Positions 1 through 64,000 of a DNA stretch of 64,000 nt are shown piece after piece (position 1 is the stretch's first letter; each line of letters starts with the position of its first letter). The stretch covers positions 558,001-622,000 of the forward strand of contig NZ_FOTP01000002.1 in assembly GCF_900114605.1 (NCBI RefSeq), in the 5' to 3' direction. The translations under genes and the position numbers were made by a program. The notes beneath the pieces were generated by a model. It saw only the letters and a list, made by a program, of their open reading frames with translations, searched no databases and was not told where the DNA came from. The stretch is from Bradyrhizobium sp. NFR13 (lineage in GTDB: Bacteria; Pseudomonadota; Alphaproteobacteria; Rhizobiales; Xanthobacteraceae).

Positions 1-1143
1 ACGGCTTATGTGGGCTATGACGCCACGGCGACCAGTCTGCATATCGGCAATCTGATCTCGGTGACCATGTTGTACTGGTTTCAGCAGACCGGCCATCGCC
101 CGATCACGCTGATGGGTGGCGGCACCTCCATGGTCGGCGACCCGTCGTTCCGGGACGACCAGCGACAATTGCTGACGGTCGAGAAGATCGCGGAGAACAT
201 CGAAGGCATCAAGAAGATCTTCGGCAAGATGCTGACCTATGGCGACGGCCCGACCGACGCACTGATGGTCAACAATGCGGACTGGCTGCTGAAGCTGAAC
301 TATGTCGAATTCCTGCGCGACGTCGGCCGCCACTTCTCGGTCAATCGTATGTTGTCCTTCGACAGCGTGAAGCTGCGCCTTGATCGCGACCAGTCGCTGT
401 CCTTCCTCGAATTCAACTACATGATCATGCAGGGCTACGACTTCGTCGAGCTCAACCGCCGCTACGGCACGCTGCTGCAGATGGGCGGCTCCGACCAGTG
501 GGGCAACATCATCAATGGCGTCGATCTCAGCCACCGCATGGGCGGCCCGCAGCTCTACGCGCTGACAACGCCGCTGCTGACGAAGTCTTCCGGCGAGAAG
601 ATGGGCAAGTCGGCCTCCGGCGCCGTCTGGCTCAATGGCGATCTCTTCAGCCCGTATGACTTCTGGCAGTATTTCCGGAACACCGAAGACGCTGATGTTG
701 GCCGTTTCCTAAAGGTCTTCACGCGTCTGCCGCTAGACGAAATCGCCAAGCTCGCGGCCTTGGGCGGTTCGGAGATCAACGAGGCGAAGAAGATTCTCGC
801 CACCGAAGCGACGGCCGTGGTGCACGGCCGCGATGCAGCAAATGCCGCTGCCGAGACGGCACGCAAGACCTTCGAGGAAGGCGCGCTCGCCGACAGCTTG
901 CCGACCGTCAATATTCCGCAAGCTGAACTTGAAGCAGGCGTCGGTGTCCTTGCGGCCTTCGTCAATGCCGGTTTCGTCGCGTCGAACGGCGAAGCGCGGC
1001 GGCAGATCAAAGGCGGCGGCTTGCGCGTCAACGATGTTGCGGTCACCGACGAAAAGATGATGTTGACCCCCGCGTTGCTGACGGAAGGCGTCATCAAGCT
1101 CTCGCTCGGGAAAAAGCGGCACATCCTGCTCAAGCCTGCATAG
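1..1143 (+). CDS. tyrS: Tyrosine--tRNA ligase, 5' end outside the window
   Basis: Charges tRNA-Tyr with tyrosine in the cytoplasm (class I aminoacyl-tRNA synthetase). The reading frame is open from base 1 ([18 protein letters not shown]), so the first roughly 37 codons lie upstream of the window; the GTG at base 10 is an internal valine codon, not a start. Visible are the HIGN signature near the beginning, the tyrosine and ATP pocket segment [11 protein letters not shown], the KMSKS-type loop written KMGKS at about bases 598-612, and a C-terminal S4 RNA-binding domain ([13 protein letters not shown]). The length fits the usual 417-420 residues once the missing part is added. Stop TAG at 1141-1143. 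Identity is very secure. Confidence 0.97.
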
Positions 1144-1228
1144 CCACATTCGTCTGGCGCACTTGTTCATGCACTGCGAAACGCGCTCCATGGCGTAGCT
1201 GTCGCAAACGCCTTGAAGAAGAAGCCAG

Positions 1229-2446
1229 ATGGATTTGAAGACGTCCCACCGCACCGGACTGACTGTTCTCGGTGTCTGTTTCACGTTGTCCGTGCTGGGA
1301 CGCGGCCTGCAGGAAAGCTTCACTGTCTTTCTGCTCCCGATCTCGCAATCTTTCGGCTGGGATCGCGCCGAGGTCGTCTCGATCTATTCACTCATCGCGC
1401 TCTGCGTCGGCCTTGCCGGACCGTTGGTCGGACGGCTGTTCGACCGCTCCGGCCCGCGCACCGTGTTCCTGACCGGCATCGCCCTGCTTGGTGGTTCACT
1501 GCTCGCGGCAGCCTATGCAGAGAAACTCTGGCAATTTCAGCTCGCGCTCGGTCTCTGCCTGGGTTTTGCAATAGCCTGCATCGGCAATGTGCCTAACTCC
1601 CTGCTGCTCGGACGCTGGTTTGGCAAACGGCTGCCGACCGCGATGTCCATCGTGTATTCGGCAACCGGCGCCGGCGTGTTGTTGATGTTACCTATCGCCC
1701 AGTTGCTGATCGATCACGTCGAATGGCGTGGCGCCTATCGCATCTTCGGCTTTGGCGTCCTGGCGCTGCTGGTGCCCTTGCTGTTTCTGCCGTGGCGCCG
1801 GTTCGGCGCGGGCTCACCGCATCTCGAGAAGCCGCAGACAAGTGAGACGCTCATCGACGAGGGCTGGACCCTGATTAGCGCTATGCGCCATCATGCATTC
1901 TGGGCTTTGTTCGGGACCTTCTTCTTCACCGCCATAGGCATGTATGCGATCTCCCCGCAGGTCGTGGCCTATCTGATCGATGTCGGTTTCCCACCACTGC
2001 AGGCGGCGACCGCCTGGGGCTTCAGCGGCGTGGTGCTGCTGTTCGGCATGCTCGGCGTCAGTTGGCTCGACGGCGTGACCGGTCGACGGCCGTCCATTCT
2101 GTTCAGCTATGGCCTGTCGCTCCTCGGCATCGTTATGCTCTGGCTGCTGCAATGGTATCCGAACTATGCGCTGCTTACCGGTTTCGTCATCTGCTTTGGC
2201 AGCATGATCGGTTCGCGCGGTCCTCTGCTGACCGCGACCGCGATGAAGATCTTTCGCGGCAAGCGGGTCGGCACGATCTATGGGACAATCACCTTCGGCA
2301 GCGGGCTTGGATCCGCGCTCGGTTCATGGACCGGCGGCCTGCTGCATGACTGGACCCAGAGCTACAACTCGCTGCTCGCCTTTGCCTTGATCAGCGTCGT
2401 GATCGGCATGATCCCGTTTCTCGTCGTCCCAGCATTGCGCCAATAG
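1229..2446 (+). CDS. MFS transporter (12 TM, monocarboxylate/OFA-like)
   Basis: A 405-residue integral inner-membrane protein of the major facilitator superfamily, expected to move a small organic solute using the proton gradient; the substrate cannot be read from sequence. About twelve hydrophobic helices are present in two halves, with the MFS loop 2-3 signature as GRLFDRSGPRTVF around residues 69-81 and a charged central loop (SPHLEKPQTSE, about residues 196-206). The ATG at 1229 follows a purine-rich GAAGAAGAAG stretch. It lies 85 bases after tyrS on the same strand, so co-transcription is possible. A run of ten C residues follows the stop at 2454-2463. The family is sure; the sub-family guess is weak. 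Confidence 0.85.
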   Translation: MDLKTSHRTGLTVLGVCFTLSVLGRGLQESFTVFLLPISQSFGWDRAEVVSIYSLIALCVGLAGPLVGRLFDRSGPRTVFLTGIALLGGSLLAAAYAEKLWQFQLALGLCLGFAIACIGNVPNSLLLGRWFGKRLPTAMSIVYSATGAGVLLMLPIAQLLIDHVEWRGAYRIFGFGVLALLVPLLFLPWRRFGAGSPHLEKPQTSETLIDEGWTLISAMRHHAFWALFGTFFFTAIGMYAISPQVVAYLIDVGFPPLQAATAWGFSGVVLLFGMLGVSWLDGVTGRRPSILFSYGLSLLGIVMLWLLQWYPNYALLTGFVICFGSMIGSRGPLLTATAMKIFRGKRVGTIYGTITFGSGLGSALGSWTGGLLHDWTQSYNSLLAFALISVVIGMIPFLVVPALRQ

Positions 2447-2517
2447 CGCGTAGCCCCCCCCCCTCGGCGTAATAGTTCGCACAGCGAACGATCTATCTGA
2501 GTTTGTCAGCTTTCACG

Positions 2518-2574
2518 ATTGGTAAGCGACTCGCTGGTATTTTTTTGCCAGTTCTGCACCGACTAGAGGTCAAC
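2518..2574 (+). promoter_or_regulatory. Conserved upstream element of chemoreceptor gene 1
   Basis: The block ATTGGTAAGC at 2518-2527, then a TATTTT-like hexamer at 2538-2543, begins 57 bases before the ATG at 2575. Closely related blocks occur at the same distance before the next two chemoreceptor genes (4395 and 6264). AGAGGT at 2565-2570 is the ribosome binding site. The conservation argues for a promoter or operator; which sigma factor uses it is not clear. This copy is the most diverged of the three. Confidence 0.5.
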
Positions 2575-4269
2575 ATGAGTTTGCTTAGCCGTTTCACCAT
2601 CCGCACCAAGCTCACCAGCATGGTGTTGGTGTCCGCAGCCTCCATCTGCGCCGTCATCGCAGTGGCCGCGTCGCTAAGCCAGAAGCGCATGCAGCAGGAC
2701 CGTATGGAGCAGCTTCACACGGCGACCGACCTGATGCTCGGCATGGCCGAAAGCCTGCAGGAGGAAGTGGCGGCCGGGAAACTCAGTCTCGCCGACGCCC
2801 AAATGCAGTTTCGTATGCGTGCGCGCAACATGACGTTCGGCAACAAGCAGGGTTATCTCGTTGCCTACCGCCCCGACGGCGTCATCCTCGTCAATGCCGG
2901 AAATCCCAAACTCGAAGACAAGAACACAGGCGCTAAAGACTCCAACGGCGTCCTAATCTCAAAAGCGATCATCGACGCCGGCAAGCTGAGCGCGACCGGT
3001 GGCATGACCTATTATCTCTATCCACGGCCGGGCCAGACCGAGCCCACCGCCAAAATGGTCTATGCGCGCCACTTCGCGCCGTGGGACGCCACGCTCAGCT
3101 CCGGCCTCTATGTCGATGATCTCGATGCCGACGTGAACGCTCTGCTGGTCCGGCTGGGTTCGCTCGGCGCCGGCGTGCTCGGCGTTATGGCGTTGCTGTC
3201 CTTTCTGATCGCCAGCGACATTCTCGGTGCGCTGCGCCGCCTCCAAGCCCGCATGCATGAGATCGCCAATGGCTCGCTCGACCAGAATGTCGGCGAGACT
3301 GATCGCGGCGACGAAATCGGTCGCATGGCGGAAACGCTGGAAATGCTGCGCCAGACGTCGCTGACCGCCCGCTCCCTCGAAGCCGAGCAGGCAAAGCTGA
3401 AGCAGATGAGCGAAGCCGAGAAGCGCGACGCGCTGATTGCCCTCGCCGATCGCTTCGACTCCTCGGTCGGTCAGCTGGTTAGCCTGATGGCATCGGGCTC
3501 CACCGAGCTCGAAGCCACCGCGCAGTCGATGAGCGGCACCGCGGCCCGCACCAATGACCAAGCCGGCATCGTCAGCACCGCCGCCTCGCAGGCCAGCACC
3601 CGCGTGCAGACGGTCGCCGCCGCCGCCGAGGAACTGTCATCGTCAATCGCCGAGATCGCGCGTCAGATGGCGCAGTCGGCCAAGATCACCACCCACGCCG
3701 TCGACAGCGCCCGCCGCACCGACACCATCGTGCGTGCCCTTGCCGACGGTGCTCAGCAGATCGAGCATGTCGTCGAACTGATCTCCACCATCGCCGGCCA
3801 GACCAACCTGCTGGCGCTGAACGCGACCATCGAAGCCGCCCGCGCCGGCGATGCCGGCCGTGGCTTCGCTGTCGTCGCGACCGAAGTAAAGAGCCTCGCC
3901 GGCCAGACCGCCGACGCCACCAAGGAAATCAGCACCCGCATCGCGCAGATTCAGAGCGCAACCAAGGAAGCCGTCGACGCGATCCAGGGCATCACCGCAA
4001 CGATCGAAGAGGTCAGCGCCATCGCCACCACGATCGGCTCGGCCATTGAGGAGCAAGGTGCCGCAACGGCAGAGATCGCCCGCAACGTCACCCAGACCGC
4101 ACAGGCGACGCAGGACGTCACCACCAATATCGGCGGCGTCACTGCTGCTGCACATGAGACCGGCGACGCTGCCGGCATGGTGCTCAACGCCGCTTCCGGT
4201 CTGTCGAAACAAGCCGAGCAACTGTCCGGCGAAGTCACGACGTTCCTCGCCGGCGTGCGTGCCGCCTAA
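2575..4269 (+). CDS. Methyl-accepting chemotaxis protein, tandem copy 1
   Basis: Transmembrane chemoreceptor of 564 residues. Order: TM1 (about residues 18-37), periplasmic Cache-type sensor (about 40-190; [15 protein letters not shown] and KDSNG segments), TM2 (about 190-212), HAMP linker, then a long helical signalling domain with the conserved hairpin tip ([19 protein letters not shown]). There is no CheR/CheB-tethering pentapeptide; the protein ends FLAGVRAA. An upstream TTG at 2503 keeps the frame, but the ATG at 2575 is preferred because it has AGAGGT just upstream and because the same MSLL start, ribosome site and 1695-base length recur in the two following genes. Ligand unknown. No che genes are nearby, so it must signal to an array encoded elsewhere. 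Confidence 0.93.
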
Positions 4270-4293
4270 ACACAGCTAACATCACTTTGTATG

Positions 4294-4330
4294 AAAGGCG
4301 CAGTCAGCAATGGCCGCGCCTTTCTGCTTT
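4294..4330 (+). terminator. Hairpin after chemoreceptor copy 1
   Basis: AAAGGCGC at 4294-4301 pairs with GCGCCTTT at 4316-4323, with partial pairing inside and T/C-rich bases following. Homologous hairpins follow the other two copies, so it was probably duplicated with the gene. Likely intrinsic terminator. Confidence 0.6.
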
Positions 4331-4394
4331 CAGCGCCTGCCCAAGCGATACACGCTGCCCGTCTTAGGATGCGCGTCGCGACCCATGATTCATC

Positions 4395-4449
4395 ATTGGT
4401 AAGCAGATTTACGGTATTATTGTCCGGCCAGCTACATTCAGAGGTCCAG
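4395..4449 (+). promoter_or_regulatory. Conserved upstream element of chemoreceptor gene 2
   Basis: ATTGGTAAGC begins at 4395 and a TATTAT hexamer lies at 4415-4420, the whole block nearly identical to the one at 6264-6293. GAGGT at 4441-4445 is the ribosome binding site for the ATG at 4450. Probable promoter; the TATTAT is a plausible -10 hexamer, but the -35 is not clear. Confidence 0.5.
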
Positions 4450-6144
4450 ATGAGTCTGCTCAGTTACTTCACCATCCGCACCAAGCTCACCAGCATGGTG
4501 CTGGTTTCCGTCGCTTCGGTCTGCGCCGTTGTTGCCGTCGCCGCTTCGCTTAGCCAGAAGCGCATGCAGCAGGACCGCATGGAACAGCTCAAGACCGCGG
4601 CCGAACTGATGGTGACACTGGCAGATGCCGTGCAGGAAGATGTCACCGCCGGAAAGACCAGCCTCGCTGATGCCCAGTTGCGCTACCGTCAGTTGGCCCG
4701 CAACATGAACTTCGGCAACAAGCAAGGCTATCTCCTCGCCTATAGACCTGATGGCGTTCAGTTTGTGAATGGCGGTAACCCGAAGCTCGAAGACAAGAAC
4801 ACGGGTGCCAAGGATTCGAATGGCGTCATGATGTCCAAGGCTGTCATCGAAGCCGCACGTCAGACGCCGACCGGCGGCAGCACCTATTATTACTATCCGC
4901 GACCGGGTCAGACAGAACCTGTCCCCAAGATGGTCTTCGCGCGCTACTATGCACCTTGGGACGTTACCTTCAGCATCGGGCTCTATGTCGATGACCTCGA
5001 CGCCGACGTGAACGCCCTGCTTGTTCGCCTTGGTTCTGTCGGCGCCGGCGTGCTCGGCGTCATGGCGCTGCTGTCCTGGCTGATCGCCAGCGACATCCTC
5101 GGCGCACTGCGCCGACTCCAGAGGCGCATGCATGAAATCGCCAATGGTTCGCTGGACGAGAACGTCGGCGAAACCGACCGCGGCGACGAAATCGGCCGCA
5201 TGGCCGAGACGCTGGAGATGCTGCGCCAAACCTCGCTCACCGCACGTACGCTGGAAGCCGAACAGGCCAAGCTGAAGCAGATGAGCGAGGCCGAGAAGCG
5301 CAACGCGCTGATCGCCCTCGCCGATCGCTTCGATTCTTCGGTCGGTCAGTTGGTCGGTCTGATGGCTTCCGGCTCCACCGAACTCGAAGCCACCGCGCAG
5401 GCGATGAGCGGCACCGCCGCCCGTACCAACGATCAGGCTGATATCGTTAGCACCGCCGCCTCGCAGGCGAGCACTCGCGTACAGACAGTCGCCGCTGCCG
5501 CCGAGGAACTGTCGTCGTCAATCGCCGAGATCGCGCGTCAGATGGCGCAGTCGGCCAAGATCACGACCCACGCCGTCGATAGCGCTCGCCGCACCGACAC
5601 CATCGTTCGCGCCCTTGCTGACGGCGCGCAGCAGATCGAGCATGTGGTCGAACTGATCTCTACTATCGCGGGCCAGACCAACCTGCTGGCACTGAACGCA
5701 ACGATCGAAGCCGCCCGTGCCGGCGATGCAGGCCGCGGCTTCGCTGTCGTGGCGACCGAAGTGAAGAGCCTCGCCGGTCAGACCGCCGACGCCACCAAGG
5801 AGATCAGCACCCGCATCGCACAGATCCAGAGTGCGACCAGGGAAGCCGTCGACGCGATTCAGGGCATCACCGCAACGATCGAAGAGGTCAGCGCCATCGC
5901 CACCACGATCGGCTCAGCCATCGAGGAACAAGGCGCTGCAACGGCGGAAATCGCCCGCAACGTCACCCAGACGGCACAGGCCACGCGGGAGGTCACCACC
6001 AATATCGGCGGTGTCAGCTCGGCAGCGCATGAGACTGGCAATGCCGCCGGCATGGTGCTCAGTGCTGCGACCGGTCTGTCGAAGCAAGCCGAGCAACTGT
6101 CAGGCGAAGTCACGACCTTCCTCGCGGGCGTGCGCGCGGCCTAA
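4450..6144 (+). CDS. Methyl-accepting chemotaxis protein, tandem copy 2
   Basis: Second of three paralogous chemoreceptors, 564 residues with the same domain order as the first: TM1, Cache-type periplasmic sensor, TM2, HAMP, signalling helices, no C-terminal pentapeptide. The region after TM2 is almost identical to copy 1 (a few scattered substitutions), while the periplasmic part (about residues 40-190) has diverged much more. Copies 1 and 2 share the motif [17 protein letters not shown] in the sensor. The longer frame from 4291 is rejected: the ATG at 4450 has GAGGT five bases upstream and gives the same length as the other copies. Transcribed in the same direction, with its own upstream element and hairpin, so it can be expressed alone. 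Confidence 0.93.
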
Positions 6145-6164
6145 AGCACGAACTACACCTTATG

Positions 6165-6209
6165 AAATGACAGGCGCGGTCAGTAATGACTGCGCCTTCT
6201 TCATTTCAG
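6165..6209 (+). terminator. Hairpin after chemoreceptor copy 2
   Basis: AGGCGCGGTCA at 6172-6182 pairs with TGACTGCGCCT at 6187-6197 (one G-T pair) around a GTAA loop; outer TGAAATGA/TCATTTCA sequences extend the stem. Same family as the hairpins after copies 1 and 3. Likely terminator. Confidence 0.65.
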
Positions 6210-6263
6210 TATCTGACCGAAGCGGCGCATGCTGAAGCTACGCATTGCAACCCGTGATTTACC

Positions 6264-6318
6264 ATTGGTAAGCAGGTTGACGGTATTATTGTCTGGTCAC
6301 TTTCACGCCGAGGTCCAG
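6264..6318 (+). promoter_or_regulatory. Conserved upstream element of chemoreceptor gene 3
   Basis: ATTGGTAAGC begins at 6264, TATTAT lies at 6284-6289, and AGGT at 6311-6314 serves the ATG at 6319. Near-copy of the element before gene 2. Probable promoter, duplicated together with the gene. Confidence 0.5.
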
Positions 6319-8013
6319 ATGAGTCTGCTTAGTAACTTCACGATCCGCACCAAGCTCGTCAGCATGGTCGCGGTCTCCGCCATTGCGGTCTGCGCGGTCA
6401 TCGCGGTCGCCGCTTCGCTTAGTCAGAAGCGGATGATGGAGGATCGGATTTTGCAGCTCCGCACCGCCGTTGATCTCGTCACGGGCCTCGCGCAATCACT
6501 GCAGGACGAGGTTGAAGCCGGTAAGATGAAGCTGCCGGAAGCTGAAGATCAGCTTCGCCTGCGCAGCCGGCGCATGTTGTTCGACAAGGGACAGGGCTAC
6601 GTGCTCGCCTATCGCGCCGACTCCACCGTGATGGTCCACGGCACGCTGCCGAAGCTCGAAGGCACCATCACCAATGGCAAGGATTCCAATGGCGTCCTGA
6701 TCGCATCCGCCGTCATAGCCGCCGCCAACAGCAAGCCTGAAGGCGCGACCGCGACCTATCTGTATCCACGTCCCGGCCAGGATGAGCCCCGGCCGAAAGT
6801 CGTGTTCGCCCGCAAATTCGCGCCGTGGAACATCGTCATCAGCATCGGCGTCTATGTGGACGACCTCGATGCCGACATGAACGCCCTGCTGATGCGCCTC
6901 GGCGCCATCGGCGCCGGCGTGCTCGCTTTGATGGCGCTGCTGTCGTGGCTGATTTCCAGCGACATCCTGGGTGCACTTCTCCGGTTGCAGTCACGCATGC
7001 ATGACATCGCCAACGGCGGACTCGACGCCAAGGTTGAAGAAACCGATCGCGACGACGAAATCGGCCGCATGGCGGAGACGCTGGAAATGCTTCGGCAGAC
7101 CTCGCTCACGGCGCGCTCTCTCGAGGCCGAGCAGGCCAAGCTGAAGCAGATGAGCGAAGCCGAGAAGCGCGAGGCGCTGATCGCCCTCGCCAATCGCTTC
7201 GACGCATCCGTGGGCCAGCTTGTCGGGCTGATGGCATCGGGTTCAACCGAGCTCGAAGCCACCGCACAGTCCATGACGGGGACAGCCGACCGGACCAACC
7301 AGCAGGCCACGATGGTGAGTTCGGCCGCAAACGAAGCCAGCACCCGCGTCCAGACGGTCGCATCTGCCGCCGAGGAACTGTCGTCGTCGATCAGTGAGAT
7401 CGCCCGTCAAATGGCGCAATCTGCAAAAATCACGACGCATGCCGTGGACAGCGCCAGGCGCACCGACACCATCGTACGGGCGCTGGCCGATGGCGCGCAG
7501 CAGATCGAACATGTGGTCGAGCTGATCCAGACCATCGCCGCCCAGACCAATCTCCTTGCCCTGAACGCTACCATCGAAGCCGCACGTGCCGGCGATGCCG
7601 GCCGCGGCTTCGCTGTGGTCGCCACTGAGGTAAAGAGCCTGGCCGGCCAGACCGCCGATGCCACCAAGGAGATCAGCACCCGGATCGCCCAGATCCAGAG
7701 CGCAACCAAGGAAGCCGTCGACGCAATTCAGGGCATCACCGCCACGATCGAAGAAGTCAGTGCCATCGCCACCACGATCGGCTCAGCCATCGAGGAGCAA
7801 GGTACGGCGACTGCCGAAATTGCTCGCAACGTGACGCAGACGGCGCAGGCGACCCAGAACGTCACCACCAACATCGGCGGTGTCAGCTCGGCAGCGCACG
7901 AGACCGGAAACGCTGCGGGCATGGTGCTGAGTGCGGCAACCGGCCTGTCAAAACAGGCCGAGCAACTGTCCGGCGAAGTCAAAACCTTCCTCGCCGGCGT
8001 TCGCGCCGCCTGA
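6319..8013 (+). CDS. Methyl-accepting chemotaxis protein, tandem copy 3
   Basis: Third paralogue, again 564 residues. The sensor region is the most diverged: the [10 protein letters not shown] stretch of copies 1 and 2 reads LPKLEGTITNG here, and FDKGQGYVLAYRADSTV replaces the FGNKQGY segment. The HAMP and cytoplasmic hairpin remain nearly identical ([33 protein letters not shown]). Start chosen at 6319 by its ribosome site and by alignment with the other copies rather than the frame's first ATG at 6229. The pattern (variable sensor, fixed output) suggests three related ligands read into one array. Ligand unknown. Confidence 0.93.
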   Translation: MSLLSNFTIRTKLVSMVAVSAIAVCAVIAVAASLSQKRMMEDRILQLRTAVDLVTGLAQSLQDEVEAGKMKLPEAEDQLRLRSRRMLFDKGQGYVLAYRADSTVMVHGTLPKLEGTITNGKDSNGVLIASAVIAAANSKPEGATATYLYPRPGQDEPRPKVVFARKFAPWNIVISIGVYVDDLDADMNALLMRLGAIGAGVLALMALLSWLISSDILGALLRLQSRMHDIANGGLDAKVEETDRDDEIGRMAETLEMLRQTSLTARSLEAEQAKLKQMSEAEKREALIALANRFDASVGQLVGLMASGSTELEATAQSMTGTADRTNQQATMVSSAANEASTRVQTVASAAEELSSSISEIARQMAQSAKITTHAVDSARRTDTIVRALADGAQQIEHVVELIQTIAAQTNLLALNATIEAARAGDAGRGFAVVATEVKSLAGQTADATKEISTRIAQIQSATKEAVDAIQGITATIEEVSAIATTIGSAIEEQGTATAEIARNVTQTAQATQNVTTNIGGVSSAAHETGNAAGMVLSAATGLSKQAEQLSGEVKTFLAGVRAA

Positions 8014-8033
8014 CGCAGATATCCCTCAAGCAC

Positions 8034-8075
8034 GAAGGGCGCGGTCAGTGATGACCGCGCCCTTCGCTATTTTGG
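8034..8075. terminator. Strong bidirectional terminator
   Basis: GAAGGGCGCGGTCA at 8034-8047 pairs perfectly with TGACCGCGCCCTTC at 8052-8065 around a GTGA loop, followed by GCTATTTT. It sits between the third chemoreceptor (plus) and the converging SDR gene (minus) and resembles the hairpins after copies 1 and 2. Confidence 0.8.
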
Positions 8076-8088
8076 GAATGACTGCCGA

Positions 8089-8859
8089 TCAGCGCGCGGT
8101 GAAGCCGCCGTCCACCGGCAACGCAACACCCGTGATGAAGGAGGCGTCGTCGGACGCGAGCCACAGCGCGGCATGCGCTACATCCTCGGCCTTGCAGAGG
8201 CGGCCCATGGGCACTGCCGCCAACAGCTTGGCCTCGTTGGCCGCAGCTTCCGCTGCAACGCCCGAGCGGCCGGTGAAGCCGAGCTTCATCGGCGTATCTG
8301 CAAGACCCGGGCAGATCACATTGACGCGGACCTGATCGGGAGCGAATGCCTGCGCCAGCGACTTGGTGAGGCCAACCACAGCGAATTTAGCAGCCGAATA
8401 GATCGGGCTCATCATCGAGCCGACGATGCCCGACACCGATGAGGTGAAAATCACCGAACCGCCGCCACGCTTGCGCATGTGCTTGATGACTTCGCCGGCC
8501 GCCAGCGTGGCGGAGGTGACATTGAGCGACATCGCGAATTCGTAAGCCGCGAGATCGAGATTCTCAACCCCGGCCGGCCCCGGCGTACCGGCATGAGCCC
8601 ATAGGATGTCGATACCGCCGAGCGCGGCAGCCGCTTCGTTGATTGAGCTCTTCATCTGTTCGGTCTTCGACAGATCGGCCTGGATAGTGGTGAGCTCATA
8701 ACCCAGCTTCTTCATGTCGGATTTGAGCTGCGCCAGCGCGTCCGCATTGACGTCGATGGCGGCGACCCTGGCACCTTCCTTGAGGAAAAGTTCGACGCCG
8801 GCGCGTCCCATGCCCGATGCAGCAGCGGTGACGGCGGCGAGTTTATTGGCGAGACGCAT
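8089..8859 (-). CDS. Short-chain dehydrogenase/reductase
   Basis: NAD(P)-dependent oxidoreductase of the classical SDR family, 256 residues; substrate unknown. The Rossmann glycine motif is altered: TAAASGMG instead of TGxxxGIG, so the first glycine is alanine. The usual NNAG reads AHAG. The catalytic residues look intact: Asn in LNVTSATLA, Ser in TSSVSGIVG and the YSAAK Tyr-x3-Lys. The C-terminus has the usual TGVALPVDGG. The ATG at 8859 is chosen over 8901 because AAGGAC lies seven bases upstream and the family N-terminus (MRLANKLAAVT) begins there. It is 105 bases downstream of the binding-protein gene on the same strand and may share its transcript. Confidence 0.85.
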   Translation of the reverse strand: MRLANKLAAVTAAASGMGRAGVELFLKEGARVAAIDVNADALAQLKSDMKKLGYELTTIQADLSKTEQMKSSINEAAAALGGIDILWAHAGTPGPAGVENLDLAAYEFAMSLNVTSATLAAGEVIKHMRKRGGGSVIFTSSVSGIVGSMMSPIYSAAKFAVVGLTKSLAQAFAPDQVRVNVICPGLADTPMKLGFTGRSGVAAEAAANEAKLLAAVPMGRLCKAEDVAHAALWLASDDASFITGVALPVDGGFTAR

Positions 8860-8964
8860 TCTGTTGTCCTTGTGGTGGGTTCGAAATTGCGGTTCAGACA
8901 ATGAAAAACGCGCAGCGCGGCGTCACCGACATCTGCGCGTTCTCATTGTTCGTTGTTAGAGCCG

Positions 8965-10188
8965 TTACTTGATCAGCGGGCAGCCGCCGTCTTTGAGCGG
9001 GCGGAATGCGGTATCGGCCGAGATCGTCGCCAGAACATTGTAGTAATCGTACGGCTTCTTCGACTCAGCGGGCTTCTTGACCTGCAGCAGATACATGTCG
9101 TGCAGCACGCGACCGTCCTCGCGCAGCGTGGTCTTGCCGAACAGCGGATCGTCGAATGTGCCCATATCGCGGATCGCCTTCACGACCGCCGCGCCATCTT
9201 TCGGCGAGCCGACCTTGGCGACCGCCTTCAGATAGGTGAGCGACGCCGAATAGGCGCCGGCCTGGTTCATGCTGGGATAGCGGCCGTTGTTACGCTTGGC
9301 GAAGCGCTCGCCAAAAGTGCGGGTCTGCTCGTTCAGATCCCAATAGAAGCCCTCAGTGAGCTGCAGACCCTGCGCCGTGTTGAGACCCAGCGAGTGGATA
9401 TCCGAAATGAACATCAGCATGCCGGCGAGCTTCTGACCGGCCTGCACGATGCCGAATTCCGACGCCTGCTTGATCGCCTTGATGGTATCACCGCCGGCAT
9501 CCGCCAGCGCGATGACCTCGGCCTTGGAGGCCTGCGCCTGCAGGAGATAGGATGCGAAGTCGTTGGAATCGGTCGGGTGCTTGATGCTACCGAGCACCTT
9601 GCCGCCGTTGGCATTGATAACCGCGGTGGCGTCGCGCTCCAGCGAAGCGCCGAGCGCGAAATCGACCGTGAGGAAGAACCAGCTCTTGCCACCGGCCTTG
9701 GTCATGGCATCGGCCGTGCCGTGTGCCAGCGCCCAGGTGTCATAGGTCCAGTGCACCGAGTTCGGGGTGCAAGCCTTGCCGGTCAGGTCCGATGTGCCGG
9801 ATGCCGTGAACAGCGCAACCTTGTTGAGCTCGGCCGTCAGCGGCGCGACGGCCAGCGACGTGGCGCTGGTTGGAATATCCACCAGAACATCGACGCCTTC
9901 GGTCTCGTACCACTTGCGCGCAATGTTGCGCGCGATGTCCGGCTTGTTCTGCGGATCGCCTTGAATCACTTCAACTTTGAACTTGTCCGCGCCCGGGAGC
10001 TTGTTGAAGTCCTCGACAGCCATCTTGGTGGCATCGAATGAGCCCATGCCGCCGATGTCTGAGAAAATGCCGGACATGTCGGCGAGAACGCCGAGCTTCA
10101 CCGGCGTCTGCGCCGACGCGATCGGCGCGGACAATAGCCCGAGCGACAGCGCCAAAGCTGGCACGGCAAGAGCATTACGAATGGTCAT
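8965..10188 (-). CDS. Branched-chain amino-acid-type ABC transporter substrate-binding protein
   Basis: Periplasmic type I binding protein of 407 residues (Peripla_BP_6/LivJ class), delivering an amino acid, aromatic acid or similar ligand to an ABC importer. The N-terminus is a Sec signal peptide ending ASAQ (about residue 27), followed by VKLGVLADMSG, the typical first strand. No LivH, LivM, LivG or LivF partner is nearby, so the permease must be elsewhere or this is an orphan. The start is supported by GGGAGGAATAG just before the ATG. It diverges from an IclR-family gene, which may control it from the 240-base gap between them. The ligand cannot be inferred. Confidence 0.9.
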   Translation of the reverse strand: MTIRNALAVPALALSLGLLSAPIASAQTPVKLGVLADMSGIFSDIGGMGSFDATKMAVEDFNKLPGADKFKVEVIQGDPQNKPDIARNIARKWYETEGVDVLVDIPTSATSLAVAPLTAELNKVALFTASGTSDLTGKACTPNSVHWTYDTWALAHGTADAMTKAGGKSWFFLTVDFALGASLERDATAVINANGGKVLGSIKHPTDSNDFASYLLQAQASKAEVIALADAGGDTIKAIKQASEFGIVQAGQKLAGMLMFISDIHSLGLNTAQGLQLTEGFYWDLNEQTRTFGERFAKRNNGRYPSMNQAGAYSASLTYLKAVAKVGSPKDGAAVVKAIRDMGTFDDPLFGKTTLREDGRVLHDMYLLQVKKPAESKKPYDYYNVLATISADTAFRPLKDGGCPLIK

Positions 10189-10263
10189 CTATTCCTCCCC
10201 TGACGAATTCCATGATTCACCCCAGGCAACGCGCCAGCCGGCGATCACGCGAATAATTCTTGT

Positions 10264-10277
10264 TTATGAATTTATAA
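10264..10277. promoter_or_regulatory. Imperfect palindrome, candidate IclR operator
   Basis: TTATGAATTTATAA is an imperfect 14-base palindrome (ten bases in matched pairs, one mismatched pair). It is AT-rich against a GC-rich background and lies in the divergent gap between the binding-protein gene (start 10188, minus) and the IclR-type gene (start 10428, plus). IclR proteins often bind such sites. Inference only. Confidence 0.4.
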
Positions 10278-10427
10278 GACCTATACGTGAATTGTAAGTC
10301 AAGACCGGCGTTGTCGATGTGGATGGCTTTCAAAGCCATTTCAGCGATACAGAGGCCAACCAGACCGTGCGGAAACGCGGACAGCTCGCCATTCGTGGCG
10401 TACCCAAATGGAAGAACGAGAATTTCA

Positions 10428-11171
10428 ATGCTGGTCAGACAAGCTGCCAACGTCCTGGAACTGATGGAGTATTTCGCCCGCCGCAAGCGCCCCGCGACGC
10501 TGGCCGAAATTTCGGACGACCTCGGCTGGCCCCGCTCCAGCACGTTCAATCTCGTCGGCACCATCGCCGACAAGGGCTGGCTCTATGAGCCTCGCGCCCG
10601 CAACGGCTACTATCCCAGCCCACGCTGGCTCACCCTCGCCCGCACTGTTGCGGATGCCGAGCCGCTCCCGGACGCAGCTCATGCACTGGTCACCGAGATT
10701 GCCGACCGTTCCGGCGAGACGACGGCCATCGCCGCCCTCGCCGGAACGTCCGCGATCTTTCTGGATGTCGTCGAGTCCACGCATTCGGTGCGCTACTTCG
10801 CCCAGATCGGCGACCGCGTTCCGGTCCACGCGAGTTCGGTGGGCCGTGCCATTCTCGAGCAGCATTCGCCTGAGGAACGCAAGGCGATCTATCGCAAGAT
10901 CAAGTTCGAAGCCTTCTCCGACACCACGCCGATAACGGCAGAAGCGATCGAGGACGAACTCAGAGAGGCGGCCGAGCGTGGCTATCAGCAGAGTTCATCG
11001 GAATATATCGCCGACCTCGCGGGCGTCGCCGTGCCCTTGCCGGTGCAACATCGCCGATTGTCGCTGGTGGTTGCTGGTCCGACATCGCGTTGCCTTGCGC
11101 GACGTCCTGAAACGGCCGCCATCATCCAGAAACTGATGCAGCGCTTCGCGTCCGAACTCGCGGCCAGCTAG
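10428..11171 (+). CDS. IclR-family transcriptional regulator
   Basis: DNA-binding regulator of 247 residues. Residues about 1-65 form the winged helix-turn-helix (LAEISDDLGWPRSSTFNLV as recognition region); the rest is the IclR effector domain, with typical segments HSVRYFAQIGDRVPVHASSVG and SSSEYIADLAGVAVPL (slightly rearranged). The frame is open from a GTG at 10287, but the ATG at 10428 gives the usual family N-terminus (MLVRQAANVLELMEYF). Divergent from the substrate-binding protein gene, which is the most likely target. The effector is unknown. Confidence 0.9.
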   Translation: MLVRQAANVLELMEYFARRKRPATLAEISDDLGWPRSSTFNLVGTIADKGWLYEPRARNGYYPSPRWLTLARTVADAEPLPDAAHALVTEIADRSGETTAIAALAGTSAIFLDVVESTHSVRYFAQIGDRVPVHASSVGRAILEQHSPEERKAIYRKIKFEAFSDTTPITAEAIEDELREAAERGYQQSSSEYIADLAGVAVPLPVQHRRLSLVVAGPTSRCLARRPETAAIIQKLMQRFASELAAS

Positions 11172-11216
11172 GCGCTGCGCAACGCGATGAGCGCTGTGCT
11201 TAAGCCGCGGAGGTCG

Positions 11217-14200
11217 TCAGTTGCTGTTGTTGTTTGGTGTTCCCGGGAATTCGACAGAATTGTTTTGCTTGCCGGTACCGAACTCGAAAATCTTGCGGAA
11301 GACGCCCGGCGCCATGGCCGAGATCGGATTGACCCGCAGCACCGGCGCACCGGGCGTGCCCACGACTTCATAGGTGACGCCGATCAGGCCTTCATTGCTG
11401 CCGCCGCCGAGAAACAGTCCGACGATCGGAATCTGGCCGAACATGTTGTTCAGCCCATACATTGGCACAAAGGTGCCGCTCATCCGAACCTGATTAAGCG
11501 GGTAATCGATACTGCCTTCGATGGTCGCGCCGACGGTCGGGCCTTTGACAACGCCGTCCCGAATGGTGAGCTGTCCGTTCTGCCGCGTGAACTCGGCACG
11601 CAACCGCGAAAACGCGACGCTGCTCTGCGCCGCGTTCTGCCCGCCTCCGGCAACACTGGCCAATTGCGCCTCGCCTTTGACGTTGAAATCGCGGATGTTG
11701 ATCAGGCCTTCCTTGGCGCGGGTATCCGACGACGGCGGATCCATCGCCAGTGCGAGCTGGCCTCCCGACATCTTGGAATAGGTGTCGGTCGCGCGCAGGA
11801 AGGCGCCGGCATCGTTGGTCTCGATATAGATGACGTCACGGCCGGCGCCCTGAGCCCGTCCTCGCATATCTCCCGTCAACGGCGTGTCACGTCCGAGTTT
11901 TCCACTCAGGGAGAATTTCTGGATCGTACCGTTGCGTCGCGAAATCTTGGCATCGACGCTGCGGACCGCCTCGCCGTAATAACCGGCAACTGCGCCGAGC
12001 TTCACATCAATATCGAAGTCGACCGATTTGGTTTTGCTCTTGGGATCCCCATCCTTGCCGGAAATCGCCGATTTCAGGAAACCGCGACCGTCGAATACGT
12101 CGCCACGCATTGTGACTTTCAATACGCCGTCCGGAGCACGGTCAGCCTTCAAGGACGTCTTGTCACCCTCGGATGGTGAATAAGTCGGGAAGTTCACGCC
12201 GACGAGGTCACCGTTCTGATCAACTTCGACGGAGCCCTTGATCGAAGCCCCACCGCCATCGATGACGATATCGTCCAGACGGATTGTGTCGCCCTTCTTC
12301 ACGACGTTGAAGACAGCGCGCGCGCTCTTGCCAGGCAGCTTCATCCAGCCCGGCAAGATGTTGTCGAGCTTCAACGGCGTCAGATCGGCGTCGACCCCGA
12401 GCTTGCTGTCACGGTCCCCGGAACCGATCTTGCCCACAACCTTAATCGGAAGATTGCCGACCACCGCCGGTCCGAGATCCACACCGAGCCGGGCGCGGCT
12501 TGCATCGTCGAGCGTCGCGTTGAGACGCACATCGGCATCGCCGTCGGTTGGTTTGCGATAGTCGAGTGATGCAGCCTGCCCGTTGATCTTGACGTCACCC
12601 TTGACCTGATAGCCCTGATTGTTCGCTGTGACCTTCAGCGCGTTTGCTTCGAGCTTCTGGTTCATCACCAGCTTGTCGGCGGAAAACGCCGTCAGATCCG
12701 CAGTGATGTTGTAGGTCGTATCGGCCTTGGTCAGTTCGTGCTGGATAGGCATGCCCATGGCGACCTGCGCGGTCACATTGCCCTTGGTGGCCGTCGGGTC
12801 GAGCATATTGCCGGTGACTTCGCTCAGCCGGTTGGAATTGAGGACATCGGCAACGGCCGCCACCGGCCCCTCCAGCTTGAAGCGCACGCGAGCCGGCGAC
12901 GGCTTCGGTGCCATATCCGGAACTTCAAACACGATGTCGCTGAGATTGAGCTTGCGTCCGCCCGCCGTTTCGGAGTTTGCCTGACCGATAGTCACGGTCG
13001 CGGTCCGTCCCGTGACACGCGCGCGCAGATCGCCGTCGCGGATTACCGGCATGCCATCCACCGGACGCAACGCCACGCCATTGGCGAGGATCTTCACCGA
13101 CAGGCCCTCATCGGGGATTGGCGGCCCGCGCCGTGTTAGATTCTTGGTCGGCGAATTGACCCCGATCTCGATGCTCTGGAGCTGCCCGGCCTCAATGCGC
13201 TCGGTGACCCATTCGCGCACTTCCGGCACAATCAGGATCGGCCACATGCGCTTGAGCGCCGAAGCGGACATCGGCGTTCCCGCAAAGCCGAGGGTCATGC
13301 GCGGCTCGCCCGCGTAGTCAATGCTGCCTGTGCCGGCGACGCCGATCTCGCCGTTGCTGATATTTGCTCGCGTCAGCAAAGCCCGGCGGTTGTCGGAATC
13401 GAAACGCAAGCCGATGTCGATGCTGTTGAAGATCAGCGGCGCCTCGCCCGGACCTCCACCCAATACGATGGTGCCGCCGCTAATGCCTGCCTGCCACGAA
13501 TCGGTCGCGCCATTGGGTGGCTCGACATGGACAAGCGAAGTGACGCGGTTCTCACCTGACACGAACTTGAACGGCGCCAGCAGCACACGGCGGCCGGCAT
13601 CCCACTCGACGCTGACCTCCGCCTGATCAATCGGCATCGGATAATCCGGCGTGTCGTTATCGATGATGTTGCCGGCGCCTGCTGTGAGCTTGCCGCGGAA
13701 ATAGGTCGGGAGGCCGTCGCGCCCGATTTCGCCTCTCAACTCACCGGTCAGCGGCAGATCGGCACTGTAGGTGAGATCCTTCATGCGCAGCGCGAGCAGG
13801 ATATTCCGGGTCGAGACCTTGTCGGCACGCAGACTGACCTCACGCACGCCATTGGCTGGCGCGCCGACCGTGACGCCGAGGGTCCATGGCGCCTTGCCAC
13901 CTTCGCCCACCGTCATCATGACGCCGCCGCCACTCGGTCTGCGCAGTGTCAGGCTGATATTGTTGAAGTCCCACGTATTGCCACGCTGCTGGTCATCAAC
14001 CACCAGCTTGCCGTTCTTCAGACCGATCTCGTTGAGGTTCTGTCCGTCGAGGCCAGACAGGGTCAGGCTGTCGAGCCAGTCGAGACCCGCCAGCAAGCCG
14101 GTGGGGGCCTCGCGCCTGTCAGCAGGGGGTTGCGGAATCTGGACCACCGGCGGCTGCGGCTGCCGCGGAAAGGTGAGTTCCGGTTGCTTGCCCGGACCGA

Positions 14201-14948
14201 GCCACGACCCTGGTGTGCGCGGCGATGCGACACCCGTCGCGATCGGGCGAGCGTTCTCGCCGGTCGACACGGTCACCTGCCCATCCGGCGTAATGCGCAC
14301 TGCCAGCACAACATCGACCAGGTTGAGGCTTTCGGCGCGCAAGCGGCCCATCATCATGGCAGCAGCGGAAAGCCGGACTTCGGCCTTCGGAGCACTGGCC
14401 ACGACGGCGTGTTCACGATCGCGGACCACGATGTCGCGGATCCGCACAGCCATCCGGACCCGCCCGGCGCGTTCGATCTGCGTGCCGCCAACTTCGACCG
14501 TATTACCCTGCCCGATATTGTCCTGGATCGCTTCGACCAGCCACGGTGTGGCCATGTCGAAATTGATCGGGCCTGCGCCCAGCCGGACCCACAAGGCGCC
14601 AAAGCAAACGCCAAAAATAATCAGAAGGATGCCGAGAGCAGCCGCAATCCGCTTGACCCATCGACCGCCGGACAGCCAATCGCGAAGCGCAACGAGCCGA
14701 TCGCCGAAACGGTGCCAGCCACTCTCCTTCTTGGACAGCAAGCGACGCGCACGGTGATGCCCGGCCTCGTCATGCTGATGATCCCAATCGGCATCATCCC
14801 ATTGCAAGGACTCGTCATCGGCGCGCGATCGATACGCTTGTGGCGGCTTATTTCTGGCCATTGCCTCTCGGTGCTGGCGCTGACTATGAGAATGATCGTC
14901 ACCGGCCCTTCGCGCATCGACAACCGACGAGCGCTTTTCTGCCGGCAT
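11217..14948 (-). CDS. AsmA-like / DUF3971 giant envelope protein (YhdP-like)
   Basis: A 1243-residue protein with a basic cytoplasmic tail of about 95 residues, one transmembrane helix (around residues 98-122, IAAALGILLIIFGVCFGAL) and a very long beta-rich periplasmic body ending in the AsmA C-terminal type segment (GVTYEVVGTPGAPVLRVNP). Proteins of this TamB/YhdP/AsmA class form grooves thought to carry phospholipid between the inner and outer membranes; that role is taken from the family, not shown here. Frame opens at a TTG (14957); ATG 14948 is preferred, and ATG 14861 with GAGAGG upstream is a credible alternative. Divergent from the small basic protein and bcp. Confidence 0.85.
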   Translation of the reverse strand: MPAEKRSSVVDARRAGDDHSHSQRQHREAMARNKPPQAYRSRADDESLQWDDADWDHQHDEAGHHRARRLLSKKESGWHRFGDRLVALRDWLSGGRWVKRIAAALGILLIIFGVCFGALWVRLGAGPINFDMATPWLVEAIQDNIGQGNTVEVGGTQIERAGRVRMAVRIRDIVVRDREHAVVASAPKAEVRLSAAAMMMGRLRAESLNLVDVVLAVRITPDGQVTVSTGENARPIATGVASPRTPGSWLGPGKQPELTFPRQPQPPVVQIPQPPADRREAPTGLLAGLDWLDSLTLSGLDGQNLNEIGLKNGKLVVDDQQRGNTWDFNNISLTLRRPSGGGVMMTVGEGGKAPWTLGVTVGAPANGVREVSLRADKVSTRNILLALRMKDLTYSADLPLTGELRGEIGRDGLPTYFRGKLTAGAGNIIDNDTPDYPMPIDQAEVSVEWDAGRRVLLAPFKFVSGENRVTSLVHVEPPNGATDSWQAGISGGTIVLGGGPGEAPLIFNSIDIGLRFDSDNRRALLTRANISNGEIGVAGTGSIDYAGEPRMTLGFAGTPMSASALKRMWPILIVPEVREWVTERIEAGQLQSIEIGVNSPTKNLTRRGPPIPDEGLSVKILANGVALRPVDGMPVIRDGDLRARVTGRTATVTIGQANSETAGGRKLNLSDIVFEVPDMAPKPSPARVRFKLEGPVAAVADVLNSNRLSEVTGNMLDPTATKGNVTAQVAMGMPIQHELTKADTTYNITADLTAFSADKLVMNQKLEANALKVTANNQGYQVKGDVKINGQAASLDYRKPTDGDADVRLNATLDDASRARLGVDLGPAVVGNLPIKVVGKIGSGDRDSKLGVDADLTPLKLDNILPGWMKLPGKSARAVFNVVKKGDTIRLDDIVIDGGGASIKGSVEVDQNGDLVGVNFPTYSPSEGDKTSLKADRAPDGVLKVTMRGDVFDGRGFLKSAISGKDGDPKSKTKSVDFDIDVKLGAVAGYYGEAVRSVDAKISRRNGTIQKFSLSGKLGRDTPLTGDMRGRAQGAGRDVIYIETNDAGAFLRATDTYSKMSGGQLALAMDPPSSDTRAKEGLINIRDFNVKGEAQLASVAGGGQNAAQSSVAFSRLRAEFTRQNGQLTIRDGVVKGPTVGATIEGSIDYPLNQVRMSGTFVPMYGLNNMFGQIPIVGLFLGGGSNEGLIGVTYEVVGTPGAPVLRVNPISAMAPGVFRKIFEFGTGKQNNSVEFPGTPNNNSN

Positions 14949-15165
14949 CGCTGCCAATCCTCGGTTTGAATTATCACTCGTCGTGCGGTCGTTGCGGCGC
15001 CCCTATGGCGCACGGAACGTGTGTTGCGTCGAATCCTTTGTAACCATACTCCGAGACCAGCATATTTGGGCCAGCGCATTTGCACTGCAACGTGCAGCCA
15101 CCCCGGTCGCCGGTGCTTTGCAATGTCATCACACTGAGCCGCCGAAAGCGACGAAAGGAAGGCGT

Positions 15166-15306
15166 ATGTCCAAGAAATCGCGCAAGAATCCCTCGAAACG
15201 GGCCATCTGTACAGTGGCAGAAAACGCATCAAGCGCGAAAGCCAGACTGACGCTGGAAACTGCGGCCAAGCGTCTCGTCGGGCGCGCCGCCCAATTGAAC
15301 CGCTGA
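15166..15306 (+). CDS. Small basic protein, 46 residues, unknown function
   Basis: Starts MSKKSRKNPSKRAICTV with a good ribosome site (AAAGGAAGG ending about four bases before ATG 15166). Strongly basic, rich in Lys/Arg/Ala, no membrane segment, one Cys. It ends 20 bases before the bcp start and is certainly co-oriented, probably co-transcribed. The longer upstream frame to 14983 has no ribosome site. I recognise no named family. Its charge and its neighbour's Lys/Ala tail invite the guess of nucleic-acid binding, but nothing proves it. Confidence 0.7.
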   Translation: MSKKSRKNPSKRAICTVAENASSAKARLTLETAAKRLVGRAAQLNR

Positions 15307-15326
15307 ACGCGAAGAAAGGAACATCC

Positions 15327-16100
15327 ATGGCCAAGAAAGCCAGCAAGAAACCCGCCAAGGCCGCAGCGAAGAAGGCCACCAAGACTGCGTCGCCGAAGGC
15401 GGTGAAAAAGCCAGCCAAGGCTGCTGCGAAGAGCCCCGCCAAGAAAGCGGCGACAAAGCCCACCAAGCCAGTGGCAAAGGCCCCTGCCAAAGCGTCAAAG
15501 GCGCCTGCCGCCAAGAAGGCCCCGGCGGCCAAGACCGTTGCTGGAAAGACCGTCACCGCAAAAGTGGCGCCAAAGCCCACACCGAAACCCGCAGCAACTC
15601 CGAAACCGGCTCCCGAGAAAATCGCACCGGCACCCAGTGTAGCGACCGAGGGAGCCGAGGCCCCTGCGTTCCAATTGCCACGCGATGGTGGCGCCACCGT
15701 CTCGCTGTCGGACTATTCCGGGCAGAAGCTGGTGATCTTTTTCTATCCCCGTGCCAGCACACCCGGCTGCACCAAGGAAGCCATCGACTTCACCCGGTTG
15801 TCCGCCGATTTTCAGGCTGCCAACACCGCGGTGCTTGGCGTCTCGGCCGATCCGCTGAAAGCGCAAGAGTCGTTCCGCGACAAGTTCGCCCTGGGTATCC
15901 CGCTGCTCTCCGACGCCACCCAAACGATGCTGAAATCCTATGGAGCCTGGGGCGAAAAATCGATGTACGGCAAAATCTTCGAAGGCGTTCTTCGCACCAC
16001 GGTTTTAATCGACACAAAAGGCAACGTCGCGAAGATCTGGCACGGCGTCAAAGTAGATGGACACGCAGACGCGGTGCTCGAAGAAGCACGTCGGATTTGA
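15327..16100 (+). CDS. bcp: Thioredoxin-dependent peroxiredoxin (BCP/PrxQ) with histone-H1-like N-terminal tail
   Basis: Reduces hydrogen peroxide and organic peroxides. Residues about 110-257 are the AhpC-TSA/BCP fold, with the peroxidatic Cys in STPGCTKEAIDF. The resolving Cys that many BCPs carry five positions later is absent (Ile/Asp region), so turnover may be of 1-Cys type or use another Cys or partner. Residues 1 to about 100 are almost only Lys, Ala, Pro and Thr (repeats like KKPAKAAAKK), resembling histone H1 tails. Tail and enzyme are in one uninterrupted frame with GAAAGGA before the ATG. Normal BCPs are about 155 residues, so about 100 are extra. The tail may bind DNA or polyanions; inferred. 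Confidence 0.9.
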   Translation: MAKKASKKPAKAAAKKATKTASPKAVKKPAKAAAKSPAKKAATKPTKPVAKAPAKASKAPAAKKAPAAKTVAGKTVTAKVAPKPTPKPAATPKPAPEKIAPAPSVATEGAEAPAFQLPRDGGATVSLSDYSGQKLVIFFYPRASTPGCTKEAIDFTRLSADFQAANTAVLGVSADPLKAQESFRDKFALGIPLLSDATQTMLKSYGAWGEKSMYGKIFEGVLRTTVLIDTKGNVAKIWHGVKVDGHADAVLEEARRI

Positions 16101-16191
16101 CCAATGTCATTTGCTCAAAATTAACCATGAAGGGCTCAAATCGCCTCCGTTGAGCCAGCCGACGAGTCTCCGGCTGGCATCAGGAGTGCTG

Positions 16192-17550
16192 ATGTCGAAC
16201 CGTCCTACCCAATATGCCGAGTACCCTCAGCACCACGCACACGACCATGGACGGCCACAGGCGCGCCGCGTCGGGCCGGTCAAGGCGCCCGCCTCCAAGG
16301 CCAATCAAAGTGATTACACGATCGCCCATCGCGGCAAGCAGGTCCGCATCGGGCCTGTGGTGTTCTGGATCGTCGTCGGCACGGTGACCGTGCTGGGGGC
16401 CTGGTCTGCGGCCACAGCCACCTATTTTGCCTTTCGCGACGACGTGCTGACCAAGCTCATCGCGCGCCAGGCCGACATGCAATACGCCTACGAAGATCGC
16501 ATCGCCGAGCTCCGGGCAAAGATCGACCGCACTACCAGCCGGCAGATGCTGGACCAGGAGCAGTTCGACCAGAAGCTCGACCAGATCATGCGGCGGCAGA
16601 CCACGCTGGAATCGCGTGCCACTGCGCTCGGCGCCATGCCCGATCTGTCTGTTACAGGTTCGATCGGCAAGCCGCCGGCCCGTGGAGCCGCGATGGAGCC
16701 AACGACATCGATCCCCAAGCCGTCGCCGATCAGCGACACGGTGACCTTCGTGGCGCCACCGGATCGCGAAGCGCGGCTTGAATCCCGCACCCCTGCTCTC
16801 ATCGCCCAGCAACCGAACCAGTTCGCCAAACTCGGCGGCGTCGACAATGTGATCGGTCGCCTGCAGGCCTCGCTCGATCAGGTCGAGAGCCGCCAGATTG
16901 CGACACTCGCCGCGGCTGAAGAAGCCATGGACTCCAAGGTTCGTCGCATGCGCGGCGCGATCTCGGACCTCGGGCTAAATATGGCAAAACTCGAATCCGC
17001 CACTCCGCGTGCGCCCATGGGTGGCCCGTTCGTGCCGGTCAAACTGTCATCGAGCGCGGATCCGTTCGAACGTCAACTCTACCGCATCCACGTGACGCGG
17101 GCCCAGATGGACAAGCTCAACCGGACCATGGCGCTGGTGCCCTATCGCAAACCCGTCATCGGCGAAGTCGAATTCACTTCAGGCTTCGGCGTACGCAGCG
17201 ATCCGTTCCTCGGCCGTCCTGCGATGCATACCGGCCTCGATTTCCGCGGCGCCACAGGCGATCCGATCCGTGCCACCGCCAATGGCCGCGTCGTCTCCGC
17301 GGCCTATGCCGGCGGCTACGGCCGCATGGTCGAGATTGACCACGGCAACGGCCTGTCGACCCGCTACGGCCATATGTCCGTGATCAACGTCAAGGTCGGC
17401 GATGCCATCAAGATCGGCCAGGTGATCGGCCTGGTCGGTTCGACCGGCCGCTCCACCGGCCCGCATTTGCATTATGAAACCCGCATCGATGGCGAAGCTG
17501 TCGATCCGCAGAAGTTTCTCCGCGCCGGCGTCCGCCTCAACGCCGGCTGA
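16192..17550 (+). CDS. M23 family peptidoglycan metalloendopeptidase
   Basis: Inner-membrane anchored cell-wall hydrolase of 452 residues that cuts peptide cross-bridges. Basic N-terminus, one TM helix (about residues 54-76), a coiled-coil-like stretch (about 90-140 and 215-260), then a LytM domain (about 325-445) with a complete zinc site: HTGLD, and HLHYE near the end, plus the GHM and GSTGRSTGPH glycine-rich surroundings. The frame can be traced up to 16057 inside bcp, but ATG 16192 has CAGGAG six bases upstream and is preferred. Complete zinc ligands argue for an active enzyme rather than an EnvC-type activator. Confidence 0.92.
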   Translation: MSNRPTQYAEYPQHHAHDHGRPQARRVGPVKAPASKANQSDYTIAHRGKQVRIGPVVFWIVVGTVTVLGAWSAATATYFAFRDDVLTKLIARQADMQYAYEDRIAELRAKIDRTTSRQMLDQEQFDQKLDQIMRRQTTLESRATALGAMPDLSVTGSIGKPPARGAAMEPTTSIPKPSPISDTVTFVAPPDREARLESRTPALIAQQPNQFAKLGGVDNVIGRLQASLDQVESRQIATLAAAEEAMDSKVRRMRGAISDLGLNMAKLESATPRAPMGGPFVPVKLSSSADPFERQLYRIHVTRAQMDKLNRTMALVPYRKPVIGEVEFTSGFGVRSDPFLGRPAMHTGLDFRGATGDPIRATANGRVVSAAYAGGYGRMVEIDHGNGLSTRYGHMSVINVKVGDAIKIGQVIGLVGSTGRSTGPHLHYETRIDGEAVDPQKFLRAGVRLNAG

Positions 17551-17709
17551 GCCGGATGCCGGGCATTGTTGCCCTGCCCTGACTGTGGTTGAAGCGGGTC
17601 TCCATCAATCCGAGGCAGCCTGTTGAAATCCCCCCGACGCATTGGTCCCCGTTTCTCCCGCCTCGGCCGGTTCTGCTTCCGCGCCACACGTCGGGCCGCA
17701 ACCTGGGTG

Positions 17710-19770
17710 ATGACGCTGGCAGGTTTTCACGCCAACGAATCCCATTTTACAGTCCGTCGCATTTCGGAGCTCCGCGCCAAGCTGGCGCGCGGCGAAACGG
17801 TTCTGCTCGCCGGCCTCGGACTGCCGGGCACACACAATTCGGGCGTGGCGCTGGTTGAAGTCACGCAGGCTCACGGTCCGCGCCTCATCGTCAACAACGA
17901 AGAAGAGCGCTTCTCGGGCGACAAGCACACCACGCAATATCCGCGCGCAGCACTCGATGCGATGCGCGTCACGCTGCAGGCCAAGGGACGTGACGTCACC
18001 GATATCGATGCATGGCTGACGACCTGGGACTATCCCGATCTGCTCGGCACGCTTGTGCGAAGCATCGTCGAAGAACTTCCCGACGGATTGAAGCTGCTGC
18101 GCACCAAGAACTCTGTCAGTTTCGACGCGCGACGCCTCGAGCAGATGACGCGAACCCCGAAACTGCTCCGCAAGCAATTCGGCCTGCCTGCCCGCGTGCC
18201 GTTGCTGATGATGCCACATCATGACAACCATGCCTGGTTCTCGTTTGCTGCATCGCCATTCCCTGACGACCAGCCGGTGGCGATCGCCGTGCTCGACGGC
18301 ACCGGCGATCTAGGCTCGGTCTCGACGTATGTTGCGCGGGGCGGCACTATCGAGAAGCTGTATTGCAACGACAGCGTCTTCGACTCTCTCGGCGCTTTCT
18401 ACAGCGTCATCTCGTCCACACAGGGCGGCTGGACCTGGCTTTCCAGCGAAGGTCGCTATATGGGCGCCGCCGCCTGGGGCGACATGGATCGCGCCAGCAA
18501 TCCGTATTACGTGCGGTTGCGTGAGGTGCTCGACTTCGGCACCGATGGCGAGATCAAGCTCAATCGCGCCATGGGCAACTGGTATTGCGATCCGTTCGAC
18601 AATCCCTACAAACAGCCGTTGATCGACATTCTCGGCGAACCGCTGAAGCCCGATCAGTTGTGGAATCCCGATGCGGTGTTGCGTATCGAGGACATCCGGC
18701 ATCGGCCCGATACACAGGATCGTCTCGACAAGGCCGCCGCCACGCAGCTGGTGTTCGAGGATGCGATGATCCATGTCGTCGCGGGACTGCTCCGGAAGAC
18801 CGGTGCGCATCGGCTGGTCCTCACCGGCGGCGTCGCGCTGAATGCGCTCGGCAATATGCGACTGCTCGAACACTTCGATGAAACGTGGTTCGCGCGTGAA
18901 CAGGACCGCAAGGTGCGCCTGCATCTATGGATGCCTCCGACGCCCGGCGATCCCGGTGTGACCATCGGCGCAGCCTGGTTGTTCGCCCATCTCATCGGCG
19001 CGCCACGCGGCGCCGCGATGACGCATGCGTTCTATTGCGGTGATGCGCCGACGCAGGGTGATATCACCGCGGCATTGCAGGCTGACGACATCGAGACACG
19101 GACAATCGGCAATATCTCAACGCCTGAGGGCTGCAATGCAATTGCCGAGCTGATGGCCTTCATGGTCGCACAGAACGGCATCATCGCGCTCTATCAGGGC
19201 GCGGCGGAGACTGGTCCACGCGCGCTCGGCCATCGCTCGATCCTCGCCGACCCCTGCGACGCCGGTACACGCGAACGTCTCAATGAACGCGTGAAATATC
19301 GCGAGGCGATCCGCCCGTTGGCGCCGATGGCGACGCTTGACGCGGCGCATGAGTATTTCGATTTGCTAGAGGGCGCGTCCGACGCGGGCTACAACGCCTA
19401 TAACTACATGGTCCTGACGGCGCAATCGAAGCCACACGCACGGGACAAGATCCCGGCCGTCATTCATGCCGACGGTACCGGACGTATCCAGATCGTCCGC
19501 GCGGAGGACGATCCGCTTACCCACGCCTATCTCAAGGCGCTCGGTCGCCATATCGGCGTCGAGCTGTCGGTGAACACGTCATTCAACGTCGCCGGGCCGA
19601 TCGCACAGACGCCGCAACAGGCTGTCGAGACCTTGCGGCGCTCCGCAGGTCTCGACGTAGTGCTGATGGTTGCAAGCAACGGTCAGGTGACCGCTACCTG
19701 GCATGGCGGCACCCGCAACAGTGGCCGATTTACGGCGTGGCTCGCGGAGTGGTCTCGCCTCCGCGCCTAG
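17710..19770 (+). CDS. Carbamoyltransferase (NodU/CmcH family)
   Basis: Transfers a carbamoyl group from carbamoyl phosphate to a hydroxyl or similar acceptor. About 686 residues. The N-terminal ASKHA/TsaD-like domain carries the metal motif MPHHDNHAWF and VLDGTGDLGSVS; the C-terminal carbamoyltransferase domain has GPRALGHRSILADPCD and the late VNTSFN motif. The family core (LLAGLGLPGTHNSG) begins about 34 residues in, so this protein has an extra N-terminus. Starts are uncertain: TTG 17623, GTG 17707 or ATG 17710. No nod, antibiotic or polysaccharide cluster adjoins it, so the acceptor is unknown. It ends in a CTAG shared with the stop of the converging gene. Confidence 0.88.
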   Translation: MTLAGFHANESHFTVRRISELRAKLARGETVLLAGLGLPGTHNSGVALVEVTQAHGPRLIVNNEEERFSGDKHTTQYPRAALDAMRVTLQAKGRDVTDIDAWLTTWDYPDLLGTLVRSIVEELPDGLKLLRTKNSVSFDARRLEQMTRTPKLLRKQFGLPARVPLLMMPHHDNHAWFSFAASPFPDDQPVAIAVLDGTGDLGSVSTYVARGGTIEKLYCNDSVFDSLGAFYSVISSTQGGWTWLSSEGRYMGAAAWGDMDRASNPYYVRLREVLDFGTDGEIKLNRAMGNWYCDPFDNPYKQPLIDILGEPLKPDQLWNPDAVLRIEDIRHRPDTQDRLDKAAATQLVFEDAMIHVVAGLLRKTGAHRLVLTGGVALNALGNMRLLEHFDETWFAREQDRKVRLHLWMPPTPGDPGVTIGAAWLFAHLIGAPRGAAMTHAFYCGDAPTQGDITAALQADDIETRTIGNISTPEGCNAIAELMAFMVAQNGIIALYQGAAETGPRALGHRSILADPCDAGTRERLNERVKYREAIRPLAPMATLDAAHEYFDLLEGASDAGYNAYNYMVLTAQSKPHARDKIPAVIHADGTGRIQIVRAEDDPLTHAYLKALGRHIGVELSVNTSFNVAGPIAQTPQQAVETLRRSAGLDVVLMVASNGQVTATWHGGTRNSGRFTAWLAEWSRLRA

Positions 19771-20747
19771 ACCTTGCCAATCTTCTTGGCGACCGCCACC
19801 AGACGCTGGCTGTCCTTGGCCACGAAAGCCGCGAACTCCTCCGAGTCCTGATAAGCGGGCATGTTGCCAGCGGCCTCGAAGACTTTGGTAACTTCCGGAT
19901 CTTTCAACGCATCGCGCATGGTCTCGCGCAGCTTGGTCACGACCGGCGCAGGCATGCCCTTCGGCGCGAACAGGCCAGCCCAGATGTAGAATTCGACATC
20001 GGGATAACCCAGCTCCTTGAATGTCGGCAGGTTCGGAAATGCCGCAAGACGCTCGCCGCCGAAATTCGCGAGAACACGCAGCGTACCGGCATCGACATGC
20101 TGCTTGAGCGTGCCGGGCGCCGACGCCAGTGCCTGAATCTGCCCGCCGATGAGATCGCTGATCGCGGGAGCCGCGCCGCGATACGGAACGTGAAGCATCT
20201 GGATGCCGGCCGCGAGGGCAAACATCTCCATCGAGACATGGAGCGTGCCGAACGGACCCGACGATCCGTAGGAGATCGCCCCGGGACGCGCCTTGGCATC
20301 GGCCACGAATTCCTGGATCGTCTTCCAGGGCGCGCTGGCCGGTACAGCGAACAAAGTCGGGTCGGCGAGCACGCGCGCGACCGGCTGCAACTGATCGACC
20401 TCATAGGCGACCGGACGACCGTAGATGCGATCCGACTCCGGCAGCACCGCGAGCGACGATAGCGTCATCAGCAGCGTGTGCCCGTCGGGCGCTGCACGCG
20501 CCACGGTCGCATTGCCGAGCGAACCGCCTGCGCCACTGCGGTTGTCGATGATGACGGCTTTGCCGAGCACTTTCTGCATATAGGTCGCAACGGGACGTGC
20601 GGCGATATCCGCCTGCCCGCCTGCGGGAAACGGCACGACCATGCTGATATTCTTGCTCGGCCACGCGTCCTGTGCCTGCGCGATCTGGCCAGTCAGCGCG
20701 AGGGTCGACAGGCCGCCAAGGCCCGCAAGGAAATCACGGCGTTTCAT
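19767..20747 (-). CDS. Bug/TctC-family periplasmic substrate-binding protein
   Basis: A 326-residue solute receptor of the tripartite tricarboxylate transporter type, binding carboxylates or related small acids in the periplasm. The leader MKRRDFLAGLGGLSTLALTG carries RRDFL, a twin-arginine-like motif, and ends AQAQDA. Mature hallmarks are SMVVPFPAGGQADIAAR and HVPYRGAAPAISDLIGGQI. There is no TctA/TctB membrane pair in the window, so it is an orphan, as is common for Bug proteins. CGGGAGATAACC precedes the ATG. Its stop overlaps the carbamoyltransferase stop by four bases. It lies downstream of the FAH-family gene on the same strand and may serve the same pathway. Confidence 0.9.
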   Translation of the reverse strand: MKRRDFLAGLGGLSTLALTGQIAQAQDAWPSKNISMVVPFPAGGQADIAARPVATYMQKVLGKAVIIDNRSGAGGSLGNATVARAAPDGHTLLMTLSSLAVLPESDRIYGRPVAYEVDQLQPVARVLADPTLFAVPASAPWKTIQEFVADAKARPGAISYGSSGPFGTLHVSMEMFALAAGIQMLHVPYRGAAPAISDLIGGQIQALASAPGTLKQHVDAGTLRVLANFGGERLAAFPNLPTFKELGYPDVEFYIWAGLFAPKGMPAPVVTKLRETMRDALKDPEVTKVFEAAGNMPAYQDSEEFAAFVAKDSQRLVAVAKKIGKV

Positions 20748-20900
20748 GGTTATCTCCCGTTTATTCTATTCGGCGATGCATCGGATGCGTGCATCAAAGT
20801 ACACAGCGCAGCCCGGAGGTATTGAAGCCTGCAGGGATTTTCGCATGGGGCAGACCGGCCCCACGCGCCTCGATTGTGATCTTATCGGCGGCGCAGCTTA

Positions 20901-21770
20901 TCAGCCGACCGGATTTTCCAGCCTGCCGATGCCGCTGACTTCGATCGCCACGACATCGCCCTTCTTGAGGAAGCGCGGCGGCGTGAAGCCGAGGCCGACG
21001 CCGGCCGGCGTGCCCGTGGCGATGACGTCGCCGGGCTCGAGCGTGATGCCTGCAGAGAGCGTCTCGATCAGCGTCGGAATGTCGAAGACGAGATCGGCGA
21101 CCGACGCGTTCTGACGGAGCTCGCCATTCACGAAGGTCTTGAGATGCATCTTGGTGGGATCGGGCATCTCGTCGGCGGTGACGATCGATGGCCCCATCGG
21201 GCAGAAGCCGTCGATGCCCTTGCCGATGAACCACTGGCGATGCTGGTGCTGCAGCGTGCGCGCGGTGACGTCGTTGATGATTGTGTAGCCGAACACGTGC
21301 TTGAGCGCGTCGGCCTTCTTGATGCCGCGGCCGCCACGGCCGATGATCACCGTCAGCTCGCCTTCATAATCGGTGCTGTCGGTCGTATCGAGATATTGCG
21401 GGATCGCTGCACCCTGGCCGATCACGGTACTCGACGGCTTGGTGAAGATAACCGGATATTCCGGCACGACTTCCTTCGCCGAGGAGTCATAGCCGCTGCC
21501 TGCGAATTCCTTGGCGTGCTCGTGATAGTTCTTGCCAACGCAGAACACGTTGCGCGCCGGGCGCGGAATCGGTGCGAGCAACTGCACATCGGCGATCTGC
21601 AGCGGTGCGCCGGCGGCACCGGCGATGTTGCCTTTCAGGTCTTCATAATTCGCGATCAGGGTCAGCATGTCGGGCGCGATATTCGCCGGGAGCGGCGAAA
21701 CCTTGGAGAGCACCTCGTCTGCGACGCCGACAGTCGGCCGGCCTTCGTGCATGAACGTGACAAGGTGCAT
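20901..21770 (-). CDS. Fumarylacetoacetate hydrolase family protein
   Basis: A 289-residue FAH-fold enzyme, likely a hydrolase, decarboxylase or isomerase of a 2-oxo-acid intermediate in aromatic or sugar-acid breakdown; precise reaction unknown. The C-terminal FAH domain (from about residue 75) shows CVGKNYHEHAKE, metal ligands in DYEGELTVIIG, the NDVTAR motif and LEPGDVIATGTPAGVG. The start has AGGAGG six bases upstream (excellent). It is divergent from an XRE-cupin regulator 257 bases away and is followed by the Bug receptor gene 153 bases on, suggesting a small uptake-and-catabolism unit. Confidence 0.9.
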   Translation of the reverse strand: MHLVTFMHEGRPTVGVADEVLSKVSPLPANIAPDMLTLIANYEDLKGNIAGAAGAPLQIADVQLLAPIPRPARNVFCVGKNYHEHAKEFAGSGYDSSAKEVVPEYPVIFTKPSSTVIGQGAAIPQYLDTTDSTDYEGELTVIIGRGGRGIKKADALKHVFGYTIINDVTARTLQHQHRQWFIGKGIDGFCPMGPSIVTADEMPDPTKMHLKTFVNGELRQNASVADLVFDIPTLIETLSAGITLEPGDVIATGTPAGVGLGFTPPRFLKKGDVVAIEVSGIGRLENPVG

Positions 21771-22027
21771 GTTTTCCTCCTGATATTCGTCTGTGGAGCG
21801 GCTGGTTCGCGGCGTCTCCTAACGTACAATTATCTTCGATAGGAGATTTTCGCAAGCAGCCGATTCCTGACTTTTCCTCTTTAGAAGACGCGACCAATCG
21901 CCGCTGCCGCTCGGGAATTCCTTAAAATGCCGTGGGCCGGAAGAATGTTTTTGATCCGGTAGGATGTGACATCGTGCGAAACCGCGCCTAAAGTAGAATC
22001 GCAGGTTGAAACGGAGCAACACCCGAT

Positions 22028-22657
22028 ATGGCGAAGGCGGCAGTACGGAAGGTCGTTCGCGAAGACCCCGTCAGCCGCGCATTCGGCGATCGGGTCCGCG
22101 TCCTGCGTGAGGAAGCTGAGCTCACTTTGGAGCAGCTGTCCAAACAATCCGGCGTCAGCCGGGCGATGCTGTCGAAGGTCGAGCGGGGCGAGAAGAGCCC
22201 GACGATCGGCGTCGCGCGGCGGATCGCGCTGGCCCTCGGCACATCATTCTCGTCTCTCATGGGAGACGACGACGGCCCTCGCCGCGCCTTTGCGATCGTC
22301 CGGAAGGATCAGCGTCCGGTGTTCCGCGACGCCGACACCGGTTTCGAACGCTTCCTGTTGTCGCCGGTGATGGCGGGAATGCCCGTAGAAGTCGCGCTGC
22401 ATCACCTCCCGCCGAAGACCTCGACGGGTGAATTGCCCGCCTATCCCGTCGGCACGTCGAAGCACGTCCTGGTCGCACGTGGCAAAGTCACCGTCAAAAC
22501 CAAAGACACGGAAACGGTGCTCGACGAAGGTGACTCGCTTTACTTCGAAGTGGATGTCGAACACTGGTTTGAGAACCGCACAACGCGCGCCTGCGAATAC
22601 TACCTGGTCATCTCCGCACCGCCGACATATGGCCGGCGCAGCGACGGCAAGGCCTAG
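22028..22657 (+). CDS. XRE-family regulator with C-terminal cupin domain
   Basis: A 209-residue DNA-binding protein. Residues about 20-75 are a lambda-repressor-like helix-turn-helix (LEQLSKQSGVSRAMLSKVER). Residues about 110-195 form a cupin barrel (GTSKHVLVARGKVTVKT, LDEGDSLYFEVDVEHWFEN), the arrangement of SutR/PuuR-like regulators that sense a small metabolite. GGAG lies eleven bases before the ATG, a loose spacing. Located divergently from the FAH-family gene, the most likely target together with the downstream Bug receptor gene. The effector cannot be named. Confidence 0.9.
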   Translation: MAKAAVRKVVREDPVSRAFGDRVRVLREEAELTLEQLSKQSGVSRAMLSKVERGEKSPTIGVARRIALALGTSFSSLMGDDDGPRRAFAIVRKDQRPVFRDADTGFERFLLSPVMAGMPVEVALHHLPPKTSTGELPAYPVGTSKHVLVARGKVTVKTKDTETVLDEGDSLYFEVDVEHWFENRTTRACEYYLVISAPPTYGRRSDGKA

Positions 22658-22675
22658 CGCGTCGCATCGGCTGCA

Positions 22676-22701
22676 TGCCCCGCTCGCTTGCGAACGGGGC
22701 A
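22676..22701. terminator. Hairpin between converging genes
   Basis: TGCCCCG at 22676-22682 pairs with CGGGGCA at 22695-22701, with a short inner TCG/CGA stem. It lies between the converging regulator and collagen-like lipoprotein genes. No long T run follows on either side, so termination strength is uncertain. Confidence 0.45.
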
Positions 22702-22734
22702 CTGATCTGCCGCCAGTTCAGGCGGATCGCAGGC

Positions 22735-23118
22735 TTACTTCTTCAGACAGAGACCCACAGTCGGCGTCGTCGTGCATTTGGTGCCATCCGGCGCACCGCC
22801 ACTCGGGCAGACAACCGATACCAGCGTCTCCGTCGCTTCGCAGCTGACCGCGCCATCGGCCTGCACCGCACGGAAGCTGACCGGTGCCGCATCGCCCTTG
22901 TCACCCTTCGCACCGGGTGTGCCCTGCGGACCTTGCGGTCCTTGTGCACCCGCTTGTCCCTGCGCTCCGGGAACGCCCTGAACGCCTTGCGATCCCTGTG
23001 GACCAGCCGGTCCCTGTGCGCCGGTCTCGCCCTTCGGACCTGCCGGTCCGGGATCGCGGCCGCAGCCACCCAGCATCAATGCAACGCCAACAGCAAGAAT
23101 TGGAATGATCTTCTTCAT
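22735..23118 (-). CDS. Collagen-like (Gly-X-Y) lipoprotein
   Basis: A 127-residue envelope protein. [19 protein letters not shown] is a lipoprotein signal with lipobox ending at the Cys (LGGC). It is followed at once by about 17 Gly-X-Y triplets (residues about 23-75; [16 protein letters not shown] type), then a small C-terminal domain with three further Cys residues, two of them likely to form a disulphide. The triplet run is long enough to form a collagen-like trimer. The frame extends upstream to 23232, but ATG 23118 with GGGGTGTGGGG upstream and the lipoprotein signal decides the start. Function unknown; collagen-like bacterial proteins are usually surface stalks or adhesins. Confidence 0.85.
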
Positions 23119-23280
23119 GCCCCACACCCCGTTGAATTCGTGACACCGCGACATACGGCGTCGGGATAAGCCAGCGCCGGATATTGAGTCCAGCCTGCGA
23201 ATGATATCGGGTGGCAGGGAGAACGGAAACACGCGCGCGAAAACGAGACTGTTTCAAGACGCCGCAGACTTGAGGGGCGC

Positions 23281-24168
23281 CTAGCTCGCTCGGCCGTCTC
23301 TAGGTTGCGAAATGAGCTCGATCATTTTGGCTTCGTCATCGTCTGGCGCGAAAGCTTTCGCCTTTTCATAGGCTTCAACTGCAGCCGCCCCGACCGGGGG
23401 CTTTGCCTGCAAGAGTTGCTCGGCCAGCCTCACTGCGTAAGCCGCATCCTTATGGCGCAGTGCAGCGGTGAAGGATGCTCCCGAATAATCACGCGCCACC
23501 ATCCTCGGCGCGTGCCGCAGCACTTGCGGACTCGCAGCAACACCGCTCGCGATCGACTCCAGAACCAGCTTCATGTCCAGCCCGGCATGTTCTGCGATGG
23601 CCAGACCTTCGGCGAGCCCGGCGATATGGATTGCGCCCATCAGGTTGTTGATCAGCTTGTAGACCGTGCCCGATCCGACGGGGCCGAAATGCCGGATCGT
23701 CGATCCGATCGGCGTCAGGAACGGCCGGGCCTTTTCCAGATCGGCGGCTTCCGCGCCGACCAGCAGCGTGAGCTTGCCGCTTGCAGCCGCATCCGGCAGG
23801 CCGGTGACAGGGCAATCGATATAGGTCAGCCCGCGTTCCTGCAGCACTTTCGCAAGGTCGAGCGCATGCTGGTGTGACACCGTCGAACATTCGATCGCCA
23901 ATGCGCCCCGCTTCGCAGACCGCCCGGCGCCGTCGGTACCAAGCCATACGTTCCGGGACGCCTCGTCATCGGCCACCATTGTCACGATGGCATCGGCGCC
24001 GTCTGCAGCATCGGCCGGCGACGACGCCCAGCGGGCGCCCCGCGCGATCAGGTCTTCGGCTTTGGCCTTGCTGCGATTCCAGACGGCAACGCTGAAGCCG
24101 GCGTCGAGATAACGGCCCGCCATGCCGTGCCCCATGCGTCCCAGACCGATGAACGCAACATGGGGCAT
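23281..24168 (-). CDS. NAD(P)-dependent beta-hydroxyacid dehydrogenase (3-hydroxyisobutyrate dehydrogenase family)
   Basis: A 295-residue oxidoreductase acting on a beta-hydroxy acid such as 3-hydroxyisobutyrate, tartronate semialdehyde or a gamma-hydroxybutyrate relative; the exact substrate is not readable. N-terminal Rossmann motif FIGLGRMGHGMAGRYLDAG, substrate loop DCPVTGLPDAAASGKL (the family DxPVSGG region with a changed GG) and catalytic Lys in GSGTVYKLINNLMGA. It begins three bases after the prfB stop, so the two are surely co-transcribed, although no functional link to translation is evident. Confidence 0.88.
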   Translation of the reverse strand: MPHVAFIGLGRMGHGMAGRYLDAGFSVAVWNRSKAKAEDLIARGARWASSPADAADGADAIVTMVADDEASRNVWLGTDGAGRSAKRGALAIECSTVSHQHALDLAKVLQERGLTYIDCPVTGLPDAAASGKLTLLVGAEAADLEKARPFLTPIGSTIRHFGPVGSGTVYKLINNLMGAIHIAGLAEGLAIAEHAGLDMKLVLESIASGVAASPQVLRHAPRMVARDYSGASFTAALRHKDAAYAVRLAEQLLQAKPPVGAAAVEAYEKAKAFAPDDDEAKMIELISQPRDGRAS

Positions 24169-24171
24169 GGG

Positions 24172-25303
24172 TTAGTCTACGTCCTCGATCGCGCCAGGCG
24201 TTGTGCCGAAGGCGCGCTGCGCCAGCGTCGCCGCCATGAACTCGTCAAGATCGCCGTCGAGCACGCCAGAGGTATCTGACGTCTGCACGCCGGTGCGCAG
24301 GTCCTTCACCATCTGATAGGGCTGCAGCACGTAAGAGCGGATCTGGTGACCCCAGCCGATATCGGTCTTGGCGGCCTGATCGGCGGCAGCCTTCTCTTCG
24401 CGCTTCTTCAGCTCGATCTCATAGAGACGTGCACGCAGCATGTCCCATGCCTGCGCGCGGTTCTTGTGCTGCGAACGGCCGGCCTGACAGACCACCGCGA
24501 CGCCGCTCGGGATGTGCGTCAGACGCACCGCGGATTCCGTCTTGTTGACGTGCTGGCCACCCGCACCGCCCGAGCGCATCGTATCGACGCGCACATCGGA
24601 CTCGTTGATGTCGATCTTGATGCTGTCGTCCACGACCGGGAAGATCGCGACTGATGAGAACGACGTGTGACGACGGGCGTTGGAGTCGTAAGGCGAAATG
24701 CGCACCAGACGATGCACGCCGCCTTCGGTCTTCAGCCAGCCATAGGCGTTGTGACCGGAGATCTGGATTGTCGCCGACTTGATGCCGGCTTCTTCACCCT
24801 GCGTCTCTTCGAGATACTCGATCTTGAAACCGTGCTTTTCAGCCCAGCGCGTATACATGCGCAGCAGCATCGAGGCCCAGTCCTGGCTCTCGGTGCCGCC
24901 GGCGCCGGCGTGGACTTCGAGATAGGTGTCGAAGCGATCGGCCTCGCCGGACAGCAGCGCTTCCAGCTCGCGACGCGCGACTTCCTTCTTCAGCGCCTTG
25001 AGCGCATTCTCGGCTTCTGTCACGACGCCCTGGTCGCCCTCGGCCTCGCCGAGTTCGATCATCTCGATATTGTCGTCGAGTTCACGCGTGACCTTGCCAA
25101 TGCCTTGAAGCGAGTCCTCGAGCGAGGTGCGCTCCTGCATCAGGCGCTGGGCCTTTTGGGGGTCGTTCCAGAGATTGGGGTCTTCGGCGAGAGCGTTCAG
25201 CTCAGCCAGTCGTGCCGTGGATGCATCGACGTCAAAGATGCCTCCTCAGCAGCCCGACTGACTGCTTGATCTCTTCTACGAGGCGTTCGATTTCAGCGCG
25301 CAT
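24172..25303 (-). CDS. prfB: Peptide chain release factor 2, made by programmed +1 frameshift
   Basis: Releases the peptide at UGA and UAA codons. The gene starts at ATG 25303 ([19 protein letters not shown]...), runs 23 codons, and meets an in-frame TGA at 25234-25232 in the context CTT TGA C. An internal Shine-Dalgarno AGGAGG lies at 25246-25241, at exactly the spacing used by E. coli prfB. Skipping one T continues as [15 protein letters not shown] and joins the main frame to the stop at 24172, giving 376 residues, the normal RF2 length. The GGQ motif ([14 protein letters not shown]) is present. RF2 thus limits its own synthesis. Taking ATG 25140 as start would lose 54 residues and is wrong. 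Confidence 0.96.
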
Positions 25304-25411
25304 GGAAACTCTGATCTGGCGGCATCAGCCGCAATACGAATGGTGATCGGGATGTAGCGGCGTGCGCGGCAAAGCGCAATCCGCAAGGATCTGCGGTAGG
25401 TCAGATGAGCC

Positions 25412-27904
25412 TCAATACAGCCCGCCCGTTCCCGGTCGCATGAAACTGCGGTCGGTTTCCGGCGACACCGAGAGCGAACGACCATCCGCATCGGCGACAC
25501 CGATCACAGAGTAATTGTCCGGCGGCGCGGTCCCCGGCTTGAAGGCCTCGAGGATGGTGCGGCCGCCATCGCCCGGTCCAGCGCGCATGCCCGACTTGGC
25601 GTCGACGCGGATCAGCTTGATGCCGGCAGGCACGCGGAACGGGACGGCCGGCTTGTCGGCGAGCGCAAGCTTCATGAAGTCCTTTGCGATCGGCGCAGCC
25701 AGCGCACCGCCGGTGGCCTTGTTGCCGAGGTTCCGGGGCTTGTCGTAACCGACATAGATACCGACCACCACGTCAGGCGAGAAGCCGATGAACCAGGCAT
25801 CCTTCTCGTCATTGGTCGTGCCGGTCTTGCCGGCGATCGGCTTGCCGACTTCGCGGAGCACGGTCGCGGTACCGCCCTGCACGACGCCTTCCATCATGGA
25901 GGTGATCTGGTAGGCGGTCATGGCGTCGAGCACCTGCTCGCGGCGATCGACCAGCTGCGGCTCGGCCTGGTTCTTCCAGCCATCCGGCGCGTCGCAGCCG
26001 CGGCATTCACGCTGGTCATGCTTGAAGATCGTATGCCCGTAGCGGTCCTGAATACGGTCGATCAGCGTCGACTTCACGCGGCGACCGCCATTGGCGAACA
26101 TCGAATAGGCCGTCACCATCCGCATGACGGTCGTTTCACCGGCGCCGAGCGCGTAGGAGAGATAGTTCGGCAATTCATCATAGACGCCGAATCGCTTGGC
26201 ATATTCGCCGATCAGCGGCATGCCGACGTCCTGCGCCAGCCGCACTGTCACGGTGTTCAGCGAGCGCATCAACGCATTACGCAGCGTTACCGGGCCGTAA
26301 TACTTGCCGGTTGAATAGTTTTCCGGACGCCAGACACCGGCACCCTGCCCCTGATCGATCTCGATCGGCGCGTCGACCACGACGGTGGACGGCGTATAGC
26401 CGTTGTCCATCGCAGCCGAATAGACCAGCGGCTTGAAAGACGAGCCGGGCTGACGATAGGCCTGCGTGGCGCGGTTGAACTGGCTCTGGTCGAACGAGAA
26501 GCCGCCAACCATGGCGAGCACACGCCCGGTCAAAGGATCCATCGCAACCATTGCGCCGGACACTTCCGGATACTGCCTCAGCCGGAACTGGCCTTCGACG
26601 ACAGAGCCGTCCTTGTTTGTGAGCGGATCCACATAGATCACGTCGCCCGCGGCCAAAACCTGCGACACGGCCGTCGGCGTTTTGCCCTTTGTCGGGCCGG
26701 CAGCGGGTTTGGCCCAGCGCACGCCATCCAGCGTGAGGATACCGGTTTGGCGATCCTTGAGCACGGCGCCGCCAAGTTCGCGACCCGGCTGGAAGCCGAT
26801 CCGTGCCGACTGATCGCTGACATCCAGCACCACCGCGAGCTTCCACGGCGCGATGTCGGACAGCGCCTTCACTTCGGCAAGTTTCACACCCCAGTCGCCG
26901 GAGATATCGATCTTGTTGGTCGCACCGCGCCAACCACGGACCTCATCGAAATTGATCAGACCATTGGTCATGGTCTTGCGAGCCATCAGCTGCATCTTCG
27001 GATCGAGCGTTGTTCGAACCGACAGGCCGCCCTCATAGAGCTTCTTTTCGCCGTAACGCTCAAGAATGTCGCGGCGCACTTCCTCGGCAAAATACTCGCC
27101 GGCAAAGATATGACCCGAACTGTTGCGGCCGGTGACGCTCAGCGTCTCCTTGCGCGCCTTGTCGGCATCAGCCTGCTTGATCCAGCCGTTTTCCAGCAAA
27201 CGATCGACCACATAGTTGCGGCGCTCGATGGCACGGTCGCGATTCTTGACCGGATGCAACGACGACGGCGCCTTCGGCAAAGCTGCAAGATACGCAGCTT
27301 CCGACACGGTCAGTTCGTTCACCGACTTGTCGAAATAGACAAGCGACGCGGCAGCGATGCCATAGGCACCGAGGCCGAGATAGATTTCGTTGAGATACAA
27401 TTCGAGGATCTTGTCCTTCGAATAGGTGCGCTCGATGCGCATCGCCAGCAAGGCTTCCTTGATCTTGCGGGTGAAGGACACCTCGTTGGTCAGAAGGAAG
27501 TTCTTCGCAACCTGCTGCGTGATCGTCGACGCGCCCTGCGGCCTGCGGTTGGAACCGAGGTTCTGCGCGTAAAGCACCATCGCGCGCGCCATGCCCGAAT
27601 AGTCGAGGCCGCCATGTTCGTAGAAATTCTTGTCTTCGGCCGCGAGGAACGCGTTGATCACCAGCTTCGGCACGGCCTGAATCGGCAGATAGAGCCGGCG
27701 CTCCTTGGAATATTCGCCGAGCAGCGCACCGTCCGCCGCGTGGACGCGCGTCATCACCGGCGGCTCATAATCCTGAAGCTGCGAGTAGTCCGGCAAGTCC
27801 TTGGAATAATGCCAGATCAAGCCTGCTGCGGCTGCGACGCCCACCAAGAACACCACGGTTCCTGCGGCGAACAAGAAACCCATAAACCGCACCAGCAGAC
27901 GCAT
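25412..27904 (-). CDS. mrcA: Penicillin-binding protein 1A
   Basis: Bifunctional peptidoglycan synthase of 830 residues, anchored in the inner membrane by one helix (about residues 8-30). The glycosyltransferase domain (about 55-230) has EDKNFYEHGG with catalytic Glu90 and the ASTITQQVAKNF motif. An OB-like insert (about 320-430) follows. The transpeptidase domain shows the SxxK motif as SSFK (Ser488), SLN in LMRSLNTVTV, and KTGT in IAGKTGTTND. It lies between amiC and prfB on the same strand, a common rhizobial order. Called ponA in some genomes. No missing residues. Confidence 0.96.
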   Translation of the reverse strand: MRLLVRFMGFLFAAGTVVFLVGVAAAAGLIWHYSKDLPDYSQLQDYEPPVMTRVHAADGALLGEYSKERRLYLPIQAVPKLVINAFLAAEDKNFYEHGGLDYSGMARAMVLYAQNLGSNRRPQGASTITQQVAKNFLLTNEVSFTRKIKEALLAMRIERTYSKDKILELYLNEIYLGLGAYGIAAASLVYFDKSVNELTVSEAAYLAALPKAPSSLHPVKNRDRAIERRNYVVDRLLENGWIKQADADKARKETLSVTGRNSSGHIFAGEYFAEEVRRDILERYGEKKLYEGGLSVRTTLDPKMQLMARKTMTNGLINFDEVRGWRGATNKIDISGDWGVKLAEVKALSDIAPWKLAVVLDVSDQSARIGFQPGRELGGAVLKDRQTGILTLDGVRWAKPAAGPTKGKTPTAVSQVLAAGDVIYVDPLTNKDGSVVEGQFRLRQYPEVSGAMVAMDPLTGRVLAMVGGFSFDQSQFNRATQAYRQPGSSFKPLVYSAAMDNGYTPSTVVVDAPIEIDQGQGAGVWRPENYSTGKYYGPVTLRNALMRSLNTVTVRLAQDVGMPLIGEYAKRFGVYDELPNYLSYALGAGETTVMRMVTAYSMFANGGRRVKSTLIDRIQDRYGHTIFKHDQRECRGCDAPDGWKNQAEPQLVDRREQVLDAMTAYQITSMMEGVVQGGTATVLREVGKPIAGKTGTTNDEKDAWFIGFSPDVVVGIYVGYDKPRNLGNKATGGALAAPIAKDFMKLALADKPAVPFRVPAGIKLIRVDAKSGMRAGPGDGGRTILEAFKPGTAPPDNYSVIGVADADGRSLSVSPETDRSFMRPGTGGLY

Positions 27905-28089
27905 TATCGACGATCCGTTTCAATCGCTGTGCCGCAATATAGCATACGGCGGCCCCCATGGGCGCGAAGTCAGCAACAAGTCCCGCGGCAAAAATCAGCT
28001 AAGGAGACAACCCGAAATGGCCGTCAGTCTTGACCGATTCTGACGGCCGCACGGAAATTTTTATAGAGCGCCGGCTGTGGCCAAACTAG

Positions 28090-28125
28090 GGCTTTCACAC
28101 TGAACGCTACGGCTTTCGTACTGAA
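28090..28125. repeat. Direct repeat pair before mrcA
   Basis: GGCTTTCACACTGAA (28090-28104) recurs as GGCTTTCGTACTGAA (28111-28125), 13 of 15 bases equal, with a period of 21 bases, about two turns of helix. It lies in the 247-base gap between amiC (stop 28152) and mrcA (start 27904), where the mrcA promoter is expected. Could be a tandem operator; not recognised. Confidence 0.45.
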
Positions 28126-28151
28126 AGATTTGTCGTTTTCAGTTCCGGCCC

Positions 28152-29459
28152 TCAGTTTCCAGGGCCGGCGGAGACCATTCGCTTGGCAAAAAAGCCATCG
28201 ATCGCCTTGGCGACCGCACCGACCGTCTTAGAGCGCCAGTTCTCGGACATCAGCTGCTGGAGGTCATCCTTGTTGGACACATAACCCAGTTCGATCAGCA
28301 CCGAGGGCACGTCCGGCGCCTTGAGGACGCGGAAGCCTGCCGATTTCAGGGGATGCTTGTGCATCCGCGCTGTGGTCTTCATTTCGCCCACCACAAGCCG
28401 GGCAAAGCGGTTCGAGAAGGTCCGGGTTTCGCGCTGCGCCAAATCGATCAGGATGTCGGCGACGTCGGTTGGCTCTTCCGTCAGATTGACGCCGGCAATG
28501 GCGTCCGCCTTGTTTTCCGAGTCTGCCAGCCGCTCCGCCTCGGCGTCGGAGGCCTTGTCAGACAGCGTGTAAACAGTGGCGCCCTGCGCATCACCCTCGC
28601 CGCGCGGCAAAGCATCGGCGTGAATCGAGACGAACAGCGCGGCCGACTGATTGCGGGCGACCTTCACCCGTTCGTCCAAGGGAATGAAGGTATCGTCAGC
28701 ACGGGTCATCACGATGCGGTATTTGCCGAGCTTCTCCAGACGGTCACGCAGGGCCAGACCGAAACCCAGCACGATCCCCTTCTCGCTCTCGCCGCCTGCC
28801 TGTGTGCCGTTGTCGATGCCGCCATGACCGGGATCGATCACGACGACCGGACGGGTGTCCGGCGCGGCATCGGGCACGGCGCTGGCAACCACCTTGGTGG
28901 CAACCGGAGATACCGTTGCGGCCGTTCCGACGGCCGGTCGCAGATCCGGACGATTCTCGACTGCCAGCGCCTGCACGAAGGTGGTGCGATCAACCGACTC
29001 GAGCTCGATCACCATCCGGGCCGGCTGTCCGTTGGCAGGATCGAGGGCATAGGAATTCTTGATTTTGGCGGGTCCGGTCAGATCGAACACCATGCGCGAC
29101 CCACCCGGCATCACCAGACCGTAGCGGAACGCCTTGATCAAACCACGGGAGACCGTTCCGGCACCGGGATCGAGATGGAAAGTAACCTGGGGAAGATCGA
29201 TGACCACCCGATACGGGTCGGCCAGCGCGAAAGCACGCAGCGGGATCTTCCTGTCGAGATCGAGGATGAAACGGGTCTGTTTCTCATCGCCGGCAATCCG
29301 CACGTCTGAGGCGATCGGAAAAGCGCCCTCCATTTCCGCGCGTGGCGCCTCACCGGCGGCATGGATCGAGTCCGGGCACCAAAACAGCCCGAAACCGGCG
29401 CTGAAAAGCACCGTGGCCAGTCTGACGATGTGGTTTGTGCGGCTCGTCAACGAATCCAC
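28152..29459 (-). CDS. amiC: N-acetylmuramoyl-L-alanine amidase with AMIN domain
   Basis: Periplasmic cell-wall amidase of 435 residues that splits the bond between MurNAc and the stem peptide at the septum. GTG start preceded by GGAGG; signal peptide ending about IHAAGEA (residue 36). An AMIN targeting domain (about 50-160; IPLRAFALADPYRVVIDLP) follows. The catalytic Amidase_3 domain (about 205-425) has zinc ligands in VVIDPGHGGIDNG, Glu in the LAQRETRTFS region, VSIHADALP, and VLIELGYVSN. It starts the amiC-mrcA-prfB run on the minus strand. The domain order matches AmiC/AmiA-type daughter-cell separation amidases. Confidence 0.94.
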   Translation of the reverse strand: MDSLTSRTNHIVRLATVLFSAGFGLFWCPDSIHAAGEAPRAEMEGAFPIASDVRIAGDEKQTRFILDLDRKIPLRAFALADPYRVVIDLPQVTFHLDPGAGTVSRGLIKAFRYGLVMPGGSRMVFDLTGPAKIKNSYALDPANGQPARMVIELESVDRTTFVQALAVENRPDLRPAVGTAATVSPVATKVVASAVPDAAPDTRPVVVIDPGHGGIDNGTQAGGESEKGIVLGFGLALRDRLEKLGKYRIVMTRADDTFIPLDERVKVARNQSAALFVSIHADALPRGEGDAQGATVYTLSDKASDAEAERLADSENKADAIAGVNLTEEPTDVADILIDLAQRETRTFSNRFARLVVGEMKTTARMHKHPLKSAGFRVLKAPDVPSVLIELGYVSNKDDLQQLMSENWRSKTVGAVAKAIDGFFAKRMVSAGPGN

Positions 29460-30164
29460 AGCCTCCGAAGCAGCCCCTCATTAACCCAATAGGATTGCAG
29501 GGTTAACCGGAGCTTAAGTCCGGCACATTGAATATGCCTGAGTGTTGCAGCCTTGTGACGCTTCCCTTGCATGCGACCCCCATTCCTCGTATGTACGAAG
29601 AGCTGACGGTTTAACTCCCGGTTGTGTCGCGTTCAGCCTCCCGGTGCAGCGCTCGTTCCCCCGACTATCTATCGGTGGATCCAGCGTTTTCCGGCCTCCA
29701 CTCTACAACCAGCGCAGCGCGCGGTTGCCCAGAGAGGCGGTCCTAGCCCAGGCGGTGTCCGGTCCCAGGTCCTTTCTCGCTCCCGGGGCGGCTTTAGACA
29801 CTTCATGACCGATTATTCCGGCCTTACGGGCGGAATATGCGACAGCCGGTGACCGCGTCCTGCGGCGCGCCGGACGTTAGCGAAAGGCGGCGCCTTTGCC
29901 GCCAAGATGTTCAGACGGGCCGACGCTTGATGCGCCAGACTGTGATGCCGACCGAGACCCAGGTGGGAACTATGCCGATGCGAGGCCGTAGCTTGAACGG
30001 CCAGTGCCTCGCGCGTCGCCCCGCACTGACCTCGCGATCGGCACGGCGTTCAGAGCTGTGTTTCGGCCTTCCCCTCACCCCCGAATCAGGTGGACCGTTG
30101 CGTCACCCGGCCGCGCGATACGCGCTTGCCGCCACGCGCGCCTTCCGCCTCCATGAGCCTCCAA
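29460..30164. other. Long gap between amiC and rne, probable rne leader
   Basis: About 700 bases with no convincing gene; the short frames inside lack ribosome sites and sensible protein sequence. Two clear hairpins can be drawn: ATTCCG (29815-29820) with CGGAAT (29831-29836), and GGCGGC (29886-29891) with GCCGCC (29898-29903). A long 5' untranslated region that RNase E itself cuts is known for rne in gammaproteobacteria, so a self-regulatory leader is a fair guess here. The amiC promoter must lie at its left end. Confidence 0.5.
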
Positions 30165-33100
30165 ATGCCAAACAAAATGTTGATCGATGCGACCCACCCG
30201 GAAGAGACCCGGGTTGTCGTGGTTCGCGGCAATCGCGTCGAAGAGTTTGATTTCGAGACTGCGCAGCGCAAGCAGCTCCGCGGCAATATCTACCTCGCCA
30301 AGGTCACACGCGTCGAACCGTCCCTGCAGGCCGCCTTCATCGAATACGGTGGCAACCGCCACGGCTTTCTCGCTTTCAGCGAAATTCATCCCGACTATTA
30401 CCAGATCCCGGTCGCCGACCGTCAGGCGCTGATCGAGGCGGATGAACGCGCGCACCGCGAAGCTGAGGAAGAGACCGAAAACCGCTCAAATCGGCGCCGT
30501 TCGCGCCATCGTAACTCGCGCCGCCGCGACCGTGGCGAGCGGGTTCAGAGCGATGTCGTCGATACGACAGCGATTGATCCGTCGCAGGCCGAACAGCCAC
30601 GCGATCCGGCCTTCGAGGTCCACAGCCATGCCCATGATGACGGGCACCACGCTGCCGATCACGACCATCATGACCATGACGGTCACGAGCACACCCACGC
30701 GCATGAGCATGCCGAAGGCGATCACGCGCACGACCATGATCATCATGACCACGACCATGCCGCTGCACCGGTCACGTCCGAGAGCGTCGCTGCCGAAGCT
30801 GCGGCTCCCGAGGTCGTCGTGTCCGAGGTCGTTGCATCCGAGTCGGTGACCGAACAACCGGTTTCGGCAGGCTTCTCGCCTGCTCCGGTCGAAGCCGTTG
30901 CGGAGACGCCGGTACCGGTAGCCGCCGAAACGCCCGACGATCAGCTTCAGGCCGCTCACGCCGAAGAAAACGCGGCGCATGCCGAGGACGCTCATCATGA
31001 TCATCATGAAGAGCACGCCGAAAGCGAGCACACCGCCTCCGCTGACAGCGACGAACACGACGACGAGGAAGATGAAGAAGACGGCGAGGAAGAAGCCGAA
31101 GAGGATCAGGTCGAGTCCGTCGGCGGTGACGACGTTCTCGAGGAAGTCCCCGAGCGCGCCTTCCGTCCGCGTCGCCAGTACAAGATCCAGGAAGTCATCA
31201 AGCGCCGCCAGGTCATGCTGGTGCAGGTCGTCAAGGAAGAGCGCGGCAACAAGGGCGCTGCGCTGACCACCTACCTGTCGCTCGCCGGCCGCTACGCCGT
31301 GCTGATGCCGAACACTGCCCGTGGCGGTGGCATCTCGCGCAAGATCACCTCGGCACAGGATCGTTCGCGTCTCAAGGAAGTGGTGTCAGACCTCGACGTG
31401 CCGGAAGGCATGGGGATCATCCTGCGCACTGCGGGTGCCTCGCGCACCAAGCCGGAAATCAAGCGCGACTTCGAATATCTGATCCGGATGTGGGAAACCG
31501 TCCGCGACATGACGCTGAAGTCGCAGGCTCCGACCCTCGTCTATGAGGAAGGATCTCTGATCAAGCGCTCATTGCGCGACCTCTACAATAAGGAAATCGA
31601 CGAAATCCAGGTTGCTGGCGAAGCCGGTTATCAGGAAGCGCGCGACTTCATGCACATGCTGATGCCGAGCAATGTGCGCGCGGTGAAGCAGTATCGCGAC
31701 GGCCAGCCGCTGTTCTCGCGCATGGGCGTCGAGAGCCAGCTCGATGCGATGTTCTCGCCGACCGTGCAGCTGCGTTCCGGTGGCTACATCGTCATCAACC
31801 AGACCGAAGCCTTGGTCTCGATCGACGTGAACTCGGGTCGTTCGACCCGCGAGCATCACATCGAAGACACTGCACTGAAGACCAATCTCGAAGCCGCCGA
31901 GGAAGTCGCGCGTCAGCTCCGCCTGCGCGATCTCGCCGGCCTGATCGTGATCGACTTCATCGACATGGACGAGAAGCGCAATAATCGCGCAGTCGAACGC
32001 AAGATGAGCGACTGCCTGCGGCAGGATCGCGCGCGCATCCAGGTCGGCCGCATCTCGCATTTCGGCCTGCTAGAAATGTCGCGCCAGCGCATCCGCGCCA
32101 GCGTGCTGGAAAGCTCCACCGATATCTGCCCGCATTGCGGCGGCAGCGGTCACGTTCGCTCGGTCTCGTCGGTGGCCCTGCAGTTGCTGCGCGGCCTCGA
32201 AGAAACCCTGATGAAGGGTGCCACGCATAACCTCATCGTGCGCACCCGCACCGATGTTGCGCTCTATGTGCTGAACCACAAGCGCGGCCATCTGCGCGAT
32301 CTTGAAAACAGCTTCAAGGTGACGCTCGCCGTCATTGCCGACCCGAATGTCAGTGGTCAGCAGTCCTTCGTGATCGACCGCGGCGAACAGGTCCATACGC
32401 TGGAAGCCGCCAAGGCGCTGCTCGCGGCGCAGGTCGCGGCCTTCCCGCCCCCGCTGGAAGAAGAACCGTTCGACGACGAAGACTTGTTCGAGACAGAAGC
32501 CGAGATCGAAACCGAAGAGACCGAAGGTCTCACCGACGACGAGACCTCGGGTGAAAGCGCTGCCGGCGAAGGCGATGGTGATGGCCGCAAGCGTAAGCGC
32601 CGTCGGCGCCGTCGTGGTCGTTCGGGTGAAGCCCGTGAAGGCGGCAGCGCGCCTGCCCGTGACGGCGAAGAATTCCCGGCAGCCAATGCGGCTTCGGTGG
32701 AAGGCAGCGCTGAGGGTGACGACAGCGAAGGCGAAGAGGACGAGGCCGATGATCAGCCACGTGAAGCCCGCGCCGATCAGCCGGCCGATGGCGAGCGTCG
32801 CCCGCGTCGCCGCGGCCGTCGCGGTGGTCGCCGCCGGCGTGGGGGCAATGATGAAGGTTTGGCCGGATCTATCTCCGACGAATTCAGGCCAGCACAGGCC
32901 CCGGAAGCAAGCGAGGCCGTGGCCGATCTCGATAGCCGGGACACGAGCAATAACGTGCAGCCGCACCAACATACTGCGTCGGAGACCGTGACGTCCTATT
33001 TGGCGCCACAACCCGAGACGGAACAGAGCCGGCATGATGCCGTGCCGATGTTCGCTCCAGCCGAGCCCGAGCCGACGCCGGTCGCTCCAGCTACGGTTCA

Positions 33101-33332
33101 GGAAGCAGTGCCTCAGGACGACGACAAGGCAGCAGCCCGCCGCCGCTCGACTGTGCGCGAGAAGGTCAACTTCGGCTCCTCGTCTCCAGAGCCGCAGCCC
33201 GTGGCAGCGCCTGTTGTTGCTGCACCGGAACCGACTCCTGCTCCCGTTGCCGCACCCGCTGCACCGGCCCCGGAAAGCCAGCCGCGCAAAGCTGGCTGGT
33301 GGTCACGCGCCTTCGGTGGCGGCGACAACTAA
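30165..33332 (+). CDS. rne: Ribonuclease E with His/Asp-rich insertion in the S1 domain
   Basis: Central RNA-decay and rRNA-processing endonuclease, 1055 residues from ATG 30165 (MPNKMLIDATHPEETRVVVV); ATG 30153 is also possible. The S1 domain begins at about residue 35 (YLAKVTRVEPSLQAAF), is interrupted after about residue 85 by some 250 low-complexity residues, and resumes at about 335 (QVMLVQVVKEERGNKG). The insert has a His/Asp stretch (about 153-202) and a His/Glu/acidic one (about 265-327). Catalytic aspartates sit in VSIDVNSGRST and IDFIDMDEKRNNRA; the zinc-link is CPHCGGSG. The C-terminal tail is acidic, then Arg-rich (KRKRRRRRRGRSG), for RNA and degradosome partners. Confidence 0.95.
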   Translation: MPNKMLIDATHPEETRVVVVRGNRVEEFDFETAQRKQLRGNIYLAKVTRVEPSLQAAFIEYGGNRHGFLAFSEIHPDYYQIPVADRQALIEADERAHREAEEETENRSNRRRSRHRNSRRRDRGERVQSDVVDTTAIDPSQAEQPRDPAFEVHSHAHDDGHHAADHDHHDHDGHEHTHAHEHAEGDHAHDHDHHDHDHAAAPVTSESVAAEAAAPEVVVSEVVASESVTEQPVSAGFSPAPVEAVAETPVPVAAETPDDQLQAAHAEENAAHAEDAHHDHHEEHAESEHTASADSDEHDDEEDEEDGEEEAEEDQVESVGGDDVLEEVPERAFRPRRQYKIQEVIKRRQVMLVQVVKEERGNKGAALTTYLSLAGRYAVLMPNTARGGGISRKITSAQDRSRLKEVVSDLDVPEGMGIILRTAGASRTKPEIKRDFEYLIRMWETVRDMTLKSQAPTLVYEEGSLIKRSLRDLYNKEIDEIQVAGEAGYQEARDFMHMLMPSNVRAVKQYRDGQPLFSRMGVESQLDAMFSPTVQLRSGGYIVINQTEALVSIDVNSGRSTREHHIEDTALKTNLEAAEEVARQLRLRDLAGLIVIDFIDMDEKRNNRAVERKMSDCLRQDRARIQVGRISHFGLLEMSRQRIRASVLESSTDICPHCGGSGHVRSVSSVALQLLRGLEETLMKGATHNLIVRTRTDVALYVLNHKRGHLRDLENSFKVTLAVIADPNVSGQQSFVIDRGEQVHTLEAAKALLAAQVAAFPPPLEEEPFDDEDLFETEAEIETEETEGLTDDETSGESAAGEGDGDGRKRKRRRRRRGRSGEAREGGSAPARDGEEFPAANAASVEGSAEGDDSEGEEDEADDQPREARADQPADGERRPRRRGRRGGRRRRGGNDEGLAGSISDEFRPAQAPEASEAVADLDSRDTSNNVQPHQHTASETVTSYLAPQPETEQSRHDAVPMFAPAEPEPTPVAPATVQEAVPQDDDKAAARRRSTVREKVNFGSSSPEPQPVAAPVVAAPEPTPAPVAAPAAPAPESQPRKAGWWSRAFGGGDN

Positions 33333-33354
33333 GCGCCGCCTCACACAGACAACG

Positions 33355-33387
33355 AAAAGCCGCCCGGCAAAACCGGGCGGCTTTTTT
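33355..33387. terminator. Bidirectional terminator between rne and dctA
   Basis: AAAAGCCGCCCGG (33355-33367) pairs with CCGGGCGGCTTTT (33373-33385) around CAAAA, with a run of six T on the plus strand and A residues on the other. A textbook intrinsic terminator for two converging genes. Confidence 0.92.
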
Positions 33388-33409
33388 GTTTGTCACTTGC
33401 GACCCGCGA

Positions 33410-34750
33410 TCAGTCCGTCGTGATCGCGGTTTCCACGTCCGACGGATCGATCGACTTGTTGAGATTGGCGTGCATCGTGTCGTGATCGAGCTCGCCCTCC
33501 CACCACGACACGAACACCGCGGCGATGCCGTTGCCGGTGATGTTGGTCAGAGCGCGAACCTCGCTCATGAACTTGTCGATCGAGAACACGATCGCCATGC
33601 CAGGTACCAGACGCGGGTCGACCACCGACAGCGTGGCTGCCAGCGTGATGAAGCCGGCGCCGGTGACACCCGAGGCGCCCTTCGACGTCAACATGGCCAC
33701 GATCAGAATCGTGATCTGCTGGCCGAACGTCAGATCCACGCCGAGGGCCTGGGCGATAAACAAGGTCGCCAGGGTCATGTAGATGTTGGTGCCGTCGAGA
33801 TTGAACGAATAGCCGGTTGGCACCACGAGGCCGACGACCGACTTCGAACAGCCCAGACGCTGCAGCTTCTCCATCAGCTGTGGCAACGCGCTTTCCGACG
33901 AAGAAGTGCCGAGCACGATCAAAAGCTCATCCTTGATGTAGACGATGAACTTGAAGATGTTGAAGCCGACGATGCGGGCAATGATGCCGAGCACGACCAC
34001 CACGAACAGTGCTGCAGTCGCGTAGAACAGCACGATCAGGCTCAGCAGGTTGGTGAGCGCCGCCGGGCCGAACTTGCCGATAGTATAGGCCATCGCGCCG
34101 AATGCGCCGAGGGGGGCTGCCTTCATGACGATGGCGATCACGCCGAACACCGCATGCGACGTCTCATCAATGATATCACGCAGCCTGTGGCCACGCTCGC
34201 CGAGCGCCATCAGCGCGAAGCCGAACAGGATTGCAAACAGCAGAACCTGCAGGATGTCGCCCTTGGCGAAGGCGCCAACGACGCTGTCAGGAATGATGTT
34301 GAGGACGAAGTCGACGGACTTCTGAGCTTCTGCCTGCTTGACATAATTGGCGACAGCGCCCGCGCTGCCTTCGGTCTTGGTCACCAAACCATGGCCGACC
34401 TGGAACAGGTTGCCCATCACAAGGCCGAGGACCAGCGCGAAGGTCGAGACGATCTCGAAATAGACCAGCGCCTTGATGCCGACGCGGCCGACCTTCTTGG
34501 CATCCTGGATATGGGCGATCCCCGAAACCACGGTACAGAAGATGATCGGTGCGATCACCATCTTGATCAGCTTGATGAAGCCCTCGCCGAGCGCCTTGAT
34601 CCAGTCATTGGTGGCGAACTGAGGCTCCAGCCACCCGACCAGCACACCGATCACGATAGCGATCAGCACCTGAATATAGAGAACCTTGTACCAGGGCTTT
34701 TTGACCGGAGCGGCCGCTCCCGGACTCGCTGTTGCCGTTACCGCAGACAT
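33410..34750 (-). CDS. dctA: C4-dicarboxylate:cation symporter
   Basis: A 446-residue inner-membrane carrier of the DAACS family importing succinate, fumarate and malate with protons or sodium. After a short soluble N-terminus there are about eight helices and two re-entrant hairpins; the family motif appears as [17 protein letters not shown] (serine-rich hairpin), followed by [16 protein letters not shown] and the late [14 protein letters not shown]. Length and motifs match DctA. The usual regulators DctB/DctD are not adjacent, so control is not visible here. Converges on rne across a strong terminator. Confidence 0.93.
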
Positions 34751-34868
34751 TCCGTTTCAACTCCCTGAGCATTTTTGCTGCCGCGGTCATTAGTCACATG
34801 GACGGCCCCTTGCAAGCCGCCACACGGAATTACTTGGGCGATTAACGAACAAATATCGCGCCAAGCGT

Positions 34869-35498
34869 TTAGCGATACCGGCGATCAACCATTCCGCGCA
34901 GGACGGGTACCAGGATCGCGCCCAATGTGTTCTTCACCAGCGCGCCCGCCAGGAACGGCATCACGCCCGCCAGCCACGCTTTCTCGGCGCCGAGTTTCAT
35001 ACCGTAAGCCAGCCAGGCAAAACCCATGGCCATGATCACGATGTGGCCGATGGCCATCGCAACGAACAGGCGGACCATCGAGCGATCCCACCCACGTTCG
35101 CTGAACCAGCCGGTAATGAACGAAGCAACGACGAAGCCGGACAGGAAGCCCGCCGTGGCCCCTGTGAGCGGTTTGAGACCGCCAACGGGCCCGGCGAACA
35201 CCGGCAATCCCAATGCACCGACGGCGAGATAGGCGATGATCGTCAACGTGCCGAGGCGCCAGCCATAGACGGCGCCGATCATCAAAACGACTAAAGTCTG
35301 CAGGGTCATCGGCACATATGGCAGTGACAGATTGATCTTCGCCGAAACCGCCAGCAACGCGACGCCAAACGCTACCAGCACCACGGCACGGCGCACAGCG
35401 GCAAAACTCTCACCGCGGCTTGGCCACCACACACTGGCGATCGAGACATGGCGCGGGTGCGAGACGGATGAATCTATCGACAAGACAGGCTCCCTCAC
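34869..35498 (-). CDS. bioY: Biotin transporter substrate-binding subunit BioY
   Basis: S component of the biotin ECF transporter, about 209 residues with six hydrophobic helices; INLSLPYVPMTLQTLVVLM and GLPVFAG are characteristic of BioY. It can work alone or with an EcfA/EcfT module; none is present here. The GTG at 35498 overlaps the aminotransferase stop (GTGA, four bases), implying coupled translation; an ATG at 35522 with the same frame is the alternative. The neighbour is a PLP enzyme of unknown substrate, so a role in biotin or precursor metabolism is possible but not shown. Confidence 0.9.
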   Translation of the reverse strand: MREPVLSIDSSVSHPRHVSIASVWWPSRGESFAAVRRAVVLVAFGVALLAVSAKINLSLPYVPMTLQTLVVLMIGAVYGWRLGTLTIIAYLAVGALGLPVFAGPVGGLKPLTGATAGFLSGFVVASFITGWFSERGWDRSMVRLFVAMAIGHIVIMAMGFAWLAYGMKLGAEKAWLAGVMPFLAGALVKNTLGAILVPVLRGMVDRRYR

Positions 35499-36697
35499 TT
35501 CGGGCCGCCCTGCCCGAGCCATTTGCTGATCCGCGCGACCGCTTCATGCATGTCCTCGGTCGAGCTCGCATAGGAGAAACGAATATAGGACTTGCCGTGG
35601 ATCGGATCGAAGTCGCTGCCGGGCGTTGCGGCGACATGCGCCTGTTCCAGCATCTGCTTGGCGAAATCGAAGCTATCCGACGTGAATTTCGACACGTCTG
35701 CATAGAGATAGAAGGCACCATCGGCCGGCAGGAAGTCTGTGAGGCCGGCTTGCGGCAATCCTGCGGTCAGGATGCGGCGGTTCTCCTGATAGCCGTGCTT
35801 GATATCTTCCATCTGCGCATGGCCGTCGAACGCAGCTTCTGCTGCGATCTGCGAAAGTGTCGGCACCGAGATCGACAGATTCTGTTGGAGCCGTTCCATC
35901 GACCGCACCAGCGGTTTCGGCACGACCATCCAGCCGACGCGCCAACCGGTCATGCAGAAGTATTTCGAGAACGAATTGATGACGAGCGCATTCGGCGACA
36001 ACTCGGCCGCGGTCACTGCCGGGAATGCGTAATCGAGGCCGTGATAGATCTCGTCGGAGATGAAGCGAATGCCCGCATCATCGGCCGCGTGGATCAGGCT
36101 GGTCAGCGCCTCGCGCGACATCATGGTGCCCGTGGGATTGGCCGGGCTCGCAACCAGCACGCCCTTCAGCGGCTTCTCACGATGCGCGGCGAGTAGATCC
36201 TCGGCGGTCAGGGCATGGCGTTTGTCAGCATGGGTCTCTATCAACACCGGCTCGCAGCCGAGTGCCGCGAGAATGTGCCGATACGGCGGATAGCCGGGCA
36301 CGGTGACGGCGACGCGATCGCCGGGCTCGAACAGGGCCAGGAAGGACAGAATGAACGCGCCGGAGGAGCCGGTCGTCACCACGATCTGTTCCGGATCGAC
36401 CATACAGCCATAGACGTCGCGGTAATGCCTGGAGATCCGCGCGCGCAGCGACGGCGTGCCGAGTGCGGCGGTATATTCAATGCGCCCGTGCGCCAGTGCG
36501 GCCTGCGCGGCCTCAATGGCCACCTTCGGCGCGGGCGCTGCCGGCTGCCCGACTTCCATGTGAATCACATGCCCGCCAGCGGCCTCGATCCGCGCCGCGG
36601 CGGCCATCACGTCCATCACCATGAACGGGGGAACATCGCTGCGTCCGGACGCTGCAAGAAGGCTGTGTGCCCGAGCCTTGAGGATCGTATCTGGCAT
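35495..36697 (-). CDS. PLP-dependent class I/II aminotransferase
   Basis: A fold-type I aminotransferase of 400 residues that exchanges amino groups between an amino acid and a 2-oxo acid. Seen are TTGSSGAFILSFLALFEPGD (phosphate-binding region), ASPANPTGTMMS, the Asp/Tyr pair in SDEIYHGLDY, the lysine in NSFSKYFCMTGWRVGW, and RFSYA with the substrate-carboxylate Arg near the end. This is an aspartate/aromatic-like class, the substrate open. The gene is divergent from the M48 protease gene and overlaps bioY by four bases. Confidence 0.9.
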   Translation of the reverse strand: MPDTILKARAHSLLAASGRSDVPPFMVMDVMAAAARIEAAGGHVIHMEVGQPAAPAPKVAIEAAQAALAHGRIEYTAALGTPSLRARISRHYRDVYGCMVDPEQIVVTTGSSGAFILSFLALFEPGDRVAVTVPGYPPYRHILAALGCEPVLIETHADKRHALTAEDLLAAHREKPLKGVLVASPANPTGTMMSREALTSLIHAADDAGIRFISDEIYHGLDYAFPAVTAAELSPNALVINSFSKYFCMTGWRVGWMVVPKPLVRSMERLQQNLSISVPTLSQIAAEAAFDGHAQMEDIKHGYQENRRILTAGLPQAGLTDFLPADGAFYLYADVSKFTSDSFDFAKQMLEQAHVAATPGSDFDPIHGKSYIRFSYASSTEDMHEAVARISKWLGQGGPK

Positions 36698-36808
36698 AAA
36701 AATCTGCTATCTGCGCGGCGTTATACACGTTACGGCATGGGAGCAACGCCGCGCTCCCGCCGCAATATTTGACTTGTTAGGGCTTATATCGAATCCGAAC
36801 CCCGGCCA

Positions 36809-38224
36809 ATGATGAAAGACCTGCAGCTGCAGCCAAAAAGGGCTGCATCTCGATTGTTCTCGAAGCTGACCACCCTGCTGACCGCGGCCGCATTGACGCT
36901 GACGCCAATGGGGGCCCACGCGCAGCAAGGCGGTGCCCCGCGCCTGCTTCGCGACGCCGAGATCGAACAGCTGCTGCGTGACTATACGCGCCCGATCCTG
37001 CGCGCCGCAGGCCTCGAAAAGCAGAACATCCAAGTCGTCATCATCAACAATGCTAGTTTCAACGCCTTCGTCGCCGATGGTCGCCGCATCTTCGTCAATC
37101 ACGGCGCGCTGATGCAGTCGCAGACGCCGAACCAGCTGATCGGCGTGCTCGCCCACGAGACCGGCCATCTCGCCGGCGGCCATCTGTCAAAGCTGCGCGA
37201 GCGCATGGCGCAGGCGCAGACCCAGATGGTTGTGGCGATGCTGCTCGGCCTTGGCGCCATGGCCGCCGGCGCGCGCGGCGGCAACTCCAACGGCGCTGCC
37301 GGCAATATCGGTGCCGCAGCGGTCGCCGCGCCGCAAGCGATGATGATGAATACTATGCTGTCGTATCAGCGGCAGCAGGAAGAAAACGCTGACCGCGCCG
37401 GCGTCAAATTCCTGAACCAGACCGGCCAGTCGTCCAAGGGCATGTACGAGACGTTCCAGCGCTTCGGCGCCGACAGCCTGTTCGCGGCGCGCGGAAGCGA
37501 CCCGTATATGATGTCGCATCCGATGCCCCGAGAGCGCGTTGCCGCCCTCGAGGAGCTTGCGAAGTCGAGCCCCTATTGGGACAAGAAGGACGATCCGGCG
37601 CTTATTCTGCGCCACGAGCTGATGCGCGCCAAGACCGCCGGTTTCATGGAGCAGCGCGACACCGTACTGCGGCGCTATCCGCCATCCGACACCAGCCTGC
37701 CCGCACAATATGCCCGCGCCATCGCCACCTATCGCCATGGCGATCTGCGCGTGGCCGTCGAGCAGATCGACGCACTGATCAAGGCACAGCCCAACAATCC
37801 ATATTTCTACGAGTTGCGCGGCCAGGCGCTGCTCGAAGGCGGCAAACCCAACGAGGCCATCGCGCCGCTACGCCGTGCCGTGCAGCTCTCCAACAACGCG
37901 CCGCTGATCGAGATGATGCTCGGCCAGGCACTCGTCGCCTCCGACAACAAGGCCTATACCGACGAAGCTATCCGCATCCTGCGCGCCGCCATCGCACGCG
38001 AGAGCGAAGCCCCCGCCGGCTACATGCAGCTCGCCATGGCCTATGGCCGCAAGGGCGAACTCGCAGAGGCCGACCTGGCCTCGGCCCAGGCCGCCTTCCT
38101 GCGCGGCGACAACAAGACCGCCCGCGACCTTGCCTCGCGCGCCAAGGCGCGGTTTGCCGTGGGCACGCCCGGCTGGGTTAAGGCCGATGACATCATCGCC
38201 GCGAAAATGCCGGGGAAGAACTAG
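36809..38224 (+). CDS. M48 metalloprotease with TPR repeats (BepA/YfgC-like)
   Basis: Periplasmic protease-chaperone of 471 residues, likely overseeing outer-membrane protein and LPS-machinery assembly as BepA does. Signal peptide ends about AHAQQ (residue 40). The M48 domain has the zinc motif HETGH at residues 116-120 and the third ligand in QEENADRAG (about 194). From about residue 290 there are TPR-like helices (YARAIATYRHGDLRVAVEQI, FYELRGQALLEGGKPNEA). Length matches BepA (487). Start at ATG 36809, immediately followed by a second Met codon. Adjacent divergent gene is the aminotransferase. Confidence 0.92.
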   Translation: MMKDLQLQPKRAASRLFSKLTTLLTAAALTLTPMGAHAQQGGAPRLLRDAEIEQLLRDYTRPILRAAGLEKQNIQVVIINNASFNAFVADGRRIFVNHGALMQSQTPNQLIGVLAHETGHLAGGHLSKLRERMAQAQTQMVVAMLLGLGAMAAGARGGNSNGAAGNIGAAAVAAPQAMMMNTMLSYQRQQEENADRAGVKFLNQTGQSSKGMYETFQRFGADSLFAARGSDPYMMSHPMPRERVAALEELAKSSPYWDKKDDPALILRHELMRAKTAGFMEQRDTVLRRYPPSDTSLPAQYARAIATYRHGDLRVAVEQIDALIKAQPNNPYFYELRGQALLEGGKPNEAIAPLRRAVQLSNNAPLIEMMLGQALVASDNKAYTDEAIRILRAAIARESEAPAGYMQLAMAYGRKGELAEADLASAQAAFLRGDNKTARDLASRAKARFAVGTPGWVKADDIIAAKMPGKN

Positions 38225-38338
38225 CCCGCCTCCTTTGCAATGTTCTGCAACAAATGGCGACAGATCCGTAATCTTTCGCAATTTGGCTGACAATTTGTCT
38301 CACTACGCATTGTCCCGAATTCTTGGGGGGACATCTCG

Positions 38339-39187
38339 ATGCGTACGAACACCATCAACTTCGTGTTGAAACTGATATGCCTGCACGCTCTGACGGCATC
38401 CGTCGCCGGATGTGCCACGGCCCAACTTGAGACATCAGGGTCTCTCGCCTCGTATAACGACCTCGCGCCCGCCGACGGCATCACCACCAAATCCAAGATG
38501 CGCGTCGACAAGGTCGGCGTCCTGGCGGCCAGGAGCGTCAGCATCGTCCCGACGTCCTTCTCTCAAGCCGCATCTCGTGCCGCCCTCACCGACAAGCAAC
38601 GTCGCGTCATTGCAAATGCCGTCGACCGCTCCGTCTGCATCGGACTGAGCGACCGCTTTAATGTGGTTCCGTCGGGACAGCCCGCCGACCTGACCGTGCA
38701 TGTCACCGTGACGCGTGTGACCGTCACCGATGCAGGCGTCGCTGGCGCAGCAAAAGTTGCCTCCGCAGCACCAATGTTCATCAGCGCCGGATTTCCCATC
38801 ATCGTACCTCGGATCCCGTACGGCATGGGCGGTCTGTCGGTCGAGGCGGAAGCCCGCGACATACAAGGCCAGCAGAAAGCGGCATTCGTCTGGGCCCGCG
38901 ATGCCGACATGTTGACGAGCAAGCCGCGCGTTGCGGCATCTGGCGATGCCTACGATCTGGCGGACGAGTTCGGCGCAGATTTCAGCAAGCTCCTCATTAC
39001 CGGTGAAAATCCGTTCGACAAGAAGCTGTCCGTGCCCAGCATGCAGCGCGTGAATTCGGCCTTTGGAGGGAAACCCAAATACGCCGCCTGTGATGCTTTC
39101 GGACGCACCGGCATTCCCGCCTTCATCGGCGGGAAGATGGGAGCACCTCCCGAGTGGAACGACGACGCGATGCCGGTGACGGAATGA
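38339..39187 (+). CDS. DUF3313-type lipoprotein
   Basis: A 282-residue predicted outer-membrane lipoprotein. Signal with lipobox ASVAGC (Cys at about residue 25), followed by the DUF3313-like body: SGSLASYNDLAPADG at the front and LTVHVTVTRV in the middle. Strong ribosome site (GGGGGGACATCTCG before ATG 38339). It has a run of small hydrophobic residues (AAPMFISAGFPIIVPRIPYG, about 140-160), perhaps membrane-apposed. Function of the family unknown. The two-component system follows 105 bases later in the same direction, so it may be a target or part of the unit. Confidence 0.75.
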   Translation: MRTNTINFVLKLICLHALTASVAGCATAQLETSGSLASYNDLAPADGITTKSKMRVDKVGVLAARSVSIVPTSFSQAASRAALTDKQRRVIANAVDRSVCIGLSDRFNVVPSGQPADLTVHVTVTRVTVTDAGVAGAAKVASAAPMFISAGFPIIVPRIPYGMGGLSVEAEARDIQGQQKAAFVWARDADMLTSKPRVAASGDAYDLADEFGADFSKLLITGENPFDKKLSVPSMQRVNSAFGGKPKYAACDAFGRTGIPAFIGGKMGAPPEWNDDAMPVTE

Positions 39188-39234
39188 CCGGACATGCATC
39201 ACAGTGACTACCGTCCCTCCGCCCAAGACAGCTA

Positions 39235-39250
39235 TGCTAAAACGTTAGCA
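39235..39250. promoter_or_regulatory. Inverted repeat before the response-regulator gene
   Basis: TGCTAA-AACG-TTAGCA: six-base perfect arms with a four-base centre, about 43 bases before the chosen start at 39293. Candidate operator, possibly autoregulatory, or a small stem in the leader. No known consensus matched. Confidence 0.35.
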
Positions 39251-39292
39251 GCCACATTGAACGAACAACCGCCTGGAGCCGGATGCCGCCCA

Positions 39293-40018
39293 ATGCAGAC
39301 CATGTCTCACATCCTCATCGTCGACGACGATCTTGCCATACGAAAACTGCTGGGACGCTATCTGACCGAACAAGGCTACCGCGTATCCATCGCCTCCGAC
39401 CAGCGAACGATGAAGGAAGCGCTGCAGACCAACGAAGTCAGCCTGATCGTTCTCGATGTGCTGCTGCCCGATGGGTCGGGGCTCGATATCTGCCGCGATC
39501 TTCGGCGGGAAGGCTCCGAGATACCCGTCATCCTGTTGACGGCACTGAAGGAGGATGTCGACCGGATCATCGGCCTCGAAATCGGCGCAGACGACTATCT
39601 CGGAAAGCCGTTCAACCCGCGCGAGTTGCTCGCCCGCATCCGCGCGGTGCTTCGCCGCAAAGTGACGCAGGATATCCAGCTCTCCCAGGTGCTCGAACAT
39701 CATTTCGGCAGATTTAAACTTCATCCCGGCGCGCGAAAGTTACTGGACGAAAACGGGCATCCGTTCGACCTCACGACAGCCGAATTTGAACTCCTGCTCG
39801 TGCTCGTCAGGCGGCCGGGCCGCCTCCTCTCCCGGGATCAACTGATCGAACTGACAAACCGCGGCTCTGACGACGTGTTCGATCGCTCGATCGACGTATT
39901 GATGAGCCGGTTACGCAAGAAGCTTGGCGATAACGACGATTTCCACTTGATCAAAACCGTGCGCAACGGCGGTTATATTTTCTCGGCACGCGTTGAAACC
40001 ATTGGCACAGACACATGA
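39293..40018 (+). CDS. OmpR-family response regulator
   Basis: Transcription factor of about 241 residues. Receiver domain with acidic pocket IVDDDLA, phospho-acceptor Asp (LIVLDVLLPDGSG, about residue 55), the switch Thr (VILLTALKED) and Lys in YLGKPFNPRELLAR; then a winged-helix DNA-binding domain (about 140-235; LTTAEFELLLVLVRRPGR, VFDRSIDVLMSRLRKKLGD, IKTVRNGGYIF). Starts possible at 39194, 39293 and 39302; 39293 is chosen as the receiver begins immediately after. Its last four bases overlap the kinase start (ATGA), so the pair is translated together. Confidence 0.92.
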   Translation: MQTMSHILIVDDDLAIRKLLGRYLTEQGYRVSIASDQRTMKEALQTNEVSLIVLDVLLPDGSGLDICRDLRREGSEIPVILLTALKEDVDRIIGLEIGADDYLGKPFNPRELLARIRAVLRRKVTQDIQLSQVLEHHFGRFKLHPGARKLLDENGHPFDLTTAEFELLLVLVRRPGRLLSRDQLIELTNRGSDDVFDRSIDVLMSRLRKKLGDNDDFHLIKTVRNGGYIFSARVETIGTDT

Positions 40019-41274
40019 ACTCCATACGCATTCGATTTACCCTGATGCTGGTGGGCACCGTTCTGAGCGTGGTGATCCTGGCGACCGTTGTCATCTCGCA
40101 AATGGTCACCGGCCTCGTTGAACAAGGTTTTCTCGACGCCCTGGCTTCCCGCGCCACAACCTTTTCCAACAGCATTAAGATAGAGGGAAATGATGCGATT
40201 TTCCATCTCCAACCGACGCCAACCGAGGGAAAGCTTCTGGAAACGCAGACGAACCTTCTGCAGAAAGCATTTCAGAAATCGCAAACCAATTTCGACATTC
40301 TCGTCAAGCAAACACCGGACGGCCAACGATGGGCGTCCATCAAGCTGGGCCACGGCTGGCTGAGCTGGCCCATACGCGAGCACGCGCCGCCTCCTGAAGT
40401 ATGGTGGGGCCTCGCCGGCTGGATGGTGCTGATCACTGTTGGCGTCATCGGGGTTGCTCTTACGGTCGCCCATCAGACGACCAAGCAGCTTAAATTGCTA
40501 CAGAGTATAGCGACGTCCGTTGGCAAGGACGGCGTGCTGCCCGTGCTCAAGGAAGAAGGGTCTATCGAAATCAAGGCAACCGCCCAGGCACTGAACATGA
40601 TGGGCGCAAGTCTGAAAAAAGCGATGGACAGCAAGATGAGACTTGTGGCTGCCGCGGGGCACGATTTGCGGACACCCATGACACGGATGCGTCTTCGCGC
40701 CGAATTTCTCAACGAACGAGAACGTGAGGAGTGGCTGCAGGACCTCGATGAAATGGGTCGCATTGCCGACAGCGCCATCCAGCTCGTTCGGGAAGAGACT
40801 ATCGGAAAAGGCACCGAGAGTGTCAGAATCGACGAACTCGTTGGAGACGTTTGCGCTGAACTGATCCTGATCAAGATGCCGGTGGCGATTGCCGGACTCG
40901 ATCCGGGCAGCGTCAAAATATCGCCGCTCGCACTCAAGCGGGCTTTGCGCAATCTCATCATCAACGCCGCGACACATGGTGGTGGCGCAATCGTGAGTCT
41001 GGAAGCCCGCGAAGGATTTGCGGTCGTCATCATCGACGACAACGGCCCCGGCATTCCCGAGGCATTCCTGGCAAGTGCCTTCGAACCATTCTTTCGCGTC
41101 GACCCGGCCCGCCGCCAGCCAATTCCCGGCGCCGGGCTCGGCCTGGCCATCGCCAAGGAAATTGTCGAACGGCAGGGAGGCACGCTCGAGATCGAGAACC
41201 GGCAGCCTCACGGGTTGAGGCAGACGCTTACACTTGAGATCGATAGCGCGAATGTATTATCGGTCGCCGCCTGA
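40015..41274 (+). CDS. EnvZ-like sensor histidine kinase
   Basis: A 419-residue inner-membrane kinase paired with the upstream regulator. TM1 about residues 8-30, a periplasmic domain of about 110 residues, TM2 about 130-152 (GLAGWMVLITVGVIGVAL), a HAMP-like linker, then the phospho-acceptor His in AAAGHDLRTPMTRMRLRAEF. The ATP domain has an N box NLIINAATHGG, IIDDNGPGIPE and GAGLGLAIAKEIV. The arrangement is that of EnvZ/RstB. The signal is unknown; the surrounding genes (DUF3313 lipoprotein, patatin lipoprotein) hint at envelope stress, as inference. Confidence 0.92.
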   Translation: MNSIRIRFTLMLVGTVLSVVILATVVISQMVTGLVEQGFLDALASRATTFSNSIKIEGNDAIFHLQPTPTEGKLLETQTNLLQKAFQKSQTNFDILVKQTPDGQRWASIKLGHGWLSWPIREHAPPPEVWWGLAGWMVLITVGVIGVALTVAHQTTKQLKLLQSIATSVGKDGVLPVLKEEGSIEIKATAQALNMMGASLKKAMDSKMRLVAAAGHDLRTPMTRMRLRAEFLNEREREEWLQDLDEMGRIADSAIQLVREETIGKGTESVRIDELVGDVCAELILIKMPVAIAGLDPGSVKISPLALKRALRNLIINAATHGGGAIVSLEAREGFAVVIIDDNGPGIPEAFLASAFEPFFRVDPARRQPIPGAGLGLAIAKEIVERQGGTLEIENRQPHGLRQTLTLEIDSANVLSVAA

Positions 41275-41514
41275 ACGACGCGCTCGCCATGCGACCACAC
41301 GGTGTCGCTGCAGGCGATCGCTGAGGAATAATCCTTCGCAAGCAGCACCTGTTCAGCTGGACCACAAGATCATTGCGATCCCGAAGACGAGCAACGGATA
41401 ATACGCAACCTCCACGCTCAGGAACGCGATGTCTTTTGTGCGAGACCACAGGCGCCGAACGGATATCCGTATTCGGGAGCGTTCCAGGGACGCTGTTGGA
41501 GCGATGCGGCACAT

Positions 41515-42642
41515 CTAGCTACCCTGCCCCCTCAACCCTTCCAGGTTCGATTGAAATCCATTGGCCGAACCGCCCTTGGCGCGACCGTAGGCGTAGAGCT
41601 CTTTCATATAATCGGTATCGAAATTGATCGGATCGCTCGTAGTGAGCTTGCCCGCGTCGACGGCCGTTGCTTTGAAATCCCAGCTGTTGCGTTTGCAAAA
41701 ATCGTATGTCGCGATCATCGCGTTGCGCGTATTGGCCTTCACCGAGGTCTGAAACGAGCGCGCCACGATCGGAAGCGTCAGATCCGATGTATAGGAGGCG
41801 TCCGGCGACAGCTTGCCGTTCACGATCACGAAGACCCTAGACTTCGGAGCCAGCGATCCCGCATGGGCCGTCAACATGCTTTCCGGCACAGCCAGAATAT
41901 TCGACGTCACGCCGCCATCGACATGCATCTCGGAATACATGTTTCCGCCGGACTCGACGGCGATCAAGGCTGGTGGGAAAATCCCGGGGATGGCGGCTGA
42001 CGCAGCGAGAACATTCCGGAACAACTCATAGCGACCAGGACTATCACTGCTTGCGATCTCCCCCATGTTCCAGAGGGTCGTCCCTTGGGTGTCGAGGTTC
42101 GTGGTGGCCACGATGAGCATCTTCCCCTTGCGATACCGTGCGCCGACCGCATCGATGATCCGATCATCGGCATATTTCGCGATGAGGTCTTTCATGGGTC
42201 CTGCCTTGAAGACGCCAGATCCGACAACCGCGTTGATTCCCGCGATACGCATCAGATTTTCAGTCGCGCCGCTGGTGAAGATCGCTTCGAGACGGCTGTC
42301 ATAGCCCGGACCGAGAAACGCGAATGGCGCGATCAGGGCGCCGACGCTGGAGCCGGTAACGATATCGAAATCGGGACGCAGCCCGGAGTCGGACCAGCCT
42401 TTCAAAAAGCCTGCCCCATAGGAGCCGTCAGCGCCGCCGCCGGACAAGGCAAGGATAGTGAGCGGCGCGGCACCGCGCCGCGATCCGGCGAAGATGCGAT
42501 AGCCATCGTCGGGCGATATCCTGGCCAACGGAATCTGCGGGATCGTGGCCCGCGCGCTTGCGATCAGCGGCGCACGCGGCAACGACGCGCAGGCCGACAG
42601 CAGCAGCGCCGCGCAAATAATGGGAAGCGTCGCGCGAGGCAT
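41515..42642 (-). CDS. Patatin-like phospholipase, lipoprotein
   Basis: A 375-residue lipid acyl hydrolase of the patatin family predicted to sit on the membrane through a lipid anchor (LLLSAC lipobox, Cys at about residue 18). The oxyanion loop LSGGGADGSYGAG, nucleophile elbow GSSVG and the Asp of HVDGGVTSN form the complete Ser-Asp dyad, so it should be active. Starts GTG 42645 or ATG 42642; the latter preferred. The gap of about 240 bases between it and the kinase gene (converging) holds nothing that I can recognise. Confidence 0.9.
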   Translation of the reverse strand: MPRATLPIICAALLLSACASLPRAPLIASARATIPQIPLARISPDDGYRIFAGSRRGAAPLTILALSGGGADGSYGAGFLKGWSDSGLRPDFDIVTGSSVGALIAPFAFLGPGYDSRLEAIFTSGATENLMRIAGINAVVGSGVFKAGPMKDLIAKYADDRIIDAVGARYRKGKMLIVATTNLDTQGTTLWNMGEIASSDSPGRYELFRNVLAASAAIPGIFPPALIAVESGGNMYSEMHVDGGVTSNILAVPESMLTAHAGSLAPKSRVFVIVNGKLSPDASYTSDLTLPIVARSFQTSVKANTRNAMIATYDFCKRNSWDFKATAVDAGKLTTSDPINFDTDYMKELYAYGRAKGGSANGFQSNLEGLRGQGS

Positions 42643-42753
42643 CACGCGAGCTCGGCAACGATCAAAGTGAATCTTGAAAATTGGGCCATGCGGGTTTCCG
42701 TGTGCGGAAACTCTTGCACGGTTGATTTGCTATTTGTTTGCGCATTTATTTCA

Positions 42754-43767
42754 TTATGTTTCGCGCGGCGGCTGCAAACCGAATGCGACAATTCCATCCA
42801 CACGTCCACGAATGGGAAGATGACCGAGTGCACTGACCGTGAATGGCGGTGCCGAGGCAAAACAATCCATCGCCGCCTTCGATGCGACAAAACCGCCCTC
42901 TACATCACGACTGAGCTCTTCCAGCCGCGAGGCGGTGTTCATGACGTCGCCATTGAAGACGATCGCGCGTTTGACGTCGCCGATTTCGCCGATGATCACC
43001 GGCCCGAAATGCAGGCTGCCGCGAATGCGGGGCGCCGCGCCAAACTCACGTTCAAACTGCCCCGTCTTGCGCGCCAATTCGTCGCGCATGGCGATGAAGC
43101 AGCGCAACGGACGGCAATCGACCGCACCGTCCCGTTTCGGCCAGGTCACGATCATCTCGTCGCCGACATAGGCAAGTACCTCGCCGCGATAGTCGACAAC
43201 CGGAAGCGATAGCAGGCGAAAGGTCCGATCGAGGAAACGGTGGATACCGACGCCACCGAGTTGCTCGGCCAGGCTGGTCGAGCCCGCAATATCCACGAAC
43301 AGGACGAAACGCTCTTCCTCGACCGGCGTGTGATAGCGCCCGGTGAAGAAGTTCAACAACGCGCGTCCGCCGACGAGATTGGTGATTGCCAAAGCCAGAT
43401 TGACGACGATGGAGACGACGACCGAATAGACCAGGCTGGACCAGAACGTATCCTCCGCGATCTCGACCGTCCGCCCGATCAGCACATCCGCAAGCCGAAA
43501 CCATTGCACGGCCAAAATCACGACGGCGTAGAACGCGCTCTTGATCAGCAGGTTGGCGGTGAACGAGCGACCGCTCAGCCAGATCCGGATCGGACCATCG
43601 GCCACCATGATTTCGAAGCCGCCCAGAACCGTGCTGATCACCAATCCGATGACCAGCCCGGGCAGAATGGGCAGATCATGAGTGGCACTGAACGCGACAC
43701 CGGCAGCGCCGCCAGCGGCGATAATCGTCGTGAGGACCCTCAGTTTCCGTTCAAACCTGGCGTTCAT
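42754..43767 (-). CDS. Class III adenylate/guanylate cyclase with N-terminal membrane domain
   Basis: A 337-residue cyclase making cAMP or cGMP. N-terminal half has about four hydrophobic helices (residues about 12-33, 36-58, 75-95, 110-135); the C-terminal catalytic domain (about 155-330) has the metal site FVDIAGSTSLAEQLG and AYVGDEMIVTW, with NTASRLEELS supplying transition-state Asn and Arg. The purine-specificity residue is not assigned. The start is ATG 43767, shown by GGGAGGG three bases upstream; the longer frame to 43971 is not supported. That ribosome site is inside a strong hairpin (see 43765-43799), so translation may be controlled. A cNMP-binding protein is encoded at 57635-58132. 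Confidence 0.9.
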   Translation of the reverse strand: MNARFERKLRVLTTIIAAGGAAGVAFSATHDLPILPGLVIGLVISTVLGGFEIMVADGPIRIWLSGRSFTANLLIKSAFYAVVILAVQWFRLADVLIGRTVEIAEDTFWSSLVYSVVVSIVVNLALAITNLVGGRALLNFFTGRYHTPVEEERFVLFVDIAGSTSLAEQLGGVGIHRFLDRTFRLLSLPVVDYRGEVLAYVGDEMIVTWPKRDGAVDCRPLRCFIAMRDELARKTGQFEREFGAAPRIRGSLHFGPVIIGEIGDVKRAIVFNGDVMNTASRLEELSRDVEGGFVASKAAMDCFASAPPFTVSALGHLPIRGRVDGIVAFGLQPPRET

Positions 43768-43770
43768 GGT

Positions 43771-43799
43771 CCCTCCCATCGGCACAGCCGACGGGAGGG
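43771..43799 (-). promoter_or_regulatory. Hairpin masking the cyclase ribosome binding site
   Basis: CCCTCCCATCGGC (43771-43783) and GCCGACGGGAGGG (43787-43799) form a 13-base stem with one G-U-type pair and a three-base loop. In the mRNA, the GGGAGGG that serves as ribosome site lies in the 3' arm, three bases before the start codon, and is fully paired. Strong sequestration is seen directly; regulation is inferred. Confidence 0.6.
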
Positions 43800-44076
43800 G
43801 GTATATCAGATCGTCCGAGGGAGGGCTGACACGGGCCGATGGCAAAGGTTGCCCGCCTGCGGCGGCCTCACCGGGCCCTGCCGTGCACGCCGATATGATC
43901 TTCATCCTTTTACAACCACCCCAAGCTTCTCGCCGGCAGCAGTCAGGTTCCGTTAACGCAGCTGGCTGCATTTAGTGAAAATGGATGCGATCATCGCGTC
44001 CGGCGGGGAGACCAATGCAGCTTGTGAATGACAGGACCGCGGGGAGCGGCGCCGTGCACGCGGGAAGCATCCGGAG
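43800..44076. other. Divergent gap between cyclase and GGDEF genes
   Basis: About 280 bases with no gene that I can support. It must contain the start points for the two divergent second-messenger genes. No clear -35/-10 pair or operator is recognised in it. Confidence 0.5.
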
Positions 44077-45336
44077 ATGAGCACCACGACCATCTTCTGG
44101 TTCACGCTCGCCAACTTCCTGTCCTCGGGGCTCGTCTGGGCCTATGTGGGGCGCTGCTATCCGAACTTCGTCCCTGCACGCTACTGGAGCGCGGCCGCGC
44201 TGAGCGCTGCGTGCGGCCCTGCCCTCGGGCTGCTGTTTCCCAATCCCGCCGGCCTGCTGCTCGCCGCCCAGATGACGGTTCTGGGCTTCTGCCTGTCGGA
44301 AGTCGGCATCCGGCGCTTCTACGACCGACCGACATCCTGGATCACCTCCGCCGTGGTGGTCGCGTCGTGCCTGGCGGGCTTCCTGTTTTTCAGATTGGTC
44401 CTCGACAATTATGCAATGCGCGTCGTCGTCTATTCTCTGGGACAAGGCATTCCCGTCGCACTGACCTTGCCGCTGCTATTGTCGCGTGACCATCCGCGCA
44501 GCAATCACGGCGCACGGATGGCCGGCTATTTCTCGATCCTGTTGCTTGGAGCCTTCGCGCTCCGCGCTATCGCCGCATTGCTTCATCTGGGTGGCAGCGA
44601 ACCGACGATCGTGACGCTTGACGCGGTGCAGGCCGGCTTCATGCTGGCGGTGGCATTCCTCGCGATGACGTGGAATTACGGATTGCTGATGATGGCCATC
44701 GACCGCCTGCGTGGCGATGCTGCTGAACTGGCCCTGATCGACGATCTCACCGGTGCCGGCAATCGCAGGCGGCTCGTGCAGCGACTGGACGAGGAATGTG
44801 CGCTGGCCCGACGCACGGCGCGGCCATTCACGCTGTTGGCCATCGACCTCGATGGCTTCAAGGCAGTCAATGACGGCTTCGGTCACAGCGCCGGCGATGA
44901 TTGCCTGAGGCAGTTCACCCGGGCGGCGCAAGGCCAGCTGCGCCCTGGCGATACGCTGGCGCGATGCGGCGGCGACGAATTCTGCATCGTACTCCCCGAC
45001 ACCGACCTGCACCAAGCGGGCACGATCGCGCGGCGCGTGCTCGCGGCGTGCCCGCGACAATTTGGCAGTGGCGGACGCAAGGCACGGACACTGTCAGCCT
45101 CTATCGGCGTTGCACAGTGGTCCGCCGACCTCACCGCCTCCCCCGAACGGTTAATGGCAGCCGCCGACCATGCGCTCTACAGGGCCAAACACGAGGGCAA
45201 GAACCGGGTCGTACTCTACGAGCCCGCGCCACCGCTGGCGCCAGACCTCGACGACGACATCGAAGGCGTGTCATTGCCGGCGCCGCATGCTTTGGTCGAG
45301 ATGACCGGGCCGGATCATCATCATTCCGGCTTTTGA
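44077..45336 (+). CDS. Membrane diguanylate cyclase (GGDEF)
   Basis: A 419-residue protein that makes cyclic di-GMP. About six N-terminal helices (residues about 5-205) form a membrane sensor of no recognised family, followed by a GGDEF domain (about 220-385) starting ALIDDLTGAGNRRRL. The active-site loop CGGDEF is intact (residues 298-302), and a product-inhibition I-site RxxD (RPGD, 289-292) stands at the canonical five-residue spacing, so feedback inhibition is expected. No EAL domain. Divergent from the cyclase gene, making a second-messenger pair. Confidence 0.92.
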   Translation: MSTTTIFWFTLANFLSSGLVWAYVGRCYPNFVPARYWSAAALSAACGPALGLLFPNPAGLLLAAQMTVLGFCLSEVGIRRFYDRPTSWITSAVVVASCLAGFLFFRLVLDNYAMRVVVYSLGQGIPVALTLPLLLSRDHPRSNHGARMAGYFSILLLGAFALRAIAALLHLGGSEPTIVTLDAVQAGFMLAVAFLAMTWNYGLLMMAIDRLRGDAAELALIDDLTGAGNRRRLVQRLDEECALARRTARPFTLLAIDLDGFKAVNDGFGHSAGDDCLRQFTRAAQGQLRPGDTLARCGGDEFCIVLPDTDLHQAGTIARRVLAACPRQFGSGGRKARTLSASIGVAQWSADLTASPERLMAAADHALYRAKHEGKNRVVLYEPAPPLAPDLDDDIEGVSLPAPHALVEMTGPDHHHSGF

Positions 45337-45469
45337 GGCCCGCCACACCACGATGAATTGCGCGTGACCGTCTTCACAAATAACGCGTATTTCGCCGCCA
45401 AAATGGTAAGCAGCTTCCCGAATGACACGTGGCTTTCTGACTCGGCCTTTTCCAAAGGATTATTTGCCC

Positions 45470-46240
45470 ATGCCTTCGTTCCGTTTTCTCGCCTCCGCTG
45501 CCGTAGCCCTTGCGCTGTGTGGCGCACCTGCGGTCGTATCGGCGCAGACATTCAATGACGCCCAGCGCGGCGAGATCCAGAAGATCATCAAGGACTACCT
45601 GATCACCCATCCGGAAATCCTCGAAGAGGTCTCGGCCGAGCTGACCAAGCGTCAGGCCCAGGCTGAAGCCGAGAAGCATCAGGCTGCGATCGCCGCGAAC
45701 GCAAACACCATCTTCAACTCGCCGCGCGGCGTCGTCGTCGGCAACAAGGATGGCGACGTCACCTTCGTCGAGTTCTTCGATTACAATTGCGGCTACTGCA
45801 AGCGCGCCATGGACGACATGGTCGGCATCATGAAGAGCGATCCGAAGCTCAAGGTCGTGCTGAAGGAATTCCCGGTGCTCGGGCCCGGCTCGGTTGAAGC
45901 CGCCCAGGTTGCTGTCGCCGTGCGCATGCAGGACCCGACCGGCAAGAAGTATCTCGACTTCCACCAGAAGCTGCTGAGCGGCCGCGGCCAGGCCGACAAG
46001 GCCCGCGCCTTGGCAGCGGCCAAGGAAGCAGGTCTCGACGTCGCCAGACTGGAAAAGGACATGGCCAGCCCGGAAGTGCGCGCGACCATCGAAGAGAACT
46101 TCAAGCTCGCGGAATCCATGGGCATGAACGGCACGCCGAGCTACGTCATCGGCAAGCAGGTGATCATCGGTGCCGTCGGCGCAGACGCGCTGAAGGAGAA
46201 GATTAACCAGGCCCGCTGCGGCAAGGCGCTCTGTTCGTAA
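45470..46240 (+). CDS. DsbA-family thiol:disulphide oxidoreductase
   Basis: Periplasmic thioredoxin-fold protein of 256 residues (ScsC/Com1/DsbG-like). Signal peptide ends VVSAQT (about residue 25), then a helical N-terminal extension (DAQRGEIQKIIKDYLITHPE) typical of trimeric or dimeric isomerase-like members, then the redox motif CGYC in DYNCGYCKRAM and cis-Pro segment GTPSYVIG. ATG 45470 has AAAGGA nine bases upstream; 45422 is rejected because it would bury the signal peptide. In related genomes a gene of this type commonly neighbours M48, aroQ and accBC; that is from memory. A terminator follows. Confidence 0.92.
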   Translation: MPSFRFLASAAVALALCGAPAVVSAQTFNDAQRGEIQKIIKDYLITHPEILEEVSAELTKRQAQAEAEKHQAAIAANANTIFNSPRGVVVGNKDGDVTFVEFFDYNCGYCKRAMDDMVGIMKSDPKLKVVLKEFPVLGPGSVEAAQVAVAVRMQDPTGKKYLDFHQKLLSGRGQADKARALAAAKEAGLDVARLEKDMASPEVRATIEENFKLAESMGMNGTPSYVIGKQVIIGAVGADALKEKINQARCGKALCS

Positions 46241-46307
46241 ATCCAGACCACCGGCAGGGTGATTCATACCATCGCCCGCGCCGACACGAACATCTCGGAA
46301 ATATGAC

Positions 46308-46337
46308 AAACCGGCTGCATCGCAGCCGGTTTTTTAT
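46308..46337 (+). terminator. Intrinsic terminator after the DsbA-like gene
   Basis: AAACCGGCTGC (46308-46318) pairs with GCAGCCGGTTT (46322-46332) around ATC, and the T run continues to 46335. Strong intrinsic terminator. Confidence 0.9.
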
Positions 46338-46378
46338 TTATCTTGCGGTAGCGGTCAAAGAGGCTGAACGCCATCTGT

Positions 46379-46394
46379 GATAGGGTAACCTATC
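46379..46394. promoter_or_regulatory. Inverted repeat upstream of the CDF gene
   Basis: GATAGG-GTAA-CCTATC, six-base perfect arms, ends 44 bases before the CDF start (46439). A plausible operator for a metal or other regulator; no known consensus recognised. Confidence 0.4.
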
Positions 46395-46438
46395 CCCAAC
46401 GGTAAAAGGATGCAGCGGACACCCCGCCTAAGTTCCCA

Positions 46439-47347
46439 ATGTTGACCGATACCAAACAGGAGCAGCGGCTCCTGAAGATTTCGATTTACGTCACGCTTCT
46501 CATTTCATTTGCCAGCATCGCTTTCGGGCTCGCCATCAGTTCGCGCGCCATCGCCTTCGACGGTTTTTACACGTTGATCGACGCAGCCATGACCGGCGTT
46601 GCATTGCTGACCGCAAGACTGATCAGCAGAGGCGAAGACGACCGCTTCCAGTATGGCTACTGGCACCTTGAACCAATCCTCGCGCTGATCAACGGCACGG
46701 TGCTCAGCTTCGCTTGCGCCTATGCCTTCATCGACGGCCTTAACGGACTGATCACCGGCGGGCGCGCCATCGAATTCGGCCCTGGCGCTATCTTCGCTGC
46801 GGTGGCGGGCGCCATCAGCTTCGGCATGAGCATCTATATCCGTCGCTCGGCCGGCGAACACGGCTCGCAACTGCTCGACATCGATGCCCGTGCCTGGCTG
46901 ATGGGCGGTGTACTCAGTCTGGCGGTCTGCATCAGCTTCCTGCTCGGAGCGGTGATGGCGAAGACTCCAGCAGCGGCCTATGCACCGCTGGTCGATCCGC
47001 TGATCCTGCTGGTGGTTGCGATCTGCCTGCTGCCGTTTCCGCTTTCGACGATCTGGAATGCCGGCCGCGACATCCTGCAGGTCGCGCCAAGCGATCTCGA
47101 CGAAGAGGTTCGCGAACTCGCCCAATCGATCGCGCACAAGCACGGTTTCAGCGACTGCAGCTCGCATGTGATGCGCTCCGGCCGTCAGCAATTCATCGAG
47201 ATCGGGCTGGTGGCACCGTCCGGCGAGATCAGCAAGACTTTCGCCGAACTCGACGCGATACGCGCGGAGATCGCTTTGGCCATGGGCGGTCTCAGCCCCG
47301 GCTATTGGCTGACAGTGGACTTCACCGCCGACAAGCGCTGGGTTTAA
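46439..47347 (+). CDS. Cation diffusion facilitator family transporter, degenerate metal site
   Basis: A 302-residue inner-membrane protein of the CDF fold (six helices, then a soluble C-terminal domain from about 215). In TM2 the normal D-x2-H-x3-D metal motif reads DGFYTLID, with Tyr where zinc carriers have His. In TM5 the expected D-x2-H-x3-D reads DARAWLMG, lacking both His and the second Asp. So the canonical zinc site A is incomplete. Either it moves another cation with a changed site, or it is not a zinc pump. Motif reading is direct; substrate is unknown. Its stop is one base from the stop of the converging PQQ gene. Confidence 0.8.
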   Translation: MLTDTKQEQRLLKISIYVTLLISFASIAFGLAISSRAIAFDGFYTLIDAAMTGVALLTARLISRGEDDRFQYGYWHLEPILALINGTVLSFACAYAFIDGLNGLITGGRAIEFGPGAIFAAVAGAISFGMSIYIRRSAGEHGSQLLDIDARAWLMGGVLSLAVCISFLLGAVMAKTPAAAYAPLVDPLILLVVAICLLPFPLSTIWNAGRDILQVAPSDLDEEVRELAQSIAHKHGFSDCSSHVMRSGRQQFIEIGLVAPSGEISKTFAELDAIRAEIALAMGGLSPGYWLTVDFTADKRWV

Positions 47348-47348
47348 G

Positions 47349-49373
47349 TCACGCCCGCGCTTTGCGCCGAACACGCCAGGCTAGAACAAAGGCAAGAGAC
47401 AGGACGAGCAACGCGCCAAGCACGATCGCGCCGGCGCGAAACCGGCCGCCGGGACGATCGATATAAAGCGAGCGCAGCGACGGCGCCTCTCCGTCGCGCG
47501 CAAGACGAAACGCCACAACGCTGTCGCCGATCGAAGTGCCTACTTCCGAATGACCGCCGGCGGCGATGACCACATACTGCTCTCCGTTCGCGGCGTAAGT
47601 CATCGGATTGGCGACGCCGGGCACTGGCAGTCGCCCCTGCCAGAGTTCGGCGCCAGTCTTCGCATCATACGCACGCAGGTAGGCATCCATCGCGCCGGTG
47701 AAGATCACGCCGCCGCGCGTCGCCAGCAGACCATTGACCAGCGGCATGCCGGTGGCCAGTGCGAGCCCCAGTGGCGCGGTGTCCTCGCTGGTGCCGACCT
47801 TCGACTCCCACAGCACTTTGCCGGCCTTGAGGTCCACCGCAACCATCGCGCCCCATGGCGGCTTGTTGCAGGGCATGCCGAGCGGCGACGTCACAAGCGC
47901 CCGCGTCATGGCAAAGGGCGCACCGCGCTGCGCGCCGAAATCGGCACCGGCCGGCGGCCTGTAGTTCTGCGCCTCGGCGCGCGGGATCAGCGTAACCCGA
48001 TGCACAGCGCGGCTCGTATTGGCATAGAGCACCTGCCTGACGGGATCAAAGGCAACACCGCCCCAGTTGACGCCGCCACCGGTCATCGGAAACAGCAAGG
48101 TGCCGCCCCCCGTCGCAGGTGGCGTGTAGAGGCCTTCGTTGCGTCCACTGGCCAGTTCATCCCGGCACTTGCCGCGATCCCAGAATGTCACACCGAACGC
48201 CTCATCCGGCGTTACCCGCTGCGGTACCAGTGTCGGAAGATGCGTCGGAAACGGCTGCGTCGGCGACAGCGCTTCGCCCTCAACGCCGCCTTGCGGAACG
48301 GCCCTCTCCTCCACCGGCCAGATCGGCGTGCCGCTGCTGCGATCCAGCACGAACAGAAAGCCCTGCTTGGTCGCCTGGATCACGACGTCGCGCGGACCGC
48401 TTGCCAGATCGATGCGGGCCAGCGTCGGCTGCGCCGGCACGTCGTAGTCCCAGACATCGTGATGCACGGTCTGGAACGACCAGACCAGTTCACCCGTGTC
48501 GATCTTCAGCGCAACAACCGAATTGGCGTGCGCATTGTTACCGGGCCGCTTGCCGCCCCAAAAATCGGGACTCGGCGAAGACGTCGGCAAGAACAGCAAT
48601 CCGCGTTCGTCATCCACCGACATCGGCGCCCAGACATTGGCGTGGCCGGCTTCGATACCGTCATGGACCAGCGGATCCCACGACCATCGCGGCGCGCCGC
48701 TGCGCACATCGAACGCGCGGACGGTCCCCTTGGGCGCGCTCACACGCCGATTGTCGGCGAGTGCAGAACCGAGCACGACGACGTCGCGCCCGACCACCGG
48801 CGGCGATGTGATCTGAAATTCACCGGGGCCATCAAGCGGCATTCCCGGGTCGAGCTTGACCTCACCCTGCGCGCCGAAGTCGGCACATGGCAGTCCGGTC
48901 GCGGCATCCAGCGCAACGATACGGGCATCGTTGGTGCCCATGAAGATGCGGCTGCGACAGGTCGCGCCGGATGCTGCGCGATCGTCACGCCAATAGGTCA
49001 CGCCGCGGCAAACCCAGCGGTTGGCGGGGCGCACGTCTGGCGCGACCCGCGGATCGAAACGCCACTTCTGCCGGCCGCTGGCGGGCTCGAGCGCGATTAC
49101 CTCGTTGAACGGCGTGCAGAAGATCAGGCTGTCTTCAACGAGCAACGGCGTCGCTTCGAACTTGGTGCGCGCCATCTGCGCGGGCGTGCGACGCAGGAGA
49201 TCGCCAGTCTGGAAGCGCCAAGCCTCGATCAGGCGGCCGACATTGTCGGAGGTGATCTGCTCAAGCGGCGCAAAGCGAGAGCCACCACGGTCGCCGCCCC
49301 AATGCTCCCATCCGAGCGCGGGCACAGCCGACAAGACTACCAGCGCCAGGATTCCTCCAATCCAATTCCTCAT
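47349..49373 (-). CDS. PQQ-dependent dehydrogenase with C-terminal membrane helix
   Basis: A 674-residue quinoprotein oxidising an alcohol or sugar in the periplasm, passing electrons to the respiratory chain. Signal peptide MRNWIGGILALVVLSAVPALG, then an eight-bladed propeller of glucose-dehydrogenase type (WEHWGGDRGGSRFAPLEQI; FQTVHHDVWDYDVPAQP; GWEHWGG as the PQQ-docking front). The end carries an extra hydrophobic helix (GAIVLGALLVLSLAFVLAW) and basic tail RVRRKARA, so the protein is anchored by its C-terminus, unlike the five N-terminal helices of Gcd. ATG 49373 preferred over 49451, which has no signal peptide at its front. Substrate unknown; no pqq genes nearby. Confidence 0.88.
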   Translation of the reverse strand: MRNWIGGILALVVLSAVPALGWEHWGGDRGGSRFAPLEQITSDNVGRLIEAWRFQTGDLLRRTPAQMARTKFEATPLLVEDSLIFCTPFNEVIALEPASGRQKWRFDPRVAPDVRPANRWVCRGVTYWRDDRAASGATCRSRIFMGTNDARIVALDAATGLPCADFGAQGEVKLDPGMPLDGPGEFQITSPPVVGRDVVVLGSALADNRRVSAPKGTVRAFDVRSGAPRWSWDPLVHDGIEAGHANVWAPMSVDDERGLLFLPTSSPSPDFWGGKRPGNNAHANSVVALKIDTGELVWSFQTVHHDVWDYDVPAQPTLARIDLASGPRDVVIQATKQGFLFVLDRSSGTPIWPVEERAVPQGGVEGEALSPTQPFPTHLPTLVPQRVTPDEAFGVTFWDRGKCRDELASGRNEGLYTPPATGGGTLLFPMTGGGVNWGGVAFDPVRQVLYANTSRAVHRVTLIPRAEAQNYRPPAGADFGAQRGAPFAMTRALVTSPLGMPCNKPPWGAMVAVDLKAGKVLWESKVGTSEDTAPLGLALATGMPLVNGLLATRGGVIFTGAMDAYLRAYDAKTGAELWQGRLPVPGVANPMTYAANGEQYVVIAAGGHSEVGTSIGDSVVAFRLARDGEAPSLRSLYIDRPGGRFRAGAIVLGALLVLSLAFVLAWRVRRKARA

Positions 49374-49454
49374 CGAAGCACAGCTCCGCAGATCCCGACT
49401 GACATGACCAGATGTTAGTCGTTGAGGCCGCCCTGTCCATGTCGAACGCATAGT

Positions 49455-49487
49455 AAAGAGGCCGGCTGCGTAACAGCCGGCCTCTTT
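49455..49487. terminator. Strong hairpin terminator
   Basis: AAAGAGGCCGGCTG (49455-49468) pairs perfectly with CAGCCGGCCTCTTT (49474-49487) around CGTAA. It lies between the small protein gene (stop 49515, minus) and the PQQ dehydrogenase gene, so it should end the small gene's transcript. Confidence 0.85.
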
Positions 49488-49514
49488 GAAACTCGATAAA
49501 TATTATAGCGATGG

Positions 49515-49682
49515 TTACGCGATGTCCTCGACTGTCGTCTCGCCGTCATCCGAGCGCTGCTCAAAGCGCGATAGCTTGTTTGCCGTATTTTCCAGTACGC
49601 CGGCGACAAAATCGGAGACCGAATTCTCGATCGGCGCCGCTTCCGCTATCTTCTGAACGATTATCTCCACAAAGGCTGGCAT
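49515..49682 (-). CDS. Small acidic protein, 55 residues, unknown function
   Basis: Begins MPAFVEIIVQKIAEAAP and ends TTVEDIA. Start ATG 49682 has AAGGA at a good spacing (AAGGAAAATGCG before ATG), and a strong terminator follows the stop. Composition is acidic and helical-looking (EIIVQKIAEAA, FVAGVLENTANKL), with no signal or TM. No family recognised. Gene-like because ribosome site, full frame and terminator fit; it would be missed with a 60-residue cut-off. Confidence 0.65.
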   Translation of the reverse strand: MPAFVEIIVQKIAEAAPIENSVSDFVAGVLENTANKLSRFEQRSDDGETTVEDIA

Positions 49683-49816
49683 CGCATTTTCCTTATTCGA
49701 TGGTGCAATGCACGTGCTGCCATTTGGTTCCGGCTGAGACCGTCTTCATTCCATTTCCGACTTAGGAACATCCCCAACGGTGGTGGATTGCCCTTTACGG
49801 AGGAGGAGAAAGAGCA

Positions 49817-50023
49817 ATGCCAAAATATCATTTCGAGATTGTCGATGGTTTCCGGCTTGAGGACCCCGTAGGTCTGGATTGTAGCGACGACACGCAAGCC
49901 AGGGATGTCGCCAAGAATATTGCTCATCAAATCGCAGTTGATATCGCAGGCGACTGTGACCGGAAGGTCGTCGTCATCGATGACAACGGCGATGAAGTCT
50001 ACAAGACGAAGATCAAGCCCTGA
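49817..50023 (+). CDS. DUF6894-type small protein
   Basis: A 68-residue protein, MPKYHFEIVDGFRLEDPVGL, with strong ribosome site (GGAGGAGGAGAAAGAG before ATG). The pattern YHFEIVDG...D..G..C.DD..AR..A is that of the DUF6894 family, common in rhizobia, of unknown function (often several copies per genome, seen near stress genes). Central helix (DTQARDVAKNIAHQIAVDI) and a C-terminal strand pair (KVVVIDDNGDEVYKTKI). Free-standing between small genes; no regulatory site recognised. Confidence 0.85.
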   Translation: MPKYHFEIVDGFRLEDPVGLDCSDDTQARDVAKNIAHQIAVDIAGDCDRKVVVIDDNGDEVYKTKIKP

Positions 50024-50136
50024 CGCGCCGTGACGTATACTCAAGCATAACAAAAGCAATGGAACTACACTTTCTCAGGAACATCCCTCCGCCAATGCCG
50101 TTGTACGGCGGGCAATGCATCGCGAGGAGAACCAAG

Positions 50137-50874
50137 ATGAACAACCGTTTATTGATGAGCGTCGCCGCCGCTGCACTGATTGCAGGTTCGGGTTTGGCTA
50201 GCGCGCAAAATCCCGGCGGCGCAGGAGCTGCAACGTCGGGTGGTGGCGCCGGAGGTGCCGGAATGACACGTGAGGCGCCGGCGGGCGGTGCTGCACGTAG
50301 CGGCGCAACGAGTGCGCCCGCAGGCGGCGCATCTGCCGATCGAGCTGCGCCGGCGGAACGCAACGCACCCGTCAACAAGGACGAAGCGACCGATACCACC
50401 AACAAGTCCGACCAGAAGCCGGCAATGAAGTCGACGCAGTCCGACGACAAGATGCAGCGCGACGACAAGCGTGCGACCGACTCGACCCGCGATAGTGGAA
50501 AAGCCAGCAAGGACATGAAGGCCGATTCCAAGACCGGCGATATGAAGTCAGGTGCGGACACGAAGTCGACATCGACGGAGACCAAGTCGACCACGACCAC
50601 AGGTCAGGCCGGCGCGGGCGCCAAGCTCACCACCGAGCAACGCACCAAGGTTACTACCGTCATCAAGCAGCAGAACGTCCAACCGGTGACCAACGTGAAC
50701 TTCTCGATCTCGGTCGGCACGCGCGTGCCGCGTGAGGTTCACTTCCATCCACTCCCGGCTGAGATCATCACGATCTATCCGGACTGGCGCGGTTATGAGT
50801 TCTTCCTGGTTCGCAACGAGATCATCGTCGTGAATCCGCGGACGCTCGAAATCGTCGCAGTCCTCGATGCCTAG
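50137..50874 (+). CDS. DUF1236 domain secreted protein
   Basis: A 245-residue exported protein: signal peptide ending GLASAQN (residue 24), then about 130 residues of low-complexity Gly/Ala, later Lys/Asp/Ser/Thr (TKSTSTETKSTTTTGQAG), then a C-terminal DUF1236 unit (about 165-245; PAEIITIYPDWRGYEFFLVR, IVVNPRTLEIVAVLDA). ATG 50137 has GAGGAGAACCAAG upstream. DUF1236 proteins are frequent in Bradyrhizobiaceae and proposed to be envelope or periplasmic, with no known activity. The low-complexity middle part will be intrinsically disordered. Confidence 0.85.
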   Translation: MNNRLLMSVAAAALIAGSGLASAQNPGGAGAATSGGGAGGAGMTREAPAGGAARSGATSAPAGGASADRAAPAERNAPVNKDEATDTTNKSDQKPAMKSTQSDDKMQRDDKRATDSTRDSGKASKDMKADSKTGDMKSGADTKSTSTETKSTTTTGQAGAGAKLTTEQRTKVTTVIKQQNVQPVTNVNFSISVGTRVPREVHFHPLPAEIITIYPDWRGYEFFLVRNEIIVVNPRTLEIVAVLDA

Positions 50875-50897
50875 GGCGGCGCAACAGATGTGACACC

Positions 50898-50927
50898 CGG
50901 GCGGGCTCGAAAGGGTCCGCCCGTTTG
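50898..50927 (+). terminator. Terminator after the DUF1236 gene
   Basis: CGGGCGG (50898-50904) pairs with CCGCCCG (50917-50923), followed by TTTGCT. Modest U tract, plausible intrinsic terminator. Confidence 0.6.
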
Positions 50928-51153
50928 CTATCCAGCACGCTCCGCCTCTGTCGTGAGCCCGAAATGGCACCAGCGGCTTTAACCTTGGTTAATGAGCATT
51001 TTCCATAGGTTCCACCGGGCTTTTTATGAATTGGGTGAGGTATTTGGCTGGGGGAACCGGGGGTCTAGAGGCTTCCCCTCCGCAGTCAGGTTACCTATAA
51101 CCCCCGCAGACCGGCGCCCGCCCGCGCCCATTTGCGATTGCCCGGGATGTCCG

Positions 51154-51621
51154 ATGGCCCACACCACGACCAACACCATCTACGTGCTCAACGGCCCCAA
51201 CCTCAACCTGCTCGGAATCCGCGAGCCGGACACCTATGGACATGCGACTTTGGCCGATGTCGAAAAGCTGTGCGTCACCGCTGCTGCGCAATATGGCCTG
51301 ACCGCGGATTGCCGGCAGTCCAACAGCGAAGGCGATTTGGTCAATTACATCCATGAGGCCCGCGAGAAACGCGTGGCCGGCATCGTGATCAATGGCGGCG
51401 CTTATTCGCACACCTCGATTGCCTTGCACGACGCCATCATCGGCGTGCGCATTCCAACTGTGGAAGTGCATGTCAGTAACGTCTACACCCGCGAGAGCTT
51501 CCGTCACCATTCATTCATCGCCAAAGCTGCCTTTGCCAGCCTGTGCGGGTTCGGTATCGAAGGCTATCGCCTTGCCATCAGCGGCCTCGCCGCAAAAATT
51601 GGTGCCAACGCCATCGCGTAA
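51154..51621 (+). CDS. aroQ: Type II 3-dehydroquinate dehydratase
   Basis: Third step of the shikimate pathway: 3-dehydroquinate to 3-dehydroshikimate, in a dodecameric type II enzyme of 155 residues. Motifs: [20 protein letters not shown] (active-site loop with Arg and Tyr), [25 protein letters not shown], and [20 protein letters not shown] with catalytic His. Start ATG 51154 chosen; the frame stretches to 50992 without similarity. Next genes are accB (50 bases later) and accC, in the same direction, a conserved alphaproteobacterial trio. The start lacks a classical AGGAGG. Confidence 0.95.
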
Positions 51622-51671
51622 CGCGCCGCTCCGCTCTTTATTCGTCTTTCACTTCAGACATTGGATTGCCC

Positions 51672-52166
51672 ATGGCCCGCAAGCCTGACGACACACAGAC
51701 CGCCACGCCACAAGCAAGCAACGACAGCGGCATGATCCGCGAACTGGCGCTGCTGCTGGATGAAACCAACCTCACCGAGATCGAGGTCGAGCGCGCCGGT
51801 CTGCGCGTGCGCGTCGCGCGCAATATCAGCGTTGCTGCCGCCGTGCCCGCCTATGCGCCCGCACCGGCTGCCGCACCCGCGCCTGTCGCCGCAGTTGCTA
51901 CCGCACCGGCCGCTGCCGACATGACCAAGCATCCTGGCGCCGTGCCCTCGCCGATGGTCGGCACCGTCTACCGCGCGCCCGAGCCCGGCAAGCCGGCCTT
52001 CGTGGATGTCGGCACCAAGGTCGCCGCCGGACAGACGCTGGTCATCATCGAGGCGATGAAGACCATGAACCAGATTCCGGCGCCGCGTGCCGGCACGGTG
52101 ACGCAGATCCTGATCGAAGACGGCTCGCCGGTCGAATACGGCGAAGCGCTCGTCATTATCGAGTAA
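51672..52166 (+). CDS. accB: Biotin carboxyl carrier protein of acetyl-CoA carboxylase
   Basis: A 164-residue carrier whose biotin swings between AccC and AccA/AccD in the first step of fatty-acid synthesis. N-terminal helical part ([20 protein letters not shown]), a flexible Ala/Pro linker ([17 protein letters not shown]), and the biotinyl domain (about 88-164) with the modified Lys in [14 protein letters not shown] (EAMKTMN in place of the usual EAMKMMN). The real start is ATG 51672; upstream frame to 51543 overlaps aroQ. accC follows after 30 bases. Confidence 0.97.
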
Positions 52167-52196
52167 CACCACAACGCCCTCTGACTTCGGAACGCC

Positions 52197-53549
<1,353 letters not shown>

Positions 53550-53669
53550 GATATTTGGGAACAGACTGGAACCAATCGCCCCCATCCGCGTTTTACTGCT
53601 GCCGGGAGCCGTCCGGCCCGGCGGCGGGGGCCATGTTGAAGTTCAGTCTGCAATCCAAGCGAGTATTAC

Positions 53670-55193
53670 GTGACCGCTGACGCCGCCCGCAGGCGAGCGC
53701 TTTGGCAAATCCTGCTGCTCTTGGCGGGATTGCTCGTGCTTGCCGCCATCAGCGCCGCCTCCGTTATCCTGGTGAACCAGGCGCGCGACGATTCCAGATG
53801 GGTGGTCCACACCGTCGAAGTCCAGAACCAGATATCGAATCTGCTACTGGAAATCCGCCGCGCCGAAAGCGCCACGCGAGCCTATCTGCTCTCGACGGGT
53901 CCGCAGTTCCTGTCCGAATACGAAACCTCGGCAGCCGCAATCCTGCCGGCCGTCGACAGACTGGTCCGTCTGGCCAACGACAATCCGGCCCAGGTCGCCA
54001 ACACCGTCAAACTGCGCGCAGCCGTCGAGCAACGACTGGCGGAATTCGCCAGGGGTATCGACCGCATCAAGAACAACGACGTCCAGTCGAGCATCGATAT
54101 CCTGCGCCGCGGCGGTGCCAATCAGGCGGTCCAGGACATTGCCAGCATCACCCGAGCGATGCGCGCCGAGGAAGGTCGCCTGTTCGTCGAACGGACCCGC
54201 ACGGCGGACCAGAGCCAGCAATGGGCCTCGTGGGTCACAGTGGCCGGCTCCGGCCTGGTGGTGCTCCTGGCGACACTGTCGATCTTCCTCGTGCGCCGCT
54301 CGTCGAACGCCCGCGATGAGGCCGAGGCCAGGTTGCGCGACAGCAACATCGACCTCGAAGCCGCCGTTGAGGAGCGCACCGCTGACTTGCGCGAGGCCAA
54401 CGACGAGCTGCAGCGTTTCTCCTATATCGTCAGCCACGACCTGCGCTCGCCGCTGGTCAACATCATGGGCTTCACCAGCGAGCTCGAGGAGCTGCGCGGC
54501 GACATCTTCAGACGTATAGCGACGCTCGCCAATGAAGAGCCCATCGTGCCCGATGTGAACGGCGAATTGCCGGAGCCGGCGCTGCCCGAACAGGACAAGC
54601 AACTCTCCGCCGATTTCACCGAGGCGCTCGGCTTCATCAAGTCATCGATCGGCAAGATGGATCGTTTGATCAGCGCTATTCTCAATCTGACCCGCGAGGG
54701 CCGGCGGGAGTTCAAGCCGGTGAAGATCGACACCCGCGAGCTCATCGAAGGCATCGCTTCCACCGTGGCGCATCAGGCAGCTGAGACCGAAACCCAGATC
54801 CGCATCGAGCCATTGCCAGACATCGAGAGCGATCGTCTCGCAATGGAACAGATCTTCGGCAACCTGATCGACAATGCGCTGAAATATCTGAAGCCCGGCG
54901 TCCCCGGCGACATTCTCGTCAAGGGCCGCACCAAGATGGGCTTTGCGATCTTCGAGATCATCGACAACGGCCGCGGCATCGATCCCCGGGATCATCAGCG
55001 CATCTTTGATCTTTTCCGCCGCGCGGGTACACAGGACAAGCCCGGCCAGGGCATCGGACTGGCCCATGTGCGCGCTTTGGTGCGACGAATGGGCGGCACC
55101 ATGTCGGTGTCATCGGAACTCGGCAATGGCAGCAACTTCACCGTCACGCTGCCGGCCAGATGGACGGGGCATAACCGGGATAAACAAACATGA
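53670..55193 (+). CDS. CHASE3-domain sensor histidine kinase
   Basis: Membrane kinase of 507 residues, GTG start (no strong ribosome site). TM1 (about 11-35), a periplasmic CHASE3 helix bundle (about 38-180; ESATRAYLLSTGPQFLSEY), TM2 (about 187-209), a coiled-coil linker, then the phospho-acceptor His256 in IVSHDLRSPLVNIMGF and a HATPase domain (GNLIDNALKYLKPG, IDNGRGIDPRDHQRIFDLF, GIGLAHVRALV). Overlaps the next gene by four bases (ATGA). Similar kinases are found beside Rcp1-type receivers, which fits. The signal sensed by CHASE3 is unknown. Confidence 0.93.
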   Translation: MTADAARRRALWQILLLLAGLLVLAAISAASVILVNQARDDSRWVVHTVEVQNQISNLLLEIRRAESATRAYLLSTGPQFLSEYETSAAAILPAVDRLVRLANDNPAQVANTVKLRAAVEQRLAEFARGIDRIKNNDVQSSIDILRRGGANQAVQDIASITRAMRAEEGRLFVERTRTADQSQQWASWVTVAGSGLVVLLATLSIFLVRRSSNARDEAEARLRDSNIDLEAAVEERTADLREANDELQRFSYIVSHDLRSPLVNIMGFTSELEELRGDIFRRIATLANEEPIVPDVNGELPEPALPEQDKQLSADFTEALGFIKSSIGKMDRLISAILNLTREGRREFKPVKIDTRELIEGIASTVAHQAAETETQIRIEPLPDIESDRLAMEQIFGNLIDNALKYLKPGVPGDILVKGRTKMGFAIFEIIDNGRGIDPRDHQRIFDLFRRAGTQDKPGQGIGLAHVRALVRRMGGTMSVSSELGNGSNFTVTLPARWTGHNRDKQT

Positions 55194-55630
55194 GCAAGCC
55201 AGTCACCATCATTATGATCGAGGACGACGAGGGCCACGCCCGTCTGATCGAACGCAATATCAGGCGCTCGGGTGTCAATAATGAGATCATCCCGTTCACC
55301 AACGGTACAGACGCCGTCAACTATCTGTTCGGCAAGGATAGCACTGGCCTGGATCACAAGGGCGAAGCCTTGCTGATCCTGCTCGACCTCAACCTGCCCG
55401 ACATGACCGGGATCGATATCCTGAAGCGGGTCAAAGAGAACGAATTTCTCAAATGCGCGCCCGTCGTGGTCCTTACCACCACCGACGACGCGCAGGAAAT
55501 CAAGCGCTGCTACGAACTGGGATGTAACGTCTACATCACCAAGCCAGTGAACTACGAGAGCTTCGCCAACGCGATCCGCCAACTCGGTCTGTTTTTCTCC
55601 GTCATTCAGGTTCCGCAAGCCAGCACATGA
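55190..55630 (+). CDS. Single-domain response regulator (Rcp1-like)
   Basis: A 146-residue receiver with no output domain. Acidic pocket MIEDDEGHARLIERNIRRS, Asp66 as acceptor (LILLDLNLPDMTGIDILK), VVVLTTTDDAQE and Lys in NVYITKPVNYESF. It resembles the Rcp1 group that takes phosphate from CHASE3 or phytochrome-type kinases and relays it. Both ends overlap neighbours by four bases, so three proteins are made from one coupled message. Confidence 0.95.
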   Translation: MSKPVTIIMIEDDEGHARLIERNIRRSGVNNEIIPFTNGTDAVNYLFGKDSTGLDHKGEALLILLDLNLPDMTGIDILKRVKENEFLKCAPVVVLTTTDDAQEIKRCYELGCNVYITKPVNYESFANAIRQLGLFFSVIQVPQAST

Positions 55631-56721
55631 CATCTGCGACGACGCCAACGCTGCTGTATATCGATGACGACGCAGGTCTTGCGCGGCTGGTGTCGCGCGG
55701 CCTGACGCGGCAGGGCTTTGGCGTCGAGCATTGCGACAATGGCGAAGCCGGGATCGAACGGATCAAGCAGGGTGGCATCGACGTCATCGCGCTCGATCAA
55801 TACATGCCGGGCCTCGACGGGTTGGAAACGCTGGAGCAGATCCAGAAGCTGCCCTCGCCGCCCCCGGTGGTGTTCGTCACGGCGTCGCAGGACAGCAAGA
55901 TCGCCGTCACCGCCCTCAAGGCAGGTGCCGCCGACTATCTGGTGAAGGACACCCAGGGCGACTTCCTGCCGCTGCTGCATGTCGCCTGCACGACCGCCAT
56001 TAAACAGGCCCTGATATCAAAGGCCCGCGACGACGCCGAAGCCGAAGTCCACGCGTCACGCGACCGCTATGCGGCCCTCGCGGCCGAGCGCGAAGTGCTG
56101 CTGCGCGAGGTCAATCACCGTGTCGGCAATTCGCTGCAGATCATCGCCTCGCTGCTGCATCTGCAGGCCAACTCAACCAGCGAAGATCACGTCAAGGTGG
56201 CGCTGACCAATGCCATGGGCCGTGTCGCCGCCGTGGCGCAGGTCCATCGCCGGCTGTACACCTCGCACGACCTCAACAGCGTGCTGCTCAATCAGTATCT
56301 CGAAGCCCTGCTGGAAGATCTCCGTCGCTCCGCCGAAGGCAACCGGATGTCGCGCCTCACGTTGAAGGCCGAAGCCGTCGAGATCGACCCGGACCGCGCC
56401 GTCGCCATCGGCATCATTGTCAACGAGCTGGTGATGAACGCCGTCAAATACGCCTATCCCGACGGAGCCGGCCCGATCCATGTCGTTCTCACCGCGCAGG
56501 GCGACCAGCTCGAACTGTCGATCACTGACGATGGCGTCGGCCTCAACGTGAAAGTCGATCCGCGCTCCACCGGCATGGGCCAGCGCATCGTCAATGCCAT
56601 GGCCAGCAAGCTCGAAGCTTCCGTCGAGCGCGATCCCGACCATGCCGGCACGCGTATCGTGCTGCGGTTCTGCGCCGTCACCAAGCCCGTGGCCAAACCG
56701 CCGGTCAGCGCTGCGGGCTAG
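55627..56721 (+). CDS. Receiver - HisKA_2 hybrid kinase
   Basis: Cytosolic protein of 364 residues combining an N-terminal receiver (acceptor Asp57 in VIALDQYMPGLDGL; VVFVTASQDSK; Lys of DYLVKDTQGD) with a HisKA_2/HWE-like kinase: His164 in LREVNHRVGNSLQIIASLLH, the N box IIVNELVMNAVKYAYPDG, and ITDDGVGLNVK. No membrane part, no DNA-binding domain. The receiver in front of a kinase implies that its kinase activity is set by an incoming phosphate. Last gene of the coupled trio; its own output partner is not in the window. Confidence 0.93.
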   Translation: MTSATTPTLLYIDDDAGLARLVSRGLTRQGFGVEHCDNGEAGIERIKQGGIDVIALDQYMPGLDGLETLEQIQKLPSPPPVVFVTASQDSKIAVTALKAGAADYLVKDTQGDFLPLLHVACTTAIKQALISKARDDAEAEVHASRDRYAALAAEREVLLREVNHRVGNSLQIIASLLHLQANSTSEDHVKVALTNAMGRVAAVAQVHRRLYTSHDLNSVLLNQYLEALLEDLRRSAEGNRMSRLTLKAEAVEIDPDRAVAIGIIVNELVMNAVKYAYPDGAGPIHVVLTAQGDQLELSITDDGVGLNVKVDPRSTGMGQRIVNAMASKLEASVERDPDHAGTRIVLRFCAVTKPVAKPPVSAAG

Positions 56722-56868
56722 GCCCGTCTGCGCTGCCGCCGCGCCTTAAACACTCCCAACCTGCACAAATATGCCGCGCCCGTTCGCCTTGCGCGGTTCT
56801 ATCGCATGCCTAGACTGGACCTTTCAGTCTGCTGATATTTCTCTTTCTTTCCGGACCTCGGATTTCAT

Positions 56869-57708
56869 ATGCGCTGCCTTGTCGTAGCCGATCTCCACTA
56901 TTCGCTGCCCCAGTTCGACTGGCTACTCAGCGTCGCGCCGCAATTCGACCTCGTGATCTTTGCTGGCGACGCTCTTGATATCGCCTCGGTCGTCGACTTC
57001 CGCGCTCAAATCCTGGTGGTGAAAAAGTATCTCGGCCTGCTTGCCCAACGCACCAAGGTGATCCTGTGCTCTGGCAATCACGATCTCGACGAACGCAACG
57101 ATGAAGGCGAGAAGATCGCGCGATGGGTTGGCGATGTCAGACAACTCGGCATTGCCTGCGATGGCGACAGCCTCTCCATCGGCGATACGCTCTTCACGGT
57201 TTGCCCATGGTGGGACGGTCCGCTGGTGCAGCAGCGTATCGTGCAACAACTCAGCGAAGCATCCGCACAAAGCGCAAAACGCTGGATCTGGGTCCATCAC
57301 GCACCGCCGACCAACTCGCCGACGAGCTGGGGCGGCAAGCGTTACTTCGGCGATGTCGAACTGGTGCAATGGATCGAGGCGCATCGGCCCGCGATGGTGA
57401 TCTCCGGCCACGTGCATGAGTCTCCGTTTGTCAAAGACGGCTCATGGTACGACCGGATTGGTGAGACCTGGGTGTTCAATGCAGGCCGACAGTTCGGACG
57501 GCCGCCAACTTACATCGTGCTCGACCTCGATGACGGCACAGCATTCTGGCTATCGGCGGAAGGCGCTGACCATATCGATCTGAACGCTCCGCTGCAGCGT
57601 CCGGCGTTACCGATCAAGGTCGCGCCCGCATGGCTCACATCCGTGGATCGTTTTGTCGATCCGAGCCCCGATCGGAACCTGGTGACACCTTCGTCGGCGA
57701 CAGGTTGA
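56869..57708 (+). CDS. Calcineurin-like metallophosphoesterase
   Basis: A 279-residue phosphoesterase with a full set of dinuclear-metal motifs: DLHY, GDALD, SGNHDLDE, VHHAPP, GHVHES. Substrate unknown: YfcE/CpdA-like folds cut cyclic nucleotides or other phosphodiesters, and a cNMP-binding protein is encoded just beside it, but nothing in the sequence decides. Starts MRCLVVADLHYS, with GGACCTCGG a little far upstream. The last 74 bases overlap the converging gene tail to tail. Confidence 0.88.
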   Translation: MRCLVVADLHYSLPQFDWLLSVAPQFDLVIFAGDALDIASVVDFRAQILVVKKYLGLLAQRTKVILCSGNHDLDERNDEGEKIARWVGDVRQLGIACDGDSLSIGDTLFTVCPWWDGPLVQQRIVQQLSEASAQSAKRWIWVHHAPPTNSPTSWGGKRYFGDVELVQWIEAHRPAMVISGHVHESPFVKDGSWYDRIGETWVFNAGRQFGRPPTYIVLDLDDGTAFWLSAEGADHIDLNAPLQRPALPIKVAPAWLTSVDRFVDPSPDRNLVTPSSATG

Positions 57709-58132
57709 CCATGTTTTCCAGGAGCTCGCCGACCATGGACAGATGCGTACCATGGCCGGCATATTGCTGCTTGATATCGGCGAGATAGCTCGTCGCCACA
57801 TTGAGCCGCTGCGCCAGCAGCCGCGCGATCATCAGCGCGACGGTCGGGTGATCCCGCAGGAAATCCGTCGCATTCTCGAACTCATAGACTTGCGTCTCCA
57901 TCGCGGCGCGGACGGTCGCGGTATGCGGCTGTTCGAGGAGCACCGACATTTCACCGACCACAGCACCGGGTTCGGTCAAACTCGCAACTACCATGTCGCC
58001 CTTGACGACATCGAGCTGCCCTTCGATCAGCACGAACAAATGCCCGCTGGTCTGTCCTTCCCGGATGATCGTATCGCCCGCTGCAACGCTGTGCTTCACG
58101 CCATCGCTGCAATGATCCAGAACGGCGCGCAT
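57635..58132 (-). CDS. Stand-alone cyclic-nucleotide-binding protein
   Basis: A 165-residue protein made only of a Crp/Fnr-like cNMP beta-barrel (IREGQTSGHLFVLIEGQLDVV, GEMSVLLEQPHTATVRA as phosphate-binding cassette), followed by a helix (MIARLLAQRLNVATSYLADI) and a tail; no helix-turn-helix. The cassette carries Arg in TATVRA and Glu in GEMSV, so cAMP or cGMP binding is plausible. Start at ATG 58132 because GGAG lies eight bases upstream; 58192 has none. Probably a modulator rather than a transcription factor. The nearest cyclase is encoded at 42754-43767. Confidence 0.85.
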   Translation of the reverse strand: MRAVLDHCSDGVKHSVAAGDTIIREGQTSGHLFVLIEGQLDVVKGDMVVASLTEPGAVVGEMSVLLEQPHTATVRAAMETQVYEFENATDFLRDHPTVALMIARLLAQRLNVATSYLADIKQQYAGHGTHLSMVGELLENMVNLSPTKVSPGSDRGSDRQNDPRM

Positions 58133-58287
58133 ATCAGGCACTCCAACATGGTTGATAAAGCGTATGCTCGCCGTGACGATCGCGTGACACAAGGCCCGAA
58201 TGCGCCGAAATTATCGGCAACCGGCGCATATTGGGTGCGGCGGAGCTTGCGAGACGTCCCGCCCCGGCTACCACGTCTTTCTCCCTG

Positions 58288-58315
58288 TTGCATTTGTTCG
58301 GGAGATAGTTATAGT
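58288..58315 (+). promoter_or_regulatory. Probable sigma70-type promoter of the URC operon
   Basis: TTGCAT (58288-58293), 16 bases, then TATAGT (58310-58315): a good match to -35 and -10 boxes in the divergent gap, reading toward the GTP-cyclohydrolase-like gene and giving a start near 58322. Confidence 0.55.
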
Positions 58316-58334
58316 TAGTTGCTTCCTTAGCAAT

Positions 58335-58379
58335 AAGGCCCGTCCTTCCAGACGGGCCGTTGCCATTTTAGGGGGCCTT
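58335..58379 (+). promoter_or_regulatory. Leader with competing hairpins before the URC operon
   Basis: GGCCCGTC (58337-58344) pairs with GACGGGCC (58351-58358). Alternatively AAGGCCC (58335-58341) pairs with GGGCCTT (58373-58379), which holds the GGGGG ribosome site before ATG 58384. The two stems share bases 58337-58341, so they exclude each other. Translational switch inferred from these pairings. Confidence 0.45.
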
Positions 58380-58383
58380 TGCG

Positions 58384-59640
58384 ATGAGCCGTTCCAACCG
58401 GATCGATCATATTCGCCTGACGTCGCATCCTGCGCCGGGCGCCAAACATCACTTCCCGATCCAGTGGGGCGCAGCCTCCGCACGCGAACGTGGACCGGTC
58501 ATCGGCACCGTTTCCCGCCCGCAGGACCGCAACGTCATCGGCACCCATGGCGGCTCCTATTCGGTCTATCGCGCACTCGCGGTTTCATCCGGCGCGCTTG
58601 ATCCGCTGAAGCGCCCCGACCTCACAAACACCCATCCCGCTGCTGTCGTCGGGCCTTTCGGACAATGGACCGATCCCGAGAAGATCGTATCGCTCGATCC
58701 CTGGGGTCATCTCGTTGCCGAAAACTTTGCGCCCGAGATCGCCGAAGGGATCGATATCCGCCCGAGCATCGCGATCACCAAGGCGCGGCTCGATCTGCCC
58801 GAGCTGCAGGCCGCGATCGCTGGCGGTCGCCTCAAACACGACGGCGACGTCGTTCATGCCAATGGCAGCGTCTCCGTCGTCAAGATTGCCATCGATCCCG
58901 TGTGGTATCTGCCCGGTCTCGCCAAACGCTTTGATACCAGCGAGAACAATCTGCGCCGCCAGCTGTTCGAACAGACCGCGGGCATGTTTCCCGAACTCGT
59001 GACGCGGCCTGACCTGCAGGTGTTCCTGCCGCCCATCGGCGGGACTACCGCCTATCTGTTCGGCGACGTCAGCAAGCTACCGGATCACACGACCAAGATC
59101 ACCTGCCGCGTTCACGACGAGTGCAACGGCTCCGACGTGTTCGGCTCCGATATCTGCACCTGCCGCCCCTATCTAATTCACGGTATCGAGGAATGCGCCC
59201 GCGCCGGCCAGTCCGGCGGTCTCGGCATCATCATCTACAACCGCAAGGAAGGCCGCGCGCTCGGCGAGGTCACCAAATTCCTCGTCTACAATGCGCGCAA
59301 GCGCCAGGAAGGCGGCGACGCCGCTGCGCAGTATTTCGAACGCACCGAATGCGTGGCCGGCGTGCAGGATGCGCGCTTCCAGCAGTTGATGCCGGACGTC
59401 GTGCATTGGCTCGGCCTCAAGCGCATCGATCGCTTCATTTCCATGAGCGACATGAAGCATGATGCGTTGACCAGTCAGGGCGTCGAAATCGTCGAGCGCG
59501 TGCCGATCCCCGACGACATGATCCCGGCCGATGCGCATGTGGAGATCGCCGCCAAGAAGGCGGCCGGCTACTTCACGCCGGACCCGGTGACACCGCAGGA
59601 TCTGATCGACTCCGTCGGTCGCGGGCTTGAGAAGTATTGA
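58384..59640 (+). CDS. GTP cyclohydrolase II-like protein of the URC uracil-degradation pathway
   Basis: A 418-residue protein whose C-terminal half (about 200-400) is a GTP cyclohydrolase II domain: zinc Cys set at residues 247, 258 and 260 (DECNGSDVFGSDICTC), IIIYNRKEGRALGEVTK and a Tyr in KFLVYNARK. E. coli RibA is 196 residues; here about 200 extra residues precede the domain, as in URC1 proteins of yeasts. Together with the next gene (DUF1688, URC4) and upp, it matches the URC set, where URC1 is thought to open the uracil or uridine-nucleotide ring; the exact chemistry is not settled. Riboflavin synthesis is the alternative role, less likely because no ribB/ribE/ribH is near. Confidence 0.88.
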   Translation: MSRSNRIDHIRLTSHPAPGAKHHFPIQWGAASARERGPVIGTVSRPQDRNVIGTHGGSYSVYRALAVSSGALDPLKRPDLTNTHPAAVVGPFGQWTDPEKIVSLDPWGHLVAENFAPEIAEGIDIRPSIAITKARLDLPELQAAIAGGRLKHDGDVVHANGSVSVVKIAIDPVWYLPGLAKRFDTSENNLRRQLFEQTAGMFPELVTRPDLQVFLPPIGGTTAYLFGDVSKLPDHTTKITCRVHDECNGSDVFGSDICTCRPYLIHGIEECARAGQSGGLGIIIYNRKEGRALGEVTKFLVYNARKRQEGGDAAAQYFERTECVAGVQDARFQQLMPDVVHWLGLKRIDRFISMSDMKHDALTSQGVEIVERVPIPDDMIPADAHVEIAAKKAAGYFTPDPVTPQDLIDSVGRGLEKY

Positions 59641-59650
59641 GATATCAGCA

Positions 59651-60895
59651 GTGAATCCCCAGACCCCGGAAGCCTCTGCCGCCCTCTCGTTACTGTCAGC
59701 TCACGCCGTGCGCACCCGTGCGCAACGCATGCTGAACCTCGGCCTCGACGACAAACTGCCGAACTTCCGTATCGATCTCACGCGCATGGACGACGTGATC
59801 AACCTGGTGCTGGACACGACGCGCGCCTCCTATCCGTCGCTCGATGTCCCGTTCCATTCGCGCTGGCGTCACTTCGTCAACGCCGGCGACAATCGCTGGG
59901 CCGATGTCGCGGATGGCATTTCATGGCCTGATCGCGCGGCACGCGGACGCGCGGAATTCGATCTCGCCATCACCAGCGTGTTCCTCGATGCCGGGGCCGG
60001 TCCGACCTGGCGCTATACCGATCCCCAAACCGGCGCGGCCATCGGCCGCTCCGAAGGTCTCGGTCTCGCGAGCCTCGCGATGTTCGCCGGCGGCACGTTC
60101 TCTGCCGATCCCGCACAGCCGCTGCGCGCCGATGCCAGCAAGCTCACAGAGCTCGATGTCAGCGATCTCAAACGCGGCATGCAGGTCTCCGACACCAATC
60201 CAATGGTCGGCATCGACGGCCGCGCCGATCTGCTGCGCCGGCTTGGCGAACACGTGGCGTCGAAGCCCTATGTGTTCGGCACGAAGGATACGCCGCGGCC
60301 CGGCGGATTGTTCGACCGCTTGGCATCGCTGGCTGACAATGGCCGCCTGCCCGCTCCCACCATCCTCTCGGAACTGCTGCTGCAACTTGGTCCGATCTGG
60401 CCGTCGCGGCTGACGCTGGACGGCATCGCGCTCGGCGATTGCTGGAAGCATCCAGCGATGACGACCTCGGATGCGACGAGCGGCCTTGTGCCCCTCCACA
60501 AGCTGTCGCAATGGCTGGCCTATTCGCTAATCGAACCGCTGCAGACCGCAGGCATCGATGTGACCGATATCGACGGCCTCACGGGACTGGCCGAATATCG
60601 CAATGGCGGCCTTTTCGTCGATGGTGGCGTCCTGAAATTTCGCGATCCCGCTGATGCCGCGCGTGAGCACGACGTATCGTCGCCGCTGGTGGTGGAATGG
60701 CGGGCACTGACCGTGGCGCTACTTGACCGCGTCGCCGGCGGCCTGCGACAAAGACTGAAGCTCGACGCGACGTCGCTGCCGCTGGCCAAGGTGCTCGAAG
60801 GAGGCACATGGGCCGCCGGTCGCATCCTGGCGCGCGAGCGCCGCGAGGATCATTCGCCGCCGGTGAAGGTCATCAGTGACGGTACGGTTTTCTAG
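59651..60895 (+). CDS. DUF1688 protein (URC4-like)
   Basis: A 414-residue protein of the DUF1688 family, the bacterial counterpart of yeast URC4, needed for growth on uracil as nitrogen source but without a known reaction. It starts at GTG 59651, ten bases after the previous stop (the frame continues up to a TTG at 59627, which would overlap). Recognised by SRWRHFVNAGDNRWADV, MFAGGTFSADPAQPLRADAS and the C-terminal TVALLDRVAGGLRQRL. Catalytic residues cannot be named. Its position between a GCH II-like gene and upp is the strongest evidence for its role. Confidence 0.85.
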   Translation: MNPQTPEASAALSLLSAHAVRTRAQRMLNLGLDDKLPNFRIDLTRMDDVINLVLDTTRASYPSLDVPFHSRWRHFVNAGDNRWADVADGISWPDRAARGRAEFDLAITSVFLDAGAGPTWRYTDPQTGAAIGRSEGLGLASLAMFAGGTFSADPAQPLRADASKLTELDVSDLKRGMQVSDTNPMVGIDGRADLLRRLGEHVASKPYVFGTKDTPRPGGLFDRLASLADNGRLPAPTILSELLLQLGPIWPSRLTLDGIALGDCWKHPAMTTSDATSGLVPLHKLSQWLAYSLIEPLQTAGIDVTDIDGLTGLAEYRNGGLFVDGGVLKFRDPADAAREHDVSSPLVVEWRALTVALLDRVAGGLRQRLKLDATSLPLAKVLEGGTWAAGRILARERREDHSPPVKVISDGTVF

Positions 60896-60925
60896 ATCAA
60901 AGACGGTTTTACACTCTCGCAACGG

Positions 60926-61564
60926 ATGAGGTTCATGGACGGCGTCACGATCGTTAATCACCCGCTGGTGCAGCACAAGCTGACGCTGATCCGCGACAAG
61001 AACCGCTCGACCAAGGGCTTTCGCGAACTGCTCAACGAAATCGGCATGCTGCTGTGCTACGAGGTGACGCGCGACCTTCCGCTCACCGATGTCGAGATCG
61101 AAACGCCGATCATGAAGATGACCGGCAAGGAAATCGCCGGCAAGAAGCTGGTCTTCGCACCGATCCTTCGCGCCGGCCTCTCTTTCGTCGAAGGCATGAT
61201 CGGCCTCGTCCCGTCAGCGCGTATCGCGCATATCGGCCTGTACCGAGATCCCGAAACATTTGTGGCCGTGGAATACTTCTTCAAGGCGCCGACCAATCTC
61301 GACGAGCGCCTCGTCATCGTGATCGATCCGATGCTGGCCACGGCAAACACCGCGGTGGCTGCCATCGATCGCATCAAGGAGCGCGGCGCCAAGGATATCC
61401 GCTTCGTCTGCCTGCTGGCAGCGCCGGAAGGCATTGAACGTCTGCGTGGCTATCATCCGGACGTCCCGATCTGGACCGCGGCGATCGACGACCGGCTGAA
61501 CGATCACGCCTATATCGAGCCGGGTCTCGGTGATGCCGGTGACCGTGCTTACGGCACCAGGTAG
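60926..61564 (+). CDS. upp: Uracil phosphoribosyltransferase
   Basis: Converts uracil and PRPP to UMP, 212 residues. Motifs: [36 protein letters not shown], and the PRPP-binding loop [21 protein letters not shown]-terminal uracil site [19 protein letters not shown]. Start is ATG 60926, or ATG 60935 ([12 protein letters not shown]), which would use the former as part of its ribosome site. It follows the DUF1688 gene after 30 bases. In the URC pathway uracil is first made into a nucleotide, so Upp has a catabolic role here besides salvage. Confidence 0.96.
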
Positions 61565-61621
61565 CGGGGTGCACCGACACGCGGGCGCCTCCTACCACGC
61601 GACACTTCCTTGGACTGTGGC

Positions 61622-63067
61622 TCAGTTGATCATCAGCAGCCAGGGCATTACGACCAGCAGCAAGCCGGCGAAATAGATCAACCCGAAAATCAGGCCGAAC
61701 TTCCAGAAGTCGGCCTTGCCTATATAGCCGCTGCCAAAATACATCGGTGCCGGTCCGGTGGCATAGGGCGAGATCACGCCCATCAGGCCAAGCGAATAGA
61801 TGCAGAGCAATGTCAGAGTAGACATCGGGATTCCTGGAATACTCGATCCCACCGCCAGCACGACAGGCAGCATCGCCGCAGCGTGCGCCGTAATGCTCGA
61901 GAAAAAATAGTGGATCCAGAAGAAAATCGAGACCAGCAGGATCATCGCAATGGTCGGGCTGAATGTGGCGAGTGGAGCCGCCAGGCCGGCGGCAGCCCAT
62001 TTGATGAAGCCGATGTCGTTGAGGCCGGATGACAACGTCAGCAGCGATGTGAAGTAGAAAAACACCTCCCACGCCGCTTTCTCGGCGATGATGTCGGAAA
62101 ACGTGATAACGCCGGTGACGAGCATCAGCGAGATCACAACGAACACCACCATCGTCGCATTGATGAAGTTCGAACCGAGGCCAGGTAGCGAGATGTCGGG
62201 ATTGGATCCGGTGATCCACAGGAACATCGCAAGCACGACCAGTCCGGCCATGATCCATTCACTGCGCGACAACGCCCCCATCGACGCGAGTTCGCTCGCG
62301 CTCCACGCCACGATCTCCGGGCTTTCTTTCACCTCCGGTCGGCAAATTGCGTAGCTCAGCAGTGGCAGAAGCAAAATCAGCGGCACGCCGAGCGGCGCGA
62401 AGCCGATGAACCACTGTGACCAGCCGACGTCCACGCTCACGATCTTCTTGGCGATGCTCAGTGCAGCCGCATTGGGCGCAAGCGCGGTGAGGAACATCGA
62501 GCTCGTGACCGCAGTCGCCGCGAAGGCGGTCCACATCACGTAGGTTCCGATCCTGCCGGCTGTCGGACCCGGCTCCGATCCGTAGATCTTCGGGATGTTG
62601 CTGACAATCGGATAGACCGTGCCGCCACTGCGCGCGGTGTTCGATGGCGTCGCCGGCGCGAGAACCAGATCGGACAGCGCAACGGCGTAACCCAGTCCCA
62701 CCGTGTTGCGCCCGAGGCCGCGAACCAGCAGCAAGGCAAGACGCCTGCCAAGGCCGCTCTTGCGATAGCCGATCGAGAATACGAAGGCGCCGACGATCAG
62801 CCACACTGTGCTTTCGGAGAATCCGCTCAACATCCAGCGCAGCGACTTGTTGGGATCGTGTTCGACATATCCCATCACGCCCGCAAAGGTCAGACCGATC
62901 AAACCGACCGCGCCAACAGGCATGGATTCCAGGATCAGGCCGGTAATCACCGCAGCGAAAACGGCAAAATAATGCCACTGATTGGCGACAAGCCCTGCCG
63001 GAATCGGGATGACGTACAGCACCAGCCACACAGCGAGAGGTGCAATCTTCTTCCAGCTCAGCGACAC
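61622..63067 (-). CDS. DASS-family anion:sodium symporter (dicarboxylate/citrate type)
   Basis: A 481-residue inner-membrane carrier with about 12 helices and two re-entrant hairpins, importing or exchanging di- or tricarboxylates. Family signatures SNTARSGGTVYPIVSN (first SNT motif) and SPYATGPAPMYFGSGYI near the end. The GTG at 63067 has GGAGGA six to seven bases upstream. It converges with upp and may serve citrate, malate, 2-oxoglutarate or tartrate; substrate open. No two-component sensor next to it. Confidence 0.9.
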   Translation of the reverse strand: MSLSWKKIAPLAVWLVLYVIPIPAGLVANQWHYFAVFAAVITGLILESMPVGAVGLIGLTFAGVMGYVEHDPNKSLRWMLSGFSESTVWLIVGAFVFSIGYRKSGLGRRLALLLVRGLGRNTVGLGYAVALSDLVLAPATPSNTARSGGTVYPIVSNIPKIYGSEPGPTAGRIGTYVMWTAFAATAVTSSMFLTALAPNAAALSIAKKIVSVDVGWSQWFIGFAPLGVPLILLLPLLSYAICRPEVKESPEIVAWSASELASMGALSRSEWIMAGLVVLAMFLWITGSNPDISLPGLGSNFINATMVVFVVISLMLVTGVITFSDIIAEKAAWEVFFYFTSLLTLSSGLNDIGFIKWAAAGLAAPLATFSPTIAMILLVSIFFWIHYFFSSITAHAAAMLPVVLAVGSSIPGIPMSTLTLLCIYSLGLMGVISPYATGPAPMYFGSGYIGKADFWKFGLIFGLIYFAGLLLVVMPWLLMIN

Positions 63068-63517
63068 GGCATCTCCTCCGGCGAGCCGAGCCGCCGTACC
63101 TGCGACAATACGTCCGGCAACGTAACACCAGTTGCTGCCCGGCGAGCAACCGCCAACGCGATCTGCGCCGCATGTATCACCATCTTAGAGCGCGCCTCTC
63201 TTTCCTTTCGCATCCGCAGCAAACGTCGCGCTGTCATGCAGCCGGTTACGCGCGGCATTGCGCCGGCAGCTCCGAACGCGACATGGAGCGGCAGGAAATG
63301 CTCGTCTATCGGATGGTTTTCTTCACCGCATGGGGAGCAAGCCGACGACAGGTCATAAGTGAAGCTGCCGCTGCCGATCGCCGCCACATTGCGTGCGCGC
63401 AGCTCGCCGGCGCGTATAGTCAGGCGACGCTCTCATACTGGATCAGCCGCGGCCTACGCTTGGCGGCATCCATAGCATCTATTTTTGCCAAGCCGCCCTG
63501 GCAACCGTCCCGAGGTT
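63068..63517. other. Gap between the DASS permease and ndh
   Basis: About 450 bases with no gene I can support. One minus frame (63058-63387, 109 codons) overlaps the permease start and reads like chance sequence. The stretch must hold the permease promoter and the end of the ndh transcript; no hairpin with a T run is obvious. Confidence 0.5.
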
Positions 63518-64000
63518 TCAGCGCGCCGAACTGACGCGCTTCTCCTCGCCGCTATGCGACGGCACGGATTGGCTGTCGACCACTGCACGCCCCTGCGTGA
63601 TCAGCCGCGCGCCGCGCTGATCCAGCGTGTGGATCCACAGCCAGTTGATGGCAACCGCGAGACGATTGCGCAGCCCGATCAGGAAATAGATATGGGCAAT
63701 GCCCCAGATCCACCACGCCAGCGCGCCGCGCAGCCTGACGCGACCGAAGTCGATCACGGCGAGCTTCTTGCCGATCTGTGCGAGACTGCCGTCATGCGAA
63801 TAGCGAAATGGTGCGGGCGTCTCACCACGCAAACGTTGCTTGATTGCTGACGCCACATAGCGCCCCTCCTGCTTGGCGGCCGGGGCAATACCAGGTACCG
63901 GCTTGCCATCAGGGGCAGCAATGCTCACGGTGTCACCGACAGCGAATATCTCGGGATGACCCGGCACAGTGAGGTCCGGATTGACCTGCAGACGTCCGGC
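63518..64000 (-). CDS. ndh: NAD(P)/FAD oxidoreductase, type II NADH dehydrogenase C-terminal part
   Basis: The frame stays open to the last base, so the 5' part lies beyond the window; 160 residues are visible. Sequence reads AGRLQVNPDLTVPGHPEIFAVGDT, the second FAD-binding motif with the GD pair, then PAAKQEGRYVASAIKQRL and a membrane-apposed C-terminal helix (WWIWGIAHIYFLIGLRNRL), typical of NDH-2. These enzymes pass electrons from NADH to quinone without pumping protons. A related sulfide:quinone reductase is less likely because of the C-terminal anchor pattern. Confidence 0.85.
   Translation of the reverse strand, partial: AGRLQVNPDLTVPGHPEIFAVGDTVSIAAPDGKPVPGIAPAAKQEGRYVASAIKQRLRGETPAPFRYSHDGSLAQIGKKLAVIDFGRVRLRGALAWWIWGIAHIYFLIGLRNRLAVAINWLWIHTLDQRGARLITQGRAVVDSQSVPSHSGEEKRVSSAR

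Follow-up and report, generated by a model that had tools for sequence, protein, structure and literature searches.

Which step of pyrimidine breakdown might be carried out by DUF1688 (URC4), a protein family encoded here between a homologue of GTP cyclohydrolase II (GCH II) and a uracil phosphoribosyltransferase, is the question raised by this locus of Bradyrhizobium sp. NFR13. The window, that is, the whole stretch of 64,000 nucleotides that was analysed, contains the following features, all on the plus strand:

58323..58375, plus strand: leader stem-loop directly 5′ of URC1, a candidate regulatory leader (covariance model, stem counts, fold z-score)
58384..59640, plus strand: URC1/UrcA, UTP-cyclohydrolase-type GCH II homologue, 418 aa (PF12471, with PF00925 in the C-terminal half)
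59651..60895, plus strand: URC4, DUF1688 (PF07958), 414 aa from a GTG start, predicted N-ribosidase with a Qng1 fold (PF07958, AlphaFold, Foldseek)
60926..61564, plus strand: upp (URC6/FUR1), uracil phosphoribosyltransferase, 212 aa (TIGR01091)

The operon and its genomic setting

Three tightly spaced co-directional genes at 58384-61564 had been described in the original prediction, and their place, strand and order were all confirmed, together with the gaps of 10 bases between URC1 and URC4 and of 30 bases between URC4 and upp. The likely start of URC4 is the GTG at 59651 rather than the TTG at 59627, which lies inside URC1, and its stop is at 60895. The identification of the genes as URC1, URC4 and URC6 is borne out by family models, by the same order in other bacteria and by strict co-occurrence. 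URC4 matches PF07958 with an E-value of 7.2e-142, and Upp reaches 269.6 bits with TIGR01091 (cut-off 208.35), as the sole match to this model in the genome. URC1 combines PF12471 (GTP_CH_N, E 1.3e-80) with PF00925 (E 1.2e-13) and scores 752.8 bits against NCBIfam NF005536 (cut-off 403); its 418 residues, compared with the 196-residue RibA chain 2bz0_A, agree with the earlier description of a GCH II-like protein about twice the size of RibA. Thus identified, the three genes are a complete bacterial URC operon.

In an alignment of the window with 39 of the 71 loci that carry URC1 (40 sequences), residues C247, C258, C260 and R331 of URC1 are kept throughout, and the three cysteines, which line up with cysteines of RibA, are presumably the GCH II-type zinc ligands. 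The nearest solved relatives of URC1 are 7ej3 and 7eev, with E-values of about 1e-175 (1.2e-175 for residues 8-411 against 7ej3_A); their PDB name is GTP cyclohydrolase II, and we infer that they are the UrcA structures of Zhang et al. 2021. The statement that the chemistry of this route is only partly known is now partly outdated, as a paper on UTP cyclohydrolase exists (Zhang et al. 2021) and a sentence in a review has UrcA hydrolysing UTP in two steps.

The gene arrangement goes far beyond chance. Among 80 related loci, for which DUF1688 was the sole search criterion, the fetched stretch contains URC1 in 71 and upp in 77, in identical order where present, and the same order is seen in records of Gordonia, Azospirillum and Pseudoroseomonas. 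One of the nine loci lacking URC1 (L021) ends at a contig edge just upstream of URC4, and in the remaining eight URC1 is located elsewhere in the genome (8/8; 10/10 over all the genomes searched); ORFs listed at these loci were considered as substitutes, but were set aside given the URC1 found elsewhere. A search for co-occurrence, which the original prediction had proposed, covered 299 genomes of the phylum: 18 have both DUF1688 and GTP_CH_N, and none has one without the other. Nine of 13 listed plasmid relatives are called 'URC4/urg3 family protein' at NCBI, and four carry no annotation in that table. Clustering of neighbouring ORFs was swamped by the antisense ORFs of GC-rich DNA; it also grouped further families outside the operon, in up to 32 of the 80 loci, among which there may be a further conserved partner.

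The original prediction had also stated that the operon comes with neither a uracil permease nor Rut genes, which is true of the locus and not of the genome, where RutA, RutB, RutC and RutD are present. Every above-cut-off match to RutA, RutB, PF00860 or PF02133 is on a contig other than that of the window, weaker matches on the contig of the window fall outside the window, and in the family-model scan neither URC1 nor URC4 was hit by any Rut family. Neither a urea-degrading enzyme nor a base transporter was found among the flanking genes scanned; two urease alpha subunit genes score above cut-off in the genome. Because RutA-D could carry growth, a test of single knockouts on uracil is confounded in this organism, and growth unaffected by the loss of a URC gene would not speak against a URC role here; knock-out tests in such hosts need a Rut-free background.

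The predicted fold of DUF1688

The enzyme Qng1 (DUF2419) releases queuine from queuosine-5′-monophosphate, and its fold is the one predicted for DUF1688. The AlphaFold model of the protein in the window has a mean pLDDT of 93.8 and a pTM of 0.92, and a Foldseek search of the PDB with this model returned 11 chains at E ≤ 0.001, all 11 of them Qng1/DUF2419 of bacterial or human origin. The top match has an E-value of 1.4e-9 and a TM-score by target of 0.75, and the first match after the Qng1 chains drops to an E-value of 0.65. By query the TM-scores range from 0.56 to 0.60, with an rmsd of 5.0-5.9, indicating that the core agrees; DUF1688 exceeds the matched chains by 70-99 residues, and parts of it that have no counterpart are strongly conserved.

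By sequence alone the link between both families is weak. Profile-profile comparison (hhalign) gave E-values of 0.0036 and 0.0043 with a probability of only 8-9%, both profiles having little diversity (Neff about 2). None of 199 column shuffles of the Qng1 profile reached the real score of 29.64, the best one scoring 25.06 with an E-value of 0.02, no more than five times the real one, whereas the reversed-profile control scored 12.88 and a URC1 versus Qng1 control gave an E-value of 0.22. The Pfam model Q_salvage (PF10343) did not match URC4, for which PF07958 was the only family found even at an E-value limit of 10, and the DUF1688 profile had no match among PDB sequences. A single-sequence search of the PDB with DUF1688 yielded DARPin matches only, judged to be chance. 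In 200 genomes of the phylum Q_salvage had no match, and nor did the control. Our literature search found no assigned fold family, demonstrated chemistry or bacterial activity data for DUF1688/URC4.

The presumed active-site positions of the two families can be compared. Residues K199 and D231 of StQng1, known from the PDB mutants K199C and D231N, align with K284 and E315 of DUF1688, whereas D298 and W302, which the accessible text of PMC11592518 counts among the active-site residues of Qng1, were set by hand opposite E383 and W387, where the end of the hhalign alignment is unclear, guided by a [DE]-xxx-W pattern that both families have with the same spacing. Within 75 DUF1688 sequences, K284, E315 and W387 are invariant (75/75 each) and E383 is kept in 73, with Q in the other two. 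Asp231 of Qng1, whose catalytic role would follow from the mutant complex, is thus replaced by Glu in 75/75 sequences, with its acidic character retained. At the compared positions, two of the four being hand-placed, Qng1 and DUF1688 would have in common a Lys, a Trp and an acidic residue.

The leader before URC1

A structured leader precedes the operon, with an inner stem at 58337-58358, 25 bases upstream of the URC1 ATG, and a fold z-score of -2.80 (one of 200 shuffles folds equally well). Strong stems ending 18-30 bases before the start are found in 37 of 69 URC1 leaders versus 15 of 438 other gene starts of the same loci; in the other 32 leaders no strong stem occupies this position. A covariance model (R1) was built from 15 of 19 leaders, these 15 matching by construction, and its search of 59 sources (800,672 bases) gave 20 matches at E ≤ 0.005, all of them URC1 leaders; the window matches with an E-value of 1.6e-13 and is the same place as locus L126, both being counted among the 20. 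Seven Bradyrhizobium-like loci (L013-L017, L019 and L092) had no match to R1, which, like the 32 leaders without a strong stem, speaks against a general feature. Covariation is modest: three pairs with double changes, reached by 34 of 500 shuffles, and further pair types reached by 289 of 500, together with doubly changed cells reached by none and a covariation score reached by 2 of 500.

A search of the operon region with Rfam gave four matches, all under their gathering scores and taken as chance. The promoter scan found one weak site, at chance rate and not upstream of URC1, and in the same scan the leader stem looked like a terminator on the minus strand and not on the plus strand. A role as terminator of the upstream gene is disfavoured in the window, where this gene (57635-58192) points the opposite way, but in several relatives a U-rich tail follows the stem. 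The stem-loop, a feature of many relatives, is a candidate regulatory leader or attenuator.

Proposed pathway and known systems

Uracil phosphoribosyltransferase converts uracil and PRPP into UMP, which general kinases take to UTP. The route would start in this way, the family assignment of Upp being firm. URC1/UrcA would then use its zinc site to open the uracil ring of UTP, freeing a three-carbon part and leaving a ribosylurea with 5′-phosphates, as suggested by homology to its solved relatives and by the literature for UTP as the substrate. In a predicted third step, URC4/DUF1688 would act as an N-glycosidase of Qng1 fold, cutting the bond between urea and ribose to yield urea and ribose (phosphate). 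Finally, urease, whose genes are present, would presumably release ammonia from the urea, and the three-carbon fragment would exit as malonate semialdehyde or 3-hydroxypropionate. The accessible text of PMC7530994 has URC4 degrading ribosylurea to urea in Lachancea kluyveri; the Qng1 fold and this yeast step, taken together, therefore point to an N-ribosidase acting on (phospho)ribosylurea. We regard as quite probable that the operon encodes the full URC route with DUF1688 in this role; for this organism all of the chemistry is our inference, and so is the exact number of phosphates on the URC4 substrate.

The same fold evidence would also serve an N-ribosidase acting one step earlier, on the acrylate-bearing ring-opened nucleotide, to give ureidoacrylate for RutB, so that the URC and Rut routes would meet. 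Although RutB, RutC and RutD score above cut-off in the genome, ribosylurea is the reported substrate of URC4 in yeast (PMC7530994) and UrcA is described, in the review sentence, as doing both hydrolyses itself, which make this earlier step improbable. Somewhat more doubtful is a Qng1 fold kept by descent, with DUF1688 removing the acrylate or being a non-catalytic partner of UrcA in place of any N-glycosidase chemistry: the change from the catalytic Asp to Glu in all the sequences, the conserved segments of DUF1688 without Qng1 counterpart and a strict co-occurrence with UrcA, also expected of a partner protein, fit such a role, but K, E, E (Q in two of 75) and W are retained at the four active-site positions, two of which were hand-placed, and the eight of 80 loci in which DUF1688 does not adjoin URC1 indicate that the two genes need not share an operon. 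A cluster for riboflavin or another GTP-derived cofactor, with URC1 as a true GCH II, is very unlikely, as URC1, even if still named 'GTP cyclohydrolase II' at NCBI, stays below the cut-off of each of the six listed RibA/RibBA models (59.2 bits versus 148 for RibA, and 49.6 versus 205.85) and carries M-S-[DN]-M-K in 40/40 sequences where the RibA segment aligns as 'nnpkk', a separate RibB-RibA fusion is encoded elsewhere in the genome, and upp and DUF1688 are a poor fit as neighbours.

Returning to the (phospho)ribosylurea N-ribosidase, a fuller statement of it seems likely, if a little less assured: DUF1688/URC4 would be a ribosylurea-phosphate N-glycosidase distantly related to Qng1, with Glu for the catalytic Asp and urea instead of deazaguanine as the leaving group, and in Tardiphaga and part of Bradyrhizobium the operon would also have a structured leader of its own as a candidate attenuator. 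If true, the pyrimidine catabolism of bacteria and fungi would be linked to the human queuine salvage enzyme and the Qng1 fold would extend beyond queuosine; the predicted reaction could be assayed through the release of urea or ribose from ribosylurea phosphates.

Among known systems, the Rut pathway, which attacks free uracil in a reaction that depends on oxygen and a flavin, is another uracil route, with RutA-D in this genome. The presumed UrcA/UTP cyclohydrolase structures (7eev/7ej3) align with URC1 over near its full length, with no notable difference visible. With Qng1/DUF2419 (PDB 7u07, 7u91, 7u5a, 7ulc, 7ugk) DUF1688 would share the predicted fold and the alignment register at 15-18% identity, the context of the former being queuosine and that of the latter pyrimidine catabolism. 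The URC pathway of Lachancea (Saccharomyces) kluyveri, with URC1, URC4 and URC6 (Andersen et al. 2008, described in PMC3869809), employs the same three families, whereas here only these three genes are clustered and urease is encoded elsewhere. In Schizosaccharomyces pombe, urg1, urg3 and urg2 (GCH II family, DUF1688 and UPRT) are clustered and uracil-induced, according to the accessible text of PMC2174524; the gene families are the same in this eukaryote. The operon itself is not new, since the conservation and shared organisation of URC genes in bacteria and fungi, including the bacterial URC1/URC4 linkage, are already in print (PMC3869809, accessible text); what is added is the predicted Qng1 fold of DUF1688, which suggests a concrete reaction and named residues.

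The URC operon and its occurrence in other genomes

The three genes of the original prediction (a GTP cyclohydrolase II-like gene, a DUF1688 gene and upp) were found where it had placed them, and family models name them URC1, made of GTP_CH_N and the C-terminal part of GCH II, URC4 (DUF1688) and upp, a uracil phosphoribosyltransferase. The gaps are 10 bases between URC1 and URC4 (stop at 59640, GTG at 59651) and 30 bases between URC4 and upp (60895 to 60926).

58337-58358, just upstream of URC1: stem-loop, from leader comparison and a covariance model
58384-59640, plus strand: URC1 (UrcA)
59651-60895, plus strand: URC4 (DUF1688, PF07958)
60926-61564, plus strand: upp

Convergent with upp lies a gene for a DASS-family sodium-coupled anion symporter (61622-63067, minus strand), with no sign of operon membership seen in the window. 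The DUF1688 protein shares 99% identity with its Tardiphaga robiniae LMG 26467 counterpart, so the genome is very probably that of a Tardiphaga, a genus of alphaproteobacteria found in soil and root nodules. URC1 aligns with PDB 7ej3/7eev across nearly its whole length and weakly with Escherichia coli RibA; the three of its cysteines that line up with cysteines in RibA are kept in 40 of 40 sequences, and a separate RibB-RibA fusion is encoded in the same genome.

When 80 loci were retrieved using DUF1688 alone and presence was scored within the fetched DNA, URC1 was present in 71 and upp in 77. Among the nine loci lacking URC1, one (L021) is truncated by a contig end, and the other eight genomes all encode URC1 elsewhere; together with two genomes carrying an adjacent URC1, it was thus found in 10 of 10 genomes searched whole. 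In seven loci from Enterovirga, a Methylocystis MAG and some other Hyphomicrobiales (L026, L027, L028, L029, L032, L035 and L040), URC1 does not adjoin URC4 and each genome has exactly one URC1 match elsewhere. Across the phylum, PF07958 and PF12471 (the GTP_CH_N of URC1) are each found in the same 18 of 299 genomes, spanning 12 of 153 genera. In this whole-genome-search set, URC1 adjoins DUF1688 in 18/18, and upp is present in 15/18 short stretches, one of the remaining three being truncated by a contig end. The same gene order was read from three of four records, the fourth (Cupriavidus) lacking a gene table at that place: plasmids of Gordonia polyisoprenivorans, an actinobacterium, and of Azospirillum brasilense, both with a URC1/URC4 overlap of 4 bases, and a Pseudoroseomonas record. 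In A. brasilense, upp is followed by genes for a BMP-family ABC transporter and an amidohydrolase, in that order (L136:8005-13158), a candidate system for bringing nucleosides or bases into the URC route.

Probable relationship of URC4 to the queuosine salvage enzyme Qng1

The predicted structure of URC4 (mean pLDDT 93.8, pTM 0.92) was compared with the PDB by Foldseek, giving 11 chains at E <= 0.001, all of them bacterial or human Qng1/DUF2419, and a twelfth match at E 0.65. Plain sequence searches do not detect this similarity. Profile-profile comparison of a URC4 alignment (the window protein and 61 of the 80 related loci) with solved Qng1 chains, supplemented with two plasmid-borne relatives matching Pfam Q_salvage, gave E-values of 0.0036 (two Qng1 sequences) and 0.0043 (four), at a printed probability of only 8-9%, which is why controls were run. 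None of 199 column shuffles attained the real score (best shuffle E 0.02), the reversed profile scored 12.88, and URC1 against Qng1 gave E 0.22. The link is suggestive from sequence alone, and its main weight is the fold match of the predicted model. A gene of the queuosine-salvage family was also seen on a conjugative IncP plasmid from Azospira (L140:943-1857), in a stretch of hypothetical genes with a DNA methyltransferase nearby; our guess is that its product may work on 7-deazaguanine DNA and not in tRNA turnover.

In the alignment, URC4 H-K284-L-S-Q stands opposite Y-K199-R-A-Q of Sphaerobacter Qng1, and L-T-G-L-A-E315-Y-R opposite L-T-A-F-A-D231-Y-K, K199 and D231 being the residues mutated in PDB 7u5a and 7ulc according to the entry titles. 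E383-x3-W387 was placed by hand, with the spacing in support, opposite D298-x3-W302, two active-site residues of the Sphaerobacter enzyme according to PMC11592518. The four offsets are 85, 84, 85 and 85, and among 75 DUF1688 sequences K284, E315 and W387 are kept in all 75 and E383 in 73 (Q in 2). The DUF1688 stretches at about 109-141 and 261-267, nearly invariant and with no clear Qng1 counterpart seen, may, as a guess, hold the different substrate.

URC1 leader and other uracil genes

Many Rhizobiales have a stem-loop some 20-27 bases ahead of the start of URC1 (the window and loci L003-L012, L018, L022-L025, L055, L067, L073 and L080, among others), with a stem sequence that differs among Bradyrhizobium/Tardiphaga, Bosea, Microvirga and Methylobacterium. 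Strong stems ending 18-30 bases before the start occur in 37 of 69 distinct URC1 leaders versus 15 of 438 other gene starts, picked by codon-position GC, from the same loci; since the leaders are mutually related, this contrast is not a probability. A covariance model built from part of the Bradyrhizobium/Tardiphaga leaders and run over 59 sources (800,672 bases) matches URC1 leaders only, leaving seven Bradyrhizobium-like ones without a match; covariation is modest, and no Rfam family matches above threshold. The element may be an attenuator, another leader element, a protein site or a terminator.

The genome carries two sets of uracil degradation genes, URC and Rut. RutA lies on contig C6 (G000:C6:1242100, locus L124) with no other Rut gene seen adjoining. 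Some 210 kb from it on that contig, RutB, RutC and RutD form a group with ABC-transporter-like genes (L141:2747-7388). All four Rut proteins score above family cut-offs, so that a uracil growth test of URC would be meaningful only in a rut mutant background. The operon copy of upp is the single one, and its loss should therefore also abolish uracil salvage through that route. The genome encodes two urease alpha subunits, one NCS1-type transporter (contig C10) and a sole NCS2 permease, a xanthine permease by model score whose neighbours resemble purine genes by eye.

Proposed URC4 chemistry and known systems

The URC genes and their linkage in bacteria are described in PMC3869809, from work that we take to be Andersen et al. 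2008. Other papers report a uracil-induced urg1-urg2-urg3 cluster in fission yeast (PMC2174524), URC as one of four pyrimidine routes, with Zhang et al. 2021 cited for the UTP cyclohydrolase (PMC12507026), a two-step hydrolysis of UTP by UrcA (PMC9499338) and the conversion of ribosylurea to urea by URC4 of Lachancea kluyveri (PMC7530994). Given these accounts of the cluster and of UrcA, the operon and its first step were already known. The chemistry proposed here for URC4 was not found stated in the open-licence PMC papers searched, most URC work being in the subscription literature.

URC4 is rather likely to be an N-glycosidase acting on (phospho)ribosylurea and a relative of Qng1. It would hydrolyse the N-glycosidic bond of 5′-phosphorylated ribosylurea, freeing urea. 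Since the reported substrate of UrcA is UTP, that of URC4 is probably phosphorylated, which would suit a protein related to a nucleotide-specific enzyme. Qng1 releases queuine from queuosine-5′-monophosphate, according to PMC11592518 and PMC9406330 and to PDB entry titles. This is the cleavage of an N-glycosidic bond, and the step from ribosylurea to urea would likewise be an N-glycosidic hydrolysis, so that the two reactions agree.
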